Of a stretch of DNA of 46,751 bases, positions 1-46,751 are shown in pieces; the first letter of the stretch is position 1; each line of letters opens with the position of its first letter. The notes beneath the pieces were generated by a model, which saw nothing but the letters and a program-made list of their open reading frames with translations, searched no databases and was not told the DNA's origin. Origin of the DNA: a virus; the IMG/VR virus record IMGVR_UViG_3300046513_000276, positions 1-46,751 of that record; one strand, given 5' to 3'. A program made the position numbers and the translations under genes.

Positions 1-29
1 CGGTTTTTGGGGGGGGGGGGGGGGGGGGG
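1..29. other. Poly-G artefact at contig start
   Basis: The first 29 bases are CGGTTTTT followed by an unbroken run of G. The duplicate copy of this region near the window end has only five Gs here, then an intact reading frame. The run is best read as a sequencing or assembly artefact rather than phage sequence. Confidence 0.85.
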
Positions 30-291
30 CCGGTGCGGCGCCGCCGGCGGCATCCTGGGCCTGCTGGATCAGCGAGCGCTTCGGCGCCTGCCAGGTGGCC
101 AGGGCCGCGATAAAGTCGGCGTCGAACTCGGTCGGGGTGGCCAGCAGTGACAGCGGCTGCGGCAGGCTGGACTTCGCCTTCGCATCGAACGGCATCGGCG
201 TCACGTTGACGCGCAGCAGGTCGTCGCCCTCGGGCGCTATTGTGATCATGAGCGTCGCCTGTTTGGCGAGCGCGTGCAGAGTGGTGAACAT
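30..291 (-). CDS. PRTRC system protein E, N-terminal part (continues at 46751)
   Basis: Starting at ATG 291 (MFTTLHALAKQATLMITIAP...), this is the first part of a roughly 207-residue protein whose remainder is at 46751-46269. The N-terminal sequence resembles the PRTRC protein E family (TIGR03741), recognised from memory. Its biochemical role is unknown. Codons 1-47 lie at 291-151. From codon 48 on the sequence is the same as in the copy at the window end. Bases 1-29 break the frame only because of the poly-G artefact. It is followed by PRTRC C and preceded by three small genes in one leftward operon. Confidence 0.8.
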
Positions 292-319
292 CAGCGGTTC
301 CTCGTTGGGTGGTGGTGGG

Positions 320-508
320 TTAATCGTGGTCGTTGGCCTGGAGCTTTTTCAGGTCGACCTGGGCCCGGCGGCGCATGTGCCGGCGGGCGAGGGCGCGCAG
401 GACAACCTGAAGCGCCGGGATCCGGAGCATGTCGTCGAGCGAGGTGGTCGCGTGAAGCATGCGGTGGGCGATCTCGAGCGCGGCGCGGTCGGGTTCGATG
501 CGGACCAT
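320..508 (-). CDS. Small phage protein, 62 aa
   Basis: The ORF starts at ATG 508, just after the stop of the upstream gene (510), and ends 28 bases before PRTRC E. The C-terminal half is strongly basic (ARRHMRRRAQVDLKK). I do not recognise a family. It is the third gene of the leftward operon that begins at the OL-like promoter. The arginine-rich stretch could be an RNA- or DNA-binding segment, as in N-type antiterminators, but nothing else supports that reading. Longer in-frame starts upstream overlap the preceding gene and are less likely. Confidence 0.6.
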   Translation of the reverse strand: MVRIEPDRAALEIAHRMLHATTSLDDMLRIPALQVVLRALARRHMRRRAQVDLKKLQANDHD

Positions 509-509
509 G

Positions 510-797
510 TCACGCTCCGTCCGTTGAGGAGCTGTCGGATTCGCGGGGGCGCTTTTCGGCTTCGACATGCGCGCGCCAGATGCGGTGGCCTTCGTCGACG
601 CCGGCATAGAAGGCGTCCGCCTGCGCCGTTCCCATCGGGTGGGTACAGCGGACGCGTTCGCCCGTGGCGCGGTATTGCAGCACGGCGCGCACGCCTGCTT
701 TGTACTCCGCGCTGCGCGGATCGCGAGCGATGTTGAAGGCAGCATTGAACAACTGGTCGACCAGGTGGGCCGCCTTGGGGCTTTCAGCGGCCGCCAT
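510..797 (-). CDS. Hypothetical phage protein, 95 aa
   Basis: ATG 797 overlaps the stop of the 49-aa upstream gene in an ATGA junction, which fixes the start. The protein (MAAAESPKAAHLVDQLFNAA...) is soluble and charged, with no signal or membrane segment. It contains ARDPRSAEYKAGVRAVLQYR followed by CTHPMGTAQADAFYAG, a pattern seen in small hypothetical phage proteins. Function is unknown. It is co-transcribed with the flanking genes in the pL-like operon leading to the PRTRC genes. Confidence 0.7.
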   Translation of the reverse strand: MAAAESPKAAHLVDQLFNAAFNIARDPRSAEYKAGVRAVLQYRATGERVRCTHPMGTAQADAFYAGVDEGHRIWRAHVEAEKRPRESDSSSTDGA

Positions 798-946
798 CAG
801 CGCACCCCGGCCTTGACGGTGATGCCGCACGGCTGGTCGCCCAGCAGCTCGGCCGCCATCACGGCAGCGTCGCTGCTGGAGTGGGCCAGGGTGCTGAAGG
901 TCATGCAAGCGGTCGCGGTGCGTGCGGTGATGAGGAAGGGCTTCAT
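797..946 (-). CDS. Small phage protein, 49 aa, first gene of leftward operon
   Basis: This is the first gene downstream of the OL-like operator and promoter region, with ATG 946 preceded by a GGAG ribosome site. The sequence (MKPFLITARTATACMTFSTL... ending GDQPCGITVKAGVR) looks like a small family seen in other mobile elements, but I cannot name it. It overlaps the next gene by ATGA. Its place directly after the repressor-controlled promoter makes it an immediate-early gene. Function is unknown. Confidence 0.65.
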   Translation of the reverse strand: MKPFLITARTATACMTFSTLAHSSSDAAVMAAELLGDQPCGITVKAGVR

Positions 947-998
947 GCGATCTCCAGTTCGCGGCTCGGCGGGTGCTGAGCTCGCTGCGATGGAGTCA

Positions 999-1027
999 TA
1001 TTAAAGCTAACTTGAGTTTTAGGTCAA
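999..1027 (-). promoter_or_regulatory. pL-like early leftward promoter
   Basis: On the minus strand, TTGACC (1027-1022) is followed after 17 bases by TTAATA (1004-999), a good sigma70 match. The -35 lies within the middle operator copy and another copy lies between -35 and -10, so a bound repressor would block it. It drives the genes from 946 leftward, including the PRTRC cassette and int. Confidence 0.7.
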
Positions 1028-1060
1028 GTAGGCTTGAGAAAAATGTTCAAGTGAACTTGA
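1002..1060. promoter_or_regulatory. OL-like triple repressor operator
   Basis: Three 14-bp sites match TCAAG-N4-CTTGA: TAAAGCTAACTTGA (1002-1015, one mismatch), TCAAGTAGGCTTGA (1024-1037, exact) and TCAAGTGAACTTGA (1047-1060, exact). Start-to-start spacing is 22 and 23 bp, about two helical turns. The same motif and spacing occur between cI and cro. This is the arrangement expected for cooperative binding of a CI-type repressor at lambda-like OL and OR. Confidence 0.8.
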
Positions 1061-1125
1061 TGAGCGGGGAGGCGCTTAGACCCGTGTTGTCGAGTAGCTC
1101 GGCGCGCCGGCCCGGTGTCAGGGCG

Positions 1126-1148
1126 AAAAAAAGCCCGCGAGTGCGGGC
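1126..1148 (-). terminator. Rho-independent terminator of the cI operon
   Basis: On the minus strand, GCCCGC (1148-1143), loop ACTC, GCGGGC (1138-1133) is followed by seven Ts (1132-1126). It lies downstream of the KilA-N gene and closes the cI operon just before the OL-like region. A second hairpin with an 8-bp stem (1164-1171 with 1176-1183) precedes it without a T tract. Confidence 0.85.
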
Positions 1149-1186
1149 GTGAGGATGACGTGAGTTCCCGCGAGCGCGGGAACCAG

Positions 1187-1957
1187 TTACGGCTGTCCGG
1201 AGCTTCCCAGCAGTTTTGGAAGATAAGTTAGAGCGTTGACATCGCGACTCTGAAAATACGCCACTGCTTTCGTTGGAAGCCATACGTTATTAAAGTGAGC
1301 GCGAAAATCTGCCAGATACTCGTTTGGATAAAGTCGTGCATCGACAACTCTACCGTCAGTGTATCTATGCTTGTAGGTAGGAAATGCAGATGGGTCGACG
1401 CCTTTCTCCTTACGAATCCACGTCGAAAACATCTTCCCTTCTGAAATATCGGGAACCATACTTTCAGGCAATGTGTAGCCGTCAGCTTCGAGAGGAGCTA
1501 TCAGCCCGAAGGTCAATTCATTGAGCATCGAAAAGTGCGTTGCAGGTATTGCGTTTCGATTCACCATATAACGCTGGAGGTGCACGGGCATTTTGCTCCC
1601 GTTGCTTGCAGCTCCCCCGCCTGACATCCAGTCGGCTACCCACTGAGTTACCTGCACTGCAAATCTCGGGGATAGCCACTGCGCAAGGTGAATAGCTACC
1701 TGGGGATGAACCCAAGTGCCATGATGGTGATTCGAGAACACAAGCTGATCTTTTGTTAGACCAGTGTGCAATGAAAGTTCAGCAATAAATGCTTGCACAT
1801 GGTCGGCTGACCAATAGTGGTTCCATTGTTTCTTAACAGCTTGGCATAATGCCGTAGCATGTATATATCCATCAGCAGCGCGCTGATTGATCACCATACC
1901 CTCAGTCTGATGTTCAATTAATGCTAGCGAAAGTTGATTGCTCATTAGTTTCCCCAT
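1187..1957 (-). CDS. KilA-N domain protein
   Basis: The protein has 256 residues. Residues about 18-113 match the KilA-N domain, including ADGYIHATALCQAVKK and GTWVHPQVAIHLAQWL. KilA-N is a DNA-binding fold common in phages and large DNA viruses. The C-terminal half (from about residue 125) resembles the phage P63C-type domain. A second ATG at 1945 has a better ribosome site (GGGGA), so the true protein may be four residues shorter. It is the last gene of the cI operon, in the position of lambda rexB, and would be expressed in the lysogen. GC is clearly lower than in the phage core, which suggests recent acquisition. An antirepressor, lysogenic-conversion or superinfection-exclusion role is possible but unproven. 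Confidence 0.85.
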   Translation of the reverse strand: MGKLMSNQLSLALIEHQTEGMVINQRAADGYIHATALCQAVKKQWNHYWSADHVQAFIAELSLHTGLTKDQLVFSNHHHGTWVHPQVAIHLAQWLSPRFAVQVTQWVADWMSGGGAASNGSKMPVHLQRYMVNRNAIPATHFSMLNELTFGLIAPLEADGYTLPESMVPDISEGKMFSTWIRKEKGVDPSAFPTYKHRYTDGRVVDARLYPNEYLADFRAHFNNVWLPTKAVAYFQSRDVNALTYLPKLLGSSGQP

Positions 1958-1984
1958 TTCCCCGCCGCGAGCGGCGATTATTTT

Positions 1985-2341
1985 TTAGTAGCGTGTCCCC
2001 GTGACATTTTGTCGATACTTTGCTTTAAATGTCAGCTCTTTATCGTGGCACTGATCGGCTATTCTAGATATGTCGTCAGCTAGTTTGTTAGGGTCGCTGG
2101 CACTTTCCCAGCAACGAAATATGTCTGATCGTTCATTTTCGCGGTTTTTCGCTTCGGACTGCATATTGTCGTAGATAAGATAAGCGAAAAGTCCAATAGT
2201 TAATCCAACACCAAGCAACATTCCGAGCGCGACAGAAGACCAAGACTTATTTTTCTTGGGCTTAGCGCCACATTGAGGACAAATGACGGCTCGACTGCTA
2301 ATTACTGTTCCGCATTCGATACATGGCTGTAACGCCATCAC
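1985..2341 (-). CDS. Zinc-ribbon single-pass membrane protein
   Basis: The protein has 118 residues. The N terminus has two CxxC pairs (CIECG at about 7-11 and CPQCG at about 21-25), a zinc ribbon. One hydrophobic helix follows at about residues 35-58 (SSVALGMLLGVGLTIGLFAY), then a charged, probably helical tail with two more cysteines. It lies between the S24-like gene and the KilA-N gene in the cI operon, and its GC is low. A lysogen-expressed small membrane protein in the rex position is a candidate superinfection-exclusion factor. I know no characterised relative. Confidence 0.7.
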   Translation of the reverse strand: MMALQPCIECGTVISSRAVICPQCGAKPKKNKSWSSVALGMLLGVGLTIGLFAYLIYDNMQSEAKNRENERSDIFRCWESASDPNKLADDISRIADQCHDKELTFKAKYRQNVTGTRY

Positions 2342-2382
2342 TCCCTCCTTACTCTAGAACTTATTTTGGAGACAAAGGTTGG

Positions 2383-2823
2383 TTATAGGCGCCCAGTAAC
2401 CACACGACCAGGTTGATAAACTACACGGCCGACGACACTGCATTGCCCGCTCTTCATATTCACTGGGCCAAACTCTGGGTTGATTGGAGCCAGATACCAT
2501 TGCCCGCCGCGGTTCAACAACTGATATACGCATGCATCGCCGTTCCAGTTCACGGCAAACACCTCACGATTACGCATAGCAGTGTCTGCCGTATCGATGA
2601 CGATCCAGTCGTCCTCGAAGAACATCGGCTCCATGCCGCGATCACGGACGCGCATGGCCAACAACGTTGCCGGATTGACTTTGGCCGCCCGGACCACTGA
2701 CGTCGGGATGGCAAGCGGATCGAGCGTCGTCATGTCCGGCTCGGCGTCGAAGCCGGCCATGCCGGCCCGCAACCTCAGCATCACCCGGCGCACTTCCGTC
2801 AGCTGCAGGTCGGCCCCGTTCAT
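2383..2823 (-). CDS. S24/LexA-like domain protein lacking HTH and catalytic residues
   Basis: The 146-residue protein aligns with the C-terminal peptidase domain of the neighbouring CI (VRDRGMEPMFFEDDWIVID against RGESMSPRYLPGEFVGVD) but has no helix-turn-helix. The catalytic serine of the S24 dyad is glycine (G63), and the lysine position is tyrosine (Y100). It therefore looks unable to self-cleave but may keep the dimerisation surface. Its start codon overlaps the cI stop by four bases (ATGA), so the two are translationally coupled. A plausible role is to modulate CI by mixed dimers. The family assignment is from sequence; the role is inference. Confidence 0.75.
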   Translation of the reverse strand: MNGADLQLTEVRRVMLRLRAGMAGFDAEPDMTTLDPLAIPTSVVRAAKVNPATLLAMRVRDRGMEPMFFEDDWIVIDTADTAMRNREVFAVNWNGDACVYQLLNRGGQWYLAPINPEFGPVNMKSGQCSVVGRVVYQPGRVVTGRL

Positions 2824-3524
2824 TCGCCTGGCCGGAAAGCAATTTTGGGGATGTGGCCCAGCACCAGGTGTATTCGATCGATGCCTTCGCAGTCGATAAT
2901 GATGTTGGGGTGGTCCTTGTTTACCGACTCGAAGCAGGCCTGGTCATCCCGGATCCACAGGAGGCGCTTGATCATGCGACGCCCATCCTTCAATAGCACG
3001 ATCACCTCGTCACTCGGTTGTGGCTCTCCACAAGGATCGACGCCGACGAATTCTCCTGGAAGGTAACGCGGGCTCATACTTTCGCCACGGATGCGCAAGG
3101 CATAGGCGTCGGCGCACGTCGCGTACCAAAACAGGTACCCGTCTGGATGCTGGGCGTTGAAGTCGTCGATGTGCAGCAGCCCATCGGTGCCGGCCTGGAC
3201 ACGCCCGACCACAGGAATGAGTTGCGGCCGACGCATGATCGCTGGCGCGTCGTCAACCTCACTTTCCAGTTCCTGGGCCGCTTGCGACTGTGGCGTCGGA
3301 CTTCCTTCTCCCGTCTCCAGCCATAGCGCGTCTACCCTCAGGTAGCTGGCCAGCGCACGCGCCTTAGGTGCGTCGATGCCGTGGTCGCCCTTCAGCCAAT
3401 TTCCTACGGCGGTATCGGACACCCCAGCTGCGCGGGCCAGCTCAGCTTTGCTTACCCGCTTCCCGTTGCGCCGTGTCCGCTCACGCTCCATCGCCCAAGC
3501 GAGTCTTTCTGATAATAAATTCAT
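2820..3524 (-). CDS. cI: CI-type prophage repressor (HTH plus S24 peptidase)
   Basis: The protein has 234 residues. The HTH is at about residues 22-48 (VSKAELARAAGVSDTAVGNWL). The LexA/S24 domain carries an Ala111-Gly112 cleavage site in GRVQAG, catalytic Ser149 (RGESMSP) and Lys186 (RRMIKRLL). All parts needed for RecA-stimulated self-cleavage are present, so the prophage should be SOS-inducible. It diverges from cro across a region with up to four operator copies, one of which (3524-3537) touches its own start codon and suggests autoregulation. It should repress both pR (3559-3587) and the leftward promoter (999-1027). Confidence 0.93.
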   Translation of the reverse strand: MNLLSERLAWAMERERTRRNGKRVSKAELARAAGVSDTAVGNWLKGDHGIDAPKARALASYLRVDALWLETGEGSPTPQSQAAQELESEVDDAPAIMRRPQLIPVVGRVQAGTDGLLHIDDFNAQHPDGYLFWYATCADAYALRIRGESMSPRYLPGEFVGVDPCGEPQPSDEVIVLLKDGRRMIKRLLWIRDDQACFESVNKDHPNIIIDCEGIDRIHLVLGHIPKIAFRPGE

Positions 3525-3607
3525 AAAGGTAGCTTAACAAACCAGTTATCAAGCTGGCTTGACTTATGATCCAAGACAGCTTACGATCAAAACTAAAGTC
3601 AACTTGA
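3524..3607. promoter_or_regulatory. OR-like operator array between cI and cro
   Basis: Four sites resemble TCAAG-N4-CTTGA: TAAAGGTAGCTTAA (3524-3537, 8/10), TCAAGCTGGCTTGA (3549-3562, exact), CCAAGACAGCTTAC (3571-3584, 7/10) and TAAAGTCAACTTGA (3594-3607, 9/10). Spacing is 25, 22 and 23 bp. The last two intervals are the same pair of distances seen in the OL-like array. The sites cover the -35, spacer and start region of the rightward promoter. Confidence 0.78.
3559..3587 (+). promoter_or_regulatory. pR-like early rightward promoter
   Basis: TTGACT (3559-3564) and TACGAT (3582-3587) are separated by 17 bases, a good sigma70 pattern. The -35 overlaps the exact operator copy and the spacer contains the next one. 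Transcription would start about 25 bases before the cro ATG at 3616, which is preceded by GAGGA. Confidence 0.7.
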
Positions 3608-3615
3608 GGATTGAA

Positions 3616-3822
3616 ATGGACGCTACCGAGAACCCTACCGAAATCATCCAACGCCTGGGCGGCCCTACAAAGACCGCAGAGCTCTGCGAGGTCACCACTC
3701 AGGCTGTATGCCAGTGGCGGGAAAACGGTATTCCGAAGGCGCGCCTGAAGTTCCTCAAGCTGGCGCGCCCCGACGTATTTAAACCGGCCCAACCGCCATC
3801 GCCCGAATCTCAGCCGCAGTAA
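3616..3822 (+). CDS. cro: Cro/YdaS-type HTH regulator
   Basis: The 68-residue protein resembles YdaS-like Cro proteins: IIQRLGGPTKTAELCEVTTQAVCQWR is an HTH, followed by NGIPKARLKFLKL. ATG 3616 is chosen over an in-frame start at 3559 because it has a GAGGA site and leaves the operators outside the gene. It is the first rightward gene opposite cI and probably competes for the same operators to favour lytic growth. A terminator overlaps its stop codon. Confidence 0.85.
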   Translation: MDATENPTEIIQRLGGPTKTAELCEVTTQAVCQWRENGIPKARLKFLKLARPDVFKPAQPPSPESQPQ

Positions 3823-3837
3823 TCCCTGCGGTTTTTT
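3814..3837 (+). terminator. Terminator after cro (tR1-like)
   Basis: CCGCAG (3814-3819), loop TAATCC, CTGCGG (3826-3831) is followed by six Ts. It overlaps the cro stop codon. Replication genes lie downstream on the same strand, so read-through or antitermination would be needed, as at lambda tR1. Confidence 0.85.
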
Positions 3838-3932
3838 GCGCCCAAAAAGTTACACACAGGCAGTTGCCTTAGCACCTTGCCCAGTACTACAGAGAAGCAC
3901 CCCATCCAGAACTACCCACAAGGAGAAACACC

Positions 3933-4184
3933 ATGGCACGCAACATCGAGATCAAAGCCCTGCTCAGCGCGGACGAGTTCGTCGACTACGAGACCGAACG
4001 CGCCGCCGCCGATGTCAAAACCAGCCCGCTCATCCGCGCCTTCCTCAGGCACTGGACAGCTGAGCAAAAGAATAAGCGCTTCCAGCAGCAGAGGGAATGG
4101 CCAGCTGATGGCCAGCACATGGCCATGTCTTTACCTGGCCGTGTGGCGCCGCACGAGCTCCAGCTGCAGCTCTGCGGCAACTAA
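3933..4184 (+). CDS. Hypothetical early protein, 83 aa
   Basis: ATG 3933 has a strong AGGAG site eight bases upstream. The N-terminal half (MARNIEIKALLSADEFVDYE...) is acidic and helical, and the C-terminal half is basic and poorly structured. No family is recognised and no HTH is evident, so there is no support for a CII-like role despite the lambda-like position after cro. It is the first gene beyond the cro terminator. Confidence 0.65.
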   Translation: MARNIEIKALLSADEFVDYETERAAADVKTSPLIRAFLRHWTAEQKNKRFQQQREWPADGQHMAMSLPGRVAPHELQLQLCGN

Positions 4185-4197
4185 AACCGAGGAATAC

Positions 4198-4377
4198 ATG
4201 CACGACGAGTCGCAGCCCAAGAATTCCGATACCGAAAAGATCGGCCTGGCGGCGCGCATCTGGCGCGCCATCGACAAAGAAGCGATCGCCGACAAGACCG
4301 ACCGCGCCAAACGCGCGGCGGAGTATCGCGCGCGCCAGGAGCTTCGCAAGGTCGTCGACGAGGCTGGAGAGGGGTGA
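4198..4377 (+). CDS. Small charged protein, 59 aa
   Basis: ATG 4198 follows a CGAGGA ribosome site, 14 bases after the previous stop. The protein (MHDESQPKNSDTEKIGLAAR...) is highly charged and predicted helical (AAEYRARQELRKVVDEAGEG). It ends three bases before the next ATG, so it is part of the same operon. No family is recognised. Confidence 0.6.
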   Translation: MHDESQPKNSDTEKIGLAARIWRAIDKEAIADKTDRAKRAAEYRARQELRKVVDEAGEG

Positions 4378-4380
4378 CCG

Positions 4381-4788
4381 ATGAAACAGCGTCAAAGCAA
4401 AGCGGCGTGCCAGCAGCTGGCCGCCAATATCCTCACGCTGCTGCAGCAGCGGCCGCGTACTGTTTTCGAACTGGCCGAGGAGCTACGGTTTAGCCAGCAT
4501 GCCGTCCGCGCCAGGCTACGTCGCCTGCTGGCGGAAGGCCAGGCGCACTTCGTCGAAGAGCCGCCGAAGCACAACCTGAGCGTGTCCCACATGTGGCATA
4601 TCGGCCCGGCCACTGCGGAGCAGATCGAGAAGGCTGCGCGCGCTGAGCTTGAGCGCACGGAAAAGCCTCAGGCGGGCGTGGTTGCCATCCCGATGCAAGA
4701 GACTGTCCGCGCCTACCCGGCCATCAACCGGCGCGACCCTCTGGTGGCGGCGCTGTTCGGGCACCGCGCGGAGAGGGCGCGATCTTGA
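4381..4788 (+). CDS. Winged-helix DNA-binding protein, 135 aa
   Basis: Residues about 12-55 form a winged-helix pattern (ILTLLQQRPRTVFELAEELR, then SQHAVRARLRRLLAEG), typical of MarR- or ArsR-like or replication-associated wHTH folds in phages. The remainder is a flexible tail. Its stop overlaps the TTG start of the replication protein in a TTGA junction, so it is translationally coupled to replication. It is likely a transcription or replication accessory factor; the exact target is unknown. Confidence 0.65.
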   Translation: MKQRQSKAACQQLAANILTLLQQRPRTVFELAEELRFSQHAVRARLRRLLAEGQAHFVEEPPKHNLSVSHMWHIGPATAEQIEKAARAELERTEKPQAGVVAIPMQETVRAYPAINRRDPLVAALFGHRAERARS

Positions 4789-5708
4789 AACGCCCGTCAT
4801 TCCAATTTTACCCAGCCGACTGGAAGAACAACTCCAAGCTGCGCCGCTGCTCCGAGGCTGCGCGCGGTGCCTGGGTCGACGTTCTCTGCCTGCTGCACGA
4901 CTTCGACGAATACGGCGTGTGCCGCTGGCCATTGGCCGAGCTCGCGCGCGCGGCCGGCGTGCAGCCCAAGCTGGTCAAGGAACTCGTTGCCAAGGATGTG
5001 CTCAAGGGCGCCGACAAGGGAGCGGCGGACTACATCTTCACGCCCCGGCATGCCGGCAAGCTCGGTGAGCCGGTCACGCTCGTGGTTGGCGGTGATGGGC
5101 CGTGCTGGTACTGCTCCCGCTTCGTGCGCGACGAATACGTCCGCCTGCGCCGCGGCCAGAGCTCTCGGTTCACACCCGACAATCAGCCGGGTTCGGTGGG
5201 CGGTTCCGATGGTATTTCGTCAGCGCCAAATAACGAACCAAAGGATCAACCAAACCCATCACCAAAGCCCCCCTTTGGTGAGCGGCAGGGTGACGGCCCT
5301 ACATCTACATCTTCATCTACGTTAACAACAACTACCCCCAAACCCCCTGACGGGGGCTCCGCGCCGGCCAGGACGAAACCGGGGGCGATCGCCTTGCAGA
5401 CCTTCTTGGATGTGTGCGTCGAGAAAGGCGAACGGCCGCTGCGCGACTACGCGCCGTTGTGGCGGTACACCGAAGGCGCCGGCCTGCCGCAGGACTTTGT
5501 CGCGCTGGCCTGGGTCGAGTTCCGCCGGCGGTTCCTCCCTGGCGGCACCGGGGACGCGAAGCGCTACACGGACTGGCGCAAGGCCTTCCGCAAGTACGTC
5601 GAAGGCAACTACCTGAAGCTGTGGGCGATCGACGGGAACGGGCAGTACTTCCTGACCACGCTGGGCAAGCAAGCCCAGAAAATCTATGAATCGAAAGAGG
5701 CCGCATGA
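4785..5708 (+). CDS. Replication initiator-like protein (O/DnaT-like)
   Basis: The protein has 307 residues. The N-terminal domain (residues 1-110, starting MKRPSFQFYPADWKNN) is the DUF1376-like/primosomal type found in phage replication proteins, and a cysteine pair (CWYC) lies near residue 107. A low-complexity Ser/Thr/Pro linker follows (about 140-200). The C-terminal DnaT-like segment contains YTDWRKAFRKYVEGNYLKLW. It starts with TTG at 4785 overlapping the previous stop (TTGA) and precedes the helicase gene with another ATGA overlap. It probably binds the origin and loads the phage DnaB. An origin inside this gene is likely by analogy with lambda, but I saw no clear iterons. Confidence 0.75.
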   Translation: MKRPSFQFYPADWKNNSKLRRCSEAARGAWVDVLCLLHDFDEYGVCRWPLAELARAAGVQPKLVKELVAKDVLKGADKGAADYIFTPRHAGKLGEPVTLVVGGDGPCWYCSRFVRDEYVRLRRGQSSRFTPDNQPGSVGGSDGISSAPNNEPKDQPNPSPKPPFGERQGDGPTSTSSSTLTTTTPKPPDGGSAPARTKPGAIALQTFLDVCVEKGERPLRDYAPLWRYTEGAGLPQDFVALAWVEFRRRFLPGGTGDAKRYTDWRKAFRKYVEGNYLKLWAIDGNGQYFLTTLGKQAQKIYESKEAA

Positions 5709-7060
5709 GCAACGATATCAAACTGCCGCCGCACAGCATTGAGGCGGAGCAAGGCGTTATCGGCGCCTTGCTCCGCGACAATGATGCGGTCGATCGCATC
5801 GGCGACCTGCGCGCCGAGCATTTCTACCTGGGCGACCACGTCACGATCTTCCGCGAGCTGATGCGCCACCTGGCCGGCGGCCGCAGCTGCGATGTCATCT
5901 CGCTGCACGACGCACTGGGCGCCAAGATCGCTGAAGGGCTGCCGTACCTGAGCTCGATGGCGCAGGGGGCCCCGTCCTCGGCCTACATTGGGCGCCATGC
6001 GGCGATCGTGCGCGACAAGGCCATCAAGCGCGGGCTGATCCGTTTCGGCCGCGAGGTCGCGGAAGCGGCGGCTGGGTCGCCAGAGGAATCTGCCGCGCTG
6101 GTCGACCAGGCCTCGTCCGCCCTGGAAAAACTGGCCCAGGCGCGCATGCGCATCGAGCCGGCCCTGGCCGCCGACGAGCTGACCGCGCACGTCGAGGAGA
6201 TCGAGCGACGCATGAACGGCACCGTCAACGCGATCTCCACCGGGTTCCCGGCCGTCGATGACAAGCTCAACGGCGGGATCCGCCGCGGCGAGCTGATCGT
6301 GCTGGCCGCGCGCCCGAAGATGGGCAAGACGGCGTTCGCGCTGAACGTCGCCTGCAACGTGGCCGTCGACCACTCGGTGCTGGTCCTCTCGCTGGAGATG
6401 CCGAAGTCGCAGCTGCACGATCGCAACCTCGCGACCCAGGGGCATATCCCCCTCGAGCACCTCTTGAAGCCTGCAATGATGACGGACCAGGACTGGGCCG
6501 GCCTGACCCACGCCACGATCAAGATCGCCGCAATGAAGCTGCACCAGGACGACCAGGGCGGCCTGCGCCTCATCGATGTGCGCATGAAGGCAAAGGGCGT
6601 GAAGCGGAAGCACGGCCTGGACCTGATCGTGGTCGACTACCTGCAGCTGATGGACGGCGACGGCGACAACCGCAACGCGCAGATCGAGGGCATCACGCGC
6701 GGCCTGAAGGCGCTGGCCAAGGAGCTGGCCTGCGGGATCGTCCTGCTGTCGCAGTTGAATCGCAAGCTCGAGGAGCGCCCGAACAAGCGCCCGATGCCGG
6801 CGGACCTGCGCGACTCGGGCGCGATCGAGCAGGATGCGGATGCCGTGGTCTTCCTGTATCGCGACGAGGTCTACAACCCGGACACTCCGGACGTCGGTGT
6901 CTGCGAGGTCGACGTGGCGCTGTGCCGCCAGGGCAAGCCGGGGCGGGCCGCGCTGGCCTACATCGGCGAGCAGGTGCGGTTCGAGAACCTGGCGCGCGGC
7001 TGGCAGCCGGCCAAGCCCGCCGAGCGCCGCGGCAACCGCGGACTGGCGGCGCACCTATGA
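5705..7060 (+). CDS. dnaB: Replicative DNA helicase, DnaB family
   Basis: At 451 residues this is close to the full length of bacterial DnaB. The N-terminal domain begins LPPHSIEAEQGVIGALL. The RecA-like ATPase has Walker A ARPKMGKTA (about 202-210), Walker B LIVVDYLQLM (about 307-316) and the later LSQLNRKLEERPNKRP and LRDSGAIEQDAD motifs. It unwinds DNA at the replication fork as a hexamer. Overlap with the upstream initiator gene suggests matched loader and helicase. The stop overlaps the next ATG. Confidence 0.93.
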   Translation: MSNDIKLPPHSIEAEQGVIGALLRDNDAVDRIGDLRAEHFYLGDHVTIFRELMRHLAGGRSCDVISLHDALGAKIAEGLPYLSSMAQGAPSSAYIGRHAAIVRDKAIKRGLIRFGREVAEAAAGSPEESAALVDQASSALEKLAQARMRIEPALAADELTAHVEEIERRMNGTVNAISTGFPAVDDKLNGGIRRGELIVLAARPKMGKTAFALNVACNVAVDHSVLVLSLEMPKSQLHDRNLATQGHIPLEHLLKPAMMTDQDWAGLTHATIKIAAMKLHQDDQGGLRLIDVRMKAKGVKRKHGLDLIVVDYLQLMDGDGDNRNAQIEGITRGLKALAKELACGIVLLSQLNRKLEERPNKRPMPADLRDSGAIEQDADAVVFLYRDEVYNPDTPDVGVCEVDVALCRQGKPGRAALAYIGEQVRFENLARGWQPAKPAERRGNRGLAAHL

Positions 7061-8112
7061 GCGCAACCATTTTCAAGAAGGGCGGCGTTTACCACTTCCG
7101 ATTCCAGGTGGCGGGCAAGCGCGTGCAGCGTAGCACCGGCTTGGCCAACAAGAAGGCCGCCGAAGAGATCGCCAGGCGCGAGCACGATGCCGCGGTGGTG
7201 CGCGCCAACGGCGGCCAGCCGGTACCGACGCTCGACCAGCTGGCCGAGGCCTGGATCGTCGTGCACCGGCCGGTGGCCAGCAGCGCGCACATCCGCAGCG
7301 TCGAGGCGTTCCGCCGGCTGCACATGTACAAGCTGGGCATCAAGCCGATCGGCGACATCACGACCGAGGACGTCGAGCTGGCGCGCATCGAGCACCTGGC
7401 CACGCGCAAGCCGGCCAGCGCGAACCACTGGCTGCGGATCCTGAAGCTGCTGACGATGTGGGCGGTCAAGCGGGACATCCTGCCCGCATCGCCGTGGAAG
7501 GTGAAGATGCTCAAGGTCCAGAAGCGGCCGCGCGCGGTGCTGCCGCTGGACGTCGCCAAGGCCTGGTTCGATGCGGTCGACGAGGCCACCGCGCGCGCGC
7601 CGGCGATCGGCACTGCTGTGCGCCTGATGTTCGGCCTGGGCCTGCGCGAGAGCGAATCGATGACGGCCCGCTGGGAATGGATCGATTGGCAGCGGTCGAC
7701 CTACACGCCCGGGATCACGAAGGGCAGGGAAGCGGATCCGGTACCGATGGCGGACTGGCTGCGCGCGCACCTCGAGCCGCTGCGCCAGGCGGAGGGGCTG
7801 ATCGTGGCCAAGCTGAACGGCCAGGCCTTCGCCCCAGGGTTCGCGCGCCAGGCCATGCGCCAGGCGAACAGGACCTGCTCGACCAAGGGCATCACGCCGC
7901 ACCGGCTGCGCGGCACGTTCGCGACGCTGCTGTCGGAGGCCGGCGCGCCGATCCAGGACATCCAGCGAATCATGCGCCACAAGAACCACAGCACGACGAT
8001 GGGCTACCTGGAGACGAACCTGGGCCGGGCGGCGCGCGCGCAGAACGCGATCGGGGAAAAGGCGGGATTCGGTGGCGCGAAAGTGGCGCGCACCGACGAA
8101 CGCGGCCCGTAA
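7057..8112 (+). CDS. Second tyrosine recombinase (Xer/integrase type)
   Basis: The protein has 352 residues. A core-binding SAM-like domain lies at about 57-150 and a catalytic domain at about 160-325. Arg197 (GLGLRESE), Lys222, His282-Arg285 (PHRLRGTF), His308 and Tyr317 (MGYLE) are all present, so it should be active. It sits in the replication operon (ATGA overlap with dnaB), on the opposite strand and far from attP. It is distinct from the integrase next to attP. It may resolve replication multimers, catalyse a second integration specificity, or be inherited from another element. GC matches the phage core. Confidence 0.9.
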   Translation: MSATIFKKGGVYHFRFQVAGKRVQRSTGLANKKAAEEIARREHDAAVVRANGGQPVPTLDQLAEAWIVVHRPVASSAHIRSVEAFRRLHMYKLGIKPIGDITTEDVELARIEHLATRKPASANHWLRILKLLTMWAVKRDILPASPWKVKMLKVQKRPRAVLPLDVAKAWFDAVDEATARAPAIGTAVRLMFGLGLRESESMTARWEWIDWQRSTYTPGITKGREADPVPMADWLRAHLEPLRQAEGLIVAKLNGQAFAPGFARQAMRQANRTCSTKGITPHRLRGTFATLLSEAGAPIQDIQRIMRHKNHSTTMGYLETNLGRAARAQNAIGEKAGFGGAKVARTDERGP

Positions 8113-8217
8113 ATCCAGGCGATGCAAATGATTAATGATCATCGGATATAGACCCAGTCAAGGCCCGATGAGCCGGCAAGCCGCGCGCCGACATGCGAGG
8201 CGAACAGGAGCAACTGA

Positions 8218-8628
8218 ATGGATCATTTTGGAATCGGAGCTGGCTTGGTGGGCGCTTCGCACATCTACTTCCAGTCCGGGCGGCGTACTGGCCGCACCAC
8301 CTCGCTGGTCGAGAGCCTGAAGGACGGGGACCGAGTCGTCTGCGCGGGGCGGCGCGAGGCGATGCACCTGGATATTTTGTGCCGCGAACGCGGCTTGAAG
8401 GTGGAATGCATCGTCATCGATCCTTCGCGGCCACGCGAGATCTTTCAGCGCTCGACATCCGAAGGGCGCACGTTGTTCGATCACAGCTGGGTCGAGCAGT
8501 ATTACCTGAACGCTATCGAGCGATGCGGGAAGGAGCTTGACCACTTCCAGAGGGAGTCGTCTGGCTTTGGCACTGCCCACTTCGAGACGCGCCGGCGCGC
8601 CGAAGAGATAGCGAAGTGGCGAGTCTGA
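8218..8628 (+). CDS. Hypothetical protein with P-loop-like motif, 136 aa
   Basis: ATG 8218 has a CAGGAG site. Residues 21-28 (GRRTGRTT) resemble a degenerate Walker A followed by a helix (SLVESL) and a strand (RVVCAG). This pattern is seen in small phage NTPase-like proteins, but no Walker B is obvious. It overlaps the next gene by TGATG. Function is unknown. Confidence 0.6.
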   Translation: MDHFGIGAGLVGASHIYFQSGRRTGRTTSLVESLKDGDRVVCAGRREAMHLDILCRERGLKVECIVIDPSRPREIFQRSTSEGRTLFDHSWVEQYYLNAIERCGKELDHFQRESSGFGTAHFETRRRAEEIAKWRV

Positions 8629-8921
8629 TGCGCTGCTCGAATCCCGACCACATTTGCGGTCTATGCGACGAGTTCGATGTCGATCAGGCCGCACCCGAGT
8701 GCGCCGAGAAAGGCATGGGCCTGTGCTTGGTGGCAGAGCAGGGCAAGCCGTTCGTACACGTCAGCTGGGACAGCCGCCCGTGCGTGTCGTTCCGCTTAGA
8801 GCGAGTGAATCTGGCGAAGCGCAGGCAGGAAGTAGAGTTGCAGCGCAGACAATTACCAACTCAAGCACAAGAGGCTGGACAGTTAAGCTGTAACCTTAAG
8901 ACCTATTTTTTTGCAACTTAG
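8628..8921 (+). CDS. Small cysteine-rich phage protein, 97 aa
   Basis: The start at ATG 8628 overlaps the previous stop. The first half has several cysteines (MRCSNPDHICGLCDEF, PECAEKG, GLCLV), suggesting metal binding as in small phage zinc proteins. The tail after about residue 75 runs into AT-rich sequence at the edge of the next, opposite-strand gene and may be non-native. The stop overlaps the 3' end of the HEPN-like gene by about 26 bases (convergent). Confidence 0.5.
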   Translation: MRCSNPDHICGLCDEFDVDQAAPECAEKGMGLCLVAEQGKPFVHVSWDSRPCVSFRLERVNLAKRRQEVELQRRQLPTQAQEAGQLSCNLKTYFFAT

Positions 8922-9684
8922 CGTAATTTGCAATTCCCTTTTCGATTTGCTTGTGAAAGTGATCTGCCTGTTGCGCATCTCGGAATTTAAACAGAACGCC
9001 ATTGGCTCCATCAAACGTAAGAGTTGGAAAATCAAAATTGGCGTCATTCTCTGAAATGAAGCCGTAATAAGGAAACGAAAATAATGGCTGCATCGGTTTT
9101 ACTACAACACATTGAACTGTCCCTGGAGTAGATAGAAACTCTGCTTTGCTTTTTCCGTCTACGATATGGTTTTCTTGGCAGATGCGACGATCCTTTTCCT
9201 CAACGCTCTTTTCATAGGTCCGCTTAACACGTTTGCCATCTCGAACTTGCAACGCGTACTTCTCTAACATGCTAACGGAGAAGTCGAGTTCAGCAAGCAC
9301 TTTACGCACTTCTATGACAACAGACGATGGTCCAGAATTGATATCGATGTAGCGGAACTGATAAGCGTGTCCAAGATACTTTATAAAGCTTTCGCTTAAA
9401 TACGAGACATCTAAGCCAGACGCTTTTATAACGTCGAGGAAATCTTTCCTATCTAGATGAACGGGTGAAATTTTTCCCTTTGTCGCAAGCACAGCTTTCA
9501 AATACTTCTCAATGGAAGTAGAGGCCATTATCAGTCCCTGAAAAGGGCAATCAGTCAGCAAAAGCACGCGTGCCGCTATATAGTCGCCAAACGCTAAAGA
9601 TAGGAAGTGTCCTCCAATGACGTGCGCATCGTCCATTGAAATCGTCTTTAGAAAATCAGCGGCTGTTTTATTCTTGTTGGCCAT
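8896..9684 (-). CDS. HEPN-like domain protein (accessory gene)
   Basis: The 262-residue protein is on the strand opposite to its neighbours, in a clearly AT-richer island. Residues about 30-130 look like a HEPN helical domain, with DYIAARVLLLTDCPFQG and ASTSIEKYLKAVL (about 54-66). No canonical HEPN RNase motif (R-x4-6-H) is seen inside that domain. The C-terminal half is beta-rich and unrecognised. ATG 9684 follows AGGTGAG. Isolation, strand and base composition mark it as a lysogenic-conversion (moron) gene, possibly defence-related. HEPN assignment is moderate. Confidence 0.6.
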   Translation of the reverse strand: MANKNKTAADFLKTISMDDAHVIGGHFLSLAFGDYIAARVLLLTDCPFQGLIMASTSIEKYLKAVLATKGKISPVHLDRKDFLDVIKASGLDVSYLSESFIKYLGHAYQFRYIDINSGPSSVVIEVRKVLAELDFSVSMLEKYALQVRDGKRVKRTYEKSVEEKDRRICQENHIVDGKSKAEFLSTPGTVQCVVVKPMQPLFSFPYYGFISENDANFDFPTLTFDGANGVLFKFRDAQQADHFHKQIEKGIANYAKLQKNRS

Positions 9685-9894
9685 GTAATCTCACCTAATA
9701 AAATTAATTGAATCGAATGCACGTGGATTTAACATTCTTGGAAGCCAATATGTTGACGCAACTTAACTATGGCCGCGCTAGCAGTATATGAAGCTGTTGT
9801 GCCACAAGCAACCAAGATGAGAAATGTGAGATGACGCTTGGAAATTTCTTGGTAGCATATGATACGCTGGGAGGGTCGTCCTTAGGAGAAAGTC

Positions 9895-10323
9895 ATGAAC
9901 ACCATCGCGATGCCCGGCATTTTTACTGCACCGAACCTGCGCCGCGTTCGTCGCGAGGAGGTTGCAAAACCTGCATTTGACAAGCCTGATCCGTACGTCC
10001 TGCTGCTGGCGTGCTGGGTCGATTACATGCGCACCGACGACCGCGACCTGGGCGCGGGCGGTATGAAGCTGGTCGGCGACGCTGAGCCCGACATCAGCGT
10101 GCACGAGGCCCAACGCGCCGCCGACCTGAAGGTGGGCGAGGCCGTCAACGCCATGGTCGACAGCCTGCAGCAGCTGCACCGCTGGGCCATCTGCAAGAGC
10201 CAGGGCATCGCCACCGCATGGCGGTTCCCGAACGCGGAATTCGGCGCAACGCTGCAGTCCGCACGTGACGATCTTGAACAAAAGTTGCGCAAACACATTG
10301 CAACTCGGCTTTATTTTTTGTAG
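9895..10323 (+). CDS. Putative late-gene regulator (Q-like position), 142 aa
   Basis: ATG 9895 follows TTAGGAGA. The protein contains DPYVLLLACWVDYMRTDDRD and LHRWAICKSQGIATAWRFPN, a pattern I associate with conserved hypothetical proteins of betaproteobacterial phages. It lies between the replication module and the late genes, and is followed by a terminator and a long structured leader with a second terminator. That is the arrangement of lambda Q, pR' and tR'. The antiterminator role is inference from position; no zinc finger or known Q motif is visible. Confidence 0.55.
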   Translation: MNTIAMPGIFTAPNLRRVRREEVAKPAFDKPDPYVLLLACWVDYMRTDDRDLGAGGMKLVGDAEPDISVHEAQRAADLKVGEAVNAMVDSLQQLHRWAICKSQGIATAWRFPNAEFGATLQSARDDLEQKLRKHIATRLYFL

Positions 10324-10360
10324 ACTGCGAGCACTGGGCGATTTCGTTCGTCCAAAGAAA

Positions 10361-10390
10361 AGCTCGAACCGTTAAACGTTCGGGCTTTTT
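10361..10390 (+). terminator. Terminator after the Q-position gene
   Basis: AGCTCGAAC (10361-10369), loop, GTTCGGGCT (10378-10386), then a short T run to 10390. One G-T pair is in the stem. It closes the early rightward transcription unit. Confidence 0.8.
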
Positions 10391-10754
10391 GCGTTTACGG
10401 CCCACTTGGCAGATAGCCCTGGGGCTCGTGCAGCCCGCCTCGATCGAGAGCGGGCATCCTTCCAGTCAGAATAAGCCCTGGCATCGGCCAGAACAGACGA
10501 GCGCCGCCCTTGCGCGCCACGTCGCCGGACGCTGTAACCGGCCGCCACTCTCACGTTACGAGAGACCACACCGCTGTTGACTGCGCGCAGCCGTGCCATC
10601 CCTGCAAGGCACCCGGTTTTGCGAGAGAACCAGGGTGTCGCGATGGTTGGTAGTCATCAGCGGTGTGGTGAAATGCGGTTCGTAGTCCGCCTTAGGCGTT
10701 GCCGGGTGCAGCACCGGCCACCACAAAGAGTCTCCTCCAGTTGATCTGGACTTC
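10391..10754 (+). ncRNA. Structured non-coding late leader
   Basis: No convincing gene lies here, but the stretch is rich in inverted repeats. The largest is an 18-bp pair, 10565-10582 with 10652-10669, with a single mismatch. Inside it is a hairpin at 10610-10637 (CACCCGGTT with AACC-A-GGGTG). Upstream are hairpins at about 10423-10437 (GGGCT/AGCCC), 10434-10455 (GCCCGCCTCG with CGAG-A-GCGGGC) and 10548-10564 (CTCTC/GAGAG). Terminators flank both sides. It may be the untranslated leader of the late operon (6S RNA-like) or a stable small RNA. The promoter is not clear. Confidence 0.5.
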
Positions 10755-10790
10755 GCCGCCTGGCGCAGCAATGCGCCGGCGGCATTTTTT
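10755..10790 (+). terminator. Strong terminator ahead of late genes (tR'-like)
   Basis: GCCGC-CT-GGCGCA (10755-10767), loop GCAA, TGCGCC-G-GCGGC (10772-10783), then A and six Ts. The late genes begin 17 bases further on, so late transcription would need to read through this site. That fits a Q-type antitermination switch. Confidence 0.8.
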
Positions 10791-10806
10791 ATTCATGAGG
10801 TGTGCG

Positions 10807-11013
10807 ATGCGCGTCCGGCCGATGATGAGGGTCGAGGTGGATGGTCAGGTCGTGCGCCGCCCTGGTGAGCTCGACGTGCTGCAGCGCGACCCCGACGGCA
10901 AACCGACCATCGCGCACATGCGCCCGCAGCTTCAGCCTGGAGAAATTCTGGTCGAGCGCGCGGGCCAGTTGCCTAGCATCGTTATGGAGGTGACATGCCC
11001 GACGCCCACCTGA
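10807..11013 (+). CDS. Hypothetical protein, 68 aa
   Basis: This is the first ORF after the late leader terminator, starting at ATG 10807 or 10822. The protein (MMRVEVDGQVVRRPGELDVL...) is soluble and short and ends inside the next gene, whose GGAGGT site lies in its 3' end. No family is recognised. Late-operon position only. Confidence 0.5.
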   Translation: MRVRPMMRVEVDGQVVRRPGELDVLQRDPDGKPTIAHMRPQLQPGEILVERAGQLPSIVMEVTCPTPT

Positions 11014-11219
11014 TCTACCGCGACCAGATGGTGCGCGCAGTGCTTGGCACCCGCCCGGCCGTGCTAGCCACGGAGGCGGACACCGCAGCACTCGCTCGTT
11101 TCGCCCAGCGCCTGGCCGATGCTGAGGAAGCCATCCAGCTGCTGTGTGCAAATGGCTATGGCATCCCGTCCCAATCGCTTCCTGACCTGGTGCGTGCGGC
11201 GCTGGGGATTGAGCCGTGA
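10995..11219 (+). CDS. Hypothetical protein, 74 aa
   Basis: ATG 10995 is preceded by a GGAGGT ribosome site and overlaps the previous gene by 19 bases. The protein is mostly helical (DTAALARFAQRLADAEEAIQ). No family is recognised. It lies at the head of the late operon. Confidence 0.55.
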   Translation: MPDAHLIYRDQMVRAVLGTRPAVLATEADTAALARFAQRLADAEEAIQLLCANGYGIPSQSLPDLVRAALGIEP

Positions 11220-11303
11220 GCGCGATGCCAGCACGAGAAACCCTTTGAACCCTGAGCCGCCGGCGTTTCGCCACGCGGCTCGCCGAACAATGAAAGGCTG
11301 CCA

Positions 11304-11729
11304 ATGCCGACTGCAGCAATGAGCAAGTTCAACGATTTCGCCGAGCAGCTACTCCGCGGCGCGCACAATTTTGGCGCGCACACGTTCAAGGCCGTTCTGA
11401 CCAACACCGCGCCGTCGGCGTCGAACGCCGTGCTGGCCGACATCGCCCAGGTGGCCGCGACCGGCGGCTACGCGGCTGGTGGCTACACGCTCGACAGCGT
11501 GGTCCTGACCGAAACCGCAGGCACGGCAAAGGTGGTCATTGCCGACGAGGTAATCATTGCCACCGGCGGCAGTATTGGCCCGTTCCGCTACGTGGTGATC
11601 TGCAACGCCACCACGGCTGGCGGACCGCTCGTCAACTGGTACGACTACGGCAGCTCGATCACCCTGGCTGACGGCGAATCGTTCACCCTCGACTTCGACG
11701 GCGCGGCCGGCGTCTTCACCCTGGCTTGA
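11304..11729 (+). CDS. Putative virion-associated beta-rich protein, 141 aa
   Basis: The N terminus (KFNDFAEQLLRGAHNFGAHTFKAVLTNTAP) followed by glycine- and threonine-rich beta strands is a pattern I associate with conserved structural or decoration-type proteins of siphoviruses and myoviruses. It starts at ATG 11304 with AAAGG upstream; ATG 11319 is an alternative. It heads a block of four such genes (to 13950) that precedes the terminase. Function is not established. Confidence 0.55.
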   Translation: MPTAAMSKFNDFAEQLLRGAHNFGAHTFKAVLTNTAPSASNAVLADIAQVAATGGYAAGGYTLDSVVLTETAGTAKVVIADEVIIATGGSIGPFRYVVICNATTAGGPLVNWYDYGSSITLADGESFTLDFDGAAGVFTLA

Positions 11730-11736
11730 TGATCAC

Positions 11737-12036
11737 ATGGCATACGCAGACATTTTCAATGCAGCGAACGACCCGCTGTTCCAAGGCCGCTGCCTGGTAG
11801 CCATGTGGCGCGCCGCGCAAGACATCGCCGCCGAAGCTCCCGAGGCGCCGAGTCATCAACAGCGCGCCGACTGGGCCACGCGGGTGCTGCAGGACAAAGC
11901 GATCATCACGCCGCGGCAGCTGGCCATGCAGGTGCTGCGCAATATGACCATCGCGGCCAACCCGGGCGGATCGTCCGATGACGATATCCAGTTCCAGGTG
12001 AACTCGATCCTGCTGCCCCTGATTGCGATCGGATAA
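11737..12036 (+). CDS. Hypothetical late protein, 99 aa
   Basis: The gene follows the previous one by seven bases and precedes the next by three. The protein (MAYADIFNAANDPLFQGRCL...) is soluble and helical, with AIITPRQLAMQVLRNMTIAA. I recall similar small proteins next to this type of beta-rich gene in other phages but cannot name a function. Confidence 0.55.
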   Translation: MAYADIFNAANDPLFQGRCLVAMWRAAQDIAAEAPEAPSHQQRADWATRVLQDKAIITPRQLAMQVLRNMTIAANPGGSSDDDIQFQVNSILLPLIAIG

Positions 12037-12039
12037 TCC

Positions 12040-12555
12040 ATGTCCGACATCAAAACCAAATACCCGGCCACCAGCAGCATCGCTCTCGCGTTGACCCTGG
12101 CTGGCCTGGCGTCCGATTCCACACTGCTGGTGGGCCGGGCTTCGACGGCGATCGACAACACGACCACGCTGGACCTCGACCACCTGGTGAGCGGGGTCAT
12201 CACCAGCGGCACGTCTCCCACCACTAGTACCAGCATCGAGATCTGGGCCTGGGCGTCGTATAAGACGGTGGCCGGCGTGCCGACCTACCCGGACGGCATT
12301 ACCGGAGTCGATGCGGCCAAGACGCTCACCGCCAGCGGCGTGAAGTTCGGCGCGCTACGGTTGGTGGCCACGATCACCGTGGACAACACCAGCAACCGCG
12401 CCTATCCCTTCGCGCCGGTGTCCATCGCCTCCCTGTTCGGCTCGATGCCGAAGTTCTGGGGCCTGTTCGTGGTGCACAACACGGGGGTCGCGTTGAATGC
12501 GACCGCCGGCAACCACGACATCGAATACGAGCGCATCCAGGCGCAGACGGTATAA
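12040..12555 (+). CDS. Putative structural protein, beta-rich, 171 aa
   Basis: The protein is rich in Thr, Ser, Ala and short beta strands (TSTSIEIWAWASYKTVAGVP), with FGSMPKFWGLFVVHNTGVAL near the C terminus. These features resemble virion surface or fibre-associated proteins. It is translationally close to its neighbours (3-base gaps). Family and function are not recognised. Confidence 0.55.
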   Translation: MSDIKTKYPATSSIALALTLAGLASDSTLLVGRASTAIDNTTTLDLDHLVSGVITSGTSPTTSTSIEIWAWASYKTVAGVPTYPDGITGVDAAKTLTASGVKFGALRLVATITVDNTSNRAYPFAPVSIASLFGSMPKFWGLFVVHNTGVALNATAGNHDIEYERIQAQTV

Positions 12556-12558
12556 CGC

Positions 12559-13950
12559 ATGACTTCGCTGATCCTGCCTTCCCGCCTCACAAGGCAGCCG
12601 CAGCAATCGGCGCCGCTCGATCGAAATAATCCGCTGACGCAAGGTTTGTCGGTGGTGATCAACCCGGCATTTACCCCAGGGCCGACCGAGTTGGAAGTCG
12701 TCACTGGCCAGTTGCTCGTACCAACTGTCAGCGCCGGCGCACTGGCAAAGACGACCGGTACGAAAGGCATTCAGACCAATGTGGCGTCCGGCACGCAGGC
12801 GCGCTATACGCTGCCCTTCGGTCCCGGCATCGGCACCACGGGCGACTTCACGCTGGTCGCACTTGCGCGCGGCATCGCGACGGGGTTTAACTGCCTGGTC
12901 TATGTCGGAACATCGTTCGCCGGACTGGCAGCCAACGGTGGATCGTGGGTATTCTCCAATGGCCTGAACTTCGTTACTGGTGCGGCGGTCGACCCGAACA
13001 AGCTGCAACTGGTGATCGCCATGCGCCGAGGTGGTCAGCGCTATCTCTGGGTCGACGGCGTCATGGCCGCGCCAGTCGCAGATTCGAACATCAACCCGGC
13101 CAACATGGCCCTGTTGTCGCGCAACTCGGCCAGCGATGCGCCATGGGTTGGCCAAGTCGCGTTCTTCGCGGCGTACGGCCGCGGCCTTTCTGACGCGACT
13201 GTGGCGAGCATCACCGCCAACCCGTACCAGATATTCAAGGCACCGCAACGTAGCCTCTGGGCCGCCTCATCCGTGCCGGCCGGGAACACCTACTCCCTCT
13301 CGGTCGCGCAGGGCTCATACACTATCGCAGGCAGCCCGGCCGGCCTGCGCGTCACACGCAGGCTCGCTGCCAGCGTGGGCCTTTACACCCTGACCGGCAA
13401 TGCTGCCTCGCTCACCGTAGTACGGCGCATGCCGACATCGGCCGGAGCGTTCGCACTGGCCGGCTCAGCCCTGACGCTGCGCGCCGCACGTCGGATGGCG
13501 GCCGGACCTGCAGCGTTCTCTCTGTCGGCGGGCGCTGCTCAGATGACGTACACGCCGGCATCCGGGCAGATCGGAACAGTCTATGCGCTGGCGGCGGTTG
13601 CCGGTGCCTTCGGTCTAGCCGGCTCGGCAGTGACACTGAAGGCACATCGCCGCATGACTGCAGCACCTGAGCAGATCGTATTGTCCGGATCCCCGGCGGG
13701 GCTGAGCACGCGGCGGCGCTTGGTCACGGGTGTGGGCGAATTGGCAGTCCAGGGCTCGGCCATCGTGATGCGCGCGGCGCGCCGCGCTCCCGCACAAACG
13801 GGAATGTTCAACCTGGTCGGTACCGCCGTCCAGCTGCAGTACATCGCCGGCATCCCTGGCCAGGACCAAGCGGGCCCGATCCACCCGAATCCAGCGAGAA
13901 CTTACGTCGCACGCTCGCGAGTCCGCGAGTACGTCGTATCTAGATATTAA
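12559..13950 (+). CDS. LamG-like domain protein with 22-residue tandem repeats
   Basis: The protein has 463 residues. Residues about 60-230 look like a concanavalin/LamG jelly roll (GDFTLVALARGIATGFNCLV, YLWVDGVMAAP, VGQVAFFAAYGRGLSDATVA). From about residue 250 to 430 there are about eight degenerate 22-residue repeats of the form GxFxLxGxAxxLxxxRRMxxxx. The C terminus is a short basic tail (ARSRVREYVVSRY). The architecture suggests a carbohydrate-binding virion decoration or fibre protein with a beta-repeat stalk. Its place upstream of the terminase, away from the tail genes, is unusual. Confidence 0.7.
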   Translation: MTSLILPSRLTRQPQQSAPLDRNNPLTQGLSVVINPAFTPGPTELEVVTGQLLVPTVSAGALAKTTGTKGIQTNVASGTQARYTLPFGPGIGTTGDFTLVALARGIATGFNCLVYVGTSFAGLAANGGSWVFSNGLNFVTGAAVDPNKLQLVIAMRRGGQRYLWVDGVMAAPVADSNINPANMALLSRNSASDAPWVGQVAFFAAYGRGLSDATVASITANPYQIFKAPQRSLWAASSVPAGNTYSLSVAQGSYTIAGSPAGLRVTRRLAASVGLYTLTGNAASLTVVRRMPTSAGAFALAGSALTLRAARRMAAGPAAFSLSAGAAQMTYTPASGQIGTVYALAAVAGAFGLAGSAVTLKAHRRMTAAPEQIVLSGSPAGLSTRRRLVTGVGELAVQGSAIVMRAARRAPAQTGMFNLVGTAVQLQYIAGIPGQDQAGPIHPNPARTYVARSRVREYVVSRY

Positions 13951-13957
13951 GGCAACC

Positions 13958-14263
13958 ATGAACTTTGACCCGAAGCGCTCCATGGAAAAGGAAATCTTCA
14001 CCGTTGATTTTGCGCCGCTGCTACCGGACGGCGTGACCATCCTGTCGGCGGCATGGTCCATCTCGGTCGTTGAAGGCGTCGATCCAGCTGCTCCGGCCAT
14101 GCTTATCGGTAGCGCCTCGATCAGCGGGAGCAAGGTCAACCAGATGATCGGCGGCGGCGTTGGTGACGTGCTGTATGCCCCGGTTTGCACCGCGCAGACC
14201 AGCGATGATCGGACGCTTGTGTTACCCGAGGCCGGGTTCGGCTATCTGTACGTGCCAGCCTAA
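13958..14263 (+). CDS. Putative virion protein, 101 aa
   Basis: The protein begins MNFDPKRSMEKEIFTVDFAP and has an immunoglobulin-like or beta-sandwich look (ILSAAWSISVVEGVDPAAPA, then GGGVGDVLYAPVCTAQTSDD). I associate this short type with conserved proteins in siphovirus and myovirus structural regions. It is seven bases after the LamG gene and three before the next. Function is not established. Confidence 0.55.
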   Translation: MNFDPKRSMEKEIFTVDFAPLLPDGVTILSAAWSISVVEGVDPAAPAMLIGSASISGSKVNQMIGGGVGDVLYAPVCTAQTSDDRTLVLPEAGFGYLYVPA

Positions 14264-14266
14264 CCC

Positions 14267-14938
14267 ATGTTCAAGATCGACGTCAGATCCAACATCAAGA
14301 CGCTGTCCCGCGAGTTCGATGCACTCGCACAGAAGCAAGTGCCATTTGCAACGGCCAAGGCATTGAACGCGGTCGGGAAGCGCATCCAGGGTGGCGAGGA
14401 AGACAACTTCCTCGATAAGTTCAAGAATCCGACGCCGTTTACGCGGAAGTCGGTCGGCTTCAGCCGCGCTACGAAAGCCGAGCCGACTGTGACGGTCTAC
14501 GTGAAGGACATCGCGGCCAGGTATCTGCAGCCGTACGAGGATGGTGGCAAGCACTTCCTGAACAGCCGGGCGTTGTTGAACCCGAAGGACATCAAGCTCA
14601 ACGCCTACGGTCAGCTGCCCAAGGCTACGCTCGCCAGGTTGAAGGCAAGGCCCGACATCTTCATCGGCATCGTCAAGACCAAGGCCGGCCCGGTCAACGG
14701 CGTATGGCAGCGGGTGACCGACACCAGCCGCGTCACCCTGCTGGGCGCCAACGGCAAGCGCCTGCGTGGACTGAACAAGGGGCCGACAGCCAGGCTCAAG
14801 CTCCTGATCCGCTTCGGTGACGCGTTGCCGGTCAAGCAGCGCCTGGACTTCGGCGGCACGGCAGCGAAGATCGTTGCCGTGCACATCGAGCCCGAATTCG
14901 AAGCCGCGATGGCCCAGGCCCTGGCCACGGCCAGGTAG
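14267..14938 (+). CDS. Phage morphogenesis (gp10/minor tail Z-like) protein
   Basis: The 223-residue protein resembles virion morphogenesis or tail-completion proteins. It has an N-terminal KTLSREFDALAQKQVPFATA and a basic, alpha/beta body with TPFTRKSVGFSRATKAEPTV. Such proteins usually lie after the capsid gene; here it lies before the terminase. The assignment rests on general pattern and has moderate support only. Confidence 0.55.
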   Translation: MFKIDVRSNIKTLSREFDALAQKQVPFATAKALNAVGKRIQGGEEDNFLDKFKNPTPFTRKSVGFSRATKAEPTVTVYVKDIAARYLQPYEDGGKHFLNSRALLNPKDIKLNAYGQLPKATLARLKARPDIFIGIVKTKAGPVNGVWQRVTDTSRVTLLGANGKRLRGLNKGPTARLKLLIRFGDALPVKQRLDFGGTAAKIVAVHIEPEFEAAMAQALATAR

Positions 14939-15048
14939 GCGGCCGCCGGTGGGCGGGGAGGGAATGCGCTGCGGGTCCCTCCCAGGGGTTTGTGTTCCGA
15001 GGGCATTGCGCGCCCCGGGCTCCAACTAGCTAAAAAATTTTCAAATTT
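14939..15048. other. Non-coding region before terS, candidate cos region
   Basis: A GC-rich non-coding stretch precedes the small terminase gene. It contains an 8-bp inverted repeat, GGGAGGGA (14956-14963) and TCCCTCCC (14976-14983), with a 12-base loop, then an AT-rich block (CTAAAAAATTTTCAAATTT). In lambda the cohesive end site lies immediately upstream of the small terminase gene, and the large terminase here is of the lambda GpA type. This is the best candidate for cosN, but the cut position cannot be read from sequence. Confidence 0.4.
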
Positions 15049-15049
15049 G

Positions 15050-15274
15050 GGTAACGGGGTAACGCATGACGGTCGTTTCGCAAGCCGAATACGCGCGCCT
15101 GCGCGGCGTCAGCAAGAAGACCGTCACCCAGTGGAAGCAAGAGGGAAAACTGGTCCTGGCGGAGGGCGGCGTCGACGTCGAGGCGTCGGACGCCTACCTG
15201 CAGAAATACCGGGCCGCCGGCCTCAAAGGGGGTAACGATTCGGGTAACGAGGGTAACGCGTTACCTGCGTTACC
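15050..15274. repeat. GGTAAC repeat cluster in and before terS
   Basis: GGTAAC occurs at 15050-15055, 15058-15063, 15231-15236, 15243-15248 and 15252-15257, and inverted (GTTACC) at 15260-15265 and 15269-15274. The central pair forms the perfect 14-bp palindrome GGTAACGCGTTACC (15252-15265). Spacing within the second group is 12, 9, 8 and 9. Two copies lie just upstream of the terS ATG and five lie in the codons of a protein linker. They are candidate terminase-recognition (cosB- or pac-like) sites. Confidence 0.65.
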
Positions 15275-15617
15275 TACGGCGCGCGCCGGCGAGACGACTG
15301 AGCAGGCCGTCACGCGGATCCTGATGGCCAGCGGCGCCGACATGTCGCTCGAGGAGGCGAGGCGCGTCAAGGAGAACTACCTGGCCCTGGCGGCCAAGCT
15401 CAATTACGACAAGGATGCCGGCCTGGTGGTGGAGGCCGCCCTGGTCGCGGCGGCGGTCGGGGAGGAATACGCCAAGGTGCGCACGCGCCTGCTGTCCATC
15501 CCGGCCGAGCACGCGCCCCGCATCCATCGTCTCAAGACGGTCACCGAGGTGCAGGACGTGCTGCAGGAGCTGATCACGGAAGCACTTGAGGAACTGACCA
15601 AAGATGGAGGCAGCTAA
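15066..15617 (+). CDS. terS: Terminase small subunit (Nu1-like)
   Basis: The protein has 183 residues. The N-terminal winged-helix segment (SQAEYARLRGVSKKTVTQWK) resembles lambda Nu1 and other phage DNA-binding terminases. Residues about 55-75 are a Gly/Asn/Ala linker encoded by the GGTAAC repeats, and the rest is helical, probably for oligomerisation and TerL contact. It should recognise the packaging site. It overlaps terL by 14 bases and lies directly after the candidate cos region. Confidence 0.88.
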   Translation: MTVVSQAEYARLRGVSKKTVTQWKQEGKLVLAEGGVDVEASDAYLQKYRAAGLKGGNDSGNEGNALPALPTARAGETTEQAVTRILMASGADMSLEEARRVKENYLALAAKLNYDKDAGLVVEAALVAAAVGEEYAKVRTRLLSIPAEHAPRIHRLKTVTEVQDVLQELITEALEELTKDGGS

Positions 15618-17583
15618 CCGATATGCGCACGGTTTGTCCATCTTCCGTCGCGAGCTGGCGAATGCCCGGCTCAAGAACCTGCAGCCTCCGCCCAAGCTGA
15701 CGCTGAGCCAGTGGGCCGACCGCTATGCGGTGCTGTCGAAGGAGACAAGCGCCCAGACCGGCCGGTTCCGGGCCTTCCCATATCAAAACGGCATCATGGA
15801 CGCCATCACCGACCCGACGGTCGAGATGGTGTCGGTCATCAAGTCGGCCCGGGTCGGCTACACGAAGATCCTCGACCACGTGGTCGGCTTCTACCTGCAC
15901 CAGGATCCGGCGCCGATCCTGGTGGTGCAGCCGCGCGTCGAGGATGCGGAGGACTACAGCAAGACCGAGATCGTGCCGATGCTGCGCGACACCCCGGTGC
16001 TGGCGGAGCTCGCCGGCGATGCCAAGGCCAAGGACAGCGGCCAGACCATCCTGAAGAAGGTGCTCAGGAACGGATCGAGCATCACCTTCGTGGGCGCGAA
16101 CAGCCCGGGCGGCTTCCGGCGGATCACGGCGCGCGTCATCCTGTTCGACGAGGTGGACGGCTACCCGACCGGCGGCGCCGGCGCGGAAGGCGACCAGATC
16201 TCGCTGGGCGTGAAGCGTTCGGAGACCTTCTGGAACCGCAAGATCGTCATCGGCAGCACGCCCACGGTCAAGGGCGAGTCGCGTATCGAGAAATCGTTCG
16301 AGGAGGGCGACCAGCGGCGCTACCACGTGCCGTGCCCGCACTGCGGCGAGCTGCAGGTGCTCGAGTGGGGCGGCCCGGACACCCCATACGGGATGAAGTG
16401 GGACAAGGACGAGAACGGCGTTGGCATCCCCGAATCGGTCTATTACGTCTGCAAGGTCACCGGCTGCGTCATCAAGGACGAGGACAAGCCGGACATGGTG
16501 GCCGCCGGCCGGTGGATTGCCGCCAAGCCGTTCAAGGGGCATGCCAGCTTCCACATCTGGGCCGGCTACTCGCTGTTTCCGAACGCATCCTGGCGCAACC
16601 TGGTGGCCGAGTGGTTGCGCGTCAAGGACGATCCGCTGCTGCGCCAGACGTTCATTAACCTGGTGCTGGGCGAGCCGTACGAGGACCGCGGCGACAAGGC
16701 GCTGAACGAAACGAAGCTGGCCGCACGTGGCGAGACGTGGCCGGCCGAGGTGCCGGACGGCGTGGCGGTGCTGACCGTCGGCGTCGACACACAGGACGAC
16801 CGCTTCGAGCTGGAGGTAGTCGGCTGGGGTGCCAACGAGGAATCCTGGTCGATCGCCTACGAGGTGATCGAAGGCGACATGGAAACGCCGGACCCGTGGA
16901 ATCGGCTCGACGCCTTCCTCAAGCGGGTCTGGCGCCGGGCCGACGGGCGTGGCTTCGAGATCATGGCCGCATGCCAGGACTCGGGCGGCCACCACACGCA
17001 AAAGGTCTACGACTTCGCGAAGGAGCGCCTGGGCCGGCGCGTGTGGGCGATCAAGGGCGAATCGGCGATCGGCGGCAAGCGCTCGCCGGTCTGGCCGACG
17101 AAGAAGCCGACGCGGCGCACCAAGGCCTCGTTCCGGCCGGTCATCCTGGGCGTCAACGCGGCAAAGGACTCGGTCCGATCGCGGCTTCACATCGACAAGC
17201 CGGGACCGGGCTACATGCACTTCCCGGCCGATCGCGACATCAACTACTACGCGCAGCTGACATCCGAGCGCTCGGTGCGCAAGGTGTCCGGCGGCCAGGC
17301 CTATCGGGTCTGGGAGCTGCCGGGCGGCCGGGCCAACGAGGCGCTCGACTGCCGTGTGTACGCCTACGGCGCGCTGTGCGGATTGCTGCATTTCGGCCTG
17401 AAGCTCAATAAGCGGGCCGAGGTGGTGGCGCAACCGTATGTACCGGCCGAGCCGCATCCAGCCGAGCCGGCCGCCACGGCGCCGGCGGCTGCTGTGGGAC
17501 CGGGAACAGAGAACAACGTGGTGGCGCCCCCAGCGGAGGCGCCGAAGAAGAAATCATTGGCCAGCCGGCTAGCGAGGATCTAA
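15604..17583 (+). CDS. terL: Terminase large subunit, lambda GpA family
   Basis: The protein has 659 residues, close to lambda gpA in length. Walker A is SARVGYTK (81-88), almost the same as in lambda gpA, and Walker B is ARVILFDEVDG (about 177-186). Cysteines CPHC (244-247), C283 and C288 suggest a zinc site. The nuclease motif contains Asp395 (VGVDTQDDR). It packages DNA and cuts at cos. The C-terminal 55 residues are Ala/Pro-rich and end in a basic segment (KKKSLASRLARI), a likely portal-contact region. Confidence 0.96.
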   Translation: MEAANRYAHGLSIFRRELANARLKNLQPPPKLTLSQWADRYAVLSKETSAQTGRFRAFPYQNGIMDAITDPTVEMVSVIKSARVGYTKILDHVVGFYLHQDPAPILVVQPRVEDAEDYSKTEIVPMLRDTPVLAELAGDAKAKDSGQTILKKVLRNGSSITFVGANSPGGFRRITARVILFDEVDGYPTGGAGAEGDQISLGVKRSETFWNRKIVIGSTPTVKGESRIEKSFEEGDQRRYHVPCPHCGELQVLEWGGPDTPYGMKWDKDENGVGIPESVYYVCKVTGCVIKDEDKPDMVAAGRWIAAKPFKGHASFHIWAGYSLFPNASWRNLVAEWLRVKDDPLLRQTFINLVLGEPYEDRGDKALNETKLAARGETWPAEVPDGVAVLTVGVDTQDDRFELEVVGWGANEESWSIAYEVIEGDMETPDPWNRLDAFLKRVWRRADGRGFEIMAACQDSGGHHTQKVYDFAKERLGRRVWAIKGESAIGGKRSPVWPTKKPTRRTKASFRPVILGVNAAKDSVRSRLHIDKPGPGYMHFPADRDINYYAQLTSERSVRKVSGGQAYRVWELPGGRANEALDCRVYAYGALCGLLHFGLKLNKRAEVVAQPYVPAEPHPAEPAATAPAAAVGPGTENNVVAPPAEAPKKKSLASRLARI

Positions 17584-17585
17584 TT

Positions 17586-17849
17586 TTGTCGAGCAACCAA
17601 AACACCAGCCTGTTCGCCGGGATGTCGACGGACAAGCTGCGCGCCGCGCTCGCGGAGGCGCAGCAGGCCTATCTCGACCTGTCGTCCGGGGCCAAGGGCG
17701 CGTCATACTCCTACACCCAGGGGGACGGCTCGAAGTCCGTCACCTACACCCAGACCAACATCGCGCAGCTGGCCGCGCTGATCCGCCAGCTGCAGGCCCA
17801 GCTCGGCCTGATCGGCCGGACGCGTCGCCCTGTCCGGTTCCGCATGTGA
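17586..17849 (+). CDS. Head-tail connector, gpW family
   Basis: The 87-residue protein matches gpW (YTQGDGSKSVTYTQTNIAQL followed by a leucine-rich helix). It joins head and tail after DNA packaging. It starts with TTG at 17586, two bases after the terL stop, and its stop overlaps the portal start (TGATG). Confidence 0.9.
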   Translation: MSSNQNTSLFAGMSTDKLRAALAEAQQAYLDLSSGAKGASYSYTQGDGSKSVTYTQTNIAQLAALIRQLQAQLGLIGRTRRPVRFRM

Positions 17850-19483
17850 TGGAAAGCACCGTATCCATCCTCGGCGCGGACGGCCGTCCGCTGCCGCACC
17901 GCCAGTCGCGCGTGTCCATGCTGGTCAGCGGCGGCAGCGCGCCCTACGACGCAGCCGACCGATCGAGCGACCACATGTCCAGCTGGTCGCCGTACCTGGC
18001 CTCGCCCGACGGCGAGCTCAACATGTACCGCGACACGATCGTGTCACGCGTGCGGGACCTGGTGCGCAACGATGGCTGGGCCAGCGCGGCCGTCACGCGC
18101 ACGCTGGACAACGTCATCGGTGCCGATTTCCGGCCGATGTCGAAGCCCGACTACCAGTCGCTGCGCGCGCAAACCGGCATCAAGGCGTTCGATCACGTGT
18201 GGGCCGATGAATTCGGCCAGGCGCTGGAGGCACATTACCGCTCGTGGGCCTACGATCCCGGCCGGTATTGCGACACGCAGCGCAGCCAGACCGTCCCGCA
18301 GATGATGCGCCTGGGCTTTCGCCACAAGATCGTCGACGGCGATGCCCTCGGCATCCTGCAATGGCTGCCGCAGCGCGTGGCGCCGGGCCGCGCGCGCTAC
18401 GCCACCGCATTGCAGATGGTCGACCCGGACCGGCTGTCGAATCCGCAGATGCAGTTCGACCAGGCCACGATGCGCGGCGGCGTCGAGATCGACGAGTTCG
18501 GCGCCGCCGCCTGGTACCACATCCGGCGCGCGCACCAGGGCGACTACTTCAGCGCCGCCAAGGCGATGACGTGGGACCGGATCGCCCGCGAAACCGAGTG
18601 GGGACGCCCGATCGTCGTGCACGACTTCGACGCCGACCGCGCCGGCCAGCACCGCGGCGGCGCCGGCATCCTCACGCCGGTGCTGCAGCGCCTGAAGATG
18701 CTGATCAAGTACGACGGCACCGAGCTGGACGCCGCGATCATCAACGCGATCTTCGGCGCCTACATCGAATCGCCGTTCGACTCGTCGATGGTCGAGGAAG
18801 CCCTGGGCGAAGGTGACCAGCTGGGCAGCTACCAGGGCGAGCGGGCGGAATTCCACAAGGATTCGAAGATCAAGCTCGGCGGTGTACGCATGCCCATCCT
18901 GTTCCCTGGCGAGAAGATCAACACCGTGACCGCGGCGCGCCCGAACAGCAATTTCGCCGAGTTCGAGGCCGCCATGCTGCGTAACGTTGCCGCCGGCACG
19001 GGCACGTCGACGCAGCAGATTTCGCAGAACTGGTCGGACGTGAACTACAGCTCCTACCGCGCCGCGATGCTCGAGGCCTGGAAGACCTTCGACCGGCGCC
19101 GCACCGACTATGCGGTCGGCTTCGGCCAGCAGATATTCAACGCCTTCGTCGAGGAATCGATGGAAGTGGACAAGCTGCCGCTGCCCGCCGGCGCGCCGCC
19201 CTTCATGGAATGCCGTGCGGCGTACGCCAGGGCCAAGTGGATGGGCCCGGGTCGAGGCTACACCGACCCGGTCAAGGAAAAGCAGGGTTCGATCCTGGGC
19301 ATGGACGCCGGCCTGTCCACGCTCGAGGCGGAAGCCGCCGAGCTGGCCGGCGAGGACTGGCGCGACATGCTGGACCAGCGGTCCGTCGAAGTGGCCAGGT
19401 TCAAGGAACTGGGCTTGCCGCTGCCGAAATGGGCCGCCGGCGACGACGCGGCGCAGGCCACCCAAGTAGAGGAAGCAACCTGA
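17849..19483 (+). CDS. Portal protein, lambda gpB family
   Basis: The protein has about 544 residues. Lambda-type portal signatures are present: RVRDLVRNDGWASAAVTRTL, TALQMVDPDRLSNP, GAYIESPFDSS and NWSDVNYSSYRAAMLEAWKT. Twelve copies should form the DNA entry vertex. ATG 17849 is preferred; an adjacent in-frame GTG at 17846 would add one residue. It overlaps the protease gene start by one base. Confidence 0.95.
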   Translation: MESTVSILGADGRPLPHRQSRVSMLVSGGSAPYDAADRSSDHMSSWSPYLASPDGELNMYRDTIVSRVRDLVRNDGWASAAVTRTLDNVIGADFRPMSKPDYQSLRAQTGIKAFDHVWADEFGQALEAHYRSWAYDPGRYCDTQRSQTVPQMMRLGFRHKIVDGDALGILQWLPQRVAPGRARYATALQMVDPDRLSNPQMQFDQATMRGGVEIDEFGAAAWYHIRRAHQGDYFSAAKAMTWDRIARETEWGRPIVVHDFDADRAGQHRGGAGILTPVLQRLKMLIKYDGTELDAAIINAIFGAYIESPFDSSMVEEALGEGDQLGSYQGERAEFHKDSKIKLGGVRMPILFPGEKINTVTAARPNSNFAEFEAAMLRNVAAGTGTSTQQISQNWSDVNYSSYRAAMLEAWKTFDRRRTDYAVGFGQQIFNAFVEESMEVDKLPLPAGAPPFMECRAAYARAKWMGPGRGYTDPVKEKQGSILGMDAGLSTLEAEAAELAGEDWRDMLDQRSVEVARFKELGLPLPKWAAGDDAAQATQVEEAT

Positions 19484-20349
19484 TGAGATTCGAATTTCTT
19501 GCGCAGCGCCTGTTCAACGTGCCGCTGGCTATCACACCCGGCAAGGCCGAAGTCGTGATGGCGGCGCTGGCCGAGCGCCTGGGCGTCGGCCAGATCGAGC
19601 GCTCGGCACGCGGGCCGATGGCCTACGACGACGATTGGGGGGATAACAGCGCCCCGGGTCGCAATCCCCGGCACGGCTACGAGGTGGTCGGCGGCGTGGC
19701 CATCGTCCAGGTGTGCGGCACCCTCGTGCAGAAGCTCGGTACCCTGCGCCCGTATTCCGGCATGACCGGCTACGACGGCATCCGCCAGAACTTCATGACG
19801 GCGATGGCCGATCCGGACGTGAAGGCGATCATGCTCGACATCGACAGCCCGGGCGGCGAGGTCAGCGGCTGTTTCGACCTGGTCGACGCCATCTACAAGG
19901 CGCGCGGCACCAAGCCGATCTGGTCGATCCTGAACGAGTCGGCCTACTCGGCCGCGTACGCCATCGCCAGCGCCGCCGACCGGATCGTCGTGCCGCGCAC
20001 CGGCGGCGTCGGCTCGATCGGCGTCATCTGGATGCACATGGACTGGTCCAAGGCGCTGACCTCGGCCGGCTTCAAGGTCACCTTCATCACCTACGGCGAC
20101 CTGAAGGCCGACGGCCATCCGGAGATCCCCCTGTCCGAGGACGCGCGCAAGCGCTTCCAGGACGACATCACCACGATGGGCGAGCTGTTTGTGTCGACGG
20201 TCGCCCGCAACAGGAATATCTCGGCAAAAGCAGTCCGGGATACGCAGGCCGCAACGTATTTGGGGGCCGCTGGCGTCAGCCAGGGGCTTGCGGACGAAGT
20301 CATGGCCCCTGATGCAGCGTTTCGGGCATTGCTTGCCGAAATCAATTAA
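19483..20349 (+). CDS. Head maturation protease, S49/ClpP-like (gpC type)
   Basis: The 288-residue protein carries the S49 signature: IMLDIDSPGGEVSGCFDLVD, SILNESAYSAAYAIASAADR with the catalytic Ser, and GGVGSIGVIWMHMDWSKAL with the lysine region. It processes scaffold and portal during capsid assembly, as lambda gpC does. ATG 19483 overlaps the portal stop and has GAGGAAG upstream. The scaffold gene follows separately rather than as a nested in-frame product. Confidence 0.93.
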   Translation: MRFEFLAQRLFNVPLAITPGKAEVVMAALAERLGVGQIERSARGPMAYDDDWGDNSAPGRNPRHGYEVVGGVAIVQVCGTLVQKLGTLRPYSGMTGYDGIRQNFMTAMADPDVKAIMLDIDSPGGEVSGCFDLVDAIYKARGTKPIWSILNESAYSAAYAIASAADRIVVPRTGGVGSIGVIWMHMDWSKALTSAGFKVTFITYGDLKADGHPEIPLSEDARKRFQDDITTMGELFVSTVARNRNISAKAVRDTQAATYLGAAGVSQGLADEVMAPDAAFRALLAEIN

Positions 20350-20363
20350 CCCCTGGAGAAACT

Positions 20364-20951
20364 ATGAAAATCGGAAAAATCAGTGCCGCGCTCGGCTTCG
20401 CGCACCTGCTGGGCCTGCCGGCCGCTGCCGCGCGCGCCGAAGAGGATGACAAGGACGACAAGAAGGGCCCCGGCGCCGAGGATTCGGACGACGAAGACGC
20501 CAAGCGTATGGACGATGACAAGTCGGGCGACGACAAGGACGAGAAGGGCGCCAAGGGCAAGGCCGCCAAGGACGACGAGGGCGACGAGGAAGACGAGGAA
20601 GACGAAGACAAGGACAAGGCGGAAGGCGACGAGAGCGACAAGGAAAAGGCCGCGCGCCAGTCCGAACGCGCCCGCTGCGCCGCCATCTTCGCATCGCCGG
20701 CCGCCGCCACCCGTCCCGACATGGCTGCGCACCTGGCGTTCAACACCGACATGGGCGCGAAAGCTGCGGTCGAGATGCTGGGCGCCATCGCCGCCGGCGG
20801 CGCCGCGCCGCGTGGTCTGGCCTCCCGGATGGCCGGCGTCACCATCCCCAACGTCGGCGCCTCCGCCCCGGCCGGCAAGCAGGCCACCGGAGCGGCCAGC
20901 GCCGCTTCGATGATCATCGAAGCGGGCAAGAAGCGCCGCGGCGAAGCGTAA
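20364..20951 (+). CDS. Acidic capsid scaffold-like protein
   Basis: The 195-residue protein has an extremely acidic central stretch (residues about 26-95, mostly Asp, Glu, Lys). The C-terminal region (ARCAAIFASPAAATRPDMAA, AAVEMLGAIAAGGAAP) is typical of C-terminal segments of phage S49 proteases or scaffolds. It lies between protease and decoration protein, the place of lambda Nu3. The N terminus has an Ala/Leu-rich segment that can look like a signal peptide but is probably not one. Confidence 0.75.
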   Translation: MKIGKISAALGFAHLLGLPAAAARAEEDDKDDKKGPGAEDSDDEDAKRMDDDKSGDDKDEKGAKGKAAKDDEGDEEDEEDEDKDKAEGDESDKEKAARQSERARCAAIFASPAAATRPDMAAHLAFNTDMGAKAAVEMLGAIAAGGAAPRGLASRMAGVTIPNVGASAPAGKQATGAASAASMIIEAGKKRRGEA

Positions 20952-20976
20952 CCCACCCCTTTTTCAGGAGTAAAGC

Positions 20977-21393
20977 ATGTCCCTCACCGTTACCTCGATC
21001 GGCGCCAATGCGCAGGTTCCCGGCATCGCCGCCGATGCATTCATCCCCGACCAGCTGATCGCCGGCCCGCACCAGCTGGTGACCGACACCGTCACCATCG
21101 CCTCCGGCCAAGTGATCGCGCGCGGCGCCGTGCTGGGCCAGATCACCGCGTCGGGCAAGTACGTTCTGGCGCTGAGCGCGTCGGCCGACGGCTCGCAGAC
21201 CCCGTCGGCCATCGCCGCCGACAACATCGACGCCTCCGCCGGCGACGTCCTCGGCGGAATTTACCTGGCGGGCGAGTTCAACGGCAACGCCCTGACGCTC
21301 GGTGCCGGCATCACCCTGGCTGCGGCCAAGGCGGCACTGCGGCCGCAGTCGATCTACGTCAAGACCGCGGTGTCCGCTGCGGACCCGACTTAA
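20977..21393 (+). CDS. Head decoration protein, lambda gpD family
   Basis: The 138-residue protein shows the gpD/HDPD pattern (QLIAGPHQLVTDTVTIASGQ, VLGQITASGKYVLALSASAD, DASAGDVLGGIYLAGEFNG). Trimers stabilise the expanded capsid. It has a good AGGAG site and lies between scaffold and major capsid genes. Confidence 0.92.
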   Translation: MSLTVTSIGANAQVPGIAADAFIPDQLIAGPHQLVTDTVTIASGQVIARGAVLGQITASGKYVLALSASADGSQTPSAIAADNIDASAGDVLGGIYLAGEFNGNALTLGAGITLAAAKAALRPQSIYVKTAVSAADPT

Positions 21394-21417
21394 TACCCAT
21401 TCCCCCAGGAGTAACCG

Positions 21418-22494
21418 ATGCCCGTCAATAACACCTTCGTGTACGACACCAACGCCCTGATCCAGGTCGTTCCCAACCTGAAGCGCCCGCAGAAGTTCCT
21501 GCTGGACCGCTTCTTCCCCAACATCGTCATGAGCGACACCGAGTTCGTGTCGATCGACGTCGACGTCGGCAAGCGCCGCATGTCGCCCTTCGTTTCGCCG
21601 CTGGTCGAAGGCAAGCTGGTCGAGCAGCGCCGCTACCAGACCAACCAGTTCAAGCCGGCCTACATCAAGGATAAGCGCGCGCCCGACCTGCGCAAGCCCG
21701 TGCGCCGCATGATCGGCGAGAAGATCGGCGGCGAGCTGGTGGGCGCCGAGCGCGAGGCCGCCAACCTGGAAGCCGAAATGACCGACCAGATCGATATGAT
21801 CGACCGCCGCCTCGAGTGGATGGCTGCTTCCGCGCTGGCGGCCGGCACCGTCACGATCACCGGTGAGGGCTTCCCGACCGTGCTGGTGGACTTCGGCCGC
21901 GACTCGACCCTGACCCTGGCCCTGTCCGGCGCCAACAAGTGGGACACCGCTTTCGCCGCCGTCGGCGCGAACGGCATCTTCACCCTGCCGTCGACCCACA
22001 TCGAGCAGTGGTCGCACCAGATGCTGAAGAAATCGGGCGCCGTGGCCACCGACCTGGTGTTCACCACCACGTCGTGGACCCTGTTCATGGCCGACACCAA
22101 CGTGCAGAAGTCGATCTTCTACCCGCGCGCCGGCGAGAGCAACAACATCAACATGGGCTCCCAGATCCAACGCGGCGCCCAGTACAAGGGCAAATGGGGG
22201 CAGTACGACCTGTGGGTCTACAACGACTGGTACGTCGACGACAACAACGTCGAACAGCCGATGCTGGCCGACGGCACCGTGCTGATGAGCGGCCAGGACC
22301 TGATGGGCACGCGTGCCTTCGGCCAGATCCTGGACCCGGCGTTCAACTACACGGCCCTGCCGTACGCGCCGAAGACCTGGCTGGAAAATGACCCGGCGCA
22401 GCGCTTCATCCTGATGCAGTCGTCGCCGATCGTCATTCCCTCGCGCGTGAACGCCAGCCTGTCCGCGACCGTCTGCTCGCCGGTGGTGAGCTGA
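21418..22494 (+). CDS. Major capsid protein, lambda gpE family
   Basis: The protein has 358 residues. The gpE-type features are RFFPNIVMSDTEFVSIDVDV, RMSPFVSPLVEG, the internal helical region AEREAANLEAEMTDQIDMID, and GQDLMGTRAFGQILDPAFNY near the C terminus. It forms the icosahedral shell. The upstream site is AGGAG. Confidence 0.95.
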   Translation: MPVNNTFVYDTNALIQVVPNLKRPQKFLLDRFFPNIVMSDTEFVSIDVDVGKRRMSPFVSPLVEGKLVEQRRYQTNQFKPAYIKDKRAPDLRKPVRRMIGEKIGGELVGAEREAANLEAEMTDQIDMIDRRLEWMAASALAAGTVTITGEGFPTVLVDFGRDSTLTLALSGANKWDTAFAAVGANGIFTLPSTHIEQWSHQMLKKSGAVATDLVFTTTSWTLFMADTNVQKSIFYPRAGESNNINMGSQIQRGAQYKGKWGQYDLWVYNDWYVDDNNVEQPMLADGTVLMSGQDLMGTRAFGQILDPAFNYTALPYAPKTWLENDPAQRFILMQSSPIVIPSRVNASLSATVCSPVVS

Positions 22495-22496
22495 TC

Positions 22497-22724
22497 ATGG
22501 CGGCCAAAACCATGAAGGCGGTGGTCGCGCCCCGCCGCACCGTCTGGCTCGACAACAAACCTTACGGCCCCGGCGCCGAGGTGTCGCTGCCGGTCGACGA
22601 GGTCGCGCAGCTGCGCTCGAGCGGGTTCCTTGTCGACCCTGACGCAGAGGACGTGGCCGTTGCAACCGATGGCCCGACGTTCGAAAGCGCGGATCCGGAA
22701 ACCGGCGGCGTTACCGGGGGCTGA
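22497..22724 (+). CDS. Small head-region protein, 75 aa (gpFI position)
   Basis: The protein starts two bases after the capsid stop. Its N-terminal half (TVWLDNKPYGPGAEVSLPVD) looks like a small SH3-like or MuF-neighbour fold found after capsid genes, and its C-terminal half is acidic and disordered. It occupies the place of lambda FI. No firm family. Confidence 0.65.
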   Translation: MAAKTMKAVVAPRRTVWLDNKPYGPGAEVSLPVDEVAQLRSSGFLVDPDAEDVAVATDGPTFESADPETGGVTGG

Positions 22725-22727
22725 TCC

Positions 22728-23045
22728 ATGATCGACTGGGACAAAGCCGTCAATGGCCCGTGCGCGCGCATCTTCGGCGAGGAGGTGCGCTTCATGCCCG
22801 CCACCACGCGGCCATTTGATATCAGCGGCATGTACAACTCCGCGTATGTCGAGGTCGACCTGGCGGGCGGGATGGGCGTCACCAGTGCGCGCCCGGTGCT
22901 GGGTGTGCAGTTGTCCCAGTTCGCGAGGCCTCCGCTGCAGGGCGACCGCCTGACCGTCGTCCGCACCGCCGAGACCTTCAAGGTCAAGGAGGTGCGGCCC
23001 GATGGCCACGGCTGGGTGCTCTTGATGCTCAACCTGGAAATGTGA
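22728..23045 (+). CDS. Head-tail joining protein (gpFII-like)
   Basis: The 105-residue protein is beta-rich (DISGMYNSAYVEVDLAGGMG, QLSQFARPPLQGDRLTVVRT, TFKVKEVRPDGHGWVLLML), the pattern of Phage_attach/gpFII-like proteins. It would finish the connector for tail attachment. Its stop overlaps the next start. Confidence 0.8.
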   Translation: MIDWDKAVNGPCARIFGEEVRFMPATTRPFDISGMYNSAYVEVDLAGGMGVTSARPVLGVQLSQFARPPLQGDRLTVVRTAETFKVKEVRPDGHGWVLLMLNLEM

Positions 23046-23581
23046 TGGCAGATGCTCAAATGACCGCGCGCCGGCAGGTGAGGCTTGCCGTGCTCGCCGC
23101 CCTGCAGGGCGCCCACCTCGGATGCACGATCCAGTCGCCGGGGGACTGGGAAACGCCGCCGGAAAACCTCCCGGCGATCCTGCTGCGCACGCCCTCCGAC
23201 CGAAAGACTGGCGTCATGGCTGGCCAGGCGGAGTTCAACACCTCGGTCGGCATCCAACTGGAAGCCCGGCTGCAGGCTGGCAGCGCCGAAGCCGCCCAGG
23301 ACGCGATCGAGAGCCTGTCGTACCGGATCGAGTGCGCAGTATTCACCAACTACCAGCTGCTGCGCATCGTGCAGAGCATGCCGGCGGTGGACTCGACCAT
23401 CGAAATCAGCGCAAATGGCCGGCAGCACCTGGCCGGCGTGCTGATGAATTTCACCTTCGAGGTGTTCGAAGCGTTCGACCCGGTCCTGCAGTCGCCGAAT
23501 CAGCCGGTGGCCGTGCCGCTGGCCGAGGTCCGGGCGGATATCGATGGGCTGGTCGGCGTCGACATCACGCTGCCGCAATAA
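23045..23581 (+). CDS. Tail completion/minor tail protein (gpZ/U-like)
   Basis: The 178-residue protein has an alpha/beta layout typical of tail terminator or completion proteins. It includes RRQVRLAVLAALQGAHLGCT, PAILLRTPSDRK and a C-terminal strand AGVLMNFTFEVFEAFDP. It lies at the boundary between the lambda-like head and Mu-like tail modules, where it must fit both. The exact family is uncertain. Confidence 0.7.
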   Translation: MADAQMTARRQVRLAVLAALQGAHLGCTIQSPGDWETPPENLPAILLRTPSDRKTGVMAGQAEFNTSVGIQLEARLQAGSAEAAQDAIESLSYRIECAVFTNYQLLRIVQSMPAVDSTIEISANGRQHLAGVLMNFTFEVFEAFDPVLQSPNQPVAVPLAEVRADIDGLVGVDITLPQ

Positions 23582-23591
23582 GGAAAACACC

Positions 23592-23756
23592 ATGTACGTA
23601 CAACCAGCCCCGGGTCTCGTGATCCGGGATCCGGACCTGCTCGACCTTTTGCCGGCGGCAGGCCGCGAAGTTCCGGCCAGCGACTACTGGAACCGTCGCT
23701 TGCGCGACGGCGACGTGGTGCTGGCGAAGCCCCAACAAGACACCGGAGCGCAATAG
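23592..23756 (+). CDS. DUF2635 protein (Mu gp38-like)
   Basis: The 54-residue protein matches the DUF2635 pattern (PAPGLVIRDPDLLDLLPAAG, then SDYWNRRLRDGDVVLAK). In Mu the homologue lies immediately before the sheath gene, as here. ATG 23592 is preceded by AAGGAAA. The role in tail assembly is unknown. Confidence 0.88.
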   Translation: MYVQPAPGLVIRDPDLLDLLPAAGREVPASDYWNRRLRDGDVVLAKPQQDTGAQ

Positions 23757-25244
23757 ATGATCCCATTTAAAAACGTCCCGTCGAACCTGCGCGTGCCGCT
23801 GTTTTACGCCGAGGTCGACAATTCCCAGGCCAACACCGCCACGGAAAACCAGCGTGCGCTGATCATCGGCCAGGTCACCGCCGCCGCGATCGCCGCCGGC
23901 ACCGTGCCGAACGTGCCGGTCATGTCGCAAGGCGTGTCGGACGCTGCGTTGGTCGGCGGCGTGGGCTCGATGCTGCACCTGATGACCCAGGCCTACCGCC
24001 TGAACGACACCTTCGGCGAGGTCTGGTACCTGCCGCTGGCCGATGATGCGGCCGCGACCGCTGCCAGTGGCACGATCACCGTTTCCGCCGCCCCGAGCGC
24101 GGCCGGCACCCTGTACCTGTACCTCGCCGGCGTGCGCGTTGCGCAGCCGGTGCTGTCCAGCCAGACCACGGCGCAGATTGCGGCCGCTCTGGCCGCCACT
24201 ATCAACGGCACCTCCGGCCTGCCGGTGACCGCGTCGGCCGCGGCGAACGTGGTCACGCTTACGGCGATCAACAAGGGCCCGGCCGGCAACGACATCGACC
24301 TGCGCCTGAACTACCTGGGCACGCGCGGCGCCGAGGTCCTGCCCACCAGCATGGGCGTCACCATCGCTGCGATGTCGGGCGGTGCCGTCGCGCCGGCCAT
24401 GGCGACGGCGCTGGGTAACCTGTCGAGCATGACGTTCGACTTCATCGTGAGCCCGTACACCGACACGACCAGCCTGGACGCGCTGAAAAGCCTGCTGAAC
24501 GACGTGTCCGGACGCTGGGCGTGGAGCACGCAGCTCTACGGCCACTTCTTCGCGGCCGCACGGGGCACGTTGGGTGCGCTGACCACGCTCGGCACCGCGC
24601 GCAACGACCAGCACGGCTCGATCATGGGTTTCTACGATTCCCCGACGCCGAGCTGGATCTGGGCCGCCGCGCTGGCCGGCGCGGCCGCCGTGAGCCTGCG
24701 GGTGGATCCGGCGACCCCGCTGCAAACGCTGGCACTGCAGGGCGTGCTGGCGCCGCCGCTGCAGTCGCGCTTCGGTCTGACCGACCGGAATACCCTGCTG
24801 TACGACGGCATCAGCACCTTCAGCGTGGGCGACGACGGTACCGTGTACATCGAGAACCTGATCACGACCTACCAGAAGAATGCCTTCGGCGCGGCCGACA
24901 ACAGCTACCTGGAAGTCGAGACCATGTTCACGCTGGCCTTCGTGCTGCGCGCCCTGAAAACGGTCGTCACCAGCAAATACGCCCGGGTCAAGCTGGCAGC
25001 CAACGGTACCCGCTTCGCCGCGGGCTCGAACGTGGTGACGCCGAACGTGATCCGGGCCGACCTGATCGCGCAATACCGCGCACTGGAAACCCAGGGCCTG
25101 GTGCAGAACACCGATGCGTTCAAGGCGGCGCTGATCGTGGAGCAGAACGCCAGCAATCCGAACCGCGTCGACGTCCTGTATCCGCCCACCCTGATCGGGC
25201 AGCTTCGCGTGTTCGCGCTGCTGGCGCAGTTCCGCCTGCAATAA
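23757..25244 (+). CDS. Contractile tail sheath protein (Mu gpL)
   Basis: The 495-residue protein opens with MIPFKNVPSNLRVPLFYAEV, the typical Mu gpL start, and has YDSPTPSWIWAAALAGAAA and PLQTLALQGVLAPPLQSRF in the C-terminal half. It shows the virion is a myovirus. It starts one base after the gp38-like stop. Confidence 0.95.
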   Translation: MIPFKNVPSNLRVPLFYAEVDNSQANTATENQRALIIGQVTAAAIAAGTVPNVPVMSQGVSDAALVGGVGSMLHLMTQAYRLNDTFGEVWYLPLADDAAATAASGTITVSAAPSAAGTLYLYLAGVRVAQPVLSSQTTAQIAAALAATINGTSGLPVTASAAANVVTLTAINKGPAGNDIDLRLNYLGTRGAEVLPTSMGVTIAAMSGGAVAPAMATALGNLSSMTFDFIVSPYTDTTSLDALKSLLNDVSGRWAWSTQLYGHFFAAARGTLGALTTLGTARNDQHGSIMGFYDSPTPSWIWAAALAGAAAVSLRVDPATPLQTLALQGVLAPPLQSRFGLTDRNTLLYDGISTFSVGDDGTVYIENLITTYQKNAFGAADNSYLEVETMFTLAFVLRALKTVVTSKYARVKLAANGTRFAAGSNVVTPNVIRADLIAQYRALETQGLVQNTDAFKAALIVEQNASNPNRVDVLYPPTLIGQLRVFALLAQFRLQ

Positions 25245-25255
25245 ATCATTCACCA

Positions 25256-25280
25256 GCCGCCTTCGGGCGGCGTTTCGTTT
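25256..25280 (+). terminator. Hairpin between sheath and tube genes
   Basis: GCCGCC (25256-25261), TTCG tetraloop, GGCGGC (25266-25271), then GTTTCGTTT. The T tract is imperfect, so it probably attenuates rather than stops transcription, or protects the 3' end of the sheath message. Confidence 0.6.
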
Positions 25281-25291
25281 AAGGATTTGCG

Positions 25292-25660
25292 ATGGCAGAT
25301 ACCACCAACAGGCTTGCCGGGGTCGCCTACATCTACGTTGACGGGCAAAGCTACATGCTCGCCGGCGACATCTCGTACAGCGTTTCCAGCGTCAAGCGCA
25401 CGACCCTGTCCGGTCCGAGCGGCGTCCAGGGATATAGCGAAGAGCCAATCCCCGGCTCGATCTCGGGCACTTTCCGCGATGCCGGCAGCCTCTCGGTTGC
25501 CAAGTTCAACGCGATGACCAATGTGAGCGTGATGCTCGAGCTGGCAAACGGCAAGGTCGTCACCGGCACCGGCATGTGGACCGTCGATTCCCAGGAAGTG
25601 AAAAGCGCCGAGGCTACCTTCGACGTGAAGTTCGAAGGCCCGACGGTCGAGGAGGCGTAA
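25292..25660 (+). CDS. Tail tube protein (Mu gpM)
   Basis: The 122-residue protein has the gpM pattern (NRLAGVAYIYVDGQSYMLAG, SGTFRDAGSLSVAKFNAMTN, GTGMWTVDSQEVKSAEATFD). It polymerises as the inner tube inside the sheath. It ends directly before the chaperone ATG. Confidence 0.93.
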   Translation: MADTTNRLAGVAYIYVDGQSYMLAGDISYSVSSVKRTTLSGPSGVQGYSEEPIPGSISGTFRDAGSLSVAKFNAMTNVSVMLELANGKVVTGTGMWTVDSQEVKSAEATFDVKFEGPTVEEA

Positions 25661-25948
25661 ATGGAAGAAGAGAAAATCATTGTGCTGCGCAAGCCGATCG
25701 TGATCGGGGGCGTGACCTTCGCGGAGCTGAACCTGCGCGAGCCTGTCGCCGGCGAGATGTCGAAAGCGGTTGGTTATGGCAAGGATAACAACATCGCTGT
25801 TGCGATCTCCCTGATTTCGCAAGTGGCGGGTGTGCCGATGACCGTTGCGGAAAAGATCAGCCAGCGCGACTTCGCGGAGGCTAACGATTTTTTGGGAAGT
25901 TTCGGCGCAGCTGGCCCGACAACTGGCGAGATGTCGTCGCAGAGCTGA
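25661..25948 (+). CDS. Tail assembly chaperone, short form (Mu gp41-like)
   Basis: The 95-residue protein (VLRKPIVIGGVTFAELNLRE) belongs to the gp41/tail chaperone E type. Translation that stays in frame stops at 25948. A heptamer T-TTT-TTG at 25888-25894 lies in the correct phase for -1 slippage, giving the longer product described separately. Confidence 0.88.
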   Translation: MEEEKIIVLRKPIVIGGVTFAELNLREPVAGEMSKAVGYGKDNNIAVAISLISQVAGVPMTVAEKISQRDFAEANDFLGSFGAAGPTTGEMSSQS

Positions 25949-26070
25949 CCCTGTTCTACCACTGGGGACCGCGGGACGCATGGAACCTCCCCTGGGGCGG
26001 CGACGGGGGACTGGGATGGTGGAACGAGCAGGCGCACAGGATGATGACGAAGGCGACGAATGGCAAATAA
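25661..26070 (+). CDS. Tail assembly chaperone, -1 frameshift product
   Basis: A -1 slip on T-TTT-TTG (25888-25894) continues for 58 codons to TAA 26068-26070. The extension reads WPDNWRDVVAELTLFYHWGP and WNLPWGGDGGLGWWNEQAHR, which has the tryptophan-rich, helical look of GpE/G-T type C-terminal extensions. This frame has no start of its own and no internal stop. The two-product chaperone with a -1 slip is conserved among long-tailed phages (lambda G/GT, P2 E/E+E'). The extension ends inside the start of the tape measure gene. Confidence 0.85.
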
Positions 26071-27454
26071 TCTGAAGGTCACGATCACCGCGACCGACAA
26101 GGCGACGGCGTCGATCAACAAGATCAACGCCTCGATGAACCGCATGCTGTCGCCCTTGCGCGGGGCCCAGAACATCGGCAACGCCATTGCCAAGAATCCA
26201 GCCGTGCACGGCCTGCGGAGCATGGGGAGCGCGGTGTCCACGGTCGCGAGCGGGCTGTCGAAGATATCGGGCGGCATGGTGGGCTTGACCGGCATCGGCA
26301 CGCTGGCCGGCCTGGCCGAGATGACGGCGCACTGGACCCGCATGAACCGTGAGATTCAGAACACCAGCCTGTCGCTCGGCATGTCCACAAAAGGGCTTGT
26401 ATCGATGCGCGGCGCCGCGCGGATGGCCGGCCTCGAAGCCGGCACGATGGACGCTGGCTTGGAATCCATTCGGCAGACCATGCAGGATGCCAGGTGGGGC
26501 CGGAATCAGCCGCTACTCTCCCTTATGTCCAAGCTGAACATCGGTTTCAAGCTGACGAAGGATGGCGCCATCGATGCTCAGGCAACCCTGAAGGACGTGG
26601 CCGATGCGATCGCGGCACAGAAGGAGGTCGGCGCGAAGCACACGATCGCGCAGGCGTTCGGCGTCGACGGCCTGCTGCCCTTGCTGAATGAGGGCAGCGC
26701 AGCGATCGAGAAATACCAGAAACAAATCAACAGCATGGACGGCGCCCCGTCCGACGCGCAAATCAAGAGAAACAAGGAGTTCGCGCAGTCCATCGAGCTG
26801 ATCAAGAGTTCGCTCGACGGTGGCGCGCGGAACTTGACGTATGACCTGCAGGGCTTGGCACTAAAAGGCATCAATTTCGTAAAAGGGCTTGGGCTGATTC
26901 CGGCGGCGCCGGGCCAGCAGAGTGCAAGCGGCAAGATCAAGCCTCTGCCCGGGGCCGCGCCGCTCGGCGTCCAAAGCCCGCTCGGCATCCGCACCAACAA
27001 TCCGCTGAATCTCCAGCCGGGCGGCAAACAGGACTCGTTCCCAACCCTGGAAGCGGGCATCAATGCCGCCGTGCGTAACCTGATGAGCAAACGCTACTTC
27101 GGCGGCGGCAATGACACAGCGGCCGGGATCATCAATAAATGGTCGCCTGGGAATGCTCCAGGGAATAGCCCGCAGAAGACCGCCAACTATATCTCGGCCG
27201 TCGAGCGCGAGGTCGGGTCTGGCCACCTGAACCCGAACGATCCGGCCACGATGGCGAAGCTGCTGTCCGCCATGATCCGCCAGGAGAACGGCGCCGGCAG
27301 CTACGACAAGACCGCGATGGATCAGGCGGTGCAGCACGTACTGATCGAGTTCAAGAACGCGCCGGCCGGCACTACCGCTACCGCGCGCACAGCCGGCGGC
27401 GCGACGGTGCCAGTGCGCGTCGCGACCGCAATGCCAGCAATGGGATCGCCATGA
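26060..27454 (+). CDS. Tape measure protein with C-terminal lysozyme-like segment
   Basis: The protein has 464 residues. The N-terminal part is helical (INKINASMNRMLSPLRGAQN), with a hydrophobic Gly-rich stretch (about 66-90) typical of tape measures. Residues about 306-400 carry GIRTNNPLNL, LEAGINAAVRNLMSKRYFGG and later EVGSGHLNPNDPATMAKLL, a pattern seen in virion-associated muramidase-like domains. The protein is short, implying a tail of about 70 nm at 1.5 angstroms per residue. It overlaps both neighbours. Confidence 0.88.
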   Translation: MANNLKVTITATDKATASINKINASMNRMLSPLRGAQNIGNAIAKNPAVHGLRSMGSAVSTVASGLSKISGGMVGLTGIGTLAGLAEMTAHWTRMNREIQNTSLSLGMSTKGLVSMRGAARMAGLEAGTMDAGLESIRQTMQDARWGRNQPLLSLMSKLNIGFKLTKDGAIDAQATLKDVADAIAAQKEVGAKHTIAQAFGVDGLLPLLNEGSAAIEKYQKQINSMDGAPSDAQIKRNKEFAQSIELIKSSLDGGARNLTYDLQGLALKGINFVKGLGLIPAAPGQQSASGKIKPLPGAAPLGVQSPLGIRTNNPLNLQPGGKQDSFPTLEAGINAAVRNLMSKRYFGGGNDTAAGIINKWSPGNAPGNSPQKTANYISAVEREVGSGHLNPNDPATMAKLLSAMIRQENGAGSYDKTAMDQAVQHVLIEFKNAPAGTTATARTAGGATVPVRVATAMPAMGSP

Positions 27455-28899
27455 GTATCGACAGCTTTTTGGGCGGAGTAACTTCGCTCACGAATCAGGT
27501 TCAAACCGGTATTGGCACGGTATCGAAGGCTGGCGCCGATGTGGGCCGGCTGCTGGGGGAGGGCGCCTCGGCCGCGGCCAGGATGAGGCAGGCATCCTTC
27601 CGCGGCGTCCCATTCGTCGTGCTGACCGGCGACTCCAGCTTCGGGCGCCGAAATGTCATCCACGAGTACCCATTCCGCAATTCGGTCTGGGTCGAGGACC
27701 TGGGCCGTTCGGCGCGCCGCTTCGACGTGCACGGTTTCCTCGTCGGCGACGACTGCATCGCACAGCGGGACGCGATGATCGCCGCCTGCGAGCGCCGGGA
27801 CGACGGCGACTCGAAGCTGGTGCACCCGACCTACGGCGAGTTGACCGTGACGCTGGTGGGCCGGCTGCGCGTCACCGAGCGCTGGGACAAGGGCCGCATG
27901 TTCGAACTCGCGTTCTCGTTCATCGAGTCGGGCAAGCGCGAATTCCCGGCGACGGGTACGGCCGCTGGCGCCATCGTCAGCACGAAGGCGCAGGAGGCTG
28001 ACGTTGCGGCCTCGGCCGATTTCAAGACCCGCGCGGCAGCCGCGCTGAAGGCGGGCGCCTCCGTCGTGCAGCAGGCGGTCAATGCGACCACAAAATGGAC
28101 GGCGACCGCGCGCCGGCTGTCGAATGACGCGACCAACCTGGTCAACATGGTATCGACCATCGGTGGCGCGGTCGGCCGGTTCGCGAATGGCCGCAACATT
28201 GGTGGGCTGAGTTCGAAGCCATCGACCGCCAGCAGCACGGCAACCGTCGCCGACCTGGTGGCGCAAGGATCGGCGGTGCGCACTGCGGTGTCGGCCGCGA
28301 TCGCCGGCATGTCCTCCTCGGCGGCCGGTCTGAGCAGCAGCACGACGGACAGCTTCGCGTCGTCGGCGCAGGCATTGGCGCAAGCAGCCTCTGCCTCAGC
28401 CAAAGACCCGGCCGATGCGGTGCGGATATTGCGTGAGATGGCGCAGGGCGTCCCGGGCGCCGCGGTATCGAATTCGCCGATCGGCGCGTCCCAGCAAGCG
28501 GTGCAGGTCGCAACCAGCAGCCTGTTCCGCCGCGCGGCTGTGGTGGCGATGGCGCGCGCATCCGCGGCATACCAGCCGGCGTCGGCTGACGACGCCGCCG
28601 CGCTGCGCGCGAACGTGTGCGAAAGCATCGACGCGGAGATCACGACAGCTGGCGACCAGGGCGCGGACGAGGTGTACAACGCACTTCGGGCATTGCGCGC
28701 CGCGGTGTCGAAGGACCTGGCCGAGCGCGGCGCCGGCCTGCCGACGACGGTTGCCGTCGGCAGCGCGCAGCCCTTGCCGGCGTTGGTGCTGGCGCAGCGC
28801 CTGTATCGCGACAGCGCACGCGCCGACGAGCTGGTGACACAGTCAAACTGCATCCACCCGGCATTCATGCCGACGACTTTCAAGGCGCTCTCGAGCTGA
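27451..28899 (+). CDS. DNA circularisation/tail protein (Mu gpN)
   Basis: The 482-residue protein has the conserved N-terminal domain of Mu gpN (ASFRGVPFVVLTGDSSFGRR, HEYPFRNSVWVEDLGRSARR, ACERRDDGDSKLVHPTYGEL). The rest is Ala-rich and helical. It is a baseplate or tail component; the 'DNA circularisation' name comes from family annotation. It overlaps the tape measure by four bases. Confidence 0.92.
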   Translation: MSIDSFLGGVTSLTNQVQTGIGTVSKAGADVGRLLGEGASAAARMRQASFRGVPFVVLTGDSSFGRRNVIHEYPFRNSVWVEDLGRSARRFDVHGFLVGDDCIAQRDAMIAACERRDDGDSKLVHPTYGELTVTLVGRLRVTERWDKGRMFELAFSFIESGKREFPATGTAAGAIVSTKAQEADVAASADFKTRAAAALKAGASVVQQAVNATTKWTATARRLSNDATNLVNMVSTIGGAVGRFANGRNIGGLSSKPSTASSTATVADLVAQGSAVRTAVSAAIAGMSSSAAGLSSSTTDSFASSAQALAQAASASAKDPADAVRILREMAQGVPGAAVSNSPIGASQQAVQVATSSLFRRAAVVAMARASAAYQPASADDAAALRANVCESIDAEITTAGDQGADEVYNALRALRAAVSKDLAERGAGLPTTVAVGSAQPLPALVLAQRLYRDSARADELVTQSNCIHPAFMPTTFKALSS

Positions 28900-28904
28900 T
28901 ACAT

Positions 28905-30005
28905 ATGGATGATTTGACACTGGAGGTAGGCGGGCGCGCCTTGTCCGGCTGGACCGGCGTGCGCGTCACGCGCGGCATCGAGCGCGTACCGTCCGATTTT
29001 GAGATCGAAATGACGGAACTGTACCCGGGTGAAGAGAAGGTCTTCACGGTGACGCCGGGCGCCGCCTGCGTGGTGAAACTGGGCGGCGACGTGGTGCTGA
29101 CCGGGTATGTGGACCGCTTCGCCCCGATGATCGACGCCGGCATGCATTCGATCCGCGTCGTTGGGCGCGGAAAGTGCGCGGACCTGGTGGATTGTTCGGC
29201 CGAGTGGCCGGGCGGCCAGATCAGCGGGTCGACGGTGGAAGAAATCGCCCAGAAGCTGTCGCGCCCCTACGGCGTGTTTGCAGACGGCAGCGTCAGCCGG
29301 CCGATCACGGTCTACACCGACGTGACCGACCTCGGGCCGAAGATCCCAGTGCAGAACCTGATCCTCGGCGAGACGCCCTACACCATCATCGAGCGGCTTT
29401 GCCGCTTTGCGGCCCTGCTGGCCTACGAGGACGAGGCCGGCGACCTGTTCCTGACGCGCGTCGGCACTGCCGAGGCGGCCAGCGGCATCGCGCAGGGCAG
29501 GAACGTGCAGCGGGCGCGCGTCGAGTACGGAATGGACCAGCGGTATTCCGAGGTCCAGGGCTATATCCAGTCGTTCGACACGTTCAAGGATATAGGTGGA
29601 ATCGGCAATCTACAGCACACCGAGCCCGATGATGGCGTGAAGCGGCACCGCCGCCTGGTCGTGATCGCGGAGTCCGGCGACAGCCTGGGATTTCCAGTGC
29701 TGAAAAAGCGCACGCAATGGGAGGTTGCGCGCCGCCTGGGTCGATCGCAGGCGCTGCGCGTGACGGTCGACAGCTGGCGCGATGCGGCGGGTGTGCTGTG
29801 GACGCCAAATACCCTGGTCCCGATAGTGCTGCCGGCCCTGAAGGTCGACGACGCAAAGTGGCTGGTCAGCGAAGTCACCTACAGCCGCAACCTGCACTCT
29901 GGCACGACGGCCGACCTGGTGCTGATGCCGAAGGAATCGTTCTTGCCTCAGCCGGTTGTGCTGTTGCCCGGCTTCGCCGACGTCAACCCCGCGGAGCCGA
30001 AATGA
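28905..30005 (+). CDS. Baseplate hub protein (Mu gpP/gp44)
   Basis: The 366-residue protein starts MDDLTLEVGGRALSGWTGVR, with IEMTELYPG, ILGETPYTIIERLCRFAALL and LVSEVTYSRNLHSGTTADLV, all gpP-like. It forms the hub around the spike. Its stop overlaps the spike start. Confidence 0.93.
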   Translation: MDDLTLEVGGRALSGWTGVRVTRGIERVPSDFEIEMTELYPGEEKVFTVTPGAACVVKLGGDVVLTGYVDRFAPMIDAGMHSIRVVGRGKCADLVDCSAEWPGGQISGSTVEEIAQKLSRPYGVFADGSVSRPITVYTDVTDLGPKIPVQNLILGETPYTIIERLCRFAALLAYEDEAGDLFLTRVGTAEAASGIAQGRNVQRARVEYGMDQRYSEVQGYIQSFDTFKDIGGIGNLQHTEPDDGVKRHRRLVVIAESGDSLGFPVLKKRTQWEVARRLGRSQALRVTVDSWRDAAGVLWTPNTLVPIVLPALKVDDAKWLVSEVTYSRNLHSGTTADLVLMPKESFLPQPVVLLPGFADVNPAEPK

Positions 30006-30592
30006 TCGACGCTATCCAACGGCTGCACCAGCGCCTCCTGCATGCGATCGGGCGAGGGCGCATCACGACCGGCAACGACGGCGGCAGCGTGCAGATGCAC
30101 CAGGTGCGGCTCGGTCCGGACGAGATCAAGGACGACATCCCGCGCCTGGCCGAATTCGGGCTGACGTCGATGCCGCCTGTCGGCTCGGACGCCGTCGTGC
30201 TGTTCCTGGGCGGCGACCGCTCGAATGGCGCCATCGTCGCCACCGGACACCAGGCGTCGCGCCCGAAAGGCTTGGCGGCCGGCGAGACGATGCTGTACTG
30301 CCAGGACGGGAAATCCATCTATCTCACCGCCGACGGCGGCGTGGTCGTGGAAGCGAAGGGACAGGACGTGACGGTGAACAACGCCACCAATGTGATCATC
30401 AATGCCAGCGGCAAGGTGCGCATGGTGACGCCGTTGCTGGAAGTAACGGGGGACATCATCGACAACGTCGAATCGAACACGCATAACGTCGCGCAGATGC
30501 GATCCATCTTCAATGCCCACCACCACCAGGTGTCCGGCGTCGCAACGGGAAGTGCAACCGTCACATCGAAAACCACGGACCAGGACCAATGA
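30002..30592 (+). CDS. Baseplate spike protein (Mu gp45)
   Basis: The 196-residue protein has an OB-fold-like N-terminal part (SVQMHQVRLGPDEIKDDIPR) and a beta-helical needle region (SIYLTADGGVVVEAKGQDVT, NVIINASGKVRMVTPLLEVT). The tip contains NAHHHQVSG, a histidine cluster that could bind a metal ion as in other central spikes. It punctures the outer membrane during contraction. Confidence 0.92.
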   Translation: MIDAIQRLHQRLLHAIGRGRITTGNDGGSVQMHQVRLGPDEIKDDIPRLAEFGLTSMPPVGSDAVVLFLGGDRSNGAIVATGHQASRPKGLAAGETMLYCQDGKSIYLTADGGVVVEAKGQDVTVNNATNVIINASGKVRMVTPLLEVTGDIIDNVESNTHNVAQMRSIFNAHHHQVSGVATGSATVTSKTTDQDQ

Positions 30593-31062
30593 GCGATATT
30601 TCGATTGTATGGTCGCCCGAGGTTGGGCGTGGCGACTGGGCGGTGCGTGGCTCGCAGTTGGCGAGCGGTGATGACCTGGTGACGGCGATCCTGATCAGCC
30701 TATTCACCGACCGCATCGCGGCGTCGGACGACGTGATCCCGGATGGCTCGAGCGACCCGCGCGGATGGTGGGGCGACGATGCCGCCCACCCAATTGGATC
30801 CCGGATATGGCTGCTCGGCCGGGCCAAGCAGACGACCGAAACGCTATCCCGAGCGCAGGACTACATCGACGAGGCGCTGCAATGGCTGATCGACGATGGC
30901 GTGGTCGCCCGGTTCGACATTGTGACCGAATGGACGCGGTCCGGAATGCTCGGCGCCCGCGTCGTCGCCTACGAGGCCGGCGGCGGCATCATAGCGCTCA
31001 ACTCGAAGTCCGTGTGGGGCTCGACCGGCACCGCCGCGCAAGGCCTGGTCCTTACTTTTTAA
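30589..31062 (+). CDS. Baseplate protein (Mu gp46, GP46 family)
   Basis: The 157-residue protein includes LVTAILISLFTDRIAASDDV, DPRGWWGD and GSRIWLLGRAKQTTETL, diagnostic for GP46. It is related to T4 gp25-type wedge proteins. It overlaps the spike gene by four bases. Confidence 0.93.
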   Translation: MSDISIVWSPEVGRGDWAVRGSQLASGDDLVTAILISLFTDRIAASDDVIPDGSSDPRGWWGDDAAHPIGSRIWLLGRAKQTTETLSRAQDYIDEALQWLIDDGVVARFDIVTEWTRSGMLGARVVAYEAGGGIIALNSKSVWGSTGTAAQGLVLTF

Positions 31063-31073
31063 GAATTTCAAAC

Positions 31074-32192
31074 ATGCCATTCATTCGCCCCACCTTGACC
31101 GAGCTGAGGCAGCAGGTCGCGCAGGACATCGCGTCTGCGCTGCCCGGTACCGACCCGCTGCTGCGCTTTTCCAACTTGAATACGATGGGCACCGCGCAGG
31201 CCGGGCTGGCCAACCTGCACTACGGCTACCTCGACTGGATCGCGCGCCAGGCGGTCCCGTTCACGGCCACCGACGAATTCCTCGAGGGCTGGGCGGGCCT
31301 GATCGGCATCACCCGTATTCCCGCCACCTCGGCCGCCGGCCAGGTCACCTTCAATGGCGCTGCAGGCGCGACGATCCCCGTTGGCACGTCGATGGTACGC
31401 GGCGACGGCAAGACCTGCACGGTGACGGTAGCCAGCGTGGTGGGCATCGGCGGCACGGCTACAGTCACGGCGACGGCGGACGCTGACCCGAGCGGAGCCA
31501 CCGGCGCATTCGGCAACTGCGCGGCCGGCACAACAATGACGCTGGCCCAGGCCATCGCCGGGGTGCAGTCGAGCGGCACCGTCTCGGTGGCCTTTTTCGG
31601 TGGTGCCGATCTGGAAACCGACGACTCGCTGAGAACGAGGATGCTGTCGGCCTACCAGAACCAGCCGCAAGGCGGAGCGGCGTCCGACTATGTGCGCTGG
31701 GCGCTGCAGGTACCTGGGGTGACCCGCGCATGGGCCGCGGCCAACGGCTTCGGTGCCGGCACCGTCGTCGTCTACGTCATGCTCGATAGCGTGCGCGCTG
31801 ACCAGGGCGGATTCCCGCAAGGCGTCAATGGCGTGGCTGCCGAGGAGACGCGCGGCGCGGCAGCGGCCGGCGACCAGCTATTGGTAGCCGACTACATCCT
31901 GCCGCTGCAGCCTGCGACCGCACTGGTCTACGCCGTATCGCCCATCGCCAATCCGGTTCCGTTCACGATCCAGGGTATCCCGGCTTCCGTACAGAGCGCG
32001 ATTCCGGACGCGATCAACGGCGTGTTCCAAGATGACGGAGCGCCCGGGGGAACGATTCCGTTGGCGAAGGTCTGGTCTGCAATCGCAGCCGTATCTGGTG
32101 CTGGCGATTTCGTGATCGTATCGCCAGCCGCCGACATTGCCAACGGACCCGGGCGGTTGCCGACCGTCGGCACGATCACGTTCACCGCGTAA
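31074..32192 (+). CDS. Baseplate J-like protein (Mu gp47)
   Basis: The 372-residue protein carries the Baseplate_J pattern (LRFSNLNTMGTAQAGLANLH, DEFLEGWAGLIGITR, GGADLETDDSLRTRMLSAYQ, GGAASDYVRWALQVPGVTRA). It links the hub to the outer wedge. ATG 31074 is chosen from position after gp46; the upstream ribosome site is weak. Confidence 0.94.
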   Translation: MPFIRPTLTELRQQVAQDIASALPGTDPLLRFSNLNTMGTAQAGLANLHYGYLDWIARQAVPFTATDEFLEGWAGLIGITRIPATSAAGQVTFNGAAGATIPVGTSMVRGDGKTCTVTVASVVGIGGTATVTATADADPSGATGAFGNCAAGTTMTLAQAIAGVQSSGTVSVAFFGGADLETDDSLRTRMLSAYQNQPQGGAASDYVRWALQVPGVTRAWAAANGFGAGTVVVYVMLDSVRADQGGFPQGVNGVAAEETRGAAAAGDQLLVADYILPLQPATALVYAVSPIANPVPFTIQGIPASVQSAIPDAINGVFQDDGAPGGTIPLAKVWSAIAAVSGAGDFVIVSPAADIANGPGRLPTVGTITFTA

Positions 32193-32200
32193 GGATCATC

Positions 32201-32881
32201 ATGTACGCCAGCGACCAGATCGCCGCTCATGAAATTGCCGCCATCCAGTACGCGGTGCCGGGCAAGGTGGTGCGCTACAGCACCCAGCCGGCCTATGTCT
32301 ACACCGCAGACGATTATCTTGCTGCCTTCCAGGCACTGCTGCCGCGTGGCCGGGTGTGGCCGAGGGACGCCGACGCAACCCTCACAGCGGTTGCCTCCGG
32401 ACTGACGCAGGTATATGCGCGTTCGAATGCGCGGGCCAACGACCTTATCGCCGAAGCCTTCCCCACCACGACGTTCCAGATGCTGCCCGAATGGGAATCC
32501 ACGCTCGGCCTGCCCGATCCGTGCGCCGGAGAATCGCCCACGGTCCAGCAGCGGAGGGCGCAGGTGATGGCCCGTTTTTGCGGCATCGGTGGCCAGTCGG
32601 TCGCCTACATTGTCGATTTCGCGCACAGCCTCGGGTACCTCATCACCATCACGCAATACGTTCCGGCCCGGGTCGGGCAAAGCCGGGTTGGCCAGCGGTT
32701 GTATGGGGAGGCCTGGGCCACGGCATGGACCGTGCACGCGCCGAACAATACCGTGACGCGCTCTCGGGTCGGGCAATCAACGGTGGGCGAGCCGTTGGCG
32801 GCGTGGGGAAATGAGGTGCTGCGCTGCGAATTGCAGGCGATCGCCCCAGCCCATACGACTCTGCTTTTCAATTTTGAATAA
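32201..32881 (+). CDS. Baseplate/tail fibre adaptor (Mu gp48, DUF2313)
   Basis: The 226-residue protein contains LAAFQALLPRGRVWPRDADA and TTTFQMLPEWESTLGLPDPC, the DUF2313/YmfQ signature. It connects the wedge to fibres. A short insertion with repeated ARVGQSRVGQRLYG and SRVGQSTVGEPLAAWG appears near the C terminus. Confidence 0.92.
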   Translation: MYASDQIAAHEIAAIQYAVPGKVVRYSTQPAYVYTADDYLAAFQALLPRGRVWPRDADATLTAVASGLTQVYARSNARANDLIAEAFPTTTFQMLPEWESTLGLPDPCAGESPTVQQRRAQVMARFCGIGGQSVAYIVDFAHSLGYLITITQYVPARVGQSRVGQRLYGEAWATAWTVHAPNNTVTRSRVGQSTVGEPLAAWGNEVLRCELQAIAPAHTTLLFNFE

Positions 32882-32890
32882 AGGACAACC

Positions 32891-33418
32891 ATGTACCGTA
32901 TTGATGATCCATCGGCCTCCAGCACCTTGCCGGAGCCCGAGGCTGCCGGCGCCGAAGGATATTGGACCGAAGGCGACCCTGCCACCGGCGTTCAGGCTAC
33001 GCTCGAGCGCGCCAGCTGGTTCAATATGATTCAGGAGGAGTTGCGCGCCATCGTAGTGGCGGGCGGCCTGGTGCCATCCAAAACGGCCTATACGCAGGTA
33101 CTCAGTGCGATCACCGCAATGATGACGCCGGGGCAGACGTTGGCGTCCAACGGCTATCGCAAGTTCCCTGGTGGGCTAATCCTGCAATGGGGCACTGTTG
33201 TCACTGATGCCTCTGGAAATGCGACGGCCTCGTTCCCGATCGCGTTTCCCCTGAACCTCTATGGTGTGGTCGGAGCAGCATCAAACGGAGCTGGCACTGT
33301 CATTGCCAACTTCTACAACGCGGGGGGCGCGGCTATCAAGACGACCCTGCTGGTCAAAACCACGGCGGGCGGCTCGCCTGTTTCCTCGACGGTCAATTTT
33401 TTTGCACTGGGGGCCTAG
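32891..33418 (+). CDS. Short tail fibre protein
   Basis: The 175-residue protein has an N-terminal baseplate-binding part (YWTEGDPATGVQATLERASW followed by FNMIQEELRAIVVAGG) and a C-terminal gp53-type fibre tip (NGYRKFPGGLILQWGTVVTD). It is much shorter than usual fibres, so it may be a side fibre or a truncated one complemented by the tailspike at 33802. Confidence 0.85.
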   Translation: MYRIDDPSASSTLPEPEAAGAEGYWTEGDPATGVQATLERASWFNMIQEELRAIVVAGGLVPSKTAYTQVLSAITAMMTPGQTLASNGYRKFPGGLILQWGTVVTDASGNATASFPIAFPLNLYGVVGAASNGAGTVIANFYNAGGAAIKTTLLVKTTAGGSPVSSTVNFFALGA

Positions 33419-33419
33419 C

Positions 33420-33746
33420 ATGCGCTACTCGGAAATTACTGGCTGCTTCTACCCGGACGATATCAACTACGCCAATCTTCCGTCCGACCTGATCAATGTG
33501 ACGGATGAGGAATACGCCGCTGCAATGGCGAGGCCGGTCGGATACACCATCGAAGTGGTCGACGGCGCCATGACAGCGGCCCCGCCGGCCGCTGCCAGTG
33601 CGTATCAACAGGCCCTCGCACAGATCACTGACCTGGAGCGGACTGTCACTCCGCGTCGCCTGCGCGAAGCTGCGCTTGGCACCGACGACGGTTGGCTCAA
33701 GGCGCTGGACGACCAGATTGCCGCCTTGCGGGCCACGATCGGCTGA
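33420..33746 (+). CDS. Tail fibre assembly chaperone-like protein
   Basis: The 108-residue protein (RYSEITGCFYPDDINYANLP, DEEYAAAMARPVGYTIEVVD, LREAALGTDDGWLKALDDQI) has the layout of Tfa-type or DUF4376-like fibre chaperones. It starts one base after the fibre stop and ends before a strong terminator. Confidence 0.8.
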   Translation: MRYSEITGCFYPDDINYANLPSDLINVTDEEYAAAMARPVGYTIEVVDGAMTAAPPAAASAYQQALAQITDLERTVTPRRLREAALGTDDGWLKALDDQIAALRATIG

Positions 33747-33765
33747 AGACACCCCGTTCCACCTG

Positions 33766-33792
33766 AATCCGCCTCGACGGCGGATTTTTTTT
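33766..33792 (+). terminator. Terminator between fibre and tailspike genes
   Basis: AATCCGCC (33766-33773), loop TCGAC, GGCGGATT (33779-33786), with a T run to 33792. The tailspike ATG at 33802 follows directly, so the spike may depend on antiterminated transcription or its own promoter. Confidence 0.85.
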
Positions 33793-33801
33793 GACTACGA
33801 C

Positions 33802-35739
33802 ATGGCCTACATTCGCGCAGACCTCATCAAAGAAACAACCCTGACTCGCGGTACCGGGAACATCACCACAGCCGGGGCAACTATCGGAAGTCGCCCGTTT
33901 TCGGCAGTGTGCAGCCTGGGCGACACGTTCGCCTATTCGTTGCGCGGGTTTGACCTGCTTGGCAACCCTACCGGGGAGTTCGAGGCCGGGATCGGTACCT
34001 ATGTCGGCGTCAACACGATAGCGCGCACGACGGTGCAGGTGTCGAGCAATGGTGGGAGTCCGGTTTCCCTGGCCAGTCCATTTGCCCAAATCGCGATCGC
34101 ACTGACTGCCGAAGACGTCAATACGCTGGAATCTCAACTCTCGGCCTATGCGGCCAATGTTGCTGGGCCAGCAGGCGCCTCAATGGTGGGCGCCGCTGAC
34201 GGCTTGAGCATCGAACTGTGGCTGTCGATCCTACGCGGCGGCACTGCGGCCGTGCACGCCGACCAGTTCCTGGGCACCAGCAACCCTATCCTGAACGCGA
34301 TCAATGCGCTGCCGGCTAGCGGTGGCGTGGTCGTGGTGTCGATTCGAAGCTACCCACCGGTGGGCACCAACTATGACGCCGGGCGCATCTCGAAGGACAA
34401 TGTGCGCATTGTCGGCGCCAAGATGCCGGTACTGTCAGCAAATGCCGATCGCCTGGAAGGAGGCTCCGTCATTCAGGGGCGCTTCAACGTCTTCGCCCAC
34501 AACTTCTCCATTGAGAACATCGGCTTCGATTGCGGCAAGTACGTGGTGGACACCTACTACGGCGGGCTGGACACGCACACTGCGAACCACCCGCTGGGTG
34601 GCACCTGGGATGCCTTCACGTTCGCCCAGCCGCCCACTCCGATCGGTGTGCGCCGCGGCTTTTATGCCCGCAACGTAATCGGCCTGTGCCGGGACAGCAA
34701 TACGGTCGGCCATTCCATCCTGATCGAGGGCGTCGACGGCGGCTTCGTGGATAACGTGGTGGGCATGTACAGCATGCACCCCGTCGTCTTTAAGTCCAAA
34801 AACATCATCGGCGGCTCGGTGATGGGATATTCCGCGTCGAGCCAGGGCGTGCTGTTCAAGTCGGACACCATTGCATCGTGCGAAAAGATCCAGCTCGCCA
34901 ACGTGGAGGCCAACCGATACCCACCAGGCGTCACGCCGTGGTCCGCGCCGCCAATCCCCTCGTTCGGCATCCTGATCAACCCGGCCACGAACGCGCTGGG
35001 CCAGATCCAGATCGGAACCGCCAAGGCGTTTGGTGCGACGCGTGGAGTGAACTTCGACGGTGCGGTGGGACAGGTGGGCGCTGACATCCAGATCGGTCAG
35101 CTGATTTGCGACGGCTTCACCGGCACCATGGACTATGCCGTGATCGGGCAGCACGCGACCTTCGAACGCATCCAGATTGGCCAGGTCATCGCCAACAATG
35201 CGAACCAGGCGGTGTACTGGGAGGGAATCGACACATTGGAGATCGACAGCCTGCGGGCAACGCAAATTGCCAACCATGCCGTCATGGCAATCGGTAGCGG
35301 CCGCGTGCGTATCGGTACTGTCAAGTTCACGACCTGCGGATCTGCCTATTACATCGACGACACCGCGCGCATCTACGTGGGCAGCGAAACCATCTCGGGC
35401 GTCACCACGAAATGGGCAAGAACGCCGCCGGCACTGGCGGCCAACTGGTCCAATTTCGGTGCCGGAAATTCCACCTTTGATGTAATGCTTAAAAATTACA
35501 GCGTCGAGGTGAAGGGATTAATCAAGGCGTCAGCAGGCGCGACGGCTTCGCTGATCACCATGCCTACCTACCTGCGCCCGTTGGAAAACCAACGCCTTGT
35601 TGCACATTACAACAACGGGGCGATCTCCGATGCGTTGGTCAACATTAACTCCAGCAGCGCCGGGGTGGAAATCAATAATGGAACAGCGCCGGCGGCAAAC
35701 GACTACATCAGTCTCGACCGCATCGCCTGGGAATACTGA
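33802..35739 (+). CDS. Tailspike protein (beta-helix)
   Basis: The protein has 645 residues. The N-terminal domain (about 1-115; ETTLTRGTGNITTAGA, YVGVNTIARTTVQVSSNGG) resembles virion-attachment parts of other phage fibres. A long right-handed beta-helix follows (NVRIVGAKMPVLSANADRLE, FSIENIGFDCGKYVVDTYYG, IQIGQLICDGFTGTMDYAVI, FERIQIGQVIANNANQAVYW). A C-terminal beta domain lies at about 560-645. It probably binds and may cleave surface polysaccharide. The catalytic site is not identifiable by eye. Confidence 0.85.
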   Translation: MAYIRADLIKETTLTRGTGNITTAGATIGSRPFSAVCSLGDTFAYSLRGFDLLGNPTGEFEAGIGTYVGVNTIARTTVQVSSNGGSPVSLASPFAQIAIALTAEDVNTLESQLSAYAANVAGPAGASMVGAADGLSIELWLSILRGGTAAVHADQFLGTSNPILNAINALPASGGVVVVSIRSYPPVGTNYDAGRISKDNVRIVGAKMPVLSANADRLEGGSVIQGRFNVFAHNFSIENIGFDCGKYVVDTYYGGLDTHTANHPLGGTWDAFTFAQPPTPIGVRRGFYARNVIGLCRDSNTVGHSILIEGVDGGFVDNVVGMYSMHPVVFKSKNIIGGSVMGYSASSQGVLFKSDTIASCEKIQLANVEANRYPPGVTPWSAPPIPSFGILINPATNALGQIQIGTAKAFGATRGVNFDGAVGQVGADIQIGQLICDGFTGTMDYAVIGQHATFERIQIGQVIANNANQAVYWEGIDTLEIDSLRATQIANHAVMAIGSGRVRIGTVKFTTCGSAYYIDDTARIYVGSETISGVTTKWARTPPALAANWSNFGAGNSTFDVMLKNYSVEVKGLIKASAGATASLITMPTYLRPLENQRLVAHYNNGAISDALVNINSSSAGVEINNGTAPAANDYISLDRIAWEY

Positions 35740-35770
35740 AGCTCCTGCCTCTCAACTTTTGACCATCACC

Positions 35771-36166
35771 ATGAAAGTACAACAAATGAGCGAACCCATT
35801 TCCGGCACCGCCGCCGGCGTATTTGGCTGGAAAGCCTTGGGCGGCTTGGCCGGCATGACCGGTCTCGGTGCCGGTCTTGCCGCCTACGTAGTCATGACAA
35901 TGACCAAACCCAAGACAGATCAGGAATGGCACGTCGCCCTTATCACCACTCTGATCGGCTCCTTCAGCGGCGGGCCGGCTCTGGTCATGTACCTGGGCAT
36001 ACAGCACTGGATCAATGAGCCGTTCGGCCTGATGGGCATTCTCGGCATCTGCTTCGCGTGCGGCCTGCCGGCCTGGCTTATCGTGCGCAGCCTCTTCGCC
36101 TATATCGAGAAGAGGAAGGACGCCGACATCACCGAGATTATCAAGGACGTGAAGGAGGTCATCTGA
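35771..36166 (+). CDS. Holin-like membrane protein
   Basis: The protein has 131 residues (126 if ATG 35786 is used). There are three hydrophobic segments: ALGGLAGMTGLGAGLAAYVV, ALITTLIGSFSGGPALVMYL and LMGILGICFACGLPAWLIVR. A charged tail follows (KRKDADITEIIKDVKEVI). It precedes the endolysin with a TGATG overlap, the usual holin position. Neither start has a strong ribosome site. Confidence 0.85.
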   Translation: MKVQQMSEPISGTAAGVFGWKALGGLAGMTGLGAGLAAYVVMTMTKPKTDQEWHVALITTLIGSFSGGPALVMYLGIQHWINEPFGLMGILGICFACGLPAWLIVRSLFAYIEKRKDADITEIIKDVKEVI

Positions 36167-36627
36167 TGCCGCCGACCTCGTTCATCGCTATGCTGCTGGC
36201 GCCGGCGCAGGCCTGCCAGCGCGCCACCGGCATCCCGGCCAGCTTCACCCTGGCCCAGGCCGCGCTCGAATCCAGCTGGGGCACGGAAGCTGCCGGCAAC
36301 AACCTCTTCGGGATCAAGGCTGACCGCAGCTGGAAGGGCCCAACCGTCGACTTCCGCACCACTGAGCACATGGGCGGCAAAGACGTGAAGCTGGTCGATC
36401 GGTTCCGGGCCTACGACAGCTGGCTGGCCAGCATGGTTGATCACGCCCAGTTCCTGCAGAAGAACTCGCGTTATGCCGCGTGCTTCCGCGAGACCACGGG
36501 CGAAGGTTGGGCGCGCGCCGTGGCGAAGGCGGGCTACGCCACGGACCCGAGGTACGCCGACAAGCTGATCGCGGTGATGCAGCGCCGGAAGATGGCGCAG
36601 TACGACGTTCAGCGGGTGCCGGCGTGA
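36166..36627 (+). CDS. Endolysin, FlgJ-like glucosaminidase
   Basis: The 153-residue protein has a glucosaminidase/muramidase signature: FTLAQAALESSWGTEAAGNN with the catalytic Glu, LFGIKADRSWKGPTVDFRT, FRAYDSWLASMVDHAQFL and AKAGYATDPRYADKLIAVM. It cuts glycan strands of peptidoglycan. No signal peptide is seen, so release depends on the holin. Its stop overlaps the Rz GTG start. Confidence 0.92.
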   Translation: MPPTSFIAMLLAPAQACQRATGIPASFTLAQAALESSWGTEAAGNNLFGIKADRSWKGPTVDFRTTEHMGGKDVKLVDRFRAYDSWLASMVDHAQFLQKNSRYAACFRETTGEGWARAVAKAGYATDPRYADKLIAVMQRRKMAQYDVQRVPA

Positions 36628-37130
36628 GCGCGCTGGACCGCCTGCTGCTCGGCTGTGTCCTGGCCGCCGCGGCACTAGTTGCCGGCGTGCTCGAGTTGCG
36701 CCACTACGGCGCCGCGCGGTACCAGGCTGGCTATGATGCCGCCGTCGACGCCGGTAACGAAGCGCACGACAGCGCCGCCACCGCAGCCCTCGCAATCGAA
36801 TCGGGCCTTCGCGCCCGCCTGCTTGAGCAAGACACCACCGCCCTACGAAAGGAACAGGAATATGCATCGAACGCCGAAGCTGCTCAGCGCCGTGTGCGCG
36901 CTGGCGTTGACAGCCTGCGCTGCCCAGCAGCCAGCCCAGTACCAGGCGCCGCCGAGGCCGGCGATCGACCCGCTGCCGCCGGAGCTACTGCTGACGGACC
37001 AGGACCGGAACTTGTGCCGGAAGCTGCTGCTGACGTTCTCGGCTACGGAGCAGCAATTGCGGGACTCGTGCGGCGATACCAGCGTGTCATCGACCGCTCC
37101 GAAGCCTGCCGCGCCGTGAACTCGAAATAA
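36624..37130 (+). CDS. Rz: Rz-like inner-membrane spanin
   Basis: The 168-residue protein has one N-terminal membrane helix (LLLGCVLAAAALVAGVLEL) and a helical periplasmic part (AALAIESGLRARLLEQDTTA). The start is GTG 36624, overlapping the endolysin stop (GTGA). An outer-membrane lipoprotein gene is nested inside it in another frame, as in lambda Rz/Rz1. Confidence 0.85.
   Translation: MSALDRLLLGCVLAAAALVAGVLELRHYGAARYQAGYDAAVDAGNEAHDSAATAALAIESGLRARLLEQDTTALRKEQEYASNAEAAQRRVRAGVDSLRCPAASPVPGAAEAGDRPAAAGATADGPGPELVPEAAADVLGYGAAIAGLVRRYQRVIDRSEACRAVNSK
36862..37119 (+). CDS. Rz1: Rz1-like outer-membrane spanin lipoprotein, nested in Rz
   Basis: The 85-residue protein (MHRTPKLLSAVCALALTACA...) has a lipobox LTAC with lipidated Cys19, and a Pro-rich stretch (QPAQYQAPPRPAIDPLPPEL) like other Rz1 proteins. 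It lies wholly within Rz in the +1 frame, with its own AAAGGAACAGGA site. With Rz it fuses inner and outer membranes at lysis. Confidence 0.9.
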   Translation: MHRTPKLLSAVCALALTACAAQQPAQYQAPPRPAIDPLPPELLLTDQDRNLCRKLLLTFSATEQQLRDSCGDTSVSSTAPKPAAP

Positions 37131-37199
37131 CAGACTTCCACGTCATCGAGGCGGGCCGGCCTGCCGAGCTGCTCATGCGCGTGGTCGACGGCGAGCTCA

Positions 37200-37415
37200 T
37201 CATCGTGCCGCCGGTGGCGCCAACTCATCAACTTGACCAATTTGGCTAGTTGGCGCCCGCCGTTCCAGTGGCAGGGCCAACACCCGCACCGCCACCTCCT
37301 CCGGCACACCGCTGACCGCGAGCATGTAGGACACCTCCAGCCGGGTGACGACCGGCAGCAGGATCAGGGCCAGGTCGACGCGGCTTGCCGTGATGATGTC
37401 GGTTCTCGGCCGCAT
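37200..37415 (-). CDS. Small conserved phage protein, 71 aa
   Basis: ATG 37415 is four bases downstream of the Tae4 stop on the same strand. The protein begins MRPRTDIITASRVDLALILL and ends with VRVLALPLERRAPTSQ. I recall similar short proteins (start 'RTDxxTASR', then 'VPxxxAxRVLxxPxxRR') in betaproteobacterial phages but know no function. It is third in a leftward three-gene unit with the immunity and amidase genes. Confidence 0.6.
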   Translation of the reverse strand: MRPRTDIITASRVDLALILLPVVTRLEVSYMLAVSGVPEEVAVRVLALPLERRAPTSQIGQVDELAPPAAR

Positions 37416-37419
37416 GGCA

Positions 37420-37881
37420 TCAGTCCAGGGGCCAGAACCAAATTTCCCAGCTGGCGAAGAAGCAGCTCCGCGCGCACTCCGCGAACCCGTACGGCCCCGG
37501 GTGCACCAGGTCGATATGCCCACCGGCGCCGCCGGCAATGCGGAAGAATGAAACCACGCCCTTGCGAGTGCCGATCCCTTCGCGGGCAGTGCTCTCGCTG
37601 TCGTAGACCTCGGGCTCGCCCCACAACTGCTTGAGGATGTTCGAAAGCTTGCGCTGGCGCGGCTCGATCCTATTGTCCTTCAGCGAGGCGGTCTTTGCGC
37701 GCATGCTCGCGCCTGGGAGGGGCACGCCAGCTCGGGTCAGCGCAACACTCATCCGGATGGCGCATGTGTCTTTGTAGGCGGGATTGTCCGTGATGTCACT
37801 CCACCCCAGCTGTTCGAACAGCGGCTTGCGCTCCTCCGAACGTGGATAGTTGCGCCACAACATGTCGAAGTAGGGCTTCAC
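37420..37881 (-). CDS. Tae4-family peptidoglycan amidase (T6SS effector type)
   Basis: The 153-residue protein matches type VI amidase effector 4: MLWRNYPRSEERKPLFEQLG, KDTCAIRMSVALTRAGVPLP with catalytic Cys40, GVVSFFRIAGGAGGHIDLVH with His122, and a Cys pair (C136, C140) near the C-terminal FFASWEIWFW. Tae4 enzymes cleave the D-Glu/mDAP bond of peptidoglycan stems. GTG 37881 is chosen because it has GGAGG upstream and overlaps the immunity stop (GTGA). Immediately upstream is a Tai4-like immunity gene. It may be a lysogen-expressed weapon or a second lysis enzyme. Confidence 0.85.
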   Translation of the reverse strand: MKPYFDMLWRNYPRSEERKPLFEQLGWSDITDNPAYKDTCAIRMSVALTRAGVPLPGASMRAKTASLKDNRIEPRQRKLSNILKQLWGEPEVYDSESTAREGIGTRKGVVSFFRIAGGAGGHIDLVHPGPYGFAECARSCFFASWEIWFWPLD

Positions 37882-38228
37882 GCTTTGCCTCCGGCCCGGC
37901 ACGGATACCGGAGCTTCAGTTGCTGGAGCAGCAGGATCGACGCGTTTTTCTTCCGCTCGGCCGCCGGGAGCTTGGCGATGTCGCCGGCCATCTCGTACGC
38001 CAGGTCCGGGGTTTTCAGCTGGTCGACATCACACCACACGCTACCCTCGGCGCTGTCGCGTACCCCGTCGAGATAGCTGTAGGCCTTCTCCCGCTGCAGG
38101 TATTCGTAGCCCGTTGGATTGGGCGAGCTCATCATCTGAACGAACCGGTCGCCGCTCACGGTGTAGGGGTACGGCGCCGCGAGTGCGGCTAGTGGCAGGG
38201 CTAGAAATACGGCGAGCAATCTCTGCAT
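37878..38228 (-). CDS. Tai4/Rap1a-type periplasmic immunity protein
   Basis: The 116-residue protein has an N-terminal signal peptide (LLAVFLALPLAALAA, cleavage near residue 18). The mature domain contains YEYLQREKAYSYLDGVRDSA, SVWCDVDQL and LLLQQLKLRYPC. The two cysteines and the helical Y-x-G-V-x-D pattern match Tai4/Rap1a immunity proteins, which bind Tae4 in the periplasm. ATG 38228 follows a GGAGG site. It is first in the unit and overlaps the amidase start by four bases. Confidence 0.83.
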   Translation of the reverse strand: MQRLLAVFLALPLAALAAPYPYTVSGDRFVQMMSSPNPTGYEYLQREKAYSYLDGVRDSAEGSVWCDVDQLKTPDLAYEMAGDIAKLPAAERKKNASILLLQQLKLRYPCRAGGKA

Positions 38229-38328
38229 GAAACCTCCGCGGTAGTGACAGAGGAATAGTCGCAGAGTTGGGTTTACAGCAACTTGGCGGGGCTCAACGGC
38301 GTCGAGGAGCAGGCGCAACCCAGGCTGC

Positions 38329-38350
38329 TATACTGGGTAAATGTACAGTA
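38329..38350 (+). promoter_or_regulatory. LexA box over promoter and start codon
   Basis: TACTGGGTAAATGTACAGTA (38331-38350) matches the LexA consensus arms TACTG...ACAGTA at the right length, with one mismatch in the inner CTGT. A -10 element TATACT (38329-38334) overlaps it. The ATG of the downstream gene is at 38341, about where transcription would begin, so the message may be leaderless. SOS induction of this gene is predicted. Confidence 0.7.
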
Positions 38351-38634
38351 TTGTCAAAAGGTTGCGGGAGCGCGGCCGCCGCTTGCATGACCGCGATATC
38401 TCGGCCAGCTCGGGCGTACGCGGCGACCTCACGCTCGCCATCTGCGGAATCGCTCCCCAAGCAAATTTATCGAAGCTGGACGACCAGCAGATGAAGCCCG
38501 TCATCCCGCCGCTCGAGCATGCGCAGCTGATCACCATGCACGGCGACAAGATGCTTTTTCGCGGGGTCGAGCGTGCGTCGGACGGCGCGGAGTATGTTCA
38601 GGAGTGGTCAGTGAAGGTGCTGCCACAGCCTTGA
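38341..38634 (+). CDS. Predicted SOS-controlled phage protein, 97 aa
   Basis: The protein (MYSIVKRLRERGRRLHDRDI...) ends with LITMHGDKMLFRGVERASDG and EYVQEWSVKVLPQP. I recall similar proteins near the ends of betaproteobacterial prophages but know no function. It lies alone on the plus strand between the immunity operon and attP, with a LexA box over its start and a strong terminator after it. It could be expressed on DNA damage even from a repressed prophage. Confidence 0.65.
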   Translation: MYSIVKRLRERGRRLHDRDISASSGVRGDLTLAICGIAPQANLSKLDDQQMKPVIPPLEHAQLITMHGDKMLFRGVERASDGAEYVQEWSVKVLPQP

Positions 38635-38654
38635 AGAGGTGGAGGCGCACAGCA

Positions 38655-38681
38655 AAAAGCCACCTTGCTCAGGTGGCTTTT
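38655..38681. terminator. Bidirectional terminator before attP
   Basis: AAAAGCCACCT (38655-38665), loop TGCTC, AGGTGGCTTTT (38671-38681): an 11-bp stem with an A tract on one side and a T tract on the other. It works in both directions and isolates the prophage end from neighbouring transcription. Confidence 0.88.
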
Positions 38682-38691
38682 CGTTTCGGTC

Positions 38692-38936
38692 CGTTGGAAA
38701 ATCCAAAAATCTGTTGGAAATTTCACTATCCGAAAAATCTAGATTCGCATAACACATTGAATCTAAATGAATTCTTGGGGTGGCTGATGGGACTCGAACC
38801 CACGACAACAGGAATCACAATCCAGCCGTCAAACGCAAATTTTCCCTTACTCTTCAATACCTTACATTTTCTACTTTCCAACGACAATCCGAAAAACCGT
38901 CAGTATCCATGCGGGTTTCAAGGCATCCGTTGGAAA
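38692..38936. other. attP: attP: tRNA-His core with integrase arm-type repeats
   Basis: Bases 38776-38825, read on the minus strand, match the 3' part of bacterial tRNA-His from the anticodon loop (TTGTGAT) through the T arm (GTGGGTTCGAGTCCC) to the acceptor end with GCCACCCCA. Integration here would rebuild the host tRNA-His gene. On both sides are copies of (C/T)GTTGGAAA: 38692-38700, 38712-38720, 38875-38883 (inverted) and 38928-38936. A second repeat, ATCCGAAAAA, is at 38728-38737 and 38887-38896. These look like integrase arm sites. No complete gene lies in 38635-38969. Confidence 0.85.
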
Positions 38937-38969
38937 ATTTCCGGACCGTGGAGAACAGGATAGCACGGC

Positions 38970-40217
38970 TCATTCGGTCGCCTTCGCGCGCCGCTCCATG
39001 CGCCGGTCGTAGTGCCGGTGCGTGGTCGCCGGGTTCGCGTGTGCCGCGAAGTCGTAGGCGTCCTCGCTCCGGTTTCGGAGCTTCGTCGTGATCGCGGCAG
39101 GCCGGACGTCGGACAGCGCGAAGTACTCTGGATGCTCGGTGATCTTATATCCCTCGTACGGCTCGATCGTCGTCTTGGATTTCCTGGCCGCCCGGTACCG
39201 GGCCTCCCATTCCCGCTTCGCCACCAGCGCGGCCGCCACCTCGCCATCGAACGAGGCGATCCAGTCGAACATTGCATCCGCCCACAACGACCCCCATCCG
39301 CTCTTTGTATAGGGCGTCCCCTTCGCGTTCGCGAACAGGAACATCCGGCTTGCCGTGTGCGCCTGCTTGGCCCTGGCCACCACGGTGCGCAGCCGCGGCG
39401 ACCACTCGCGCAGCTTCGTCACCTCGTCCTCGCCCATCTTCCGTTTCGCGCTGATCACGCGCACGCCTTCCTTCGCCAGTCCGGCAACGTGGAAGGGCCG
39501 CACCTCCGCCGCCCGGAATCCCGTGAGGTAGGTGAACATGCCGGCGCACCCCATGACCTGGTAGCCGGACGTCTGCCGGCGGGACCACAGGTAGAAGCGG
39601 ACCACCTGACTGCGGTAGATCGTCCGCACCTTCTTCTCGGTCCTGTTCTGCATCATGTCCGTGAATGGGTTCGCCTCCATCAGCCCCCAGCGCACGGCGT
39701 AATGGCAGATGGTCGACATTAGCGACAGCTCCTTGTTGGCCTTCGCCGGCGCACCGGCCTTCGCGCGCGCGTCGAGGTACTGGTACCCGTGCAGCGTCTT
39801 GAGGGCCATCGGTCGCATGGCGCCGAAGAACTTCGTCAGGTTGGCGTAGGTGCCGGTGCGCACGGCCAGGCCGTCCTTCGACTGGTCCCGGTAGTGGGTG
39901 GGCGCCACCTCGTCGCGGAAGCGTTCGATCATCTCGGCCACAGAGCCGGCCACGACCACGCCCTGCTGGATGTCCAGTGCCTTGCGCTTCGCGCTACGCT
40001 CGGCGTCGGCGATCGCCTTCCGGTCGCCGAGCGGCGCGCTGGCCAAAGTCTCGCTAGTATTGTCCGGATGCTGGTAATACCAGGAGACCTTGCGCTTCCC
40101 GATTCTTTTATACAGGCGGTCGATCCCGGTGCGCTCCTTACTGGAAGGCGCTGAGGTTTGGTGTTTCGGCATATCGCGATCGCGTCGTCTCTTCGGAAAT
40201 TCCCATTTTCTTGTCAT
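38970..40217 (-). CDS. int: Phage integrase (tyrosine recombinase) next to attP
   Basis: The 415-residue protein has the catalytic pattern Arg235 (TGFRAAEVR), Arg372 (SDVRPAAITTKL) with the usual His-x-x-Arg reduced to Asp-x-x-Arg or shifted, His393 or His400, and Tyr403 (HRHYDRR). A core-binding domain lies at about 90-190. Start 40217 overlaps the upstream gene by 80 bases; ATG 40172 (MPKHQTSAPS) is an alternative. It is last in the leftward operon and adjacent to attP, so it is the likely integration enzyme. Confidence 0.9.
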   Translation of the reverse strand: MTRKWEFPKRRRDRDMPKHQTSAPSSKERTGIDRLYKRIGKRKVSWYYQHPDNTSETLASAPLGDRKAIADAERSAKRKALDIQQGVVVAGSVAEMIERFRDEVAPTHYRDQSKDGLAVRTGTYANLTKFFGAMRPMALKTLHGYQYLDARAKAGAPAKANKELSLMSTICHYAVRWGLMEANPFTDMMQNRTEKKVRTIYRSQVVRFYLWSRRQTSGYQVMGCAGMFTYLTGFRAAEVRPFHVAGLAKEGVRVISAKRKMGEDEVTKLREWSPRLRTVVARAKQAHTASRMFLFANAKGTPYTKSGWGSLWADAMFDWIASFDGEVAAALVAKREWEARYRAARKSKTTIEPYEGYKITEHPEYFALSDVRPAAITTKLRNRSEDAYDFAAHANPATTHRHYDRRMERRAKATE

Positions 40218-40374
40218 GATAGGCCCGCGCCACGCGCGGAAGGCCGCCGGCGCCGACCTCGAATCGCCATCGGTTCTTTGTCAGCCACGCGGTCATTCTG
40301 CAGCGCTGGTTCGGCTTGCAGTTGACCAGCGCTGCCAATTCATTGGCACTCAGGTATGCGTTTGCTGCATTCAT
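40138..40374 (-). CDS. DUF4224-like excisionase candidate
   Basis: The 78-residue protein includes YLSANELAALVNCKPNQRCR, MTAWLTKNRWRFEVGAGGLP and RVARAYHDKKMG, the DUF4224 pattern found next to phage integrases. The HTH-like fold and the position overlapping int suggest it directs excision. The function is inference. Confidence 0.8.
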   Translation of the reverse strand: MNAANAYLSANELAALVNCKPNQRCRMTAWLTKNRWRFEVGAGGLPRVARAYHDKKMGISEETTRSRYAETPNLSAFQ

Positions 40375-40386
40375 CTCTTCGTCCTC

Positions 40387-40575
40387 CTATTCCATCCCCG
40401 ATTCCGGCACCCTGCGGCGCTCCCTGGGCGGCGGCGCCTCACCGAAGCCCGGGCGCACCGAACCCGGCATAGCGGGGACGGCCCTCCCCCGCCGGTCGAT
40501 CGGGCGCCGGCGGTCGCTGATCGCGTCGTAGAACTGCTTCTGTCCCTGGCGGCGGTCTTGTCCTCGTTCCATCAT
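40387..40575 (-). CDS. Small basic protein, 62 aa
   Basis: The start ATG 40575 overlaps the previous stop, and the gene ends 12 bases before the excisionase candidate. The protein (MERGQDRRQGQKQFYDAISD...) is rich in Arg and Pro. No family is recognised. Support comes from tight packing in the operon only. Confidence 0.5.
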   Translation of the reverse strand: MMERGQDRRQGQKQFYDAISDRRRPIDRRGRAVPAMPGSVRPGFGEAPPPRERRRVPESGME

Positions 40576-41276
40576 CGTTCGATCCTCCTAAATTCGACCA
40601 CCCACGCCCAGGGGTTGGCGTCCCAGTTGCCGGCGCCGTTGATGGCTTCCCACAGCGACTGGTAGCTGTGGATCGGGCTGTTGAACCATTCGGCGGTGTC
40701 GTCCATATTCGCCATTCCGTAATCGCAGTAGGCCGGGCCATTGCCGTAGTTGTTCTCGACGCGCTCGATACCCTCGGCGATGGCATCCTCCCGGCTGATG
40801 TCCTGCAACCGCTCGACGCGCACCGCTACGATCTCCAGCAGGATGCGGCTGGCCCAGCGCGGCATGTGGATGCTCGGGCGCCAGCGCATATCGGGCGCCG
40901 TCACGTCGACAAATTCGTCTTCGTCGCCATAGCGCTCGATGTCGTCGGCCCGATAGATCGCCTGGCGTTGGAAGTTGCCCTCGCTGAGCTGCTCCAGGTC
41001 CGCCCACGTCTCGCGCACCCACAGGCGGTCGCCGGGCTGGCCGTAGGGGCACGGCGGCAGCGCGCTATATGCTCGCTCGGCGCCGGGCCGCCAAAAGTCG
41101 TGCGAATGCCGAGCGAAGCGCGGTTCGGCGGTCGGCCGCACCTCCCAAATTGGATGGGTATAGACAGCGTTGCCGCTCTGGCCGTTCTGCTTCACAATTC
41201 GCCGCGTCTGCGTCTTGCTGCCGTCGAGCAGCGCGCGCACCATCGGTGCGCTGAACAGGATGCCGCGTTCAGTCAT
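40572..41276 (-). CDS. ASCH-like phage protein, 234 aa
   Basis: The protein begins MTERGILFSAPMVRALLDGS and continues with KTQTRRIVK, CPYGQPGDRLWVRETWADLE, MPRWASRILLEIVAVRVERL and SREDAIAEGIERVENNYGNG, ending PWAWVVEFRRIER. This is the ASCH-like phage family, whose fold is proposed to bind RNA. The long upstream extension in frame lies over another gene and is rejected. Role in the phage is unknown. Confidence 0.8.
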   Translation of the reverse strand: MTERGILFSAPMVRALLDGSKTQTRRIVKQNGQSGNAVYTHPIWEVRPTAEPRFARHSHDFWRPGAERAYSALPPCPYGQPGDRLWVRETWADLEQLSEGNFQRQAIYRADDIERYGDEDEFVDVTAPDMRWRPSIHMPRWASRILLEIVAVRVERLQDISREDAIAEGIERVENNYGNGPAYCDYGMANMDDTAEWFNSPIHSYQSLWEAINGAGNWDANPWAWVVEFRRIER

Positions 41277-41892
41277 GGTGGCCACCTTCGCTGTCGACCA
41301 GGGCGACATGCAGCGCAGCGAGGTCGGCGCGCGACACAATGATCTTGCCCTGGCCGCTGCACTCGTCGCATGGCGACATGCCATCGCAGGCCGGGCAATC
41401 CACCGTCGTGAGGTCGCTCGGTGCTGCGGCGACTTGCTGTGCATGTGCCGCGCCGACCTGGCAGTCAGGGTGATGGTTCGTCCAGACGCAATTCGCATCA
41501 CAGAACTTCTCAGCATGCGCTGCCGCTTGCTGGGCCGCCACCCATACCTCCTGCCCTCTGGCGCCGATGGAAAAACCGGAAAGGTCGGGGTGCTGGGCTA
41601 GCCAAGCGGCGAAGCCAGCGACCGGCGTAGCGCCGGCCTGCTGTGCGACGGCAACTTCCAGCTCTTGGATTTGAGCCACCATTGCCCGTTCCACATCGGT
41701 GGGCGCGTGCAGCGGGAATGTCTCGTCGACGCCGATCCGCTCGCGCCAGGTCTTAATCGTTGACGCGGGTATGCTGCCGGCTGCCATGGGCGGATGCTTC
41801 GGGCAGGGCCAGCGCAGCGAGCCATCGCCACTCGGGCAGGTGCACGGCTTATCGGTGTTTGCTGACGGCATCGCGTTGATAACGACTCTCAT
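41269..41892 (-). CDS. Hypothetical protein with zinc-knuckle motif, 207 aa
   Basis: The C-terminal part has CPACDGMSPCDECSGQGK, a DnaJ-type cysteine motif, and the N-terminal part has CTCPSGDGSLRWPCPKH. The middle is Ala/Gln-rich and helical, with cysteines (CDANCVWTNHHPDC). It overlaps both neighbours in the leftward operon. No family assignment. Confidence 0.65.
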   Translation of the reverse strand: MRVVINAMPSANTDKPCTCPSGDGSLRWPCPKHPPMAAGSIPASTIKTWRERIGVDETFPLHAPTDVERAMVAQIQELEVAVAQQAGATPVAGFAAWLAQHPDLSGFSIGARGQEVWVAAQQAAAHAEKFCDANCVWTNHHPDCQVGAAHAQQVAAAPSDLTTVDCPACDGMSPCDECSGQGKIIVSRADLAALHVALVDSEGGHHD

Positions 41893-42077
41893 GCGTTCTT
41901 TTCCTCTTTCGGCTTTCTCATTAATCGGTATTGGGCCTGCAATTTGGCCTCGGCGCGCCGGCGCAGCGACTGCTCGAGCACGATCATGTCGCTGGCAACG
42001 CGTAGCTGGATGTACAGCTCGCGCGCCATCTGCTCGTCGCTGGCGTACATGACGCGCGCCTGTTCGAAGGTCGTCAT
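41889..42077 (-). CDS. Small helical protein, 62 aa
   Basis: ATG 42077 overlaps the upstream remnant ORF stop, and the stop overlaps the next start by four bases (ATGA). The protein (MTTFEQARVMYASDEQMARE...) is a long charged helix with SLRRRAEAKLQAQYRLMRKP. Function is unknown. The longer in-frame ORF to 42368 is rejected because it covers two better genes. Confidence 0.65.
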   Translation of the reverse strand: MTTFEQARVMYASDEQMARELYIQLRVASDMIVLEQSLRRRAEAKLQAQYRLMRKPKEEKNA

Positions 42078-42163
42078 GCGGCCTCCGGCGCCGGCTCGCA
42101 CGCGTTCAGCGGCCAAATGCTGCCGGTGCGCAACCTGCGGCCTTGGGGCGATAGTGGGCGCAT
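42074..42163 (-). pseudogene. Short ORF with a duplicated ThiF C-terminal tail
   Basis: This 29-codon ORF ends in RTGSIWPLNACEPA, close to the ThiF C terminus RTGSMRPMNVREPA. At DNA level 42091-42134 matches 42532-42575 with about five differences in 44 bases. It is probably the remnant of a second ThiF-like gene or a local duplication of its 3' end. It overlaps neighbours by ATGA on the downstream side and may still be translated. Confidence 0.55.
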
Positions 42164-42165
42164 GA

Positions 42166-42495
42166 TCAGCGACTCTGCGGGGTTCCGCTGATGCGCATGG
42201 TCTTGCCGTGTTCGTCGGCCACCAGAATATGCACGTCGCACAGCCGGTACTGCCCGCCCGGCCAACCCTGCACCACGTAGTCACCGGCGCCGATGAGGAT
42301 ATGGACCGGGAAGATTGCGCCGGCGTCGGTCTGGCCGTAGTATTTGCTGCTCCGTTTGATCTGCGCATAGAGCTGCTGGCCAGCGGTGATGCGCACGGAG
42401 CGCTCGCGTTCGTATTCGGCGAGGGCGTCTCGGTCCGAGTCGCGGGTCAAGTGGAAGGCCTGTAAGGTAGCCGGTTGGATTTGGGCATGTGTCAT
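42166..42495 (-). CDS. Hypothetical protein, 109 aa
   Basis: The protein (MTHAQIQPATLQAFHLTRDS...) has an N-terminal helical part and a beta-rich C-terminal part (AIFPVHILIGAGDYVVQGWP, YRLCDVHILVADEHGKTMRI). ATG 42495 has AGGAGG upstream. It follows the ThiF gene in the operon, between ThiF and its tail remnant, so it may have been inserted with that duplication. No family is recognised. Confidence 0.65.
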   Translation of the reverse strand: MTHAQIQPATLQAFHLTRDSDRDALAEYERERSVRITAGQQLYAQIKRSSKYYGQTDAGAIFPVHILIGAGDYVVQGWPGGQYRLCDVHILVADEHGKTMRISGTPQSR

Positions 42496-42514
42496 CGTTC
42501 GTTCCTCCTGTCGC

Positions 42515-43273
42515 TTACTGAATAGGGGCGGCCGGCTCGCGCACGTTCATCGGCCGCATGCTGCCGGTGCGCAGGTTCACGAACGCGCCATGCCAGGTCA
42601 GCTTCCCGTGGCGGAAGAACTCCCACAGGATCGAAAGGGCCGGCGTCACAATCGACTGGTTCACGAACAGCTCCTGGCGCTCGAGCGCCTCGGCCAGGCC
42701 GCAGCTGGGCGTGTCGTCTTCCTTGGCCTGCAGGTCGACCAGCTCCGGCAGCACGTCGTAGGGGCTCGGCAGCAGCACGCTGTCCGCCGGCGCCTGCAGG
42801 CCGGCGCGCCCTGTGAATAACTCGCCGAGCAGCACCTGGCCGTCGGCCGCGCGGTTCCCGAGGTCCATCAGGTAGTGCACGCCGCTGCGCCGCAGCTTGT
42901 GGTGGATCTCGTGGCGGGCCCGCGCGCTGTCGACGCAGGCGATCGCCATACCGAACTGGAGGTGGCCGTTGTCGTCGAAGCGGCTGTGCACCGCTTCCCA
43001 GCCCAGCCCGAAGAAGGCATTGATTCGGTTGACCAGGACGTGCGCCTTGCTCGCGCCGACGTCGAAGGCGCCGAACAGCTGGCGGCCCATGTTGGCCTCG
43101 CTGACGGTGTCCGGGTCGTACGCTTTCACGTGCAGGCCCGGGTGGCCCAGCGCCGTAATGGCGTGGTTGAGCCGGGCCAGGCCGGTCAGCATCTGCGATC
43201 CGTTGCCGCCGCAGCCGATCAGGGCGATGCGCACCGGGTGGCTCAGCATGGTTGATGGCGTGATGTGTGGCAT
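42515..43273 (-). CDS. PRTRC system ThiF-family (E1-like) protein
   Basis: The 252-residue protein has the E1/ThiF nucleotide motif GCGGNGS (20-26), an acidic strand end (VKAYDPDTVSEANMGRQLF) and the ACVDSARAR segment. Cys191 (DTPSCGLAEALERQ) is a candidate catalytic cysteine. E1-like enzymes adenylate the C terminus of ubiquitin-like proteins. ATG 43273 is chosen at the start of this domain, four bases from the stop of protein A. It ends with RTGSMRPMNV, a segment partly duplicated at 42091-42134. Confidence 0.9.
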   Translation of the reverse strand: MPHITPSTMLSHPVRIALIGCGGNGSQMLTGLARLNHAITALGHPGLHVKAYDPDTVSEANMGRQLFGAFDVGASKAHVLVNRINAFFGLGWEAVHSRFDDNGHLQFGMAIACVDSARARHEIHHKLRRSGVHYLMDLGNRAADGQVLLGELFTGRAGLQAPADSVLLPSPYDVLPELVDLQAKEDDTPSCGLAEALERQELFVNQSIVTPALSILWEFFRHGKLTWHGAFVNLRTGSMRPMNVREPAAPIQ

Positions 43274-43277
43274 GGGG

Positions 43278-44051
43278 TCACCCGAAGATTTTCTCGGCTG
43301 GCACGTTGATCGGGATGTACAGGCCGAGCACGCACAGCCGGAACGCCACCGTCGGCTTGTCCGTGTCCAGGTTCCCGAAGACGGCCGAGATCTTGACCGA
43401 GCCGCGGTCGTCCTCGTCGTCGGTCGTGCTGAAGAAGGCGCCGAGGTGCCCGTGGCTGTGCAGGTCGATCGCCACGCTCTCGTCGGGCCCGGGCTCAACC
43501 TGGTGGTACTGGATTCTGCTGGCGCTCGCCTCACCGATGATGTCCGGGTACTCGGTTCGCCACGCCTTCTTCCTGTGGTCCCAGAGCAGGGCGGCCGCGG
43601 CCTCGATCGGCGCGTCCGCCTTGGCCTTGACCGCGAATTCCTTCATCTGCGCCAGCGCGCTGCCGATCGAGCCGAAGTCCAGTTCGCACTTGCCCTTGAT
43701 GGCGCCGTACGGCATCGCGACTGCCGTCTGCTTCGCCAGCTGGTGGATATAGTGCAGCCAGGGCCGGCGCACTTCCAGGTACAGCCCGTCCTCGGCCAGC
43801 AGGAAGCGGTGGCCGTTCTCCTGCAACGGGTGGAACGGAGCGTGGCGCGGCACGGCGGCGACCGGCGCGGCCGCCAGCAGGGCCATGTCCATCTGCAGCT
43901 GCTCGGGCGCCGCGTTCTCCTCGTCCACGGCCAGGGGCAGCGGGCGCTGTTCGCGCAGCACGGCGTCGGTGGTGGTCAGAAAGGTTTCGAACGAGGCGCG
44001 GGTGATCTGGAGCAGCTCGTCGAACTTGGTGGTGATTTCGTGGTTATTCAT
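43278..44051 (-). CDS. PRTRC system protein A, JAMM/JAB metallopeptidase-like
   Basis: The 257-residue protein has a C-terminal HSHGHLGAFFSTTD (198-211), an exact H-x-H-x7-S-x2-D JAMM zinc motif, with an upstream Glu in PDIIGEASAS. JAMM peptidases remove ubiquitin-like modifiers or process their precursors. The N-terminal half, starting MNNHEITTKFDELLQITRAS, is helical. It lies between E2-like B and E1-like ThiF. The TIGR03735 family is recalled from memory; the motif is seen directly. Confidence 0.9.
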   Translation of the reverse strand: MNNHEITTKFDELLQITRASFETFLTTTDAVLREQRPLPLAVDEENAAPEQLQMDMALLAAAPVAAVPRHAPFHPLQENGHRFLLAEDGLYLEVRRPWLHYIHQLAKQTAVAMPYGAIKGKCELDFGSIGSALAQMKEFAVKAKADAPIEAAAALLWDHRKKAWRTEYPDIIGEASASRIQYHQVEPGPDESVAIDLHSHGHLGAFFSTTDDEDDRGSVKISAVFGNLDTDKPTVAFRLCVLGLYIPINVPAEKIFG

Positions 44052-44066
44052 GTCTACCTCTTCTAA

Positions 44067-44807
44067 TTAGATGGTGGTGCGTTCGGCGATGCGGGCGATC
44101 GCCTCCCGCAGGGTTTCTTTCGAGTCGACAAGCGCGCGGCGCATCCTCTCCGGATCGGGGTTGGCCAGCTGATCGCGCCAGAGCTGCTCCATGCCGCCCT
44201 TGTGCTTGACCGCGTTGCCGCGGTTCGGGTGGGTGAAGTGGCTGCGGAAGAATGCGCGCTCATAGCTGTGGATAACTTCAGCGCCGAAGGTCGGCGGCAG
44301 TTCGACGTTGCCGGTGCAGATGCGGCCGCCGTCCCACACGTTGAAGTGGGGCGAGTGGTGCAGCCGCGTTGCCGGCGCCGGCCGGGTGTTGTCACGCAGA
44401 GCGAACACGAACCAGTCGTTCGGCGTCGCGACGAACACCAGGGCCGGGTGCGCGGCCAGGCCGTGGCCATCGATCTTGCCGGTGCCGGCCGGCTTGAACC
44501 AGGTCATGCGCACCTGCGCCGGCGTCCACCAGGCGATGAGGTTCGGGGAGCTGAACAGCAGGTTCTCAGGCAGGAATCCCGAGAACGCCGTCGCGGCGCC
44601 GACCGCGTTCGCAAACTTGGCCAGGCCGCCCTTCGTCAGCGGCACGCCGGCGCCGATGACCTTGCGGTGCGGGTGCTGGGCGTCCGGCACGGCGGGGTTC
44701 GACGTGGCGTACACGTCGCCGCGGTCCGACTGGTACATCAGCACGGCGCCGACCAGGTTCAGCACCGTTTCGCCGGCGCCGAGGATTTTCACTTGGTGAA
44801 GGCTCAA
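44067..44807 (-). CDS. PRTRC system protein B (E2-like)
   Basis: The protein has 246 residues from TTG 44807, which overlaps the stop of F (TTGA), or 241 from GTG 44792. It contains ETVLNLVGAVLMYQSDRGDV, NLIAWWTPAQVRMTWFK and NVWDGGRICTGNVELPPTFG. Cys164 in GRICTGNV fits the conserved cysteine of the Prok-E2_D family that, from memory, includes PRTRC B. An E2-like transfer role is inferred. Confidence 0.85.
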   Translation of the reverse strand: MSLHQVKILGAGETVLNLVGAVLMYQSDRGDVYATSNPAVPDAQHPHRKVIGAGVPLTKGGLAKFANAVGAATAFSGFLPENLLFSSPNLIAWWTPAQVRMTWFKPAGTGKIDGHGLAAHPALVFVATPNDWFVFALRDNTRPAPATRLHHSPHFNVWDGGRICTGNVELPPTFGAEVIHSYERAFFRSHFTHPNRGNAVKHKGGMEQLWRDQLANPDPERMRRALVDSKETLREAIARIAERTTI

Positions 44808-45856
44808 AATTTCTCTCCCAGCAGCAGGATCAGCTGTTCGGTCAGCACCGCGACCTCGATGGTCTGCTCGGTGAGCGTCATGAATTCGCGGACGCCGTCG
44901 GCGGTCATCGGCACCGGGTTGGCGTCGATGAAGTCGCAGTACTCTCCGCAGTTGCCGATATCTTCCAGGTAGTCGTCGATCGTCTGGCCAATCACGTCGT
45001 ATTGCTTCCAGAGCAGGACCATGCAGCCGTCGATGTTGTAATTGTTGCAGCGATGCACGCCCTTGTCGGCCGGATGCAGCACGAAGCCCGGGCGGTTGAC
45101 CAGGGCGTGCATCTCGTCGCACAGCTTGATCGCGCGGCGCGCGAAGTCGTTGGTGCCGGCATCCTCGACGTCGGCCCGGGATAGCACGCGCCGAGGCGCG
45201 CATACCCATTCGGGCATCTCGGCGTAGAACATGGCCCGCGTGATTACATGCTCGCTCTCCAGCAGATCTTGCACAGTCGCGTACTGGCCGCCCTCGCGCC
45301 GCAGTTCGAGCAGCTCGACGTCGTCTTGCGTGTCCTGCCAGTAGGCCTGGTCGGCCCAGTCGAGCGCAAACCACGGGTTGAACGACTCGGGCAGCAGCAT
45401 CGTGGCGTCGCGCAGCACGGCGAGCACGGTCTGGCCGAAGCCTTCCCGCAGCAGTTCCAGCCGCTCGATGCCGGGCGCGAGGGCGAAGCGCGGGATATCG
45501 CCGTCGATGCGGGTGAAGCAGAACCAGGCCGTAGTCGCTGTATCGTAGTTCGTGTCTTCCAACTGTTGCACGTGCAGGCTCCAGCGGAAGAATTTGCACG
45601 GCTGGGCCCGGATCAGGCGCGTCCACCAGTGCGCCAGCGCACGCTCCGACAGCTGCTTCTCCTGTTCGCCGAAGACGTCGACCAGCAGCGCGTTGCGCGG
45701 CGTGCGCAGCATTGCGTCGCTGATCACGCCGGCTTCGAGAAGGGCGATCGTCAGCGGCACCGCAAGGGCGTCGACGCCGGCCACGGTGTAGCGCAGCGGG
45801 ATCTCCGGCGCGAGCTGCGGCAGGGCCAGGACGGAAGCGGGCAGCATGGCGGTCAC
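44804..45856 (-). CDS. PRTRC system protein F
   Basis: The 350-residue protein is recognised as PRTRC F from gene order and sequence (LRTPRNALLVDVFGEQEKQL, FGQTVLAVLRDATMLLPESF, PADKGVHRCNNYNIDGCMVL). It is all soluble, without a clear enzymatic motif. It overlaps C upstream and B downstream by four bases each, so synthesis of the three is coupled. Biochemical role unknown. Confidence 0.82.
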   Translation of the reverse strand: MTAMLPASVLALPQLAPEIPLRYTVAGVDALAVPLTIALLEAGVISDAMLRTPRNALLVDVFGEQEKQLSERALAHWWTRLIRAQPCKFFRWSLHVQQLEDTNYDTATTAWFCFTRIDGDIPRFALAPGIERLELLREGFGQTVLAVLRDATMLLPESFNPWFALDWADQAYWQDTQDDVELLELRREGGQYATVQDLLESEHVITRAMFYAEMPEWVCAPRRVLSRADVEDAGTNDFARRAIKLCDEMHALVNRPGFVLHPADKGVHRCNNYNIDGCMVLLWKQYDVIGQTIDDYLEDIGNCGEYCDFIDANPVPMTADGVREFMTLTEQTIEVAVLTEQLILLLGEKF

Positions 45857-46257
45857 GGCAGCACCGAGTGGTTCACGGACGGCGCGAGGCAGCGCGGGCC
45901 GGTGGCGCGGCGGTGCTGGTCGATGAGGCGCTTCAGCTCTTGGCCCAGGGGCGTGCGGCCCTGCTCGGCAGTGATGGCATGTGCCGGGCGCAGCTCCGGC
46001 ACCAGCCGTCCGCCAGCGCGCAGGCGCTGCAGCGCGACCTCGCGCGTCAGGCCAGCGCCCTTGGTACCGACGGCGCGGCGGAACGTGTAGATCACCTTGG
46101 CGCCCAGCTGCTCGGGGCCTTCAATGTCGGCGCTGGTGATCTCCGGATAGACGTTGGCGTAGAAGTCTCGCACCTGGGGCAGGCTGAGCGCCGGCGCCGG
46201 ATCCGCCAGCACGACGCCGTTGTAACGGAATTCACGGGTAAGGTTCTGGATGTCCAT
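45853..46257 (-). CDS. PRTRC system protein C, ubiquitin-like, with C-terminal extension
   Basis: The protein has 134 residues. Residues 1-67 match the Prok_Ub/PRTRC C fold (EFRYNGVVLADPAPALSLPQ, VRDFYANVYPEITSADIEGP, KVIYTFRRAVGTKG). From memory this family is normally only about 70 residues and ends near the glycine at position 67. Here another 67 residues follow, mostly helical and basic (AGLTREVALQRLRAGGRLVP, GQELKRLIDQHRRATG). The extension may be removed by the JAMM protein to expose Gly67, or it may be a fused domain. Confidence 0.88.
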   Translation of the reverse strand: MDIQNLTREFRYNGVVLADPAPALSLPQVRDFYANVYPEITSADIEGPEQLGAKVIYTFRRAVGTKGAGLTREVALQRLRAGGRLVPELRPAHAITAEQGRTPLGQELKRLIDQHRRATGPRCLAPSVNHSVLP

Positions 46258-46268
46258 GCTGGCTCCGG

Positions 46269-46751: not shown

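Follow-up and report, generated by a model that had tools for sequence, protein, structure and literature searches.

Candidate OL and OR operator arrays around the cI gene of a probable temperate phage, with a PRTRC cassette in the predicted left operon

What do two small arrays of palindromes on either side of a phage cI gene control when a PRTRC cassette lies beyond one of them? The question is raised by IMG/VR virus record IMGVR_UViG_3300046513_000276, the whole 46,751-nucleotide stretch of which is called the window here. A preliminary description of this DNA had proposed a lambda-like OL/OR system with the PRTRC operon under the prophage repressor. The two arrays are very probably OL and OR in a temperate phage whose regulation is of the P22/lambda kind, closer to P22. 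It is considered highly likely that they form a switch in which CI and Cro would bind both arrays and CI would repress PL and PR, the PRTRC cassette included. The switch itself is of a well-known kind and its cargo is unusual. The arrays, their conservation, their overlap with promoters, their co-variation with Cro and CI and the continuity of the left operon were all computed.

Sites resembling the 14-bp palindrome TCAAG-N4-CTTGA, six strong and one degenerate, were located in two arrays, 1002-1060 (OL/PL) and 3524-3607 (OR/PR), the motif being present three times in the first and up to four times in the second as had been described (Table 1). Three copies are perfect, and the arrays lie about 2.5 kb apart, again as claimed. 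The start-to-start intervals are 22 and 23 bp in OL and 25, 22 and 23 bp in OR, so that the matching 22 and 23 bp intervals noted earlier are found in both arrays and OR has one of 25 bp as well. Both arrays overlap a sigma70-like promoter. The rightward promoter was recovered as first described; for the leftward one, given earlier as TTGACC-17-TTAATA, the scanner prefers a spacer of 18 and another -10 box. At the register of the degenerate site, GTAAG-N4-CTTGA is kept in four related loci (L006, L010, L014 and L050, the last a prophage of Massilia sp. YIM B02769). A putative PRM extended -10 element, TGTTAAGCT, was recognized by inspection and is overlapped by the outermost OR site. Between the two arrays all genes are on the minus strand and encode CI, a second S24 protein that has no HTH domain, a zinc-ribbon protein and a BstA-like KilA-N protein. 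The cro gene begins immediately to the right of the OR array, so that OR is flanked by divergent cI (HTH and S24 domains) and cro.

Table 1. Operator sites, promoters and genes of the predicted switch and left operon (window coordinates)
Feature	Position	Strand	Sequence or domain	Remarks	Matrix rank
PL operon start	1..946	-		three small ORFs and first part of PRTRC_E	
PL promoter	998..1027	-	TTGACC-18-TAATAT	only promoter-like match in 1-1100	
OL site, 1 mismatch	1002..1015		TAAAGCTAACTTGA	adjoins/overlaps PL -10 box	1
OL site, perfect	1024..1037		TCAAGTAGGCTTGA	overlaps PL -35 box	5
OL site, perfect	1047..1060		TCAAGTGAACTTGA	upstream of PL	4
BstA-like KilA-N protein	1187..1957	-	phrog_6287 (6.4e-59), KilA-N match	downstream of cI	
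HTH-less S24 protein	2383..2823	-		overlaps cI stop codon (ATGA)	
CI repressor	2820..3524	-	HTH and S24 peptidase domain	HTH nearest P22 c2 in PDB	
Outermost OR site, 2 mismatches	3524..3537		TAAAGGTAGCTTAA	overlaps CI start codon; kept in relatives	6
OR site, perfect	3549..3562		TCAAGCTGGCTTGA	overlaps PR -35 box	3
PR promoter	3559..3587	+	TTGACT-17-TACGAT		
Degenerate OR site, CCAAG-N4-CTTAC	3571..3584		CCAAGACAGCTTAC	shares bases with PR -10 box	8
OR site, 1 mismatch	3594..3607		TAAAGTCAACTTGA	at expected PR transcript start	2
Cro	3616..3822	+	probable P22_Cro-type HTH	recognition helix VTTQAVCQW	
Integrase-like ORF	38970..40217	-	XerC 1.9e-4, Phage_int_M 0.0054, both below curated cut-offs	far end of PL operon	
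PL operon rest	42515..46751	-	C (Prok_Ub), F, B (Prok-E2_D), A (JAB), ThiF (E1-like)	includes PRTRC_E remainder	

Could such arrays arise by chance, or from their promoters, since -35 boxes contain TTGA and halves of the motif would recur there with coincidental spacing? There are indeed two sites that overlap -35 boxes, and single sites with up to two mismatches are no commoner in the window than expected (10 found, 12 expected), 6 of the 10 falling in the two arrays. No perfect copy was found outside the arrays, so the motif is not frequent elsewhere in the window; the reversed control pattern has no perfect copy at all. A position matrix trained on relatives only and run over the 46.7 kb placed the six strong sites at ranks 1-6. 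The triple-array scores of 60.5 and 52.7 are far beyond the maximum of 12.2 reached in 1000 local Markov simulations, and the arrays are kept at both ends in 18 related loci though the DNA between them changes. The simulation and this conservation refute an origin by chance or from the promoters, to which next to no probability is given.

The relatives were gathered by CI and Cro searches and comprise viral contigs and two Massilia prophages. Eighteen phage or prophage loci, some of them closely related to each other, have two clusters of the same type, one at cI-cro and one beyond cI, with no third in the stretch examined. The distance from OL to OR in these loci is 1.1-3.5 kb and different genes lie between. 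In the viral records searched, the exact pattern TYAAG-N4-CTTRA is confined to the arrays where these exist (eight records) and is absent from three records that have a different CI. In two Massilia genomes with related prophages its frequency does not exceed that of the reversed control. When cultured phages were searched at the DNA level, only stretches matching the bstA-like gene were returned.

Which protein would read these sites? Where the operator sequence changes, it does so at both OR and OL, and the changes go along with those in the recognition helix of Cro and, for the most part, in that of CI. The Cro residue before AVSQW tracks the half-site: TCAAG is preferred with Q and TTAAG with A, while TTTAG goes with G or S, and Cro proteins at least 70% alike still differ concordantly with the half-site. 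In the CI helix, TCAAG loci have G where TTAAG loci have N, S or T; L081 is the one exception. L084 and L098 gave no clear assignment, and L076 tied on its OR score in the first, argmax classification of half-sites. In a recount that ignored positions 2 and 3 when finding sites, position 2 was C in 45% of the half-sites for Q Cro proteins and T in 65% for A Cro proteins; position 3 was T in about 70% for G/S Cro proteins and A in at least 90% for the others. The C/T preference at position 2 is thus quantitative, not absolute. As cited in PMC4488713, Hall, Lefevre and Cordes (2005) found that Cro recognition helices correlate with OR half-sites. The helix residue tracks the half-site here in the same way; compared with what is cited of that work, the phages here are unstudied and mostly uncultured, and OL shifts along with OR.

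The co-variation points to both CI and Cro as binders of the array sites; because both change together, the comparison does not separate one from the other as binder, nor does it give the order in which sites would be used. The array sites might serve only Cro or another small regulator, with CI using other sites, in which case the arrays would not be immunity operators. The half-site correlates more strictly with the helix residue of Cro than with that of CI, which has the exception L081. However, the arrays overlap the start of cI itself as well as PR, and P22 c2 is annotated as binding the same kind of array. In addition, loss of the motif is accompanied by a different CI HTH, though Cro differs there too: in L008, L009 and L011 the motif is gone and CI keeps its C-terminal domain with a different HTH. 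Sites reserved for Cro or another small regulator are accordingly very improbable, and binding by both CI and Cro is preferred.

The likeness to P22 extends to the proteins. The nearest PDB relative of the CI HTH is P22 c2, although the similarity is weak (E 0.02). Cro matches PF14549 (P22_Cro) with E 6.3e-7 and 29.5 bits, just under the cut-off of 30.2, its profile matches P22 Cro 1rzs (E 0.0011), and P22 Cro is among the nearest structures. P22 also served as a positive control: its annotated OL and OR carry sites of the TTAAG-N4-CTTAA type with intervals of 25 and 23 in OR, and DAAVSQW, the helix of its Cro, obeys the rule relating helix and half-site. P22 immC and the window thus share arrays at PL and PR around cI, the OR intervals of 25 and 23, a Cro probably of P22_Cro type and a CI whose HTH is nearest to c2. 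There are differences. The operator core of the window has C at position 2 where P22 has T, although close relatives have the T form; OR has four sites, one of them degenerate, and not three; and OL lies roughly 2.5 kb from OR, the interval holding the BstA-like, zinc-ribbon and second S24 genes, as against about 0.7 kb in P22. The window, unlike P22, has a PRTRC cassette in its left operon and no recognised N/nut; no N-like family match was found among the first small PL ORFs.

In lambda, two arrays about 2.4 kb apart overlap promoters and the left operon ends in the integrase gene. The window resembles lambda in its two distant arrays, the promoter overlap and a left operon that reads towards an integrase-like gene; it differs in operator sequence and in the fold class of Cro. 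Here, as in lambda and P22, the two early promoters flanking cI each have several palindromic operators that resemble one another. The earlier term lambda-like holds for the paired operator arrays at PL and PR, whereas the CI nearest c2 and the probably P22_Cro-type Cro bring the system nearer to P22.

PL reads left through three small ORFs and PRTRC_E, across the contig join, through C, F, B, A and ThiF, and continues in the direction of the integrase-like ORF. The operon is continuous across the join because the contig ends overlap exactly over about 120 bp (positions 1-150 and 46630-46751), and the genome is circular. The end repeat is unlisted for the record, and there is a poly-G artefact at the left end of the contig. 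The cassette comprises E, C, F, B (as Prok-E2_D), A and ThiF in one operon; the PRTRC ParB component was not identified in it. In three relatives (contigs G001, G002 and G017) PRTRC genes also lie downstream of PL in the same direction, and three others have RecT in the PL operon instead. When both families were searched for in 12 contigs, PRTRC_C was present in four and RecT in three, one of these slightly below the cut-off; no contig had the two together. PRTRC genes stand in the PL operon of some related phages (L004, L005, L060) and RecT genes in that of others (L007, L016, L053). The earlier placing of the PRTRC operon under the prophage repressor is supported by its same-strand position after PL, by the continuity and by the three relatives, and CI is predicted to keep the cassette off in the lysogen, with expression early in lytic growth.

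Even if the arrays are real operators, the cassette could be under regulation of its own and active in the lysogen, where it might serve in defence or maintenance. Most descriptions of PRTRC cassettes come from plasmids and integrative elements, and promoters of other types would escape the sigma70-like scan. Within the PL operon, however, neither a further sigma70-like promoter nor a minus-strand terminator-like site was found, and the cassette stands downstream of PL in the three relatives too. Separate regulation is considered unlikely, and repression of the cassette by CI is preferred. A more specific suggestion is tentative: the Ub-like, E2, E1 and JAB proteins of PRTRC may be an early lytic module, off in the lysogen and on at induction, in the place that RecT-type recombination genes have in sister phages. 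Early lytic expression would point to phage replication or takeover of the host as its role and not to a prophage-borne defence.

PRTRC_C matches were found in only 2 of 50,697 cultured phage records. In Burkholderia phage BgVeeders33 (L150:5098-5390) the match is in an operon preceded by different repeats. This phage is without the TCAAG-N4-CTTGA motif; upstream of its PRTRC_C operon a 16-nt direct repeat with a spacing of 25 bp lies around a TTGACA.

How would the switch work? Binding, cooperativity, looping and the timing of expression are what we infer from the arrangement of genes and sites. In the lysogen, CI dimers on the TYAAG-N4-CTTRA sites of both arrays would shut off PL and PR, and the PRTRC cassette would be silenced with PL. 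It is plausible that neighbouring CI dimers, 22-25 bp or about two helical turns apart, cooperate. Looping between OL and OR is possible; over 2.5 kb it does not follow from kinship with P22, because OL and OR of P22 are only about 0.7 kb apart. On SOS induction CI would be cleaved, as its S24 family suggests, and Cro and the early genes would be made, PL reading into the PRTRC cassette and then towards the integrase-like gene. During lytic growth Cro on the same sites would lower transcription of cI and from the early promoters, in the case of cI probably via the outermost OR site, the one that overlaps the start of cI.

As a switch in phages of Massilia-like bacteria, the locus is compact and open to test. 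It also offers a set of contigs in which the operators and both repressors appear to have shifted their specificity together, in OL no less than in OR. For a poorly understood ubiquitin-like cassette it predicts a time of expression, which would be early lytic growth and not the dormant prophage. It is the regulated cargo, a rare ubiquitin-like PRTRC cassette, rather than the switch that deserves attention.

Two of the genes between the arrays have features of their own. In the HTH-less S24 protein GMEP replaces the catalytic SMSP (Ser to Gly) in the window and in six relatives. The position of the catalytic Lys is Tyr in the window and Tyr, Asn, Gln or Leu across the seven copies aligned. The protein is under purifying selection, as far as dS is unsaturated, and it is similar to the C-terminal domain of the L051 CI. 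A possible role is the modification of CI oligomers. The BstA-like protein covers positions 8-279 of 304 of the phrog_6287 profile and has the KilA-N and C-terminal domains of the BstA family; among 13 records searched its gene is present only in the window. In the BstA abortive-infection locus (PMC8585504) a KilA-N family protein is encoded downstream of the prophage repressor, and the window shares both the family and the place. Paired CCCGCC repeats of an aba-like element were not found, a single CCCGCC being present within 1801-2100. Finally, a predicted hairpin at 935-985 on the minus strand, at the expected start of the PL transcript, pairs CTCCA with the TGGAG of the first Shine-Dalgarno sequence, and by folding it is seen in many relatives.
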